NCBI GenBank assembly: GCA_947478925.1
Contig: CANJXY010000015.1
Location: 1-36,929, forward strand
DNA length: 36,929 bases
Direction: 5' to 3'
From: Hyphomonadaceae bacterium
Lineage (GTDB): Bacteria; Pseudomonadota; Alphaproteobacteria; Caulobacterales; Hyphomonadaceae
Shown here: positions 1 to 36,929 of the stretch, piece after piece
How the letters are laid out: each line of letters starts with the position of its first letter
Position numbering within the stretch: position 1 is the first letter of the stretch
The notes under the pieces: generated by a model
The model's database searches: none
Told to the model about the DNA's origin: nothing
The model's input: only the letters and a program-made list of their open reading frames with translations
Made by a program: the position numbers and the translations under genes

Positions 1-375
1 CCCGGATGCCCCCAAACACCCGCTCCAACCCTTTCGGCTGAAGGCGCATTGCTGGCATGGATGGAGGGCGTCCACGCTCACGGGACACTCGTCTTCGAAG
101 CCTTCCTGGGCCCCGTGAATGGCGACGTGCCGGGAACCGCGCCGACCGCGATCGGCAAGGATCGTGCGTCCACTGACTATCACAAGACCGGCCCCAACGC
201 CGAAGGCGTCTTGGGTCTCGACGCAGCAAGCACGCGCCACGGCATAAAGTGGTGTTTCACATCGCTGCAAGCGATCGAGGCGGGGCGCATCACCCTGTCG
301 CCATCGCCCTGTCGCCATCACCCATGTTTCGACGTGCGTTTTGACGCCCGCCGCTTCGGCACGTTTCAGTTTTGA
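1..375 (+). CDS. 3' end of an unidentified protein (partial)
   Basis: Frame 1 is open from the first base to the TGA ending at 375, so this is the C-terminal ~124 residues of a gene that begins upstream of the window. Third codon positions are strongly G/C for most of its length, which supports real coding, and nothing convincing lies on the other strand. Recognisable stretches such as HGTLVFEAFLGPVNGDVPG and GLDAASTRHGIKWC do not identify a family for me. Two cysteines fall in the CRHHPC stretch near the end. The extreme C-terminus is odd: a 14-bp near-perfect tandem duplication (293-320) shifts the frame, so the last ~20 residues may not be the ancestral tail. Function unknown. Confidence 0.5.
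   Translation, partial: PGCPQTPAPTLSAEGALLAWMEGVHAHGTLVFEAFLGPVNGDVPGTAPTAIGKDRASTDYHKTGPNAEGVLGLDAASTRHGIKWCFTSLQAIEAGRITLSPSPCRHHPCFDVRFDARRFGTFQF
293..320 (+). repeat. 14-bp tandem duplication in a gene tail
   Basis: CCCTGTCGCCATCG at 293-306 is followed directly by CCCTGTCGCCATCA at 307-320, matching at 13 of 14 positions. The period is not a multiple of three. With one copy only, the upstream reading frame would end about 13 codons earlier, at a TGA now read in another frame. It looks like a recent slippage or duplication event. Confidence 0.7.
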
Positions 376-518
376 AGCACCATCGCAAGGATAGACCGCG
401 CACGCTGCCAGCACGACGAAGTACGCCGAACGACTATTTCAGTGCCTGGGGGATGGCGGGTTCAGTCACGATGACTGGATCAGATCCGCGCGAGATGGGC
501 TTGCGGTTCAGAACCGCG

Positions 519-905
519 CTAGCGATGGGCGCGCAGATAGACTTTCGCGACCCATTCCTTGTCGGCGTCCACCGTCGACAGGTCGAGCTTGTGGATGTTC
601 GCGAACATCGTGCAGATGCCCGGATTGAGATAGCCCCAACGCGCTGTCGGCTCGGCCTTCACCGCGCCTTGCGCAGTCTTGTCCGTGTTGCATACCACTG
701 CATCAAAGCGCGCGTCCTCCACCTGGTTCCACAATAGTGGTAAGGTCGGCATCGGGTTCATTGTCACCTTCGTATCGAACACGACATCGAAGTTTTCAGA
801 ACGCACCGATGCGGATCCGAAGCTCGGCCCCACCGGATTGCCCGGTTGAGCCAGCGCCGGAGGGGCGGCCATCGCGACGAGAAATAAAGCTGCCAAAACG
901 CGCAT
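519..905 (-). CDS. Small secreted protein of unknown function
   Basis: 128 residues. The chosen ATG (905) gives a clean Sec signal peptide: MRVL, then a hydrophobic core, then APPALA with cleavage before Q20. An upstream in-frame ATG at 962 would bury this signal behind 19 unlikely residues. GAGG lies a short distance upstream of the chosen start. The mature part is ~108 residues with exactly two cysteines (C72 and C98), which could form a disulfide in the periplasm. I do not recognise the family. The gene stands alone on the minus strand, downstream of purQ, and about 140 bp with no visible feature separate its stop from the preceding plus-strand gene. Confidence 0.7.
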   Translation of the reverse strand: MRVLAALFLVAMAAPPALAQPGNPVGPSFGSASVRSENFDVVFDTKVTMNPMPTLPLLWNQVEDARFDAVVCNTDKTAQGAVKAEPTARWGYLNPGICTMFANIHKLDLSTVDADKEWVAKVYLRAHR

Positions 906-997
906 GTGGCCGTGCCTCGCAGTTATCGCACCAACGCCATAACACGCCGACCCGGCCGGCAATTCAACGCAGAACCCGCGAGGGTTGAATGGTCCGA

Positions 998-1660
998 TCA
1001 GGCCGCCGCAAGCAGGCTCTGGAACAACTTCGTTCCGTCTTCGCCGCCTTCCTGTCCCGCCATCGCCCGTTCCGGGTGAGGCATCATGCCAAGCACGCGG
1101 CGGTTGTCCGAGAGGATTCCGGCGATATCGCGCGCCGATCCATTGGGGTTGCCGACATAGCGGAATGCGACGCGGCCTTCGCCTTCGAGGCGATCCAGCA
1201 TCGCGTCTTCGGCAAAGTAGTTGCCGTCATGGTGCGCGATCGGGAACACCACTTCGCGCTGGTCGCCATAACCCGCTGTGAAAGCGGATGCATTGCTCGT
1301 GATCGACAGGGCCTGCGGACGGCAGCAGAAATTCAGCGAAGCGTTGCGGAGGAGAGCGCCGGGCAAGAGGCCCAGCTCCGTCGCGACCTGGAAGCCATTG
1401 CAGATCGCCAGCACATAGCCGCCGCGCGCCGCGTGCGCCCGTATCGCATCGCCCACGGGCGAGGCCGCCGCCATCGCGCCCGAGCGCAGATAGTCGCCGT
1501 AAGAAAATCCGCCAGGCAACACGATCAGATCCGTACCATCGGGGATCTGGCCATCCTTGTGCCAGACCATCGCGGGATCCTCGCCCGTAACCTGCTTCAA
1601 CGCGACCTGCGCGTCGCGGTCACAGTTGGACCCGGGGAAGACGATGACAGCGGATTTCAT
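998..1660 (-). CDS. purQ: Phosphoribosylformylglycinamidine synthase, glutaminase subunit PurQ
   Basis: 220 residues, the normal length for stand-alone PurQ. It is the class I glutamine amidotransferase subunit that releases ammonia from glutamine for the PurL subunit, making FGAM from FGAR in de novo purine synthesis (cytoplasm, PurLQS complex). Visible motifs: N-terminal [12 protein letters not shown], oxyanion strand LPGGFSYGD (48-56), nucleophile C87 in AICNGFQ, and the His/Glu pair H195 and E197 in [14 protein letters not shown] sits just upstream of the ATG. purS and purC lie 1.0-2.1 kb upstream on the same strand, separated from purQ by a DUF486 gene and two plus-strand lipoprotein genes. 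purL is not in the window. Confidence 0.97.
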
Positions 1661-1741
1661 GGGCTGACCTTTTGGGGCTTTTCCCGTTGCGCCGCGCCTC
1701 TAGCAGGTTTTGCGGCGAGTCGCGAGTGTGTCTGCAGCGCG

Positions 1742-2083
1742 CTACTTGTAGAAGATCACCCCGGCCCCAAGCGCAATGAAACCAAAGCCCAGTGCGTGCC
1801 TCCAGGTCAGCGGCTCGCCCAGCACCCAGGTCGAAAATCCGGCAAACACCACCAGCGTGATTACCTCCTGCATCGTCTTAAGCTCGGCCGCCGAATAGAC
1901 CTCATGGCCGATGCGGTTAGCGGGCACAGCCATGCAGTATTCGATCAGGGCGATGCCCCAACTCGCCAGGATCGCCCAATGCAATGGTGTGCTGGTGAAC
2001 TTCAGGTGCCCATACCATGCGATGGTCATGAAGATATTGGAGCCGATCAGCAGGACGATGGGCGACCATTGCGCGAAGCTCAT
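1742..2083 (-). CDS. DUF486 family small membrane protein
   Basis: 113 residues, nearly all hydrophobic, with about four predicted transmembrane segments. It matches my memory of the DUF486 family, which has a drug/metabolite-transporter-like fold: NIFMTIAWYGHLK, the WGIALIEYCMAVPANRIGH segment and the GEPLTWRHALGFGFIALGA tail. The start at 2083 is preceded by AGGGA; earlier in-frame starts would add a cysteine-rich soluble leader that does not fit the family. The biochemical role is unknown. It sits between purS and purQ on the same strand, but about 80 bp separate it from purQ, so co-transcription is possible and not shown. Confidence 0.88.
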   Translation of the reverse strand: MSFAQWSPIVLLIGSNIFMTIAWYGHLKFTSTPLHWAILASWGIALIEYCMAVPANRIGHEVYSAAELKTMQEVITLVVFAGFSTWVLGEPLTWRHALGFGFIALGAGVIFYK

Positions 2084-2168
2084 GAATTTCCCTGCGGATG
2101 AAGCACCCGAATTTGAACAGATTCTCGATCCACGGTGATGAACGGTCATTTCGGCGCCGGAGGTACAG

Positions 2169-2432
2169 ATGAGCAAGCTGATTTTCGCAACCGCCCTGTT
2201 CGCCCTCGCCGCCTGCAGTTTGGCGGGCTGCAACACCCTTGGCGGCTTGGGACAGGATCTTCAGCAGGCCGGCGCTGTGATCTCTGGCACGGCGATCGGC
2301 GCGCAAAATGCCACGACGCCCGGCCGGCAGCCGCCTGCGCCCGAACCGGCCACGCCTGCGCCGCTGCTCAATTGCCAACCAGATGCAAACAGCCGCGTCC
2401 CTGTAGGCTGCCCGCAACCCGGCCAACACTAG
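2169..2432 (+). CDS. Entericidin-like lipoprotein with proline-rich tail
   Basis: 87 residues. GGAGG lies just upstream of the ATG. The N-terminus is a lipoprotein signal with lipobox LAGC, so the mature protein begins at that Cys with CNTLGGLGQDLQQAGAVISG, the entericidin (EcnA/EcnB) signature. Entericidins are usually only ~45 residues long. This one continues with ~40 more residues rich in Pro, Ala and Gln (PPAPEPATPAP) and has two extra cysteines near the end (LLNC, GCPQPGQH). It is the first of two consecutive entericidin-like genes. In enterobacteria these peptides act as an antidote/toxin pair of the envelope; that role here is inference. Confidence 0.85.
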   Translation: MSKLIFATALFALAACSLAGCNTLGGLGQDLQQAGAVISGTAIGAQNATTPGRQPPAPEPATPAPLLNCQPDANSRVPVGCPQPGQH

Positions 2433-2512
2433 CGCAACCTGCCGCCAGCTTGCGGAAACGGCCACAAGAGGCCATCTTTGACGCTCGGGACAACATCCAA
2501 GGGGTCAACCTC

Positions 2513-2647
2513 ATGCGCAAACTTCTTCTCGCCGTGATGCTCGCTGCGCCGCTGATGGCGTCCGCCTGCAACACGATCGCCGGCCTCGGCAAGGACGTGT
2601 CGACCGTGGGCAGTGTCATGAGCGATACGGCTGAAAAAACGAAATAG
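2513..2647 (+). CDS. Entericidin family lipoprotein
   Basis: 44 residues, the normal entericidin length. It starts at the ATG at 2513, about 8 bases after AAGGGG. The signal MRKLLLAVMLAAPLMASAC ends in the lipobox Cys, followed by NTIAGLGKDVSTVGSVMSDTA, the canonical entericidin core. Entericidin peptides are small outer-envelope lipoproteins; EcnB is a bacteriolytic toxin and EcnA its antidote in Escherichia coli, while most alphaproteobacterial copies are uncharacterised. It lies 80 bp after the longer paralogue, so the two are probably co-transcribed, and it is convergent with purS. Confidence 0.9.
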   Translation: MRKLLLAVMLAAPLMASACNTIAGLGKDVSTVGSVMSDTAEKTK

Positions 2648-2660
2648 CGGCTGCTTTAGC

Positions 2661-2706
2661 CCGCTGGCACGGCCCAACATTTCAGTGGATGTGGCCTCGC
2701 CAGCGG
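2661..2706. terminator. Candidate stem-loop between convergent genes
   Basis: CCGCTGGC (2661-2668) and GCCAGCGG (2699-2706) are perfect 8-bp inverted arms, and GGCC...GGCC and CAT...ATG pair inside them. It lies in the ~65-bp gap between the convergent entericidin and purS genes. No U-tract follows on either strand, so the terminator function is inferred from position only. Confidence 0.4.
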
Positions 2707-2712
2707 TGCTGA

Positions 2713-2955
2713 CTAGCTGAGCTCGATCGAGTAACGCTCGACGACCGTGTTCGCGAGCAACTTCTCGCACATTTCCTTGACGCGCTTTTCTGCGTCTGTT
2801 TTCGACAGGCCATCGGCAAGTTCGATCTCGATGGTCTTGCCGCAGCGCACGGCCTCGACTTCGCTAAAGCCCAGACGGCCGAGCGCGTCGCCTACCGCCT
2901 TGCCCTGCGGATCGAGCACGCCAGCCTTCAGCGATACGTGAACCTTGGCTTTCAT
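2713..2955 (-). CDS. purS: Phosphoribosylformylglycinamidine synthase subunit PurS
   Basis: 80 residues, normal PurS length. PurS bridges PurL and PurQ and channels ammonia in the FGAM synthase complex. Sequence support: N-terminal KAKVHVSLKAGVLDPQGKAV, then GFSEVEAVRCGKTIEI and the amphipathic C-terminal helix VKEMCEKLLANTVVERYSIEL. It starts 38 bp after the purC stop on the same strand, so purC-purS is very likely one transcript. Confidence 0.96.
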   Translation of the reverse strand: MKAKVHVSLKAGVLDPQGKAVGDALGRLGFSEVEAVRCGKTIEIELADGLSKTDAEKRVKEMCEKLLANTVVERYSIELS

Positions 2956-2993
2956 GGGACCGCCTACTTGCCGTTGCCAACCCGCAAAACGGG

Positions 2994-3755
2994 CTACTTG
3001 CCGTTAAAGGACAGGATTTCCGCCCCGCCCGCTTCCTTGATGATTCCGAGCCGGCGCGCAACCTCAGCATAGGCCTCGGTGACGCCGCCCATGTCACGGC
3101 GGAAGCGGTCCTTGTCCATCTTTTCGCCCGTGTCCATGTCCCACAGGCGGCAGCTGTCCGGGCTGATCTCGTCGGCCAGCACCGTGCGAACCATCTCGCC
3201 CTCGTACAGGCGACCGTACTCGACCTTGAAATCCACCAGCTTGATGCGCGCGCCGGCAAACAGCCCCGTCAGGAAGTCGTTGATACGGAGCGTCATCGCG
3301 ATGATGTCGTCGATCTCCTGGTGCGTGGCCCAGTTGAACGCCGTGATGTGCTCTTCGGTGACCATCGGGTCACCGAGTTCATCCTTCTTGTAACAGAACT
3401 CGATGATCGAGCGCGGCAGCACGGTGCCCTCCTCGATGCCGAGCTTCTTGGACAGCGAGCCTGCCGCGATGTTGCGGCAGATAACCTCGAGCGGGATGAT
3501 CTCCACTTCGCGGATCAGCTGTTCGCGCATGTTGAGCCGCTTCAGGAAGTGTGTCGGCAGGCCGATGCCGTTCAACTGCGTCATCACGAATTCGCTGATG
3601 CGGTTGTTCAGAACACCCTTGCCGTCGAGCACGGCGCGCTTCTCGTTGTTGAACGCCGTAGCGTCGTCCTTGAAGTACTGGATAAGCGTGCCGGGCTCGG
3701 GACCCTCGTAGAGGATCTTCGCTTTGCCTTCGTAGATCTTCCGGCGCTTGGCCAT
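2994..3755 (-). CDS. purC: SAICAR synthetase PurC
   Basis: 253 residues. PurC (phosphoribosylaminoimidazole-succinocarboxamide synthase) joins aspartate to CAIR using ATP, step 8 of de novo purine synthesis. Visible family features: [16 protein letters not shown] at the N-terminus (nucleotide-binding strand), [19 protein letters not shown], the [10 protein letters not shown] loop and the C-terminal [19 protein letters not shown] region. GGAGACCCGAT precedes the ATG at 3755, a good ribosome binding site. The gene is divergent from the DUF1476 gene across a ~180-bp promoter region and leads into purS. Confidence 0.97.
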
Positions 3756-3934
3756 ATCGGGTCTCCTGGGCCAGAGCCGTTTTCGCGGCCCTCGACTCGT
3801 ATAGGAAAAGGCTTCCTAGCCCATCCGGCGATGGACGTCGCGTCCGGGATCGTCGCGGGGGTGTTGTAGGCTCTTCCGAGTGGCTATATCGACATGAGAT
3901 GCACAGGACGCAAGCGACCTGAGGGAGACGAGTT

Positions 3935-4261
3935 TTGAGCGGTTTCGACAAACGTGAAGCGGCGGAAGAAGGCAGGTTCGCCCTCGACCAGGAACTTCGG
4001 TTCAAGGCAAATGCCCGCCGAAACAAGCTTTTGGGGCTTTGGGCTGCCGAAAAGCTCGGCAAAACCGGCGAAGCGGCCGCCACTTACGCGATCGAGGTCG
4101 TGAAGTCCGATTTCGAGGCCCCCGGCGACGAAGACGTTTTTCGCAAGGTGAAAGGCGATCTCAACGCCGCGGGTGTGGATATCTCCGACCATCAGCTCCA
4201 CCGCCAGATGACAGAACTCATGGACGTTGCGGTCGAACAGGTCAAAACCGAGAAAAAGTAG
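3935..4261 (+). CDS. DUF1476 protein, F1-ATPase inhibitor zeta-like
   Basis: 108 residues, starting with TTG at 3935 behind a strong GAGGGAG. The TTG start is supported because MSGFDKREAAEEGRFALDQE aligns with the family N-terminus. DUF1476 is the alphaproteobacterial zeta subunit that binds F1-ATPase and blocks ATP hydrolysis in Paracoccus denitrificans. The charged N-terminal segment is the inhibitory part and the rest is a four-helix bundle (KLLGLWAAEKLG, DEDVFRKVKGDL, HQLHRQMTELMD). How strongly it inhibits outside Paracoccus varies. It is divergent from purC. A short UUCG hairpin overlaps its stop codon. Confidence 0.95.
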   Translation: MSGFDKREAAEEGRFALDQELRFKANARRNKLLGLWAAEKLGKTGEAAATYAIEVVKSDFEAPGDEDVFRKVKGDLNAAGVDISDHQLHRQMTELMDVAVEQVKTEKK

Positions 4262-4274
4262 CCTTCGGGCTTTT
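4260..4274 (+). terminator. Possible short terminator at the DUF1476 stop
   Basis: AGCC-TTCG-GGCT followed by TTT. It is a 4-bp stem with a stable UUCG loop that includes the TAG stop codon. The stem is short, so termination may be partial. Confidence 0.3.
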
Positions 4275-4276
4275 CG

Positions 4277-4720
4277 TTGGTCATCTCGCCCTGGGCAACC
4301 GGGGCGAGCGTCAATGAAATTCCGCTGGAGCCGGACGTCGATCGCGTGGCTCTGCATGGCGGCGGCTTCGCGGCGACAGACGCCGATGCACCGGAGACCA
4401 GACGCCCGTTCGTTCCGGACGATCCCATCTGGGTGTCCTGGGACGATCTCTACAGCCAGCAGATGCGAGACATAGCGCTGATCTTTATCGGCACGCTGAT
4501 CGGCATTGGCGTTACCGTGATGATCAAAGGCCTGCGCCCCCTTTCATCGAAAGTCTTCGCAAGCCGCCTCCGCTCGAGAAAAAGTCCGAAGATCCGGCCC
4601 ACGCGCCACCCGCGCATTCATCATGACGATGTCATGTGCACCGCTTTATACAACGTATGCGGCCAAACCGGCGCCAGGCTGGTACACCCCAGCCATCCGC
4701 ATGGTGAACACCACCCGTGA
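4277..4720 (+). CDS. Possible small membrane-anchored protein, family unknown
   Basis: The open frame gives up to 147 residues from a TTG at 4277, with no good ribosome binding site; the true start may be further in (a GTG at 4347, for example). Codon use is coding-like until about 4560. An acidic region ends in PDDPIWVSWDDLYSQQMRD, followed by one clear transmembrane segment, IALIFIGTLIGIGVTVMIKG. After about 4560 the residues become basic and low in complexity (SRLRSRKSPKIRPTRHPR), and the real protein may have lost its original stop. Function unknown. It follows DUF1476 in the same frame, just past that gene's stop. Confidence 0.4.
   Translation: MVISPWATGASVNEIPLEPDVDRVALHGGGFAATDADAPETRRPFVPDDPIWVSWDDLYSQQMRDIALIFIGTLIGIGVTVMIKGLRPLSSKVFASRLRSRKSPKIRPTRHPRIHHDDVMCTALYNVCGQTGARLVHPSHPHGEHHP
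4622..4651 (+). promoter_or_regulatory. Candidate promoter with ATGAC-GAT-GTCAT dyad
   Basis: CATGAC (4622-4627), an 18-base spacer and TTATAC (4646-4651) resemble -35/-10 elements. The -35 region overlaps a perfect dyad, ATGAC-GAT-GTCAT (4623-4635), which could be an operator. It would drive the non-coding stretch that ends in the terminator at 4934-4970. The match is weak. Confidence 0.25.
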
Positions 4721-4970
4721 AAAGGGATTGATGGAACGGCCCGCTTCGTTAGCGATTAGCCGTCAGTCTGGTTTTTGAAGATCGGCTTCCGCCGGTCTGG
4801 TTCGGCCGGTTCCTGCTTTCCCGCCAAGTCCCCCCTCGGCGGTTGCGCTTTTCCCCCTGGGCGCTTGGCAGATCCGGTTTCAGGAGTAGCGGCGCACGAC
4901 CCCTCGCGCCCGCCGCTCCGCCATCATGGCCTTGGGCCGGAGCTCGGGAGGAGTTCCGGCCCAATTTTTT
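4721..4970 (+). ncRNA. Candidate structured small RNA upstream of a terminator
   Basis: These 250 bases between the small membrane-protein ORF and the purB stop contain no convincing gene. They are rich in local inverted repeats: GCCAAG...CTTGGC enclosing a C-rich segment around 4828-4873, CCGCC...GGCGG inside it, and AGCGGCG...CGCCGCT around 4888-4920. The plus strand ends in a strong intrinsic terminator. Its use of a terminator pointing opposite to purB suggests a plus-strand transcript of roughly 150-250 nt. I could not match it to 6S, SRP, tmRNA or RNase P consensus by eye. Confidence 0.3.
4934..4970 (+). terminator. Intrinsic terminator, plus strand
   Basis: GGGCCGGA (4934-4941) pairs perfectly with TCCGGCCC (4955-4962), followed by AA and six T residues (4965-4970). 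The T-run is on the plus-strand 3' side only, so it ends a plus-strand transcript and not purB, whose stop is 3 bases further on. Confidence 0.8.
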
Positions 4971-4972
4971 GT

Positions 4973-6283
4973 TCAGGTGGCGCCAAAGACCCGAGCGAAG
5001 ATGACGTCCACCGCCTTGAGGTGATAGCCAAGATCGAACATGTCACCCAGTTCAGCATTGGTCAGAAGTTTCGCGACATCCGCATCGCCTTCGAGATTGT
5101 GCAGGAAGTCGCCTTCCTTGCGGTTCGCATCGCGCCACACTTTCATCGCGTTGCGCTGGACCATGCGATAGGCGTCTTCGCGGCTCGCACCCGCCTCCAC
5201 CAGCGCCAGCAGCACGCGCTGCGAGTTATGCAACCCGCCGAGTCTGTTGAGATTGGCCAGCATGTTCTCCGGGTAGATCAGCAGCTGCTCGATGACGCCC
5301 GCAAGCCGATTAAGCGCGAAATCCAGATGGATCGTCGCGTCTGGCCCGATGCCGCGCTCCACCGACGAGTGCGAAATATCGCGCTCGTGCCAGAGCGCGA
5401 CATTCTCCATCGCCGGCACAACCGACGAGCGCACCAGACGCGCCAGGCCAGTGAGATTTTCCGTCAGCACCGGATTGCGCTTGTGGGGCATTGCGGACGA
5501 GCCCTTCTGCCCTTCCGAGAAGAACTCCTCCGCCTCCAGCACTTCGGTGCGCTGCAGGTGACGGATCTCGGTCGCGATGCGCTCGATCGTCGAGGCGACC
5601 ACCCCTAGCGCCGCGAAGAACGCCGCATGGCGATCACGCGGTATCACCTGCGTCGAAACTGGCTCCACCTCGAGTCCGAGCTTGGCCGCCACCATCGTCT
5701 CGATACGCGGATCGATGTTGGCGAACGTGCCCACGGCGCCCGAAATCGCACACGTCGAAATTTCCGCACGCGCCGCCTCGAGCCGTTTCCGGTTTCGCGC
5801 CATCTCTGCGTAGAAGCCCGCGAGCTTCACACCGAACGTGGTTGGCTCGGCATGGATGCCATGGCTTCTTCCGATCGTCGGCGTCATCTTGTGTTCCAGC
5901 GCCCGCTTCTTCAGCGCTGCAAGCACACGGTCCACATCCTTGATCAGGATGTCGCTTGCCCGCTGCAGCTGAACCGCAAGGCACGTATCCAAGACGTCCG
6001 ACGACGTCATGCCAAGATGCAGGAACCGCGCCTCGTCGCCGACATGCTCCGCCACCGATGTCAGGAACGCGATCACGTCGTGCTTCACTTCGCGCTCGAT
6101 CGTGTCGATGCGCTCGACATTGAACCCGCCCCGCGCCCGCACGGCGATCGGCACGTCTTTTGGGATCATGCCGAGTTCGGCCATCGCCTCGGCCGCGAGC
6201 GTTTCGATCTCCAGCCAGATCGCATAGCGCTGCTCCGGCTCCCAGATCGCAACCATCTCGGGACGGGCATAGCGAGGAATCAT
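4973..6283 (-). CDS. purB: Adenylosuccinate lyase PurB
   Basis: 436 residues, the size of the short (Bacillus-type) class. It catalyses two fumarate eliminations: SAICAR to AICAR and adenylosuccinate to AMP. The ATG at 6283 starts [10 protein letters not shown], the conserved family N-terminus, with GGAG 8 bases upstream; an ATG at 6340 would add 19 unrelated residues. Visible: [12 protein letters not shown] near residue 95, [14 protein letters not shown] with the catalytic His, and the mobile signature loop [11 protein letters not shown] with its catalytic serine at about 262-263. The same-strand purC lies ~1.2 kb downstream past two plus-strand genes, so purB is probably transcribed on its own. 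Confidence 0.97.
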
Positions 6284-6420
6284 GGGACAGCGCTCCGGCA
6301 GGTATGCGGCGCCTATAAGCCGCTGGAGAGGTGTTGTCATCCCGCCGGCCCGGCGGCCCTTTTGGCACGCCGCCTGAATGTCCGCGATAATGTTGGACTA
6401 TCCGCGCAGGGGGGGGCGGC

Positions 6421-6843
6421 ATGGCAGCGGCTATCCACCAGATCACGGCGGCAAACACTGCCCTGCTCGGACACGTCGATCCTGACGTGTTCGATCAGGC
6501 GATCGACGCCGCCCGCCTCGCGGCCTATGTTGCTGACGCGCAGCATGCCATGTTCGTCGCGCTGGAAAGCGGTCTCGTTGTCGGCCAGATTCGCGGCAGT
6601 GTTCACCTACAGCCCGACCGCGCCCCGGACCTCTACATCGACAATCTCGGCACGGCGCCCTCGCACCAGCGGCGCGGCGTCGCTTCGGCGCTGATGAAAG
6701 CCATGCTCGACTGGGGCAAGGCTCAGGGCTGCACCCATGCCTGGGTCGCCACTGAAACCGCCAACGAACAGGCCAAGGGCTTCTACGCCGCACAGCGCTA
6801 CACGCACGATACAATCGCGCTGTTCGCCCGCGAGCTGAGCTGA
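6421..6843 (+). CDS. GNAT family N-acetyltransferase
   Basis: 140 residues, a single GNAT domain. The acetyl-CoA pyrophosphate loop is QRRGVA (83-88, the Q/R-x-x-G-x-A motif) after the strand LYIDNLGTAP. The end of the fold shows TETANEQAKGFYAAQRY, where N114 and Y122 occupy the usual structural and general-acid positions. The substrate, small molecule or protein, cannot be told from sequence. The stop lies only 3 bases from the phoB stop on the opposite strand, leaving no room for a terminator between them. Confidence 0.9.
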   Translation: MAAAIHQITAANTALLGHVDPDVFDQAIDAARLAAYVADAQHAMFVALESGLVVGQIRGSVHLQPDRAPDLYIDNLGTAPSHQRRGVASALMKAMLDWGKAQGCTHAWVATETANEQAKGFYAAQRYTHDTIALFARELS

Positions 6844-6846
6844 GGA

Positions 6847-7548
6847 TTATACGTCCAGTGAATAGCCCGCCGAACGCACAGTGCGGATCGGGTCATCCCC
6901 GCCACCCTTGCTCAGCGCCTTGCGCAGACGCCCGATATGCACATCCACTGTGCGCGTCTCGACATAGACATCCGAGCCCCACACCGCATCCAGCAGCTGT
7001 TCACGGCTGAACACGCGGCCCGGATGCTGGATGAAATAATCCAGCAGACGGAACTCGGTCGGTCCCAGATGTACGTCGGTGCCGCCACGTGTCACTTTAT
7101 GAGCAGCGCGGTCTATCGAGATGTCGCCCACGACTACGACATCCTCGGCCAACGCCGGGCGGATGCGGCGCATGACAGCGCGGATGCGTGCCGTCAGCTC
7201 GGACATGGAGAACGGCTTTGTCATGTAGTCGTCAGCGCCGATATCGAGCCCGCGGATGCGATCACTCTCTTCGGCCCTTGCCGTCAGCATGATGATCGGC
7301 AGGTTGCGCGTCGTCGCTTTGGAGCGCAGCCGCCGCGCGACTTCGATACCCGCGAGTTTGGGCAGCATCCAATCGAGCAGCACAATGTCAGGCTGACGCT
7401 CATCGATCAGCAACAGCGCTTCTTCACCGTCGCCAGCGACGGAAACCTCATAGCCTTCCTTGACCAGATTGTAGCGGATCAGCTCAACGAGCGCTGGCTC
7501 GTCCTCGACGATCAGCGCGTACGGTCGCGTGGCGGCAGCGGGACGCAT
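6847..7548 (-). CDS. phoB: Phosphate regulon response regulator PhoB
   Basis: 233 residues. The receiver domain (about 10-125) has acidic residues in IVEDE, phosphoacceptor D59 (LLDWMLP), T89 and K111 (MTKPFS). The OmpR/PhoB winged helix (about 140-230) has GPTEFRLLDYFIQHPGRV and the recognition helix RTVDVHIGRLRKAL. It would bind Pho boxes once phosphorylated by PhoR. I chose the ATG at 7548; an in-frame ATG at 7584 would overlap phoU by 20 bases and add 12 residues. It is the last gene of pstB-phoU-phoB. Confidence 0.93.
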   Translation of the reverse strand: MRPAAATRPYALIVEDEPALVELIRYNLVKEGYEVSVAGDGEEALLLIDERQPDIVLLDWMLPKLAGIEVARRLRSKATTRNLPIIMLTARAEESDRIRGLDIGADDYMTKPFSMSELTARIRAVMRRIRPALAEDVVVVGDISIDRAAHKVTRGGTDVHLGPTEFRLLDYFIQHPGRVFSREQLLDAVWGSDVYVETRTVDVHIGRLRKALSKGGGDDPIRTVRSAGYSLDV

Positions 7549-7564
7549 TGTGGTCCGCTCGAGT

Positions 7565-8257
7565 TCAGTTGCGGTTGAGTGCATCGACTTTAGGCCTTTC
7601 GACGGGCAGCTGTTCGCCGGTGACGAGGAAGTGGATTTCTTCCGCGATGTTGGTGCAGTGATCGCCGATCCGCTCGAGGTTCTTCGCCACGAACAAGAGA
7701 TGCGCGCAGGCGGAAATCGTGCGCGGGTCCTCGATCATGTAAGTCACCACTTCACGGAACAGCGACTGGTAGTGCTCGTCAACTTCTTCATCGCGCGCCC
7801 AAACCTTGCTCGCCGCATCCGTCTCCAGCGCGGTATAGGCGTCCAACACGCGCTTCAGCTGCGCCGTCACCAGACGACCCATGCGCGCCACGCCCTTCAG
7901 CGCCGTCGACGGTTCGATCGTGTCGATCAGCTTGACGCGCTTGGCGATGCTCTTGGCGAGGTCGCCGATCCGCTCCAGCTCGGAGGCGATCTTCAGCGCC
8001 GAAATCGTCTGGCGCAAGTCACGCGCGAGGGGTTGCCGCAGAGCCAGGAGGCGAAGGATCTTCTTCTCGACTTCCACTTCGAGATTGTCGATCTGCGGGT
8101 CGCGCGCGACCACCGTTTCCGCCAGCGCCAGATCGCGCGAGGCGATGGCCTGGATGGCGTCCGACAGCATGTCCTCGGCCAGCCCGCCCATGCGGGCCAG
8201 GTCGCCTGACAGCTCTTCGAGGTCCTGCGAGAAAGACCTGACTGTATGCTCGGTCAT
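7565..8257 (-). CDS. phoU: Phosphate signalling protein PhoU
   Basis: 230 residues, two tandem PhoU three-helix bundles. The first carries EELSGDLARMGGLAEDML and the second DEEVDEHYQSLFREVVTYM; the acidic ExxxD-type positions bind metal in known structures. PhoU links the Pst transporter to PhoR and damps PhoB activation when phosphate is plentiful. GAGGAGG precedes the ATG at 8257. It starts 37 bp after the pstB stop and ends 16 bp before the phoB start, so the three genes form one operon. Confidence 0.95.
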   Translation of the reverse strand: MTEHTVRSFSQDLEELSGDLARMGGLAEDMLSDAIQAIASRDLALAETVVARDPQIDNLEVEVEKKILRLLALRQPLARDLRQTISALKIASELERIGDLAKSIAKRVKLIDTIEPSTALKGVARMGRLVTAQLKRVLDAYTALETDAASKVWARDEEVDEHYQSLFREVVTYMIEDPRTISACAHLLFVAKNLERIGDHCTNIAEEIHFLVTGEQLPVERPKVDALNRN

Positions 8258-8294
8258 GTCCGTGCCTCCTCACCGCCAATACGGGTGTGCCAAC

Positions 8295-9125
8295 TTACCC
8301 GAATCTGCCGGTGATGTAGTCCTGCGTGCGGGAATTCTTGGGGTTCGTGAAAATCGTTTCGGTCGGGCCAGTTTCAATCAGCTTGCCGAGGTGGAAAAAC
8401 GCCGTCTGCTGCGAGACCCGGGCGGCCTGCGCCATCGAGTGAGTGACAATGATGATGCAGTAATTGTTCTTCAGCTCGTCGATCAGTTCTTCCACCTTGG
8501 CGGTGGCGATCGGGTCGAGCGCTGAACACGGCTCATCCATCAGGATGATTTCAGGGTTCACCGCGATCGCCCGCGCGATCACGAGGCGCTGCTGCTGGCC
8601 GCCGGACAGGCTCATGCCTGGCGCACTCAGCCGGTCCTTCACCTCGTCCCACAGTCCCGCCTTGCGTAGCGAGGTCTCGACGATTGCCTGCATCTCAGTC
8701 TTGGACGCCGCGAGGCCATGCAAGCGCACGCCATAGGCGACGTTGTCGAAGATCGATTTCGGGAACGGGTTCGGCTTCTGGAACACCATGCCGACCTGCG
8801 CGCGCAGCAACACCGGATCAACCGTGCTGGCGTTGATATCCTGGCCGTCGATCACGATCTCGCCCGTCACACGGCATTTCGGGATCGTGTCGTTCATCCG
8901 GTTGATCGAACGCAGGAAAGTCGACTTTCCGCAACCCGAAGGACCGATCAGCGCCGTCACCGAACGCTCCGGCATCTCCAGCGAGACGTCGAACAACGCC
9001 TGCTTGTCTCCGTAGAAAACCGACACGGCGCGCGCACTCACCTTGGAGGTCGCCGTCGGCGCTTTGCCGGCCATCTGTGCAGGGGATTTCACGTGAAGCG
9101 CGGGCATGGGGTCCATCCGGCTCAT
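8295..9125 (-). CDS. pstB: Phosphate ABC transporter ATPase PstB
   Basis: 276 residues. It is the ATPase of the high-affinity phosphate importer. Visible: Walker [10 protein letters not shown] (61-69), Q-loop [10 protein letters not shown] (115-124), ABC signature LSGGQQQR (173-180), Walker B ILMDEP (194-199) followed by the D-loop SALD, and the switch His in VTHS (H229). The ATG at 9125 has GAGAGGG just upstream; earlier starts run through a non-coding-like region. The first ~30 residues are a non-conserved extension. pstC and pstA, which normally precede pstB, are missing: upstream is a divergent IDO gene. Confidence 0.95.
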
Positions 9126-9404
9126 CGCCCTCTCCACATCAGCGACCGTCCGGTTGGCCGGAAAGTACTGACGAACGCGGTTACCCCGGCGCTCATCGAG
9201 TCGGTCTGGAAGGCCATGAAACGCCCAGCTGCCACTTCTTGCGAGTCCTGTACGGATGGATTGTGACAGTCCTGCGAAGCCGGGTTCCCTTCTCCCTGCG
9301 GCAGTCTGCCCAGCTGTGGATAAACAGGCGACTTCGCCCTTTATCCACTCCCGTACCGGGTGTTTTATGCCAGAAAGCGCCGATTGCAGGAAGGGCGTCC
9401 CAAA
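9126..9404. promoter_or_regulatory. Divergent pstB / IDO intergenic region
   Basis: This 279-bp gap must hold promoters for both pstB (minus) and the dioxygenase gene (plus). The clearest element is the dyad at 9315-9349. A single Pho-box-like half site, CTGTCAC on the minus strand (9263-9269), is present without a good second half. No clear -35/-10 pair stands out by eye. Confidence 0.5.
9315..9349. promoter_or_regulatory. Dyad with DnaA-box arms
   Basis: TGTGGATAA (9315-9323) is a perfect DnaA box on the minus strand, and TTATCCACT (9341-9349) is an 8/9 match on the plus strand. They form inverted arms GTGGATAA/TTATCCAC. Between them GGCG-ACTT-CGCC is a second nested inverted repeat, so the whole 35 bp can fold as one stem-loop. 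It ends 55 bases before the IDO start codon. Confidence 0.6.
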
Positions 9405-10577
9405 ATGCAACCGACCCTCAAACTATCCGACCACGACATGAGCTCTGACCGGGGCTTTCTTTGCGCCTACGATGCGGCCGACGTCACCCTGCCCTCGGAC
9501 CTGGCCGCGCCCGAACAGGCCGCGAAGGATCTGCCGCGCACCCTGCTGACCGGCCGCGTCCGCAAGCATCTCGAAGCCTTGCCCGTCCTCGACCTCAAGG
9601 CCTTCTGCGCGGACGCGAGTGACGCCCAGCTCCGCACCGCCATGGTCCGTTACGCCTTCATGGTGCAGGCCTATGTCTGGGGCGAACCCGCCGCTCCGAC
9701 GACGCTTCCCGCTTCGCTCGCAGTCCCGATGTGGGCGCTTGCAAAACGCCTCGGCCAGCAACCGCTGTTGCCCTACTCCGCTTACGTGCTCGACAACTGG
9801 GACCGCCTCGATCGCACAAAGCCGATCGCGCTGGATAATGTCTGGATGATCCAGAACTTCCTTTCGGGACAGGACGAAGCCTGGTTCGTCCTCGTCCACG
9901 TCGCCATCGAAGCGCGCGCCGGCGCAATGCTCGCCGAAATCCCAAAGCTGATCGAGGCGGCCAACACCGGTGACGCCGCCGCTGTCGAAGCCTCGCTCGC
10001 CCGCGTCAACAAGGTGTGGGACGACGTCAACGCCATCTTTGATCGCATGCCAGAGCGCTGCGACCCGTACGTCTACTTCCATCGTGTGCGTCCCTACATT
10101 CACGGATGGAAGGACAATCCCGCTCTCGGACCGGGCCTCATCTACGAAGGTGTCGCCGAGACGAACGGGCGTCCCCAGACCTTCCGCGGCCAGACCGGAT
10201 CGCAATCCACCATCGTCCCCTCGATGGACGCGCTGCTTGGCGTTGGCCACGCCGCAGATCCGCTGCGCACCTTCCTCGACGAACTGCACGTCTATCGCCC
10301 GCCCGCACACAGAACATTTGTCGACGAAGTCCGCGCCAGCTCGAAACTGCGCGCCTTCATCCAGGCCGCCGGCAATCCCAACTTGCGCGAGGTCTACAAC
10401 ATCAGCATCCAGAGCCTCGCCCGGTTCCGGACGCGGCACCTCGAATACGCCGCGAGCTACATCAACAAGCAGGGCAAGGACACAGCTGGCAACGACAACG
10501 ACGTCGGCACCGGCGGCACGCCCTTCATGAAATACCTGAAGAAGCACCGCGACGAGGCTGAACAGCATCTACTGTAG
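9405..10577 (+). CDS. Indoleamine 2,3-dioxygenase family heme enzyme
   Basis: 390 residues, within the usual IDO length. IDO uses a heme to insert O2 into the tryptophan indole ring, giving N-formylkynurenine. Support in order: [12 protein letters not shown] (about 121-132); [23 protein letters not shown] (about 227-249), equivalent to the arginine and GWKGNP segment of human IDO1; [19 protein letters not shown] (261-279), the conserved active-site loop; [12 protein letters not shown] with the probable proximal heme ligand H345; and the C-terminal [15 protein letters not shown], strikingly like the vertebrate GTGGTDLMNFLK tail. AGGAAGGG precedes the ATG at 9405. No other kynurenine-pathway gene is nearby, so the substrate could be another indole. 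Confidence 0.92.
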
Positions 10578-10594
10578 CCGCGCGAGCGCGCCCG

Positions 10595-11674
10595 CTACTT
10601 CGCGGCTGTCTGCGACCCGGCATCCGCCTGCTGCCTCGCCTTGGCGATCCGTGATTCGAGCGTGCCGACATTCGTCGTCGTGAACCGCGCGATCATATTC
10701 TCCGCTTCCACGACCGCCGCATCTGTCGCGATTTTCCCCGCCTGGACATCGTCCGCCAGCGTCAGGATCGGAATGTAGAGCGGCTCAGGCTCGCCCTGGA
10801 TCGTCAGGCCAAATGTCGGCGCAGACGTCTCCAGCCGAGACCAGTCATCGCGCACCTGCGCCCAGAACGCCTTCGTCGCATTCCAGTAGTCGTCGCCGTC
10901 CCGCGGCAGCGGGCTCGTGCGCTTGTACGTATTCACGCCGATCTCGCGCGCCAGCACATGATGATCGCCGCGCAGCACCAGCTTGGAATTCTCTTCTTCC
11001 TGCACCCAGCCGAACGGGGTGATGGTGTGACGGTTCACGGCCAGCACGGCGTCGTAGTCCTTGCGCGTCGTCATATCCCGGCGCGGCAACGGCCGCATCT
11101 CGGCCGGAGGCGTCCATTGCGACACGCCATTGCTGTGCGTCCACGCACCGACAGCGCCATAGCGCGGCGAGTCCTCGACCTGATAGACAGTCTGCGACCA
11201 CTTCCCCGCGCGCTGTGACGCTGGCACCTTGCGTGTTTCCCACGCATTACCCCCGATGAAGACCAGCACGCTCGCCGGCTCGTATTGCCAGTCCTGACGC
11301 CAGTGCTTGGTGACGATCGTGTCGTCGCCCATCTTCATCACCAGAATCTGTTGCAGCCTTATGAAATCGCCGCGGTCTTCCAACACACGCACGATCTCGT
11401 TGGCGCCGGAGACCTTGGGCTTCTTGAGTTCATAGCCAGGCGTCAGCGACACGGTCTCGCGGAAGTCGAACGTCACATCAAAGTCGCCCGCCATGGCGAG
11501 GATCGCCTTGCGGTCCTGTTCGAATTTCGCCTGCTCGGCTTGCGCGGTCATCGTCGGTCTATGCGCCAGGGCGCCCGCACACCCTTGCGCCGCCAGGACG
11601 CCCGCCAGCGCCAGACCCAACAACGCCGCTCTCAAAACACCTGGTCGCATCATCGACTTCCAGTTTTTTTCCAT
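10595..11674 (-). CDS. DUF6607 family lipoprotein
   Basis: 359 residues with a lipoprotein signal (GLALAGVLAAQGC, Cys at about 32). I recognise the DUF6607 pattern: KFEQDRKAILAMAGDFDVTF, FIRLQQILVM, TKHWRQDWQYEP, GKWSQTVYQVEDSPRYG and PLPRRDMTTRKDYD. It would be an envelope protein, probably a beta-rich fold; no biochemical role is established that I know of. The start may instead be the MM at 11653/11650, which gives a shorter n-region. It lies between phoR (34 bp upstream, same strand) and the convergent IDO gene, so it is probably co-transcribed with phoR. Confidence 0.85.
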   Translation of the reverse strand: MEKNWKSMMRPGVLRAALLGLALAGVLAAQGCAGALAHRPTMTAQAEQAKFEQDRKAILAMAGDFDVTFDFRETVSLTPGYELKKPKVSGANEIVRVLEDRGDFIRLQQILVMKMGDDTIVTKHWRQDWQYEPASVLVFIGGNAWETRKVPASQRAGKWSQTVYQVEDSPRYGAVGAWTHSNGVSQWTPPAEMRPLPRRDMTTRKDYDAVLAVNRHTITPFGWVQEEENSKLVLRGDHHVLAREIGVNTYKRTSPLPRDGDDYWNATKAFWAQVRDDWSRLETSAPTFGLTIQGEPEPLYIPILTLADDVQAGKIATDAAVVEAENMIARFTTTNVGTLESRIAKARQQADAGSQTAAK

Positions 11675-11707
11675 AAGCAGTCTTGCGCCTGCTCCGCCTT
11701 CTGACCG

Positions 11708-13075
11708 TTATCGCAGCGGGATCATCGGCAGCACAACACCGAATGCGGATCCGCGCCCCGGCTCGCTTTCGACAAGGAAGCTGCCGCGATGGCGTTGCAC
11801 CACATGCTTCACGATGGCGAGGCCGAGGCCAGTGCCGGGACGCAAGCCGCGGCCAGGGTCGACCCGATAAAAACGTTCCGACAGTCTTGGCAGGTATTGC
11901 CGCTCGATACCCGGCCCCGCGTCCGTGACCCGCAGCGACACGCACTTTCCCTGGCCCGGCTGCACTGCAGCCGACACGATCGACATGTGACCTGCGTCTT
12001 CCCAAAGCCGCCCGGCTCTCGCCGCAGCTGCATCACCCGACAGGCCGGCCGCCAGATCGACTTCGACCACGCCACCCTTCTCGGAATACTTTACCGCGTT
12101 GTCGATCAGGTTCTGCGCGACCTGCGCCAGCTCATCCCGCACGCCCGTTACCAGTATCGGCTGCTCGGCGCCCGTGACACGCACCGTAACGCCCTTTTCA
12201 CCCGCGACCGGCCCCAACGCCGCGACGGTTTCCCTGATCACCGCGGCAAGATCGGCCTCGCCATCCGGCGTCCGGTGCTCCACCAGCTCGATGCGCGACA
12301 GCGACAGCAGGTCGCTGATCAACCGCCGCATCCGCTCGGCCTGGCCCTGCATGATCTCAAGGAAGCGGTCGCGCGCCTCGGCATCGTCTCGCGCTGGCCC
12401 GCGCAGCGTCTCGATGAACCCCGACAGCGATGTGAGAGGCGTGCGCAGTTCATGGCTGGCGTTGGCGAGGAAATCCACCCGGGCGAACTCCGCCCGCTTG
12501 ATGTCGGTAAGATCGTGCATGCTGATCAGGATGCCGGCCCCGAGGGGCGCCGCCACCGCCGCGAAATACCTGTCCGTCTCGTCGCGCTCGACGAACTCGA
12601 ACCATTGCGGCTCTCCTCGCTGGCGCGCATCCGCCACCGCGTCCAGCAGTTCCGGCCGGCGCACCACGGCCGTCAGCTGCGGCTCGGCGCCGACAAATCG
12701 GAACGCCTTGCGCGCCGCCGGATTGGCCGCCTCTACCCGCCCCTGCGCATCGATGTAAACTGCTGGTTCCGGCAGCGCCTCCACCAGCGCCACGCGGAAC
12801 GCCTTCTCCTGCTCTGCCAGTCTGCGCGCGGCCAGAATCGCGATGTCGGGGTCGTCGGTCGTCTCGGCCGCGCCTCCGACCGTGCCGTAGAACCATAGCG
12901 CCGCCGCCCCTCCGACCACGCCTGCGCCGACAATCGCTGCGATCCAGCCGAGTTGTCCCACCAGCGCCAGCGCTAACAAGACGAGCCCTGCCGCGGTCGC
13001 GACAGCTCTCAAATCGCGCGCACGCGCCGCACGTTGCGTCGGGGGAAGTGGCTGGATGGCTGAACTGTCTGTCAT
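11708..13075 (-). CDS. phoR: Phosphate regulon sensor histidine kinase PhoR
   Basis: 455 residues. Two N-terminal membrane segments (about 22-40 and 43-63) with almost no periplasmic loop, a PAS domain (about 90-190), HisKA with phospho-acceptor H208 in ASHELRTPLTS, and HATPase_c with N-box NLIDN (322-326), G1 DAGPGI (385-390) and G2 GTGLGLA (414-420). The layout (short membrane anchor, PAS, kinase) is that of PhoR, which takes its signal from Pst/PhoU and not from an outside ligand. It is separated from pstB-phoU-phoB by the DUF6607 and IDO genes. Confidence 0.9.
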   Translation of the reverse strand: MTDSSAIQPLPPTQRAARARDLRAVATAAGLVLLALALVGQLGWIAAIVGAGVVGGAAALWFYGTVGGAAETTDDPDIAILAARRLAEQEKAFRVALVEALPEPAVYIDAQGRVEAANPAARKAFRFVGAEPQLTAVVRRPELLDAVADARQRGEPQWFEFVERDETDRYFAAVAAPLGAGILISMHDLTDIKRAEFARVDFLANASHELRTPLTSLSGFIETLRGPARDDAEARDRFLEIMQGQAERMRRLISDLLSLSRIELVEHRTPDGEADLAAVIRETVAALGPVAGEKGVTVRVTGAEQPILVTGVRDELAQVAQNLIDNAVKYSEKGGVVEVDLAAGLSGDAAAARAGRLWEDAGHMSIVSAAVQPGQGKCVSLRVTDAGPGIERQYLPRLSERFYRVDPGRGLRPGTGLGLAIVKHVVQRHRGSFLVESEPGRGSAFGVVLPMIPLR

Positions 13076-13159
13076 TCCGCCAGCCTAGGGCGATACGCCG
13101 GACCTGTCGTGAGGACGTTCGAGCGCGCCCAGATGTATATTGTTTTACGATAAATCTCG

Positions 13160-13188
13160 TTGACACTCCGATTTTGCTGGGACAAATC
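13160..13188 (+). promoter_or_regulatory. Candidate promoter of the M13 peptidase array
   Basis: TTGACA (13160-13165) is a perfect -35, then a 17-base spacer and CAAATC (13183-13188) as a weak -10. It lies 50 bases before the first peptidase start codon, in the gap divergent from phoR. Confidence 0.45.
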
Positions 13189-13238
13189 GAGCGCACCGCC
13201 GCCTTCGACGGCAAAGATCATTTCCAGAGGCGCCTTTC

Positions 13239-15287
13239 ATGAGAATGTCCCTGCTTCTTGCCGCTTCGGCGGTCGCACTCCTTGCCGGCTGCTCGCCGGA
13301 CAAGCCTGCACCCGCTGCTGTCGTGGAGGCCCCGAAAGCCGCCCTCGGCACGTTCGGCATCGACACCACCGCGATGGACAAGGCTGTGAAGCCGGGAGAC
13401 GACTTCTACAAATACGTCAACGGGACGTGGCTCGCGACCTTCAAGATGCCAGCTGACAAGACGCGCTACGGCGCCTTCGACGGCCTGCGCGACAAGTCCG
13501 AGGCCGACGTGCGCGGCATCCTGGACGAGCTGACCAAGACGCCGCCGGCCGCCGGCTCGGTGCAGGAGAAAGTCGTCAACCTCTACAACTCGTGGATGGA
13601 CGAAGCCGCCATCGAAGCCGCCGGCATCACCCCGATCCAGGCTGACCTCGATGCGATCAACGCCGCCAAGACCAAGGCCGACGTCGTCAAGCTGATGGGC
13701 AACATCGACTATTCGGGGCCGGTCGGCATGTACATTCAGCCGGACCCGGTTGATCCGAACAAATACACGGTCTTCATCTCGCAGACCGGCCTCGGCATGC
13801 CGAACCGCGACTTCTACCTCGACAAGAACGAGCGCTTCGTTGGCTATCGCGCCGCCTACAAGGCCTACGTCACGAAGGTCTTCGAGCTGCTCGGCGACAA
13901 GGACGCGGCGAAATCTGCCGACACCGTCATCGCCCTTGAGACGAAACTCGCCACGGTTCACTGGGCGAACGAGCGCCAGCGCGACGTTCAGGCGACCAAC
14001 AACCCGGTCGACCGCGCCGGTCTCAAGAAGATGATCCCTGCCATGGATTGGGATGTCTTCCTCGCGGGCATCAACCTCGGCGACCAGCAGAACTTCGTCG
14101 TCGCCGAAACGACTGCCCTGCGCGACGGCGCCAAGCTTCTCGACACCCAGCCGGTCGACGCCTGGAAGAAGTATCTCGCCTTCCACCTCGCCAACGACTA
14201 CGCGAACGCGCTGCCGAAGGCTTTCGACGAAGCTAACTTCGCCTTCTACCGCAAGGCGCTCAACGGTCAGGAAGCTCAGCGTGACCGCTGGAAGCGCGGT
14301 ATCGGCCTGCTTGATGGCCTGATTGGGGAAGGCGTCGGCGAGATCTACGTCTCGAAATTCTTCCCGCCCGCATCCAAGACCAAGATGGACGAGCTGATTG
14401 CCAACCTCCGCGCTGGCATGGGGGAACGTCTCAAAACGCTGGCCTGGATGGACGAGCCGACGCGCGCGGAAGCGCAGAAGAAGCTCAGCACCTTCGATCC
14501 GCGCGTCGGATATCCTGTGAAATGGCGCGACTACACCGCCTTCACCGTCACCCCGGGCAAGCTGTTCGATAACATCCGCAACGGTCGCCGGTTCGAGTGG
14601 AACCGCCAGCTCGCGCAGATGAAAGGTCCTGTCGATCGCACCGAGTGGGGCATGAACCCGCAGACGGTGAACGCCTACTACGATCCGACGAAGAACCAGA
14701 TCACCTTCCCGGCCGCCATCCTGCAGCCCCCCTTCTTCGATCCGAACGCTGACCCGGCCGTGAACTACGGTGCGATCGGCGCTGTGATCGGCCACGAGAT
14801 GGGCCACGGCTTCGACGACCAGGGCGCGGAATACGACGAAGTTGGCAAGATCCGTAACTGGTGGACGCCGGCCACCAAGGCCAAGTTCAAGGAAGCCACG
14901 ACCAGGTTCGGCGCGCAGTACAACGCGTTCTGCCCGCTCGAAGGCCAGTGTGTGAAGGGCGACCTCACCATGGGCGAAAACATCGGCGACCTCGGCGGTC
15001 TCGAAATGGCCTATGCCGCCTACCACCTCTCGCTCGGCGGAAAGGAGGCCCCGGTCATCGACGGTTTCACCGGAGACCAGCGCTTCTTCATGGCGCACAC
15101 GCAGGTCTGGCGCGCGATGCAACGTGACGACGCGCTCGTCAACCAGATGCGCACCGACCCGCACTCGCCGGCCGCCGCGCGCGGTTCGATCCCCGAGCGC
15201 AACATCGACGCGTGGTACAAGGCGTTCGACGTGAAGGAAGGCGACAAGGCCTACATAGCCCCGGAAAACCGGGTCCACATCTGGTAG
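13239..15287 (+). CDS. M13 family zinc metallopeptidase lipoprotein (copy 1)
   Basis: 682 residues. M13 (neprilysin/PepO family) enzymes cleave peptides of limited size. The lipobox LLAGC (Cys18) anchors it to the envelope, facing the periplasm. It has an N-terminal M13 domain (about 45-430) and a C-terminal catalytic domain: substrate-binding NAYY, zinc site HEMGH (519-523), third ligand E580 in GENIGDLGG, and the ENRVHIW terminus. AGAGG precedes the ATG by 8 bases. It is first of three tandem paralogues and very like copy 2 (for example PGDDFYKYVNG versus PGDDFYRYVNG). Confidence 0.96.
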   Translation: MRMSLLLAASAVALLAGCSPDKPAPAAVVEAPKAALGTFGIDTTAMDKAVKPGDDFYKYVNGTWLATFKMPADKTRYGAFDGLRDKSEADVRGILDELTKTPPAAGSVQEKVVNLYNSWMDEAAIEAAGITPIQADLDAINAAKTKADVVKLMGNIDYSGPVGMYIQPDPVDPNKYTVFISQTGLGMPNRDFYLDKNERFVGYRAAYKAYVTKVFELLGDKDAAKSADTVIALETKLATVHWANERQRDVQATNNPVDRAGLKKMIPAMDWDVFLAGINLGDQQNFVVAETTALRDGAKLLDTQPVDAWKKYLAFHLANDYANALPKAFDEANFAFYRKALNGQEAQRDRWKRGIGLLDGLIGEGVGEIYVSKFFPPASKTKMDELIANLRAGMGERLKTLAWMDEPTRAEAQKKLSTFDPRVGYPVKWRDYTAFTVTPGKLFDNIRNGRRFEWNRQLAQMKGPVDRTEWGMNPQTVNAYYDPTKNQITFPAAILQPPFFDPNADPAVNYGAIGAVIGHEMGHGFDDQGAEYDEVGKIRNWWTPATKAKFKEATTRFGAQYNAFCPLEGQCVKGDLTMGENIGDLGGLEMAYAAYHLSLGGKEAPVIDGFTGDQRFFMAHTQVWRAMQRDDALVNQMRTDPHSPAAARGSIPERNIDAWYKAFDVKEGDKAYIAPENRVHIW

Positions 15288-15294
15288 TTCTTCC

Positions 15295-15326
15295 AGCGGC
15301 CGTCGCCTCACAAGGCGGCGGCCGCT
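15295..15326 (+). other. Strong intergenic hairpin between peptidase copies 1 and 2
   Basis: AGCGGCCGTCGCC and GGCGGCGGCCGCT form a 13-bp GC-rich stem with one mismatch/wobble and a short loop. It starts 8 bases after the copy 1 stop. No U-tract follows, so it may stabilise or process the mRNA, or weaken expression of copy 2, more than terminate. Confidence 0.55.
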
Positions 15327-15361
15327 CCACTTCTGACGTCTGGATCGCGTGGGGACTTTTC

Positions 15362-17419
15362 ATGCGCAGCACACTGCTCGCGGGCATCGCGTCCGCACTA
15401 CTTCTGTCCGCCTGTGGCGGTGAAAAGCCTGCAGCGCCTGCTGTTCCTCCCGAACCAGCCAAAGCCGCCGTCGGCACGTTCGGCATCGACCTTGCGCAGA
15501 TGGATACTTCGGTAAGGCCGGGCGACGACTTCTACCGTTATGTGAATGGCAAGTGGCTCGACACCTTCCAGATGCCTGCCGACCGTGCCAGCTACTCGAC
15601 TGGCACGATGGTGTTCGACACGACTGAGGCACAGGTCCGCGCCATCGTCGACGAGCTCGCCAAGACGAAAGGCGCGCCGGGCACAAACCAGCAGAAGATC
15701 GGCGATCTTTACGCCGCATGGATGGACGAAGCCGGCATCGAGGCGCGCGGCACGGAGCCGCTCAAACCTTATCTCGCCGCCATCGACGCCGTTTCCGACA
15801 AAGCCGGCTTGATGAAATTGTTCGGCTCGCTCGATTTCACCGCGCCTTTCAGCCTCGGCGTCGAGGTGGCCACGGTCGACCCCACCAGATACACGGTCTG
15901 GGTCTACCAGAGTGGCCTGGGCATGCCCCTCGATTACTATCTGAGCAAGGGCGAGAAGTTCGACGCCTACCGCGCCGCCTACAAGGACTTTGTCACCACG
16001 ATTTTCAAGCTGATCGGCGACGAGGACCCTGCTGGTTCAGCCACGAAGACCATCGCGCTCGAAATGAAGATCGCCAAAGTTGCCTGGTCGCCCGAGCGCC
16101 AGCGCAACATCAAGGCAGTCAACAACCCGATGGACCGCGCCGGGCTCAAGAAGCTCGCGCCCGCTATCGACTGGGACGTCGTGCTCGCTGGTCTGAACCT
16201 CGCCGATGCCAACGACTTCCTCGTAAACGAAACTACCGCCATCCGCGACGGCGGCAAGCTGGTCGACACGGTCGCCATCGCCGACTGGAAAAAGTATCTC
16301 GCCTTCCACTTCGTCAACGGCGCCACAAACTACCTGCCCAAGGCCTTCGACGACGCCGGCTTCAATTTCTATTCGAAGACGCTCAACGGCACAGAAAAGA
16401 AGCGTGACCGCTGGAAGCGCGGCATGTCTCGGCTTGAGGAAGTGATCGGCGAAGGGCTCGGCGAGATCTATGTCCAGAAGCACTTCTCCGCTGACTCAAA
16501 GATCAAGATGGACGCGCTCGTCGCCAATCTCCGCGTCGCCCTGAAATCGCGTCTCGAAACCGCAACCTGGATGGACGACGCCACGCGCGCCGAAGCAATC
16601 AAGAAGCTCGACAGGTTCGAGGCCCGCATCGGCTTCCCGGACAAATGGCGCGACTATTCGAAGCTCACGATCGAGCCGGGCAAGCTGTTCGAGAACATGC
16701 GCGCTTCAAAGAAATACGAGTGGGACCGTCAGGTCGCGCGTCTGAAGGGGCCAGTTGATCGCTCGGAATGGATCATCACCCCGCAGACGGTCGACGCCTA
16801 TTACAACGCGCAGACGAACCAGATCACCTTTCCGGCCGCAATCCTGCAACCTCCTTTCTTCGACCCCAACGCCGACGCAGCGGTCAACTACGGCGCCATA
16901 GGCGCGGTGATCGGCCACGAGATCGGTCACGGCTTCGACGATCAGGGCCGCGAGTTCGATGGCGAGGGCAAGGTACGCAACTGGTGGACGCCGGAGACCA
17001 ACAAGAAGTTCGTCGAGTCGACGGCGAAATTCGCAGCCCAGTACGACGCCTTCTGCCCGCTACCCGCCAGCCCGAAGGAGTGCATCAACGGCCGCTTCAC
17101 CATGGGCGAGAATCTCGGCGACCTCGGTGGTCTTGAGATGGCCTACACCGCCTACAAGCTCGCGTTGGGCGGCAAGGAAGCTCCGGTTATCGACGGCTTC
17201 ACCGGCGACCAGCGCTTCTTCCTCGCGCACGCGCAGATCTGGCGCGCCATGCAGCGCGACGACGATCTGCTGAACCAGATGAAGACTGACCCTCACGCAC
17301 CGGCTGCCGCGCGCGGCTCGTTCCCAGAGCGCAATATCGATGCCTGGTACGCGGCGTTCGGCGTGAAGGAAGGCGACAAGGCCTACATCGCCCCGGAAAA
17401 CCGCGTTCACATCTGGTAG
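15362..17419 (+). CDS. M13 family zinc metallopeptidase lipoprotein (copy 2)
   Basis: 685 residues from the ATG at 15362, where the signal MRSTLLAGIASALLLSAC (lipobox Cys18) begins. The open frame extends upstream to 15212 but overlaps copy 1 and lacks a signal. The zinc site is HEIGH (519-523), with GENLGDLGG as the third-ligand motif and a C-terminal ENRVHIW. One residue is unusual: the substrate-binding NAxY motif reads DAYY (D478), where copies 1 and 3 have NAYY and NAFY. In neprilysin this Asn contacts the substrate backbone, so specificity or activity may differ. It is followed by an intrinsic terminator. Confidence 0.95.
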   Translation: MRSTLLAGIASALLLSACGGEKPAAPAVPPEPAKAAVGTFGIDLAQMDTSVRPGDDFYRYVNGKWLDTFQMPADRASYSTGTMVFDTTEAQVRAIVDELAKTKGAPGTNQQKIGDLYAAWMDEAGIEARGTEPLKPYLAAIDAVSDKAGLMKLFGSLDFTAPFSLGVEVATVDPTRYTVWVYQSGLGMPLDYYLSKGEKFDAYRAAYKDFVTTIFKLIGDEDPAGSATKTIALEMKIAKVAWSPERQRNIKAVNNPMDRAGLKKLAPAIDWDVVLAGLNLADANDFLVNETTAIRDGGKLVDTVAIADWKKYLAFHFVNGATNYLPKAFDDAGFNFYSKTLNGTEKKRDRWKRGMSRLEEVIGEGLGEIYVQKHFSADSKIKMDALVANLRVALKSRLETATWMDDATRAEAIKKLDRFEARIGFPDKWRDYSKLTIEPGKLFENMRASKKYEWDRQVARLKGPVDRSEWIITPQTVDAYYNAQTNQITFPAAILQPPFFDPNADAAVNYGAIGAVIGHEIGHGFDDQGREFDGEGKVRNWWTPETNKKFVESTAKFAAQYDAFCPLPASPKECINGRFTMGENLGDLGGLEMAYTAYKLALGGKEAPVIDGFTGDQRFFLAHAQIWRAMQRDDDLLNQMKTDPHAPAAARGSFPERNIDAWYAAFGVKEGDKAYIAPENRVHIW

Positions 17420-17444
17420 GACGCAAACCTGCGACAAAATCAAC

Positions 17445-17473
17445 AAAGCCCGCGCCCATGGTCGCGGGCTTTT
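17445..17473 (+). terminator. Intrinsic terminator after peptidase copy 2
   Basis: AAAGCCCGCG (17445-17454) pairs with CGCGGGCTTT (17463-17472), loop of 8, and the T-run continues into TTTTCCTTT. It begins 26 bases after the copy 2 stop. An ATG in its loop (17458) opens the frame of copy 3 but cannot sensibly be its start. Confidence 0.8.
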
Positions 17474-17529
17474 CCTTTACCTGCGCGAGCGCGCTTGACT
17501 TGGGACCGCCGCCGGAAAGACTCCGGTCC

Positions 17530-19617
17530 GTGAAGTCGCATGCGGGAACGCCCTTGATCGCCGGCCTGCTCAAACGCCTCGGCCCCTTGATGACGGGCGC
17601 AATGGCGGCTGCGTCTCTCTTTCTGACGGCCTGCACCGTCCCGGCCGCGCCAGCGCCCCAGCACGCCGGAGACTTCGTCCAGAAGATGCCGCCCAACGTC
17701 GCGCGACTGCCGCGCCCGCGTCTTGGCGACGACTTCTACGGCTATGTTAACAACCAGTGGCTCGCGACCTACAAGCTGCCTGCCGACAAGGCGTCCTTCG
17801 GCGCCGCCGAGGAACTGGCCGACCACTCCGAGAGCGAGGTCCGCACGATGATCGAGGAGATCATCACCGCTCGCCCCGCCAAGGGCACGACCGAACAGAA
17901 GATCGCTGATCTCTATGCCGCTGCCCTCGACGAGAAGACGATCGAAGCGCGCGGGCTGGATCCCATCCGGCCGCATCTCGCGCGTATCCACGCGGCAACG
18001 ACGCTGGATGACATCACGCGCCTGATGGGCCGTATCGGCTACAACTCGCCGTTCAGCGCGGGCGTCGCGCCCTCGCCCGCCGATCCTGACGCCAACGCCG
18101 TGTGGATTTCGCAGGCCGGCCTCGGCATGCCCCATCGCGGCTATTATCTCGACAGCGGCCTGCAATCGACCACGCTGCAAGTCGCCTATCGCCGCCATAT
18201 CTCGACGATCCTCGGTCTGATCGGCGAGAGCGATCCCGACAGGGGGGCACAGCGCCTCTACAATCTCGAATACCGCATCGCTCAGGCGCAAACCGACGAA
18301 GATCGCTCGATCAGCGCCACCGAATCGATGCGCGCGATGAGCTATGCCGACCTCAAGGCCTTCGCCCCGGGCTTCGACTGGGCCACATTCCTCAAAGCCG
18401 CCGGCATGGACAGCGCAAGCCGCTTTGTCGTCACCGACCAGACCGCCGTGCCCGCGCTTGCGAAGCTCGTGTCCGACGTTTCCATCGACGACTGGAAGCT
18501 CTGGCTCGAATTCCACATCGCCAGCGACTTCTCCCCGTCCTTGCCGAAAGCTTTCGCGGATTCGTATTTCGACTTCTTCACCCGCCAGCTCTCGGGCATC
18601 ACCGAAAGGCCCGAGCGCTGGAAGTTCGCCATCAGCGTCGTCAACGAACAGCTCGGCGACGCCGTGGCCGAGCTCTATGTGAAGCGCTATTTCCCGGCTG
18701 ACAACAAGACGAAAATCGACGCCATTGTCGGCAACATACGCACCGCCTTCGCCTCGCGCATGCGCTCGCTCGACTGGATGGACGACAAGACGCGCGCCGC
18801 CGCCCTCGCCAAGCTCGATGCGCTCCAGGGCATGATCGCCTACCCGGATAGCTGGCGCGATTATTCCAGCCTTGATATCGAACCCGGCAAGCTGGTCGAG
18901 GGTATCTTTGCCGCCTTCGAACTCGACTGGCGCGAGCAACAGAACGATCTGTCCACACAGGTTGATCGCCGCCGGTGGGAGGCGCCGGCCCACGTCGTCA
19001 ACGCTTTCTACAGTCCACTCGGCAACACGTTCGTGCTGCCTGCGGGCATCCTGCAGCCGCCCTTCTTTGATCCCAAGGCGGACCCCGCCGCCAATTATGG
19101 CGGCATTGGCGCCGTCATCGGCCACGAGATGAGCCACGGCTTCGACGATCAGGGCCGCCAGTTCGACAGCGTCGGCCGGGCGGTCAACTGGTGGACCAGC
19201 GAAACCGACGACCGCTTCGTCGCGCGCTCCAACCAGCTGATCGATCAGTACGACCGCTACTGCCCTTATTTCAGCGCTTGCGTGAATGGTCTGGGCACGC
19301 TCGGCGAGAACATCGGCGACCTTGCGGGACTGGAGATCGCCTACGCCGCCTATCACCTCTCGCTCGGCGGTGTCGCAGCGCCTCTTGTCGATGGCCTCAC
19401 CGGCGACCAGCGCTTCTTCCTCGCCTACGCGCAGAGCTATCGCGAGAAGGTCCGCGAGGAATACGCCAAGGCCCTGCTCGAAGGCGACAGCCACGCGCCG
19501 AGCCGCTATCGCGTCAACGGCGTCATCCGCAACATGGACGCGTGGTACGCCGCCTTCGACATCAAACCCACCGACCGCCTCTACCTCGCCCCGGAGGAGC
19601 GCGTCCGGATCTGGTGA
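17530..19617 (+). CDS. M13 family zinc metallopeptidase lipoprotein (copy 3, divergent)
   Basis: 695 residues from a GTG at 17530, preceded by GGAAAG. This start gives a charged n-region with KR and a hydrophobic core ending in FLTAC (lipobox Cys35). The in-frame ATG at 17458 lies in the loop of a terminator and is rejected; the ATG at 17590 loses the charged n-region. Catalytic domain: NAFY, zinc site HEMSH (532-536), GENIGDLAG and C-terminal ERVRIW. It differs more from copies 1 and 2 than they do from each other. A terminator separates it from copy 2, so it probably has its own promoter. Confidence 0.93.
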   Translation: MKSHAGTPLIAGLLKRLGPLMTGAMAAASLFLTACTVPAAPAPQHAGDFVQKMPPNVARLPRPRLGDDFYGYVNNQWLATYKLPADKASFGAAEELADHSESEVRTMIEEIITARPAKGTTEQKIADLYAAALDEKTIEARGLDPIRPHLARIHAATTLDDITRLMGRIGYNSPFSAGVAPSPADPDANAVWISQAGLGMPHRGYYLDSGLQSTTLQVAYRRHISTILGLIGESDPDRGAQRLYNLEYRIAQAQTDEDRSISATESMRAMSYADLKAFAPGFDWATFLKAAGMDSASRFVVTDQTAVPALAKLVSDVSIDDWKLWLEFHIASDFSPSLPKAFADSYFDFFTRQLSGITERPERWKFAISVVNEQLGDAVAELYVKRYFPADNKTKIDAIVGNIRTAFASRMRSLDWMDDKTRAAALAKLDALQGMIAYPDSWRDYSSLDIEPGKLVEGIFAAFELDWREQQNDLSTQVDRRRWEAPAHVVNAFYSPLGNTFVLPAGILQPPFFDPKADPAANYGGIGAVIGHEMSHGFDDQGRQFDSVGRAVNWWTSETDDRFVARSNQLIDQYDRYCPYFSACVNGLGTLGENIGDLAGLEIAYAAYHLSLGGVAAPLVDGLTGDQRFFLAYAQSYREKVREEYAKALLEGDSHAPSRYRVNGVIRNMDAWYAAFDIKPTDRLYLAPEERVRIW

Positions 19618-19674
19618 ACGGCGCGGCGCGCTGCGCCCGTATCCGCGCGCCGATTCCCCTGCTAAAGCGCCAAA

Positions 19675-20646
19675 ATGCCGGTTCCGGATTCCACGCGCCA
19701 TGCCCGCGACGCCGCCGAAGCAATCGGCGCGCGATTCGACGATCTCGATGGCGGCGAAGGCTATCTGTTCCGGATCTCGCGTGAGGGGCGCTTCGTGCTC
19801 GGCGGCGGCGGCAATGTCTGCGCCTACCCGGTCAACAGCGCGCCTGCCTACACCATCTCGCGCGACAAGGCCCACACCAAGGCCGTGCTCACAGCCGTTG
19901 GCATCAAAGTCATTCCCGGCAGCCTCTGGTTTGCCCACACGCGCCGCGCCGCGCTGCGTGGGCCGGGACGCGAAGCCGGCGACGCCGCCGCCTTTGCCCA
20001 GCGCCGCGGCTATCCCGTGTTCTGCAAGCCAAACACCGGCTCGCGCGGGACTTTTGCAGAGATCGTTCGCAGCCCCGCCGATCTCGACGACTATATCCAG
20101 CGCCTCGCCGTCGACTTCGAATCCTTCCTGATCGAGCCCGTGCTCGATGGCGAGGAGCACCGCGTTTTCGTCCTCGACGGTCGGCCCGTCTTCCATTCCA
20201 CCAAATCAGCGCCCAGCCTGATCGGGGATGGACGTTCTTCGGTCGCGCAGCTTCTCGCCGCGCTGAATTCCACGCTACAGCTTGAGGGCGTTTCGGCGTT
20301 GCCAGCCTCCGCCCTCGCCGGCCGCGACCTTGCCGCGACGCCTTCAGCCGGCGAACACATCGCGCTGCCCGGCCGGCGCAACCTCTCGGCACAGGGCAGC
20401 ATCGAAGCCGTCAGCGAGCATGTCCCGCCCCAACTCGCCGCGCCTGCTATCGCTGCTGCGGCGGCGCTCGGCCTGCGCGCCAGCGCGGTCGACATGTTCG
20501 ACCTGTCGCCCGCACGTGACTTGTCCGACATTGTGGTGATCGAAGTGAACGGCAATCCCGGCCTGCGTACGCTCGAACTCGCTGGCCGAAGTGACCTGAT
20601 CCGCGCTATCTGGGTTCACATGTTGAACGCGTGCCTTAACGCCTGA
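19675..20646 (+). CDS. ATP-grasp ligase resembling the cyanophycin synthetase ATP-grasp module
   Basis: 323 residues, no signal peptide, cytoplasmic. ATP-grasp enzymes activate a carboxylate as acyl-phosphate and join it to an amine. In order: TISRDKAHTKAVLTAVGIKV (about 60-79), the linker helix seen in CphA-like and glutathione-synthase-like members; CKPNTGSRGTF (117-127), with the ATP-binding Lys; IEPVLDGEEHRVFVLDGR (153-170); GDGRSSVAQLL (184-194), very like the GDG-x-x-TV-x-L motif of cyanophycin synthetase; and the metal-binding VIEVNGNPGL (288-297). It has no Mur-ligase domain, but the next gene, 13 bp downstream, encodes one. The substrate is unknown. There is no clear ribosome binding site at the ATG. 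Confidence 0.8.
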   Translation: MPVPDSTRHARDAAEAIGARFDDLDGGEGYLFRISREGRFVLGGGGNVCAYPVNSAPAYTISRDKAHTKAVLTAVGIKVIPGSLWFAHTRRAALRGPGREAGDAAAFAQRRGYPVFCKPNTGSRGTFAEIVRSPADLDDYIQRLAVDFESFLIEPVLDGEEHRVFVLDGRPVFHSTKSAPSLIGDGRSSVAQLLAALNSTLQLEGVSALPASALAGRDLAATPSAGEHIALPGRRNLSAQGSIEAVSEHVPPQLAAPAIAAAAALGLRASAVDMFDLSPARDLSDIVVIEVNGNPGLRTLELAGRSDLIRAIWVHMLNACLNA

Positions 20647-20659
20647 TCCTGGACGATCG

Positions 20660-21970
20660 ATGTTCGGACTTCCCAAATTCGGCGACGGCATCGGCCTGCA
20701 CCGCATCGAGCGGTTCCTGACCCTGCACCGCATCGACCGCGCCACCCTCGCCCGCCGCTCCATCGCCGTGACCGGCACTAATGGCAAGGGATCGACTGCG
20801 CGGTTCATCACCTCCGCGATCGAGGCTGCCGGCATGCGCGTTGGTTGCTTTACCTCGCCCCATCTCTTTGATGTGCGCGAGCGCTTCACCATCGGCGACC
20901 AACCCATTCCCGCCGAAGCTTATGAACGCCACGGCAAGACGGTGCTGGCCTACAACGCCACGCTGCCGGAAGGCGATCGGATGGGCGCGTTCGAGTTTCT
21001 CTTCCTGCTCGCCATCCTATGGTTCAACGAGACCAAGCCCGACGCCATCGTCTGGGAGGCCGGCATAGGCGGGCGCTACGATCCGGTGCGCTGCGTGCGC
21101 GCCAGCGTTTCGGTGCTGACCTCGATCGAGCTCGAGCATACCGAACTCCTCGGCGGCACTGAAGAACTGATAGCCTACGACAAGGTCGATGCGCTCGCTC
21201 CGGGCGGTTGTGTCGTTCTGTCGCCCTCGATTCCCGAAGCCCTGGCAAAGCGCATCGCCGCCTATGCCAGTCTCGCGGGCAAGGCGATCCTTCCGGCTCT
21301 GGCCAGCCGCCGCGTCACCAACGTGTCCAACACGCACAAGGGCGCGCGCTTTTCCTACGGCTTTCTCGCAGCACCTCCCGAAGCCGATCAGACGGTGCGC
21401 CTGAAGCTCGCCGGCCAGCATCAGGTCGATAACGCCGTCTCGGCCCTGCGCGCCGCCGAGGTCTGGCTAGGCCTCAAGCCGGAGGAAAACGCCGAGCGCC
21501 ACTTCGCCATGCTGGCAGGCCTTGGCCATACACGATGGCCCGGACGCCTTGAGAAGGTCGCGCATGCGCCCGACCTCTGGATTGACGTTGGTCACACGCC
21601 GCGCGCTCTCGAAGCTGTCACCCGGACTTTCCTTGAGTTCGTGCCGCGCGAAAAGACGCTCGTCGTCTTTGGCGTCTCTGCGTCAAAGGAAGTAACCGGC
21701 ATAGCCGAAGTCGTCGCCAGCCGCTTCGACCGTTTCATTCTTACACGCGCCTACAAATCCGGCGCGGACATCTCGCTTTTCGAGCCGATCTTCCGCAGCA
21801 GATCGACCGACGTCACAATCGCTTCCGACACTGCGTCCGCCGCGCAGCTCGCCCGAACGCGCGCCAACATTGACGGCATGAGCGTCCTTGTCCTCGGCGG
21901 GCTCTTCCTCGCTGCCGAAATCCAGCGCGCCTGGCAGGGCGGCGATCCGACCAATATGGATTTTTTCTAG
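20660..21970 (+). CDS. FolC/Mur-ligase family amide ligase
   Basis: 436 residues. P-loop GTNGKGST (39-46), SPHLFDVRERF (66-76), FEFLFLLAILWF (111-122), E133 in WEAGIGGRYDP, LEHTELLGGTEELIAYDKVD (158-177) with the Lys that is carbamylated in this family, GQHQVDNAVSALRAAE (252-267), WPGRLEKV (293-300) and FGVSASKEVTGI. This is the folylpolyglutamate synthase fold. However, the FolC motif DGAHNP reads DVGHTP here (309-314) and the gene is not in the usual accD-folC context, so a different substrate is likely. It starts 13 bp after the ATP-grasp gene, almost surely in one operon. Its stop directly abuts the stop of the convergent patatin gene. Confidence 0.82.
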   Translation: MFGLPKFGDGIGLHRIERFLTLHRIDRATLARRSIAVTGTNGKGSTARFITSAIEAAGMRVGCFTSPHLFDVRERFTIGDQPIPAEAYERHGKTVLAYNATLPEGDRMGAFEFLFLLAILWFNETKPDAIVWEAGIGGRYDPVRCVRASVSVLTSIELEHTELLGGTEELIAYDKVDALAPGGCVVLSPSIPEALAKRIAAYASLAGKAILPALASRRVTNVSNTHKGARFSYGFLAAPPEADQTVRLKLAGQHQVDNAVSALRAAEVWLGLKPEENAERHFAMLAGLGHTRWPGRLEKVAHAPDLWIDVGHTPRALEAVTRTFLEFVPREKTLVVFGVSASKEVTGIAEVVASRFDRFILTRAYKSGADISLFEPIFRSRSTDVTIASDTASAAQLARTRANIDGMSVLVLGGLFLAAEIQRAWQGGDPTNMDFF

Positions 21971-23062
21971 CTACGTCTCAGCCTTCGGCTTCCGCCTTGG
22001 TGGCTTCAGCTGTCCGCCATCGAGGGAATCGTCCTCGCCCTGGAACAGCCGCCGCAGATCGACCGTCGATTTTCTCCCGACATGACGGAAGCTCGTTTGC
22101 AGCCAGTTTTCGGCGGCGTCACGACCCTTGTTGAACAGCATCTCAATGAAGGCCGGTTCGACATTGAATTTGGAAGAAGCACCGAGTTCCGAAAGGGATT
22201 TCTCGTCCGCGATCGTGTGCATCAGCATGCGCCGATATCCGGTGCCTTCCAGCTTGCCCGCCTCGATCAGGCGCGCGACGAAATCCATCGCGCGCAGATC
22301 ATGCAACAAGGAAGCGTTGAACGTGATCTCATTGACCCGGTTGATGATATCGCGCGCTGTCGTCGGCGCCCCGGGCCGCTTGATGGGGTTTATCTGCACC
22401 AGCACGACATCATCGGTCGCGCAGTTCTCGAACAGCGGCCACAGCGCCGGATTTCCCGTAAAGCCGCCATCCCAGTAAGGTACGCCGTCGATCTCGACCG
22501 CCTTGAACAGCCACGGCAGGCAGGCGGACGCCATGACGTGATCAGCCGTCAGTTGCTTCTTGTCCCAGACATGCGCGCGCCCGGTTTCAACATTGGTCGC
22601 TGAGATGAACACTTTCACTTTCGACCGCCGCACGCGATCAAAGTCGATCAGCTTGACGACAAGATCGCGCAGCGGATTGAGGTTGAACGGGTTGAAATCG
22701 TACGGGCTCGCAACGCGGGTGACGAGATCGAACATCACGTAAGCGGGCGATGTATCGAGGCCCCAACTGCCTAGAAGCATCTCGAGCGGCGAACGTTGCA
22801 GGGGGCTCGCGCGGGCATCCTCGAGCACGCCGGCCCAGAACCGCCGCAACGCTGCGCGCGCTTCCTCGCGATCGCCATCGGCAAAACCGGCCGCCAGCGC
22901 CACCGCATTCATCGCGCCCGCGGAGGCGCCGGTGATCCCCTCGATCTGGACGCGGGGATCTTCAAGCAAACGATCCAGCACGCCCCACGAGAATGCGCCA
23001 TGCGAGCCGCCGCCCTGCAGGGCAAGGTTGATGAGCTTGGGATCAGCTTGTGCCTGGGTCAT
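21971..23062 (-). CDS. Patatin-like phospholipase
   Basis: 363 residues with the patatin Ser-Asp dyad: oxyanion loop GGGSHG (17-22), nucleophile S47 in GASAG (45-49) and catalytic Asp D198 in DGG. It would hydrolyse acyl esters of phospholipids or related lipids. There is no signal peptide, so it acts in the cytoplasm or at the inner membrane face. The C-terminus is basic (KPPRRKPKAET). It is the last gene of the aguA-aguB-murI-patatin run, starting 25 bp after murI. The link to those genes may be only co-transcription. Confidence 0.93.
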   Translation of the reverse strand: MTQAQADPKLINLALQGGGSHGAFSWGVLDRLLEDPRVQIEGITGASAGAMNAVALAAGFADGDREEARAALRRFWAGVLEDARASPLQRSPLEMLLGSWGLDTSPAYVMFDLVTRVASPYDFNPFNLNPLRDLVVKLIDFDRVRRSKVKVFISATNVETGRAHVWDKKQLTADHVMASACLPWLFKAVEIDGVPYWDGGFTGNPALWPLFENCATDDVVLVQINPIKRPGAPTTARDIINRVNEITFNASLLHDLRAMDFVARLIEAGKLEGTGYRRMLMHTIADEKSLSELGASSKFNVEPAFIEMLFNKGRDAAENWLQTSFRHVGRKSTVDLRRLFQGEDDSLDGGQLKPPRRKPKAET

Positions 23063-23087
23063 GCCCGATTAGAGCGCCCGCGCGTCC

Positions 23088-23876
23088 CTAGACGTCAATG
23101 ATCTCGATTGTTTCATAGCCGAAGCGCGCGAAGGCGGGCGCCATCGCCGCCTTGTTGGCGGCGCCGCCTGTCACATAGGCGATGGCCTCGCCCGTCGGCC
23201 GCGGTGTCTGCGGCGCAACGCGGATGGCCTGTCGCGCGACAGCATCTCCCGTATCGATAAGCCGCACACCGGGCGGGCATGCCACCGCAATCGCATCGCG
23301 TATCAACGGGAAATGCGTGCACGCCAGCACCACGATATCGATCCGCGGCCCGTCCGGCGGATCGAACATCGGCTTCACCGCGTACGCCACCTGCTCCTGA
23401 TCGATTGGCTGGCCACGCACGGCGCGCTCGGCAATATCGACCAGCCCAGCGGACCCACGCCGGATCACGATCCTGCCCGCTGCGAACTGGCGCTCGAGAT
23501 CGTCGAGATAGGCCCGCCGCACGGTTCCGGGCGTCGCCAGTATGCCGATCACACCCGTCTGCGTCTGCTCCGCTGCCGGCTTGATCGCCGGCACCGTGCC
23601 CACGACCGGCACGCTCACCCTGGCGCGTATGTCATTGAGCGACAGTGTCGAGGCCGTGTTGCACGCGATCACCAGCACGTCGGGCTTTGCGACATCCACC
23701 AGCGTCGCACACAGGGACGGCAGCCGCGCCTGCAACTCCGCATCAGACTTTACGCCATAGGGAAAGAAGCCGCTATCCGCCGCATAGTCGACCACCCACT
23801 CCGGCGCTGCCTTGCGCAACGCGCTTGCAATGGTCAGCCCGCCCACGCCCGAGTCGAAGACCAGCGCGCGGGTCAT
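23088..23876 (-). CDS. murI: Glutamate racemase MurI
   Basis: 262 residues. It interconverts L- and D-glutamate; D-Glu is added to the peptidoglycan stem peptide by MurD. Visible: FDSGVGGLT with D8, catalytic C72 in ACNTAS, and the second catalytic C186 in ACTHFPL. The start is only 6 bp after the aguB stop, so translation is probably coupled. murI in an agmatine-pathway operon is unusual. Confidence 0.94.
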   Translation of the reverse strand: MTRALVFDSGVGGLTIASALRKAAPEWVVDYAADSGFFPYGVKSDAELQARLPSLCATLVDVAKPDVLVIACNTASTLSLNDIRARVSVPVVGTVPAIKPAAEQTQTGVIGILATPGTVRRAYLDDLERQFAAGRIVIRRGSAGLVDIAERAVRGQPIDQEQVAYAVKPMFDPPDGPRIDIVVLACTHFPLIRDAIAVACPPGVRLIDTGDAVARQAIRVAPQTPRPTGEAIAYVTGGAANKAAMAPAFARFGYETIEIIDV

Positions 23877-23882
23877 CCGAGC

Positions 23883-24746
23883 TCAGCCCTTCTCGCTCAG
23901 CGAGCCGACCAGCGGCCCGTAGAGATCCGTCCGCCGGTCGCGGAAGAAGCCCCACGCCGCACGCGCGCGATCCACGACATCCATGTCCACAGTCGCAACA
24001 ACCACGCCTTCGGCCTTGCGATCGAGATCGCCAAGGATCTCACCGGTGTGATCGGAGATGAAGGAGGTGCCATAGAACACCTGCCCATTCTCCGTGCCCA
24101 CGCGATTGGCCGCCGCAACCGGCGTCACGTTGGAGACGGCATGACCCAGCATCGCCCGGCGCCAGCGCGCGGCAGTATCGAGGCTGTCATCGTGAGGCTC
24201 GGAGCCGATGGCCGTCGGATAGAGCAGCACGTCCGCGCCCATCAACGCCATGGCGCGCGCGGTCTCCGGATACCACTGGTCCCAGCAGATGCCGACGCCG
24301 ATACGGCCATGTCGCGTGTCCCAGACGCGGAAACCGGTATCGCCCGGACGGAAGTAGTACTTCTCCTGATAGCCCGGCCCGTCGGGGATATGCGACTTGC
24401 GATAGATGCCCATCAGCGATCCATCCGCATCGATCATCACGACGGTGTTGAAATAGGCTGGCCCCGCCTTCTCGAAGATCGAGACCGGGATCACGACGCC
24501 AAGTTCAGCGGCCAGCTTCGCCATCGCGATCACCGCGGGGCTCTCGCGCCAGGCATGCGCCCGCGCGAAATTGGATTCCTCCTGCGAGGTGCAGAAATAA
24601 TGCCCCTCGAAGAGTTCGGACGGCAGGATCACGTTTGCGCCCCTGGCGGCCGCTTCGCGCACCAGGTCGCTCACGCGCTTGATGTTGGTTGCAGCGTCGT
24701 CCGTCAGCGCCGTCTGCAGGACGGCCAGCGTGATCTTGCGGGACAT
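23883..24746 (-). CDS. aguB: N-carbamoylputrescine amidase AguB
   Basis: 287 residues, nitrilase superfamily. It hydrolyses N-carbamoylputrescine to putrescine, CO2 and ammonia. The catalytic triad is E44 (SELFEGHYFC), K117 (YRKSHIPDGPGYQEK) and C154 (GICWDQWYPE). The ELFEGHYFC and HIPDGPGYQEKYYF segments are typical of AguB and separate it from other nitrilases. It lies 27 bp after aguA, which makes its substrate, and 6 bp before murI. Confidence 0.95.
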   Translation of the reverse strand: MSRKITLAVLQTALTDDAATNIKRVSDLVREAAARGANVILPSELFEGHYFCTSQEESNFARAHAWRESPAVIAMAKLAAELGVVIPVSIFEKAGPAYFNTVVMIDADGSLMGIYRKSHIPDGPGYQEKYYFRPGDTGFRVWDTRHGRIGVGICWDQWYPETARAMALMGADVLLYPTAIGSEPHDDSLDTAARWRRAMLGHAVSNVTPVAAANRVGTENGQVFYGTSFISDHTGEILGDLDRKAEGVVVATVDMDVVDRARAAWGFFRDRRTDLYGPLVGSLSEKG

Positions 24747-24773
24747 GATCGCCTCCCTGGTCCGGTTTTTTGG

Positions 24774-25787
24774 CTATTCCGGCTGCTGCTGCGTGATGCA
24801 GTGGAACGAGCCGCCGCCCGTCAATATGTGGTTCGACGGCAGGCCCACAACATTGCGGCCTGGAAAGTAAGGCTTCAGCGCCGCGACCGCGGCGTTCGCC
24901 GTCGCCGTGCCATAGGTCGGCACGACCACCGTCGCATTGCCGATGATGAAATTCATGTGGCTGGCCGGGACGATGTCGCCATCCTCATCCTCGACGCGGC
25001 CGGGCGATGGGATGCGCACAACTTGCAGCATCCGCCCCCGCGCGTCGCGCTGCAGCTTCAGGAAGTTCGCGATTTCATCGAGCCGCTCGGTGTTTGGATC
25101 GTCCGAATCAGCCGGCGCCTGACACGCGACCACACCCGGCGCGATGAACCGCGCGATATTGTCGACGTGGCCATCGGTATGGTCGTTCAAAAGGCCGCGC
25201 TCGATCCAGATCACCGCCGCCCCGCCGAGCGCATCGCCCAGCAGGCCGCGAATCTGGTCCGGGGTCATCAGCGGATTGCGATTCGGGTTCAACAGGCACT
25301 CCCGGGTGGTCAGAATCGTGCCCTCGCCGTCGCAATCGACCGCGCCGCCCTCAAGCACGCGATCCCAGCGCGTTGCATCCGCCTGGGCCTGGATCGCTAC
25401 GAAAGCTCCGACCGTGTCGTCATGGTCGAGCACGTACTTTCCGCCCCACCCGTTGAAGGTGAACAGCGCGCAGCGGTCGTTGGAATAGAACACCGGGCCA
25501 GTATCGCGCAGCCAGATGTCGCCATAGCGCGCATCGATCAGCTCGGCGTGCTCGCCGATCAGCTTTTCAGCCGACAGCATCGCCGAAGGGCCGTTGACCA
25601 GCACTTTCATGCGGTCGCCCCTGCGTCCGCCCGGGCCATCCGCGGCCAGCGCGCGCACCATCGCGCCGACCTCGACCTGCGCGGGCGCGAGATCATCCAG
25701 CCACAACGCCTCGTCGGCCGGCCATGCGGTCCAGATCGCGCTATGAGGCGCCCATTCGGCGGGGGGATGGAGGATCGTGTCGCTCAT
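24774..25787 (-). CDS. aguA: Agmatine deiminase AguA
   Basis: 337 residues. It converts agmatine to N-carbamoylputrescine plus ammonia (guanidino-modifying superfamily). Visible: EWAPHSAIWTAWP at the N-terminus, DIWLRDTGPVF, FNGWGGKY, LEGGAVDCDGEGT, the catalytic His in NDHTDGHVDNIARF, and catalytic C330 in GGGSFHCITQQQP near the C-terminus (most family members have GGGNIHCITQQ). The ATG at 25787 starts the conserved N-terminus; the open frame reaches 25886 but that part is non-coding-like. It heads the aguA-aguB-murI-patatin operon. Confidence 0.95.
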   Translation of the reverse strand: MSDTILHPPAEWAPHSAIWTAWPADEALWLDDLAPAQVEVGAMVRALAADGPGGRRGDRMKVLVNGPSAMLSAEKLIGEHAELIDARYGDIWLRDTGPVFYSNDRCALFTFNGWGGKYVLDHDDTVGAFVAIQAQADATRWDRVLEGGAVDCDGEGTILTTRECLLNPNRNPLMTPDQIRGLLGDALGGAAVIWIERGLLNDHTDGHVDNIARFIAPGVVACQAPADSDDPNTERLDEIANFLKLQRDARGRMLQVVRIPSPGRVEDEDGDIVPASHMNFIIGNATVVVPTYGTATANAAVAALKPYFPGRNVVGLPSNHILTGGGSFHCITQQQPE

Positions 25788-26105
25788 GGGCGCGGCTCTA
25801 TCATGTGTACGCTGCGGCACAACAGCGCGATCGATCTGTGAAGGGTCAAATGACCCACAAACCATCCACAGGCCACGTAACGTCACCCCGTAGCGGCGGC
25901 CTGACGCACCCCTGCGACGGTCTGGCTGATCTCAAGGCACAATCGTGTCTTTGGCGATACACTTCGTGGCGAACCGTCGCCAACGTCACCAATCCGTCTC
26001 GAACAGACTTTATCAGCCGCGTACATGGAGTGCGTGATGTTGCTCTGCACTTCACGGGGGCGCTGAAGCGTCGACCGAACAGCTGGATGATCGAGGGGTC
26101 TCACA
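25788..26105. promoter_or_regulatory. Divergent aguA / TonB-receptor intergenic region
   Basis: 318 bp without a gene. It holds the perfect dyad GGGTCA-AA-TGACCC (25843-25856), 56 bases upstream of aguA, and a short hairpin GGCGA-ACCG-TCGCC around 25972-25985. I see no clear -35/-10 pair. GAGGGG precedes the receptor ATG. Confidence 0.5.
25843..25856. promoter_or_regulatory. Palindrome GGGTCA-AA-TGACCC, candidate operator
   Basis: Perfect 6-bp arms with a 2-base spacer. Its core GGTCAAATGAC also occurs upstream of acetyl-CoA synthetase (34668-34678). It is placed where a regulator could control aguA, the receptor, or both. The binding protein is unknown. Confidence 0.45.
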
Positions 26106-28721
26106 ATGAATTCGAAGAAGCTCGCCTTCTTGGCGACGACGGCGTTGATTGGAAACGCGTTCGTCGGCGGAACCGCCGCAGCACAGTCGACCGGTACGCG
26201 CGCCGCCGAATTGCGGGACGTCGTGGTCGTCACCGGTAATGCGGGTCCCCCCGCTGCCGGTCCGGCCATTGCCCAGGAAGTGGATAAGACCCGTTCGACC
26301 ATCGATCAGGAAACGATCGAGCGTCAGAATCCCGGCCAGACGATTCTCCAGTCGCTGAACCTCGTTCCCGGCCTCAACTTCACGAACGCCGACCCTTACG
26401 GCAACTCGGGCGGCAACATCCGTCTGCGTGGTTTCGACGGCAACCGCGTCGGCCTCGCCTTCGACGGCGTGCCGCTCAACGACACGGGCAACTACGCCAC
26501 CTTCACCAACCAGCAGCTCGACCCGGAACTGATCAGCAGCGCTTCGGTGAACCAGGGCACGACGGACGTCGACAGCCCGACGGCTGCGGCCATCGGCGGC
26601 ATCATCAACTACGTCTCCGCCACGCCGGACGACAAGATGGGCATGCAGGTCAATGGCTCCATGGGCGACTTCGACTATGGTCGCGTGTTCGCCCGCTTTG
26701 ACACCGGCGAGATCGGCCCCTGGGGCACGAAAGCCTACGCCACGATCTCGAACACCAAGTATAGCAAGTTCAAAGGCCCCGGCGACCTCGAAAAGCAACA
26801 GTACAACCTGAAAGTCTACCAGCCGCTCAGCGGCAATGACTTCATCTCGGTCGCCGCCCACTACAACCGCAACCGCAACGCTTTCTACAACAACACGGCG
26901 ACGCTCGCGAAAAACGCGGCTGGCCAGACCGTGCTTGATACGCGCGGCCCGTTCCCCGAGAACGATATCGCCTGCTCGCTGCCAGCTGGCGGTAACGGCA
27001 CGGCCCAGAACGAAAACACGGGCTCGAGCTTCATTCGCTACAACAACACGACCGGCACGGGCAGCTGCACCAATTTCTTCGGCCTCCGCATCAACCCGTC
27101 GGACACGGCCAACATTCGCATCAACTCGCGATTTGCCCTCACCGACTACCTCACGCTGACAGTCGATCCGTCCTTCCAGTACGTCATGGCAAACGGCGGC
27201 GGCTTCACGGGCAACATTTCCGAGCGTGACAACCGTCTCGACCAGAATAACGCCAACAACACTGCGGCCTGCCTTGCCGGCGTCAACCTCAATGGCGGCG
27301 TCGACCTCAACGGCGACGGCGACAGCTGCGATACGGCCTCCATCTACACCCCGTCGAACACCAACACGCGTCGTTATGGCGTGCTGGCCTCGCTGATCTG
27401 GAAAGTTGACGACAACAACCAGCTCCGCCTGTCCTACACCAACGACTATGGTCGCCACCGTCAGACCGGCGAATCGACCGACCTGCCGACCAACGCCGTC
27501 CCGTTCGAAGTTTACGGCGGCAAGGAAGGCTGGGGCGATACGGCCCGCCGCATCACCGGCGTCGATGGATCGTTCTTCCGCACGCGCGACCGTTTCTCGC
27601 TGGCCATCCTGAACCAGCTCTCGGTCGACTATTTCGGCTCGTTCCTTGACGACAGCCTGTCGGTTGCAATCGGCGCCCGCGCGCCGCAGTTCAAACGCGA
27701 GTTGAACCAGTACTGCTACTCGCAGAACGGTTCGACGAACGTGCTCTGCACGACGCAAGCTGTCGCAACGACCCTGGCCAACGGTAACGTCCAGTTCGCG
27801 GGCGACACCAACCAGTACATCGCGCCCTATAAGGCCGAGTTCACCTACGACAAAATCCTGCCGAACCTGTCGTTGGGCTACACCTTCCTCGGCGATAGCA
27901 AGGTTTACGCGAGCTACTCGGAACAGATCGCCGTTCCGCGTACCGACAACCTGTACATCGGCAACCGCCTCGCAACTGCAACGACGCTCCAGCCGATCGC
28001 CTTCAACGGCGTCGACCCGGAAATGAGCAAGAACTACGAGATCGGCTATCGCTTCACGACGAACGATGTCGTTGCTTCGGCTTCGCTCTACCAGAACGAC
28101 TACTCCAACCGTGTCGTCTCGAGCCTCGACAACGACCCGGCGTCGCCGACCTTCAACACCACGATCGACCGCAACGTCGGCAAGGTGAAGACGCGCGGCT
28201 TCGAGGGCTCGGTCGGCTGGCAGGCCACAGACACGCTCTCGCTGTACGGCTCGGCGACCTACACAGATGCCAAGCTGCAAGAGAACCAGGTCCGCGGCCT
28301 GACCACATTCCTGCCGACCAAAGGCAAGAATGTCGTCGAGACCCCGGAGTGGATGTACACGGCGCGCGCCGACTGGGAGATGAACGACCTGCTGTCCTTT
28401 GGTCTGCAAGCGAAGTATGTCGGCAGGCGCTTCACGACCGACGTCAACGACGAAGCGGTTCCCGCCTATACGACCGTCGACTTTGACGCCCGTATGGACC
28501 TCACGGACTTCACCGGCATGCGTGACACCTACCTTCAGTTCAACGTCACGAACCTTACCGACGAAGTCTACGCGGTGAACATCTCGTCGGGTCAGAACGC
28601 TCTGCTGGCGACCCTCGTAGACGCGACTGGCGCCGCAGCTGGCACGCAAACGGGCGCTCTGCGCACGTTCGGCATCGCTGCGCCGCGTACCGCCGTGCTG
28701 ACCGTCGGCGCCAAGTTCTAG
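26106..28721 (+). CDS. TonB-dependent outer membrane receptor
   Basis: 871 residues. Signal peptide with cleavage after GGTAAA near residue 26. A TonB-box-like RDVVVVTG lies around 37-44. The plug domain follows (IDQETIERQNPGQTILQSLN, IRLRGFDGNRVGLAFDG, IGGIINYVS), then a long beta-barrel ending in GAKF, the C-terminal aromatic of outer-membrane proteins. Barrel motifs such as NYEIGYRF and VKTRGFEGSVGW are typical. Extracellular loops contain several Cys and an NGDGDSCD stretch that could bind calcium. The ligand cannot be assigned; the neighbours suggest nothing firm. It is followed by tandem hairpins ending in a terminator. Confidence 0.95.
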   Translation: MNSKKLAFLATTALIGNAFVGGTAAAQSTGTRAAELRDVVVVTGNAGPPAAGPAIAQEVDKTRSTIDQETIERQNPGQTILQSLNLVPGLNFTNADPYGNSGGNIRLRGFDGNRVGLAFDGVPLNDTGNYATFTNQQLDPELISSASVNQGTTDVDSPTAAAIGGIINYVSATPDDKMGMQVNGSMGDFDYGRVFARFDTGEIGPWGTKAYATISNTKYSKFKGPGDLEKQQYNLKVYQPLSGNDFISVAAHYNRNRNAFYNNTATLAKNAAGQTVLDTRGPFPENDIACSLPAGGNGTAQNENTGSSFIRYNNTTGTGSCTNFFGLRINPSDTANIRINSRFALTDYLTLTVDPSFQYVMANGGGFTGNISERDNRLDQNNANNTAACLAGVNLNGGVDLNGDGDSCDTASIYTPSNTNTRRYGVLASLIWKVDDNNQLRLSYTNDYGRHRQTGESTDLPTNAVPFEVYGGKEGWGDTARRITGVDGSFFRTRDRFSLAILNQLSVDYFGSFLDDSLSVAIGARAPQFKRELNQYCYSQNGSTNVLCTTQAVATTLANGNVQFAGDTNQYIAPYKAEFTYDKILPNLSLGYTFLGDSKVYASYSEQIAVPRTDNLYIGNRLATATTLQPIAFNGVDPEMSKNYEIGYRFTTNDVVASASLYQNDYSNRVVSSLDNDPASPTFNTTIDRNVGKVKTRGFEGSVGWQATDTLSLYGSATYTDAKLQENQVRGLTTFLPTKGKNVVETPEWMYTARADWEMNDLLSFGLQAKYVGRRFTTDVNDEAVPAYTTVDFDARMDLTDFTGMRDTYLQFNVTNLTDEVYAVNISSGQNALLATLVDATGAAAGTQTGALRTFGIAAPRTAVLTVGAKF

Positions 28722-28734
28722 GACTTGACCGCCC

Positions 28735-28799
28735 CCGGCTTCGGCCGGGCGACAGGCTGGACTGCCATGGGCCACCCTCCGGGGTGGCCCATTTCTTTG
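28735..28799 (+). terminator. Tandem hairpins and terminator after the receptor gene
   Basis: First hairpin CCCGGC-TTCG-GCCGGG (28735-28750) with a UUCG loop; second ATGGGCCACCC/GGGTGGCCCAT (28767-28777 and 28782-28792) with loop TCCG, followed by TTCTTTG. The second is the likely intrinsic terminator. Confidence 0.75.
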
Positions 28800-28860
28800 T
28801 AATCAGGCTAAAAGGACCCCGGCGGTCGCTGTGAAATGCAGCGGCGAAGATGCGTGGCCC

Positions 28861-30399
28861 ATGAATATGATTTCCAATCTGTGGCGGCGCAGCCCGCCAA
28901 TCTGCGCGGCGCTGGCAATCGCCCTGTTTGTCGCCCTGCGCATGGCGATTGTGATCGCCTCCCCGCTGGAGATCGGTCCCGACGAAGCGCAGTACTGGCG
29001 CTGGGCCCAAACGCTCGATTTTGGCTATTATTCGAAGCCGCCGCTGGTCGCATGGGTGATCTGGCTCACGACCTCCCTGTTCGGCGACGCCAGCTGGGCG
29101 ATCCGGCTCGCTTCGCCCCTCCTCCACGGCATCGGCGCCTTCTTCCTTTTCCTTCTCGGCAAACGGATGTTCGACGCCCGCATCGGTGCGTGGAGCGCGG
29201 CGATCTACCTTGTGATGCCCGGCATCTGGCTGTCGTCCACCATCATCTCGACGGACGCTGTCCTGCTGCCGACCTACGCCATCGCAGTCTGCCTGCTGTG
29301 GCGCTTCCGCGACAGCGCGACCCTCCTCAATGCCTGCCTCGCGGGCGGGGCGATCGGGCTTGCCATGCTCGGCAAATACGCCGCGCTCTATCTCTACCCG
29401 GGCGCTGTACTGGCAGCGTTCATCGACCGCGACATGCGCAAGGCAATGCTCTCACCTGCCGGCGCGATGGTGTTCGTGGCCTCGCTGGTTGTGCTCGGGC
29501 CTAACCTCGCGTGGAACGCCGCGAACAACTTCGCCACGGTCAGCCACACCGCCGACAATGCAAACCTCGCTGCGGCCGACTTCAACCCGCTGCACATCAT
29601 CACCTATGTCCAGGATCAGGCCGCCGTGTTCGGGCCGATTACCCTGATCCTGCTGCTCGCAGGTCTGGGCTTCCTCGCGGGGCGCAAGGACAAGCCCACG
29701 ACAACGCGCGAGCTCTGGCTGATATGCTTCATCGTGCCGGCGCTCGTCGTCATCATGGTGCAGGAGATCGTCTCGCGCGCCCACGCCAACTGGGCTGCTG
29801 CAGCTTACCCCGCCGCCGCCGTGCTGCTGGCCTCGTGGATCGACCGCGCCTTCGGCAAGCTCAAGGTCAGACCCGTCCTGATCACGGGCGTGGCGATCAA
29901 CACGCTCATCGGCGCGGTGTTCGCCATTGTCTGGGTTTCACCGTGGGTCGCGGACGCGACCGGCGCATCGGCGGGCATGAAGGGCATACGCGGTTGGGGC
30001 GAGACCACGCGCCAGCTCATCGCCAGGGCCGACGAACTGCACGCCACCGCCATCCTGGTCGATGACCGCGAGACCTGGCACGCACTCGACTATCATGGCC
30101 GCAACCTCGCCATGCCGCCCATCCGCGCCTGGCCCGCCGGCCCCACGCCGCACAGCCACGCCGAGGAGGCGGGTCACATCCGGCCCGGCGACGACGTGCG
30201 CATGCTGATCGCCAGCACAAACGAGGCCATGCGCCCGATGATCCGCGCGGACTTCGCGAAGATCGAGGAGCTCGGCTATCTCGAAATTCCGCTGACGGCC
30301 AAACGCAACCGCCGCTTCAAGCTGTATCTGGCATCGACCTATCATCAGGTTCCGCGCACGCCTGAATTCCTGGCGACGCATATGGTGATCGAGGACTAG
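28861..30399 (+). CDS. ArnT/PMT-type membrane glycosyltransferase
   Basis: 512 residues. The N-terminal DEAQYWRWAQ (with the catalytic-type Asp-Glu after the first membrane segment) and YYSKPPLVAW are the hallmark of the dolichyl/undecaprenyl-phosphate-sugar transferase family (GT39/GT83-like, PMT_2). About ten hydrophobic segments are followed by a C-terminal soluble periplasmic domain (about 370-512). It would transfer a lipid-linked sugar to a lipid or protein on the periplasmic side; donor and acceptor are unknown. An in-frame GTG at 28831 is possible; I chose ATG 28861 because the extra residues are polar and unlike a signal anchor. Confidence 0.88.
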   Translation: MNMISNLWRRSPPICAALAIALFVALRMAIVIASPLEIGPDEAQYWRWAQTLDFGYYSKPPLVAWVIWLTTSLFGDASWAIRLASPLLHGIGAFFLFLLGKRMFDARIGAWSAAIYLVMPGIWLSSTIISTDAVLLPTYAIAVCLLWRFRDSATLLNACLAGGAIGLAMLGKYAALYLYPGAVLAAFIDRDMRKAMLSPAGAMVFVASLVVLGPNLAWNAANNFATVSHTADNANLAAADFNPLHIITYVQDQAAVFGPITLILLLAGLGFLAGRKDKPTTTRELWLICFIVPALVVIMVQEIVSRAHANWAAAAYPAAAVLLASWIDRAFGKLKVRPVLITGVAINTLIGAVFAIVWVSPWVADATGASAGMKGIRGWGETTRQLIARADELHATAILVDDRETWHALDYHGRNLAMPPIRAWPAGPTPHSHAEEAGHIRPGDDVRMLIASTNEAMRPMIRADFAKIEELGYLEIPLTAKRNRRFKLYLASTYHQVPRTPEFLATHMVIED

Positions 30400-30459
30400 A
30401 CCGGATCACCAGAAGCGAAATCGACAATGGTGTTTCGCCGACGTTGATCGCGCGCGCGT

Positions 30460-31569
30460 TCAGCCCCCGTCCGCCGCAGGCTCGCGCACGACCGGCGTCA
30501 CGCGTATGCCAGTGACGATATTGTCCTGCCCTTCGGCGACGAGTTGCGCCTCGTCCGACAGGCCCGTCACCCAGACGCCGTCGGCGGACTCGTCTACGAT
30601 GTCCGCAGGCGCAAAACCGATCACGCCGCCAACGTCGAGATAGTAGACGCCGATCCGGCCGGTCGAGTCGGCCTTCAACAGGGCCTGGCTGATCTTGTGC
30701 GCGCGGCCAAGGCCGATATTGATCTTGATCTCCGCTGTGCGCCCAACCGGAATTGCATTGTTCGCGTTCGGCACGCTGACCTTTACTTCGAAGTTACGGG
30801 TCTGGGGGTCGACCACGCTCGCCAGCTTGTCGACCTGCCCTGCCACTTCGCGGCCATCCGGGAGTTTCACGCGCGCTGCTGCGCCGACCTTCACCTTCAG
30901 CGCCTGCTTCTCGGATGCGCCCGCCACGAACGTCATCGGGTCGAGCCGCACGACAACGCCGCACGATGATCCCATGCCGACGAACTCGCCCAGCGTAGCG
31001 TTGCGTTTCTCGAACACACCCTTGAACGGCGCGACTGCCTGGCGCTGCGCAACTTCGGTTTTCGCGATTTCCAGCGCCGTCATCGCTTCGTCCAGCGCCG
31101 CCTTGGATTGCTTCACCCGCGCCTGCGAGACCCATCCCTCAGCCAGCCGGCTGACATTGCTGCTGTGCGCCTCGCGCGCGCGGTTCACGGCCGCCTCGGC
31201 CTGCTTCACGCGACCGACCACGCCATGGCCTTCAAGACCGCATAAAAGCGTGCCGGGGCTGACGATGGCGCCTTCTCTGACCGGCAGGGCCGTCACCTTG
31301 CCCGCCGCCCCGAACGCCACCGGCGCAACCTCCGCCTCGCTGCGTCCGCCCAGCGACAGGTAGAGTGTGCGCTGCTCGGCCTTTGACCGAATGAACTCCA
31401 CCGTTCCGCCATGTCCTTCGGGGCTCCCTGGCAGGGCCTTGTCGAGTGTCGGAACCGTGCTGGCCTGCACGCGGGCCACGGGATCGCCGCCGGACACCAG
31501 CGAGCGGATGCCGACAATGGCTGCGATCAGCGCGATGCCACCGAGCAGTATGCTGAGAAGGCGGGGCAA
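30460..31569 (-). CDS. RND efflux periplasmic adaptor (HlyD family)
   Basis: 369 residues. N-terminal membrane anchor (LLSILLGGIALIAAIVGIRS), lipoyl-type hairpin (VTALPVREGAIVSPGTLLC), a coiled-coil hairpin (about 118-172, VKQAEAAVNRAREA and VKQSKAALDEAMTALEIAKTE), second lipoyl half (APFKGVFEKRNATLGEFVG) and beta-barrel (VKLPDGREVAGQVDKLASVVD, RNFEVKVSVPN). Such adaptors bridge an inner-membrane RND pump and an outer-membrane channel. Here no pump follows: downstream is the convergent glycosyltransferase. The pump may be elsewhere in the genome. Confidence 0.9.
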   Translation of the reverse strand: MPRLLSILLGGIALIAAIVGIRSLVSGGDPVARVQASTVPTLDKALPGSPEGHGGTVEFIRSKAEQRTLYLSLGGRSEAEVAPVAFGAAGKVTALPVREGAIVSPGTLLCGLEGHGVVGRVKQAEAAVNRAREAHSSNVSRLAEGWVSQARVKQSKAALDEAMTALEIAKTEVAQRQAVAPFKGVFEKRNATLGEFVGMGSSCGVVVRLDPMTFVAGASEKQALKVKVGAAARVKLPDGREVAGQVDKLASVVDPQTRNFEVKVSVPNANNAIPVGRTAEIKINIGLGRAHKISQALLKADSTGRIGVYYLDVGGVIGFAPADIVDESADGVWVTGLSDEAQLVAEGQDNIVTGIRVTPVVREPAADGG

Positions 31570-31872
31570 GTGTCTGCTGAACCTCCAGATTTCGGCCGGA
31601 TGAGCGCGGATACGCCCGCCCGCCTAAGGTCAGGCCCATATACTATGGGCGTTCCGACAGCCACGGTATCAAAATGGCGTGCCGGGCGAGATTATGGCGG
31701 CAGTTGCTCGCCTGCCTCGACCGGGTGCGTTTTGGCCGCAGAACGCGCCCGGCCCCCTTGGCCGGGTTCTCCGGCTAAACATTGGCATTAGTTGCATTTG
31801 CCGGATCAACCCCCTAGCTCCATCCGGCGCGAACAGGGGCCGGACGGGGCGCCTGAAACCTGCCGGGACGCC
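31570..31872. promoter_or_regulatory. Divergent adaptor / FNR intergenic region
   Basis: 303 bp without a convincing gene. It holds the dyad at 31634-31650 and a GC-rich hairpin CCCGGCC-CCCTT-GGCCGGG (31748-31766) that has no U-tract. It must contain promoters for the adaptor (minus) and the reductase (plus). Confidence 0.5.
31634..31650. promoter_or_regulatory. Dyad GCCCATA-TAC-TATGGGC, candidate operator
   Basis: Perfect 7-bp arms around a 3-base spacer, 65 bases upstream of the adaptor start. The centre contains TATACT, one base from a consensus -10 box, so a repressor bound here would block a promoter. No matching -35 is obvious on the plus strand. Confidence 0.45.
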
Positions 31873-32697
31873 ATGACCGAAGCTGCCGACAAGCCCCCAG
31901 AAAAGCACCAGGAAAAGGCGAGATCCCCTAACGCCCCTACCGAAGAGACCGTCCTGTCGGTCAAGCATTACACCGACCGCATGTTCGCCTTCCGCATCAC
32001 GCGGCCGCCCACCTTCCGGTTCCGCTCCGGCGAGTTCGTGATGATCGGCCTTGAGGGCGCCAACGGCAAACCCCTTCTGCGCGCCTATTCCATCGCCAGC
32101 CCGAGCTGGGACGAGGAGCTGGAATTCTTCTCGATCAAGGTGCCCGACGGCCCGCTCACCTCGCGCCTCCAGGCCATCCAGCCGGGCGACAAGGTCCTGC
32201 TTGGCCGCAAGTCCACCGGCACGCTCGTGCACGATGCCCTCACGCCGGGCAAGCGCCTCTACTGCTTCTCCACGGGCACGGGTCTTGCCCCCTTCGCCTC
32301 CGTCATCCGCGACCCTGAAACCTACGCGCGTTTCGAGCAGGTCATCCTCACCCACACCTGCCGCGAAGTCGGCGAACTGAAATACGGACAGGAGCTGGTC
32401 GCCTCGCTGCAGGACGATCCCCTGGTTGGTGAACACTTCAACCGTATCGTGCACTACACCACCGTCACCCGCGAGCCGTGGCCCAATCAGGAGCGCATTA
32501 CGACCTGCATCGCGACGGGCGCGCTCTTCGCCGACCTCGGCGTCCCACCCTTCGATCCCGCCGTCGATCGCGTCATGATCTGCGGCTCGATGGACATGAT
32601 CAACGACACCAAGCTGCTGTGCGAGAAGGCCGGACTCCGCGAAGGGTCCAACGCCCATCCCGCCGAGTTCGTGATCGAGAAGGCGTTCGTCGGTTAG
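31873..32697 (+). CDS. fpr: Ferredoxin-NADP+ reductase (bacterial FPR type)
   Basis: 274 residues. Moves electrons between NADP(H) and ferredoxin or flavodoxin through FAD, in the cytoplasm. FAD-binding RAYSIASP (70-77), FSIKVPDGPLTSRLQ, NADP-binding STGTGLAPFASVI (133-145), ICGSMDMINDTK and the C-terminal EFVIEKAFVG, where the FPR class ends just past the flavin-stacking aromatic. The open frame reaches back to 31792; the ATG at 31873 is chosen because the earlier part is not coding-like, although the first ~22 residues (KPPEKHQEKARSP) are a hydrophilic extension. Confidence 0.94.
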   Translation: MTEAADKPPEKHQEKARSPNAPTEETVLSVKHYTDRMFAFRITRPPTFRFRSGEFVMIGLEGANGKPLLRAYSIASPSWDEELEFFSIKVPDGPLTSRLQAIQPGDKVLLGRKSTGTLVHDALTPGKRLYCFSTGTGLAPFASVIRDPETYARFEQVILTHTCREVGELKYGQELVASLQDDPLVGEHFNRIVHYTTVTREPWPNQERITTCIATGALFADLGVPPFDPAVDRVMICGSMDMINDTKLLCEKAGLREGSNAHPAEFVIEKAFVG

Positions 32698-32715
32698 CCG
32701 TCCCGGGTTTCACCC

Positions 32716-33075
32716 AGGGATTTGACAGATCCGCGCGACCGTCCAAGGATCAAGGAGCGCGCATCATGCGCCCAATCGACAGCAGGATAACCATGGCCGA
32801 TAGTCTCCCCATCCCTGATGCAGCTGTGCGGGATCCCAAATCCCTCCATATGGCGAGCCTCTGGATCGCCGAGGGCGGCCTCCACTGCAATGTGAAGATC
32901 GGCGTTTATGAGGGACGTCCCGATGTCACGGAATCCAAGGCCTGGGGCGTCATCATGGCGAGCATGGTGCGACTGGTCGCTGACGCCATGATCACCGACG
33001 GCAGGGCCGAAGGCCCCCCGGAGATCGTCGTCAATCAGATCTGGACGGCCTTCCACGAGGAACTGTCAAATCCCT
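32716..33075. repeat. 13-bp inverted repeats flanking the DUF5076 gene
   Basis: AGGGATTTGACAG at 32716-32728 recurs in inverse orientation as CTGTCAAATCCCT at 33063-33075. The first copy overlaps the TTGACA of the candidate DUF5076 promoter; the second is inside the gene's last codons. Perfect over 13 bp. Confidence 0.6.
32722..32750 (+). promoter_or_regulatory. Candidate promoter of the DUF5076 gene
   Basis: TTGACA (32722-32727), 17-base spacer, AAGGAT (32745-32750) as a weak -10. It lies between the fpr stop and the DUF5076 start. Confidence 0.4.
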
Positions 33076-33089
33076 CGCAGACGTCCTAG
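32766..33089 (+). CDS. DUF5076 family protein
   Basis: 107 residues from the ATG at 32766, with AAGGAG 8 bases upstream. A second ATG at 32793, itself preceded by AGGATAACC, gives MADSLPIPDAAVRDPKS, closer to the family N-terminus, so either start may be used. The family is small, cytoplasmic and uncharacterised; the core here is LWIAEGGLHCNVKIGVYEG and WGVIMASMVRLVADAM. Its TAG stop shares bases with the stop of the convergent monooxygenase gene. Confidence 0.8.
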   Translation: MRPIDSRITMADSLPIPDAAVRDPKSLHMASLWIAEGGLHCNVKIGVYEGRPDVTESKAWGVIMASMVRLVADAMITDGRAEGPPEIVVNQIWTAFHEELSNPSQTS

Positions 33090-34597
33090 GCCTCCACCTT
33101 CGCCTTGTCGTAGACGAACTCCTCGCCGTCGAGATCGATCTTCGGCAGCTCGTCCTTCTCGTGCCAGTAGTCCTGTGTGTGCTGCCACTCGCGCCTGTCG
33201 CCGCGCCTGGGCAGCAGGTGCATGCCGCGCATGATGTAGCCCGGGTTGAAATCTTCCGGGTCGATCCATGTCGACAGCTTCATGTCCTTGAGGCTCGGCG
33301 GGATCGCGACCTCGACACGTTTCGCGCCGCTCTTCTTCATGTGTTTCAACAGGCGGACAATGAAGTCCGCCACAATGTCCACCCGCAGCGTCCAGCTCGC
33401 GCGGAAATACCCGAACACCCACGCCATATTGGGCACGCCCGTGAACATCATGCCGCGATAGGTCACCGTATCGCCAAACTTCAGCGGCTTGCCATTGATG
33501 TGGAAATCGATCTCGCCGAGCGGCTCGAGGTCAAATCCCGTCGCCGTGACGATGATATCCGCCTCCAGCTCCTGACCGGACTTCAGCAGGATGCCCTTCT
33601 CCGTGAAGCGCTCGATCTCGTCCGTCACCACGGAGGCCTTGCCCGATGCGATGCCCTGGAACAGGTCGCCGTCCGGAATGAAGGCAATGCGCTGACGCCA
33701 CGGCCGGTAGGACGGCGTGAAATGCTTGTCGATGTCGTAGTCCTCGCCAAGGAACAGTTTCACAGCGGCCAGCAGTTCCGCCTTTACCGCTTCGGGTTCA
33801 TTGCGCGAGCGGGTCGTGAATTCGTCCTGCATCTTCAGGATCTGCCGGCGGGTGATCTCGTGGATCCATTCCTCGTCGACCTGCAACGCACGCAGCTGTT
33901 CGGCGATGTCGATCGCATTGCGGCCCGGTATGAAATAGGTCGGCGAGCGCTGCAGCATCGTCACATGGGCCGTGTCGTTCGCCACCGCCGGCACCAGTGT
34001 CGCGGCCGTGGCGCCCGAGCCGATGACGACCATCCGCTTGCCCTTGTAGTCAAGATCCTCGGGCCAGGTCTGCGGGTGAACGATCTTGCCTTTGAAATTC
34101 TCCATCCCTGCCCACTCGGGCGTGTAACCCTTTGAATGCCGGTAATAGCCCTGGCACATCCACAGGAAGCCGCACGTCATCCTAAGCATCGCGCCGTCCG
34201 ACTTGCGCTCGACCTGCAGCGTCCAGAGATTGTCCTTGCCCGACCATTCCGCCCGCTTGATCGTGTGGCCAAAGCGTATGTGCTTGCCGAGGTCGTTGTC
34301 GTCGATCACCTCGTTCATGTATTTCAGGATCTCGGAGGCCGCCGCGATCGGTGGGCCCACCCACGGCTTGAAGCGATAGCCGAACGTGTGCAGGTCGCTG
34401 TCTGAGCGGATGCCCGGATACTTGTGCGTGGTCCAGGTTCCACCGAACGTCTCCTGCGTCTCCAGAGCCACGAATTTAACGCCCGGCATTTGCGTCTTCA
34501 GATGATACGCCGCACCGACGCCCGAAATTCCCGCACCCACGATCAGGACGTCGAAATGCTCAGGCTTGGGGGAGGCTTTGGCTGCAGCGGCGCTCAT
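33086..34597 (-). CDS. Baeyer-Villiger-type flavin monooxygenase
   Basis: 503 residues. FAD-binding GAGISG (21-26), type I BVMO fingerprint [12 protein letters not shown] (168-179, F-x-G-x-x-x-H-x-x-x-W-P) and NADPH-binding GSGATAAT (193-200). [23 protein letters not shown] resembles the EthA-like branch of BVMOs. It would insert oxygen next to a ketone or oxidise a heteroatom using NADPH and O2; the substrate is unknown. It is divergent from acetyl-CoA synthetase across a 217-bp region. Confidence 0.93.
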
Positions 34598-34667
34598 GCG
34601 GTCGTTTCCCGATATCTGTTTCGATCATCACACCAGACAGCGTCTGAAAGCGCCATCCCCTGACAGA

Positions 34668-34678
34668 GGTCAAATGAC
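34668..34678. promoter_or_regulatory. GGTCAAATGAC element upstream of acetyl-CoA synthetase
   Basis: Partial palindrome GTCA-AA-TGAC, identical over 11 bases to the core of the palindrome at 25843-25856. It lies 8 bases before the long dyad of the acs leader. Confidence 0.35.
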
Positions 34679-34685
34679 ATGGCTC

Positions 34686-34724
34686 AATTCGCGGAAGAAT
34701 GCCGTGCTGCGGCATTCGCGAATT
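34686..34724. promoter_or_regulatory. 39-bp dyad in the acs upstream region
   Basis: Outer arms AATTCGC (34686-34692) and GCGAATT (34718-34724) and inner arms GAATGCCG (34697-34704) and CGGCATTC (34710-34717), loop TGCTG, with a 4-base bulge on the left side only. It can fold as a 15-bp stem in RNA or DNA, about 90 bases upstream of the acs ATG. Confidence 0.6.
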
Positions 34725-34814
34725 CGTACGCTGGCCAATCTGGCGCCTTCAAGTCTCCGCCGAAATGCGCGATCAATCCGGCCAGCGCGAGAGACGCAAA
34801 TCTGGGAGCTGCCC

Positions 34815-36797
34815 ATGTCCGAGTCCGCCGTTTATCCGGTCCCGCCCGATTTCGCCGCCAATGCGCTGGTCGATGCCGCGAAGTACGAGAGCATGTACGC
34901 CGCCTCGGTGGCCGACCCCGAAGCCTTCTGGCGCGAGCATGGCCAGCGCCTCCAGTGGATCAAGCCGTATACGAAGGTCAAAAACGTCAACTGGGATATC
35001 GCGAAGACCAACAACCCGGCCGACCTTCATGTGAAGTGGTTCGAGGACGGCACCCTCAACGTCTCCGCTAACTGCATCGACCGCCACCTGCCCCACAAGG
35101 CCGATGACATTGCCATCGTGTTCGAAGGCGACGATCCCTCCGTCTCGAAGAAGATCACCTATGGCGAGCTCCATGCCGAAGTCTGCCGCTTCGCCAACGT
35201 GCTCAAGCATCGCGGTGTCAGAAAGGGTGATCGCGTCACTATCTATCTGCCGATGATCCCGGAGGCGGCCTACGCCATGCTGGCCTGCGCCCGCATCGGC
35301 GCAATCCATTCCATCGTCTTCGGCGGCTTCTCGCCCGACGCCCTCGCTGGACGGCTCGACGATTGCGCATCGGTCTGCGTCATCACCGCCGACGAAGGCG
35401 TGCGTGGCGGCAAGCCCATCCCGCTCAAGGCCAATGTCGACGAAGCCATCCTGCGCCTGGGCAATCGCTCGCCCGTGAAGTCCGTGATCGTCATCAAGCA
35501 CACCGGCGCAAGCTTACCCTTCGAGCCGGGCCGAGACGACTACTATTCGGTGCTCGCCAAGGACGTGCCCGACTTCTGTGCGCCCGAGGAAATGAGCGCC
35601 GAAGACCCGCTCTTCATCCTCTACACATCGGGCTCCACCGGAAAACCGAAGGGCGTTCTGCACACCACCGGCGGTTATCTCGTCTGGGCCTCGATGACCC
35701 ACGAAATCGTCTTCGACTACAAGCCGGGGGAAGTCTTCTGGTGCACCGCCGACGTCGGCTGGGTCACGGGTCACTCCTACGTCGTCTACGGTCCGCTTGC
35801 GAACGGCGCCACTACACTGATGTTCGAAGGCATCCCGACCTACCCGGATGCGTCGCGCTTCTGGAAGACGATCGACAAGCACAACGTCGCGATCTTCTAC
35901 ACCGCACCCACGGCCTTGCGCGCCCTGATGGGCGCAGGCGATCATTTCGTCACAGGCTCGTCGCGCAAATCGCTGCGCCTCATAGGCTCGGTCGGCGAGC
36001 CCATCAACCCCGAAGCGTGGGAGTGGTATTACCGCGTCGTCGGCGAGCAGCGCTGTCCCATCGTCGACACGTGGTGGCAGACCGAAACTGGCGCCACGCT
36101 GATGACGCCGCTCCCGGGCGCCCATGCGCTGAAGCCCGGCTCTGCCGCAAAACCCTTCTTCTCGATCATCCCGCAACTCGTTGACGACAAGGGAACGGTC
36201 CTCGAAGGCGCGACCTCCGGCAATCTCTGCATCCTCGATTCTTGGCCCGGCCAGATGCGCACGGTCTACGGAGACCATGCGCGCTTCGTCGACACCTACT
36301 TTCGTACCTACCCCGGCAAGTATTTCACGGGCGATGGCTGCCGCCGCGACGCTGACGGCTACTACTGGATCACCGGCCGCGTCGACGATGTCATCAATGT
36401 ATCCGGCCATCGCCTCGGCACCGCCGAAGTCGAGAGCGCACTCGTTGCGCATCCGAAAGTAGCCGAAGCCGCCGTCGTCGGTTACCCGCACCACATCAAG
36501 GGTCAGGGCATCTACGCCTATGTCTCGCTGATGGCCGGGGAAGCCCCCACAAATGATCAGGAAAGTGACGTCCTTCGCAAGGAACTCGTGTCCTGGGTGC
36601 GCAAGGAGATCGGCCCGATCGCGACGCCTGATGTCATACAGTTCGCCCCCGGACTGCCCAAGACACGGTCCGGCAAGATCATGCGGCGCATCCTGCGCAA
36701 GATCGCCGAGAACGACTTTTCCAACCTGGGTGATACATCAACTCTTGCTGACCCGGCCGTTGTCGACGACCTCGTCAAGAATCGGGCAAGCAAGTAG
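34815..36797 (+). CDS. acsA: Acetyl-CoA synthetase
   Basis: 660 residues, close to the usual ~650. It activates acetate with ATP and CoA to acetyl-CoA through acetyl-AMP. Visible: N-terminal [23 protein letters not shown] loop [47 protein letters not shown], the hinge [20 protein letters not shown], and the A10 Lys K621 in [11 protein letters not shown], the site of regulatory acetylation in this enzyme family. The ATG at 34815 gives the family N-terminus and follows GGGAG; the frame is open back to 34566 but that part overlaps the monooxygenase and is not coding-like. The upstream dyad may regulate it. Confidence 0.97.
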
Positions 36798-36815
36798 CCC
36801 TATGACAGGGGCATA

Positions 36816-36929
36816 GTGGCGCGCGAAAAAGGCATACTCGAGGACTGGAACGACGCACGGGGGTTCGGCTTCATCCGCCGCCCCACCGGCGCCGATAAGC
36901 TGTACGTGCACATCAAGTCGATCGGTAAA
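36816..36929 (+). CDS. Cold-shock-domain protein, N-terminus (cut by window end)
   Basis: A GTG at 36816, preceded by AGGGG, opens a frame that continues past the window edge. The 38 visible residues start a cold-shock domain: GILEDWNDARGFGFI with RNP1-like RGFGFI (15-20), then LYVHIKS with RNP2-like YVHIK (30-34). Such domains bind single-stranded RNA or DNA. The WNDARGFGFI form is often seen in CSD proteins carrying a C-terminal DUF1294 membrane domain; the missing part would decide. Confidence 0.85.
   Translation, partial: MAREKGILEDWNDARGFGFIRRPTGADKLYVHIKSIGK

Follow-up and report, generated by a model that had tools for sequence, protein, structure and literature searches.

Two adjacent genes in a Hyphomonadaceae bacterium encode, in order, an ATP-grasp enzyme and a ligase of the Mur/FolC type, the two catalytic modules that cyanophycin synthetase (CphA) carries in one protein. 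Are they a split cyanophycin synthetase, a housekeeping folC beside an unrelated neighbour, or a pathway of their own? The window, by which we mean the whole stretch of DNA analysed (36,929 nucleotides), is contig C15 of a 3.94 Mb assembly of 344 contigs (G000). The earlier note on this DNA had described two open reading frames 13 bp apart, with the motifs CKPN, GDGRSSVAQLL and EVNGNPGL in the first product (P0001) and GTNGKGST, WPGRLEKV and DVGHTP in the second (P0002). We recovered both frames at the positions given there, together with all six motifs (Table 1). Three tandem M13 (neprilysin-type) peptidase genes lie directly upstream of the pair (13239-19617, + strand); most genus-mates have two copies.

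Table 1. Positions of the two genes, of selected codons within them, and of the c38 genes discussed in the text (window coordinates unless a locus is given)
Feature	Position	Strand	Remarks
ATP-grasp ligase gene P0001, 323 aa	19675..20646	+	Relatives: CphA G domain, NAGGN synthetase, GshF
K118-P-N codons, ATP alpha-phosphate lysine	20026..20034	+	= TeCphA1 K261; K118 invariant in family (PMC9427784)
R163 codon, equivalent of catalytic Arg309 in TeCphA1	20161..20163	+	Invariant (PMC9427784)
E290-V-N-G-N-P-G, metal-binding motif	20542..20562	+	TeCphA1 E450 (PMC9427784)
Intergenic gap, 13 bp	20647..20659	+	Overlap of 1-8 bases usual in orthologous pairs
FolC-fold ligase gene P0002, 436 aa	20660..21970	+	Clade apart from housekeeping FolC
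P-loop GTNGKGS, residues 39-45	20774..20794	+	Common to FolC
G109 codon	20984..20986	+	Gly in 21/21 paralogues, Thr/Ser in 36/36 FolC; putative equivalent of Mtb FolC S150
R144 codon	21089..21091	+	Arg/Lys in 21/21 paralogues; Asn in 36/36 FolC (DATN motif)
DVGHTP, residues 309-314	21584..21601	+	MurE-like form of FolC DGxHNP
G413-G414 codons	21896..21901	+	Gly-Ser in 35/36 FolC; the Ser is a modelled glutamate gamma-carboxylate contact, putatively Mtb S473
c38 copies	L074:3513-4715, L075:1904-3112, L189:8972-10351, L190:8707-10347		P-loop GSKGKGTT; DxxH motif not clear

Codon comparison with genus-mates revealed differences at 48-54% of third positions and at 12-28% of first and second positions, so that third positions vary about 2 to 5 times as much as the others. 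Because third positions vary most, P0001 and P0002 are under protein-level selection. This bias, the orthologues in many genomes and the match of P0002 to a curated FolC model all indicate that the two frames are genes and not chance ORFs.

The nearest relative of P0001 is the G domain of CphA. Its best NCBIfam match is the CphA model TIGR02068 (cya_phycin_syn), at 82 bits against a cut-off of 850, and the alignment is confined to model positions 206-449, which correspond to that domain. CphA1 also came first in a profile search of the PDB (7lgm, 7wac), and TeCphA1 was the top Foldseek match of the predicted structure (pLDDT 88; TM about 0.6 over the query). Weaker matches were N-acetylglutaminylglutamine synthetase (TIGR03103, 67 bits, cut-off 569) and GshF (46 bits); their ATP-grasp domains are related, but P0001 scores far under the cut-offs, lacks the GNAT or GshA domain and has a FolC-like partner. 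The poly-gamma-glutamate synthase model for PgsB/CapB (TIGR04012) was not reached (16.9 vs 222.7 bits).

The roles of the TeCphA1 G-domain residues, K261, R309 and E450 among them, have been described (PMC9427784). The ATP- and metal-related residues K220, K261, R309, D431 and E450 correspond to K65, K118, R163, D273 and E290 of P0001 and are invariant in its family, which also keeps K177 and has Lys or Arg at the position of TeCphA1 R323. The catalytic His267, whose exchange for alanine (H267A) inactivates CphA (PMC9262961), is missing: it aligns with R124 in P0001 and with R/K/G in relatives. Glu215 of TeCphA1 is not conserved in the family alignment, and an equivalent of Arg458 is retained only near Hyphomonadaceae. 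Since the equivalents of the ATP, metal and Arg309 residues are kept while those of His267 and Glu215 are not, P0001 probably acts, by analogy with the G domain, by activating a terminal carboxylate as its acyl phosphate before ligating an amine, with a different substrate.

P0002, in turn, is of the FolC type. It passes the curated FolC subfamily model TIGR01499 (248 vs 162.65 bits) and scores 35 bits against the CphA model TIGR02068. In a profile search it reached 254 bits with FPGS structures, 69 with MurE and 31 with CphA. The AlphaFold model (pLDDT 90) has Mycobacterium tuberculosis (Mtb) FPGS as its top Foldseek match, with a TM of 0.83.

It is worth stressing that this similarity does not make P0002 the housekeeping FolC. 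No second folC was detected in a search of the 344 contigs, in which P0002 was the sole FolC above the cut-off; at first sight this fulfils one of the conditions under which the earlier note would have given up its reading. In 12 of the 14 other genomes of the genus, however, the paralogue, which scores about 208-247 bits, is accompanied by a further FolC at about 294-319 bits. Genus-mates that were examined have the housekeeping FolC gene next to accD and/or an M16 peptidase gene, and the accD-folC locus holds it in nearly all genus-mates (the region was not recovered in G004). In the genome of the window, contig C212 ends with trpBA-accD and one further gene, which is 83% identical to the folC-adjacent gene of G005, and the gene for the M16 peptidase, which in genus-mates comes after folC, breaks off at codon 316, where contig C263 stops. 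With accD and the M16 peptidase at contig ends, synteny places the housekeeping folC, tightly, in the gap that would separate C212 from C263. We thus rejected the idea that P0002 is the only folC of the genome. In a phylogenetic tree, 21 FolC-like proteins, P0002 included, stand apart from 18 housekeeping FolCs (support 99/100 for the housekeeping clade and a moderate 82/94 for the FolC-like one). One genus-mate (G013) encodes a third, high-scoring FolC (377 bits) elsewhere in its genome (L081:7027-8343).

What distinguishes the two clades became apparent when the 21 paralogues were aligned with 36 FolCs. The FolC-like clade keeps the P-loop with K43, the SPH and ER motifs, E133, H160, K175, R296, D309, H312 and K343. 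Six other positions are replaced throughout or nearly throughout the clade: T/S109 by G, N144 by R/K, D159 by E, G177 by D, N313 by T/S and S414 by G. Through the T/S-x-F-E motif, position 109 can be equated with S150 of Mtb FolC, whose hydroxyl was modelled to hydrogen-bond dihydropteroate and which is a glycine in a highly PAS-resistant isolate (PMC9637297). Position 414 is glycine in all 20 paralogues with sequence there and serine in 35 of the 36 FolCs. It would equal Mtb Ser473, as judged from the C-terminal Gly-Ser motif and a family reading (the alignments end before Mtb 473), and this serine was modelled as a contact for the glutamate gamma-carboxylate (PMC10861534). Both contact sites, for dihydropteroate and for glutamate, are thus models in the source papers. 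The DVGHTP motif had been read as a degenerate FolC motif, a description that did not hold: DVxH(T/S)P is essentially invariant across the clade, and the T form is that of the genome's own MurE (DYAHTP). Because the chemistry is kept and both substrate pockets are changed alike clade-wide, the simplest reading of the P0002 clade is that its members are ligases acting on other substrates.

The two genes also travel together. Within the genus, 13 of 15 members have the ATP-grasp gene, each time directly before the FolC-like gene (in G003 the ATP-grasp gene is broken across two contigs). The same family contributed two more pairs, in G020 and in Hyphomonas sp. ih12 (G023); the ATP-grasp gene was absent from the other 20 genomes sampled there, with one weak match only. 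A survey of 385 alphaproteobacterial genomes found the FolC-like subfamily (E <= 1e-62) in four, and the ATP-grasp gene adjoined it in all four. Family f174 (119 genomes) has the ATP-grasp gene in 15 members, and the pair was present at 8 of 8 newly examined loci as well as at 3 found earlier. Further pairs occur in G100, G182, G285, an Achromatium locus (L100) and a Troglogloeales MAG (L098). Relatives with names are Hyphomonadaceae MAGs, a Bradyrhizobiaceae MAG, a Candidatus Troglogloeales (Nitrospirota) MAG and Candidatus Achromatium palustre. No homologues of P0001 were detected in the viral contigs or plasmids searched.

The gap between the paired genes is mostly -8 to +13 bases. The identities of the two proteins co-vary (Pearson 0.92, 18 pairs), a correlation to which shared phylogeny contributes, and all 18 paired copies fall into one clade of the ATP-grasp tree (support 97/99). 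The Troglogloeales copy nests among Proteobacteria in both the ATP-grasp and the FolC-like tree, which suggests that the two genes were transferred together, horizontally, into this lineage; the alternative is a mis-binned MAG contig.

A few genomes depart from this pattern. In G007 and G010, the FolC-like gene lacks its ATP-grasp partner, and a gene of another family, c38, takes its place, overlapping the start of the paralogue. The c38 proteins are a distinct FolC-like family, for which the best region is confined to the N-terminal half of the FolC model at 107-111 bits, below the cut-off. In G075 the c38 gene has folC on one side and trxA on the other; in G093 and G221 it adjoins trxA, and folC is a few kilobases away. 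Conversely, one MAG locus (L096) has the ATP-grasp gene and no FolC-like neighbour, and in G064 and G165 the ATP-grasp relatives are more remote and the P0002 subfamily is absent.

The surroundings of the pair give few clues to its product. Genes for M13 peptidases, patatin, murI, aguB and aguA are common to the Hyphomonadaceae copies only; the f174, G100, Achromatium and Rhizobiales-type loci have neighbours unrelated to these. As aguA-aguB and murI occur only next to Hyphomonadaceae copies, the suggestion in the earlier note that agmatine or D-glutamate might be building blocks is unsupported. Across the lineages examined, no transporter, tailoring or precursor gene was conserved with the pair. 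One recurring link is with folate. In one family, of which G182 and G285 are the only genomes sampled, the pair separates folC from trxA: the order in G182 is accD-folC-ATP-grasp-FolC-like-trxA (L150:7881-12540). The c38 loci may point the same way, as may G064, where the distant ATP-grasp relative (L153:9027-10876) overlaps the end of thyA, with folA and a GNAT gene nearby. In Achromatium, a RimK-like ATP-grasp gene stands just after the pair, in convergent orientation (L100:5988-6926).

These results allow us to propose, with a probability of roughly 55%, that the pair is a mobile operon whose two enzymes form amide bonds at the expense of ATP, in two steps of a dedicated pathway, and that the product is most likely neither standard folylpolyglutamate nor cyanophycin. 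A dedicated amide-bond-forming module had already been proposed for this locus, and it is still the best reading of a pair that is conserved, tightly coupled and distinct from housekeeping FolC. The two checks by which the earlier note could have been refuted, on P0002 as the only folC grouping with housekeeping FolC and on a pair absent from relatives, left it standing. The predicted mechanism class, two acyl-phosphate ligases, is well supported by homology. Each enzyme would activate a carboxylate as an acyl phosphate, which an amine then attacks. The ATP-grasp enzyme, in the style of the CphA G domain, would link a small acceptor, through its terminal carboxylate, to an amino acid or a comparable amine, and the FolC-fold enzyme, in the style of FPGS and Mur ligases, would add a second building block. 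As the latter would not handle dihydropteroate or glutamate as FolC does, the product would most likely be a small amide-linked molecule. What the comparisons show is that the pairing is conserved, that the two proteins diverge in step, and that catalytic residues are kept and substrate residues exchanged; that both enzymes act on one molecule, and in what order and to what product, is what we infer.

The main rival, which we consider unlikely, is that the pair modifies the folate tail, extending or capping tetrahydrofolate with, for instance, an alpha-linked glutamate or another amino acid. Its attraction is that P0002 belongs to the FolC family, that ATP-grasp enzymes of the RimK/MptN/CofF type cap other cofactors, and that alpha linkages have been reported in the distal folate tail of Escherichia coli (PMC1971073). 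The gene order of G182, the folC-trxA slot that c38 (the ATP-grasp replacement in G007 and G010) occupies in G075, and the thyA overlap in G064 fit it as well. However, every paralogue with sequence at these sites has lost the hydroxyl residue that holds dihydropteroate and the serine modelled to hold glutamate, most copies (Hyphomonadaceae, f174, G100, Achromatium) lie away from folate genes, and the position in G182 could simply be ancestral.

Far less probable is a split cyanophycin synthetase, in which both proteins would jointly produce cyanophycin or a related polymer of two amino acids. CphA1 (TIGR02068; PDB 7wac, 7lg5) has its Mur-type ligase after the ATP-grasp module, in the order of the two genes, and its G domain is the best match of P0001 in sequence and fold. 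Yet in CphA1 one chain holds the N, G and M domains, whereas the pair consists of two proteins without the N domain or His267, Glu215 is not kept and the Arg458 equivalent is retained only near Hyphomonadaceae. The M domain is moreover MurE-like and P0002 FolC-like, so that the split synthetase suggested earlier is not supported in the sense of descent. No other CphA-like ATP-grasp gene was found in the genome. The pair may work like CphA only in the loose sense that an ATP-grasp and a Mur-fold ligase act in turn. Similarly improbable is that P0002 is a redundant FolC of the housekeeping type beside an unrelated ATP-grasp gene. The TIGR01499 match and the lack of a second folC in the assembly speak for it; the placement of the true folC in the assembly gap, the conserved pairing and the separate P0002 clade speak against it.

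Two further known systems come close to the pair. FolC/FPGS (TIGR01499; PDB 2vos, 1w78, 1fgs) shares with P0002 the fold, the P-loop and the catalytic Lys, His, Asp and Arg, but differs in the dihydropteroate Thr/Ser, the glutamate Ser and the DGxHNP motif, and in genus-mates it exists alongside the paralogue. The pseudomurein ligase clusters of methanogens (PMC11915815) likewise bring an ATP-grasp gene together with genes for Mur-type ligases, although this is an archaeal cell-wall peptide pathway with other subfamilies. We found no publication on the gene pair itself in the open-licence literature.

The pair is thus real, conserved and uncharacterised, and is built from two known kinds of enzyme. 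Its wider interpretation, on which we are evenly divided, is a two-gene pathway that spreads horizontally: a CphA-type ATP-grasp enzyme and a FolC-fold ligase turned to a new purpose would together make a small molecule or modified cofactor not described before, and the carriers would be Hyphomonadaceae, further Alphaproteobacteria (among them, presumably, the Bradyrhizobium-like genomes of f174), Achromatium and a Nitrospirota MAG. Because the FolC model is passed, the P0002-type gene of the carriers is likely annotated as FolC, which conceals a distinct ligase, and the diagnostic residues offer a simple rule for separating this clade from true FolC. Should the product prove to be a new amide-linked metabolite or an altered folate tail, common environmental bacteria would gain one more biosynthetic pathway on their record, and with it two new ligases of altered specificity.
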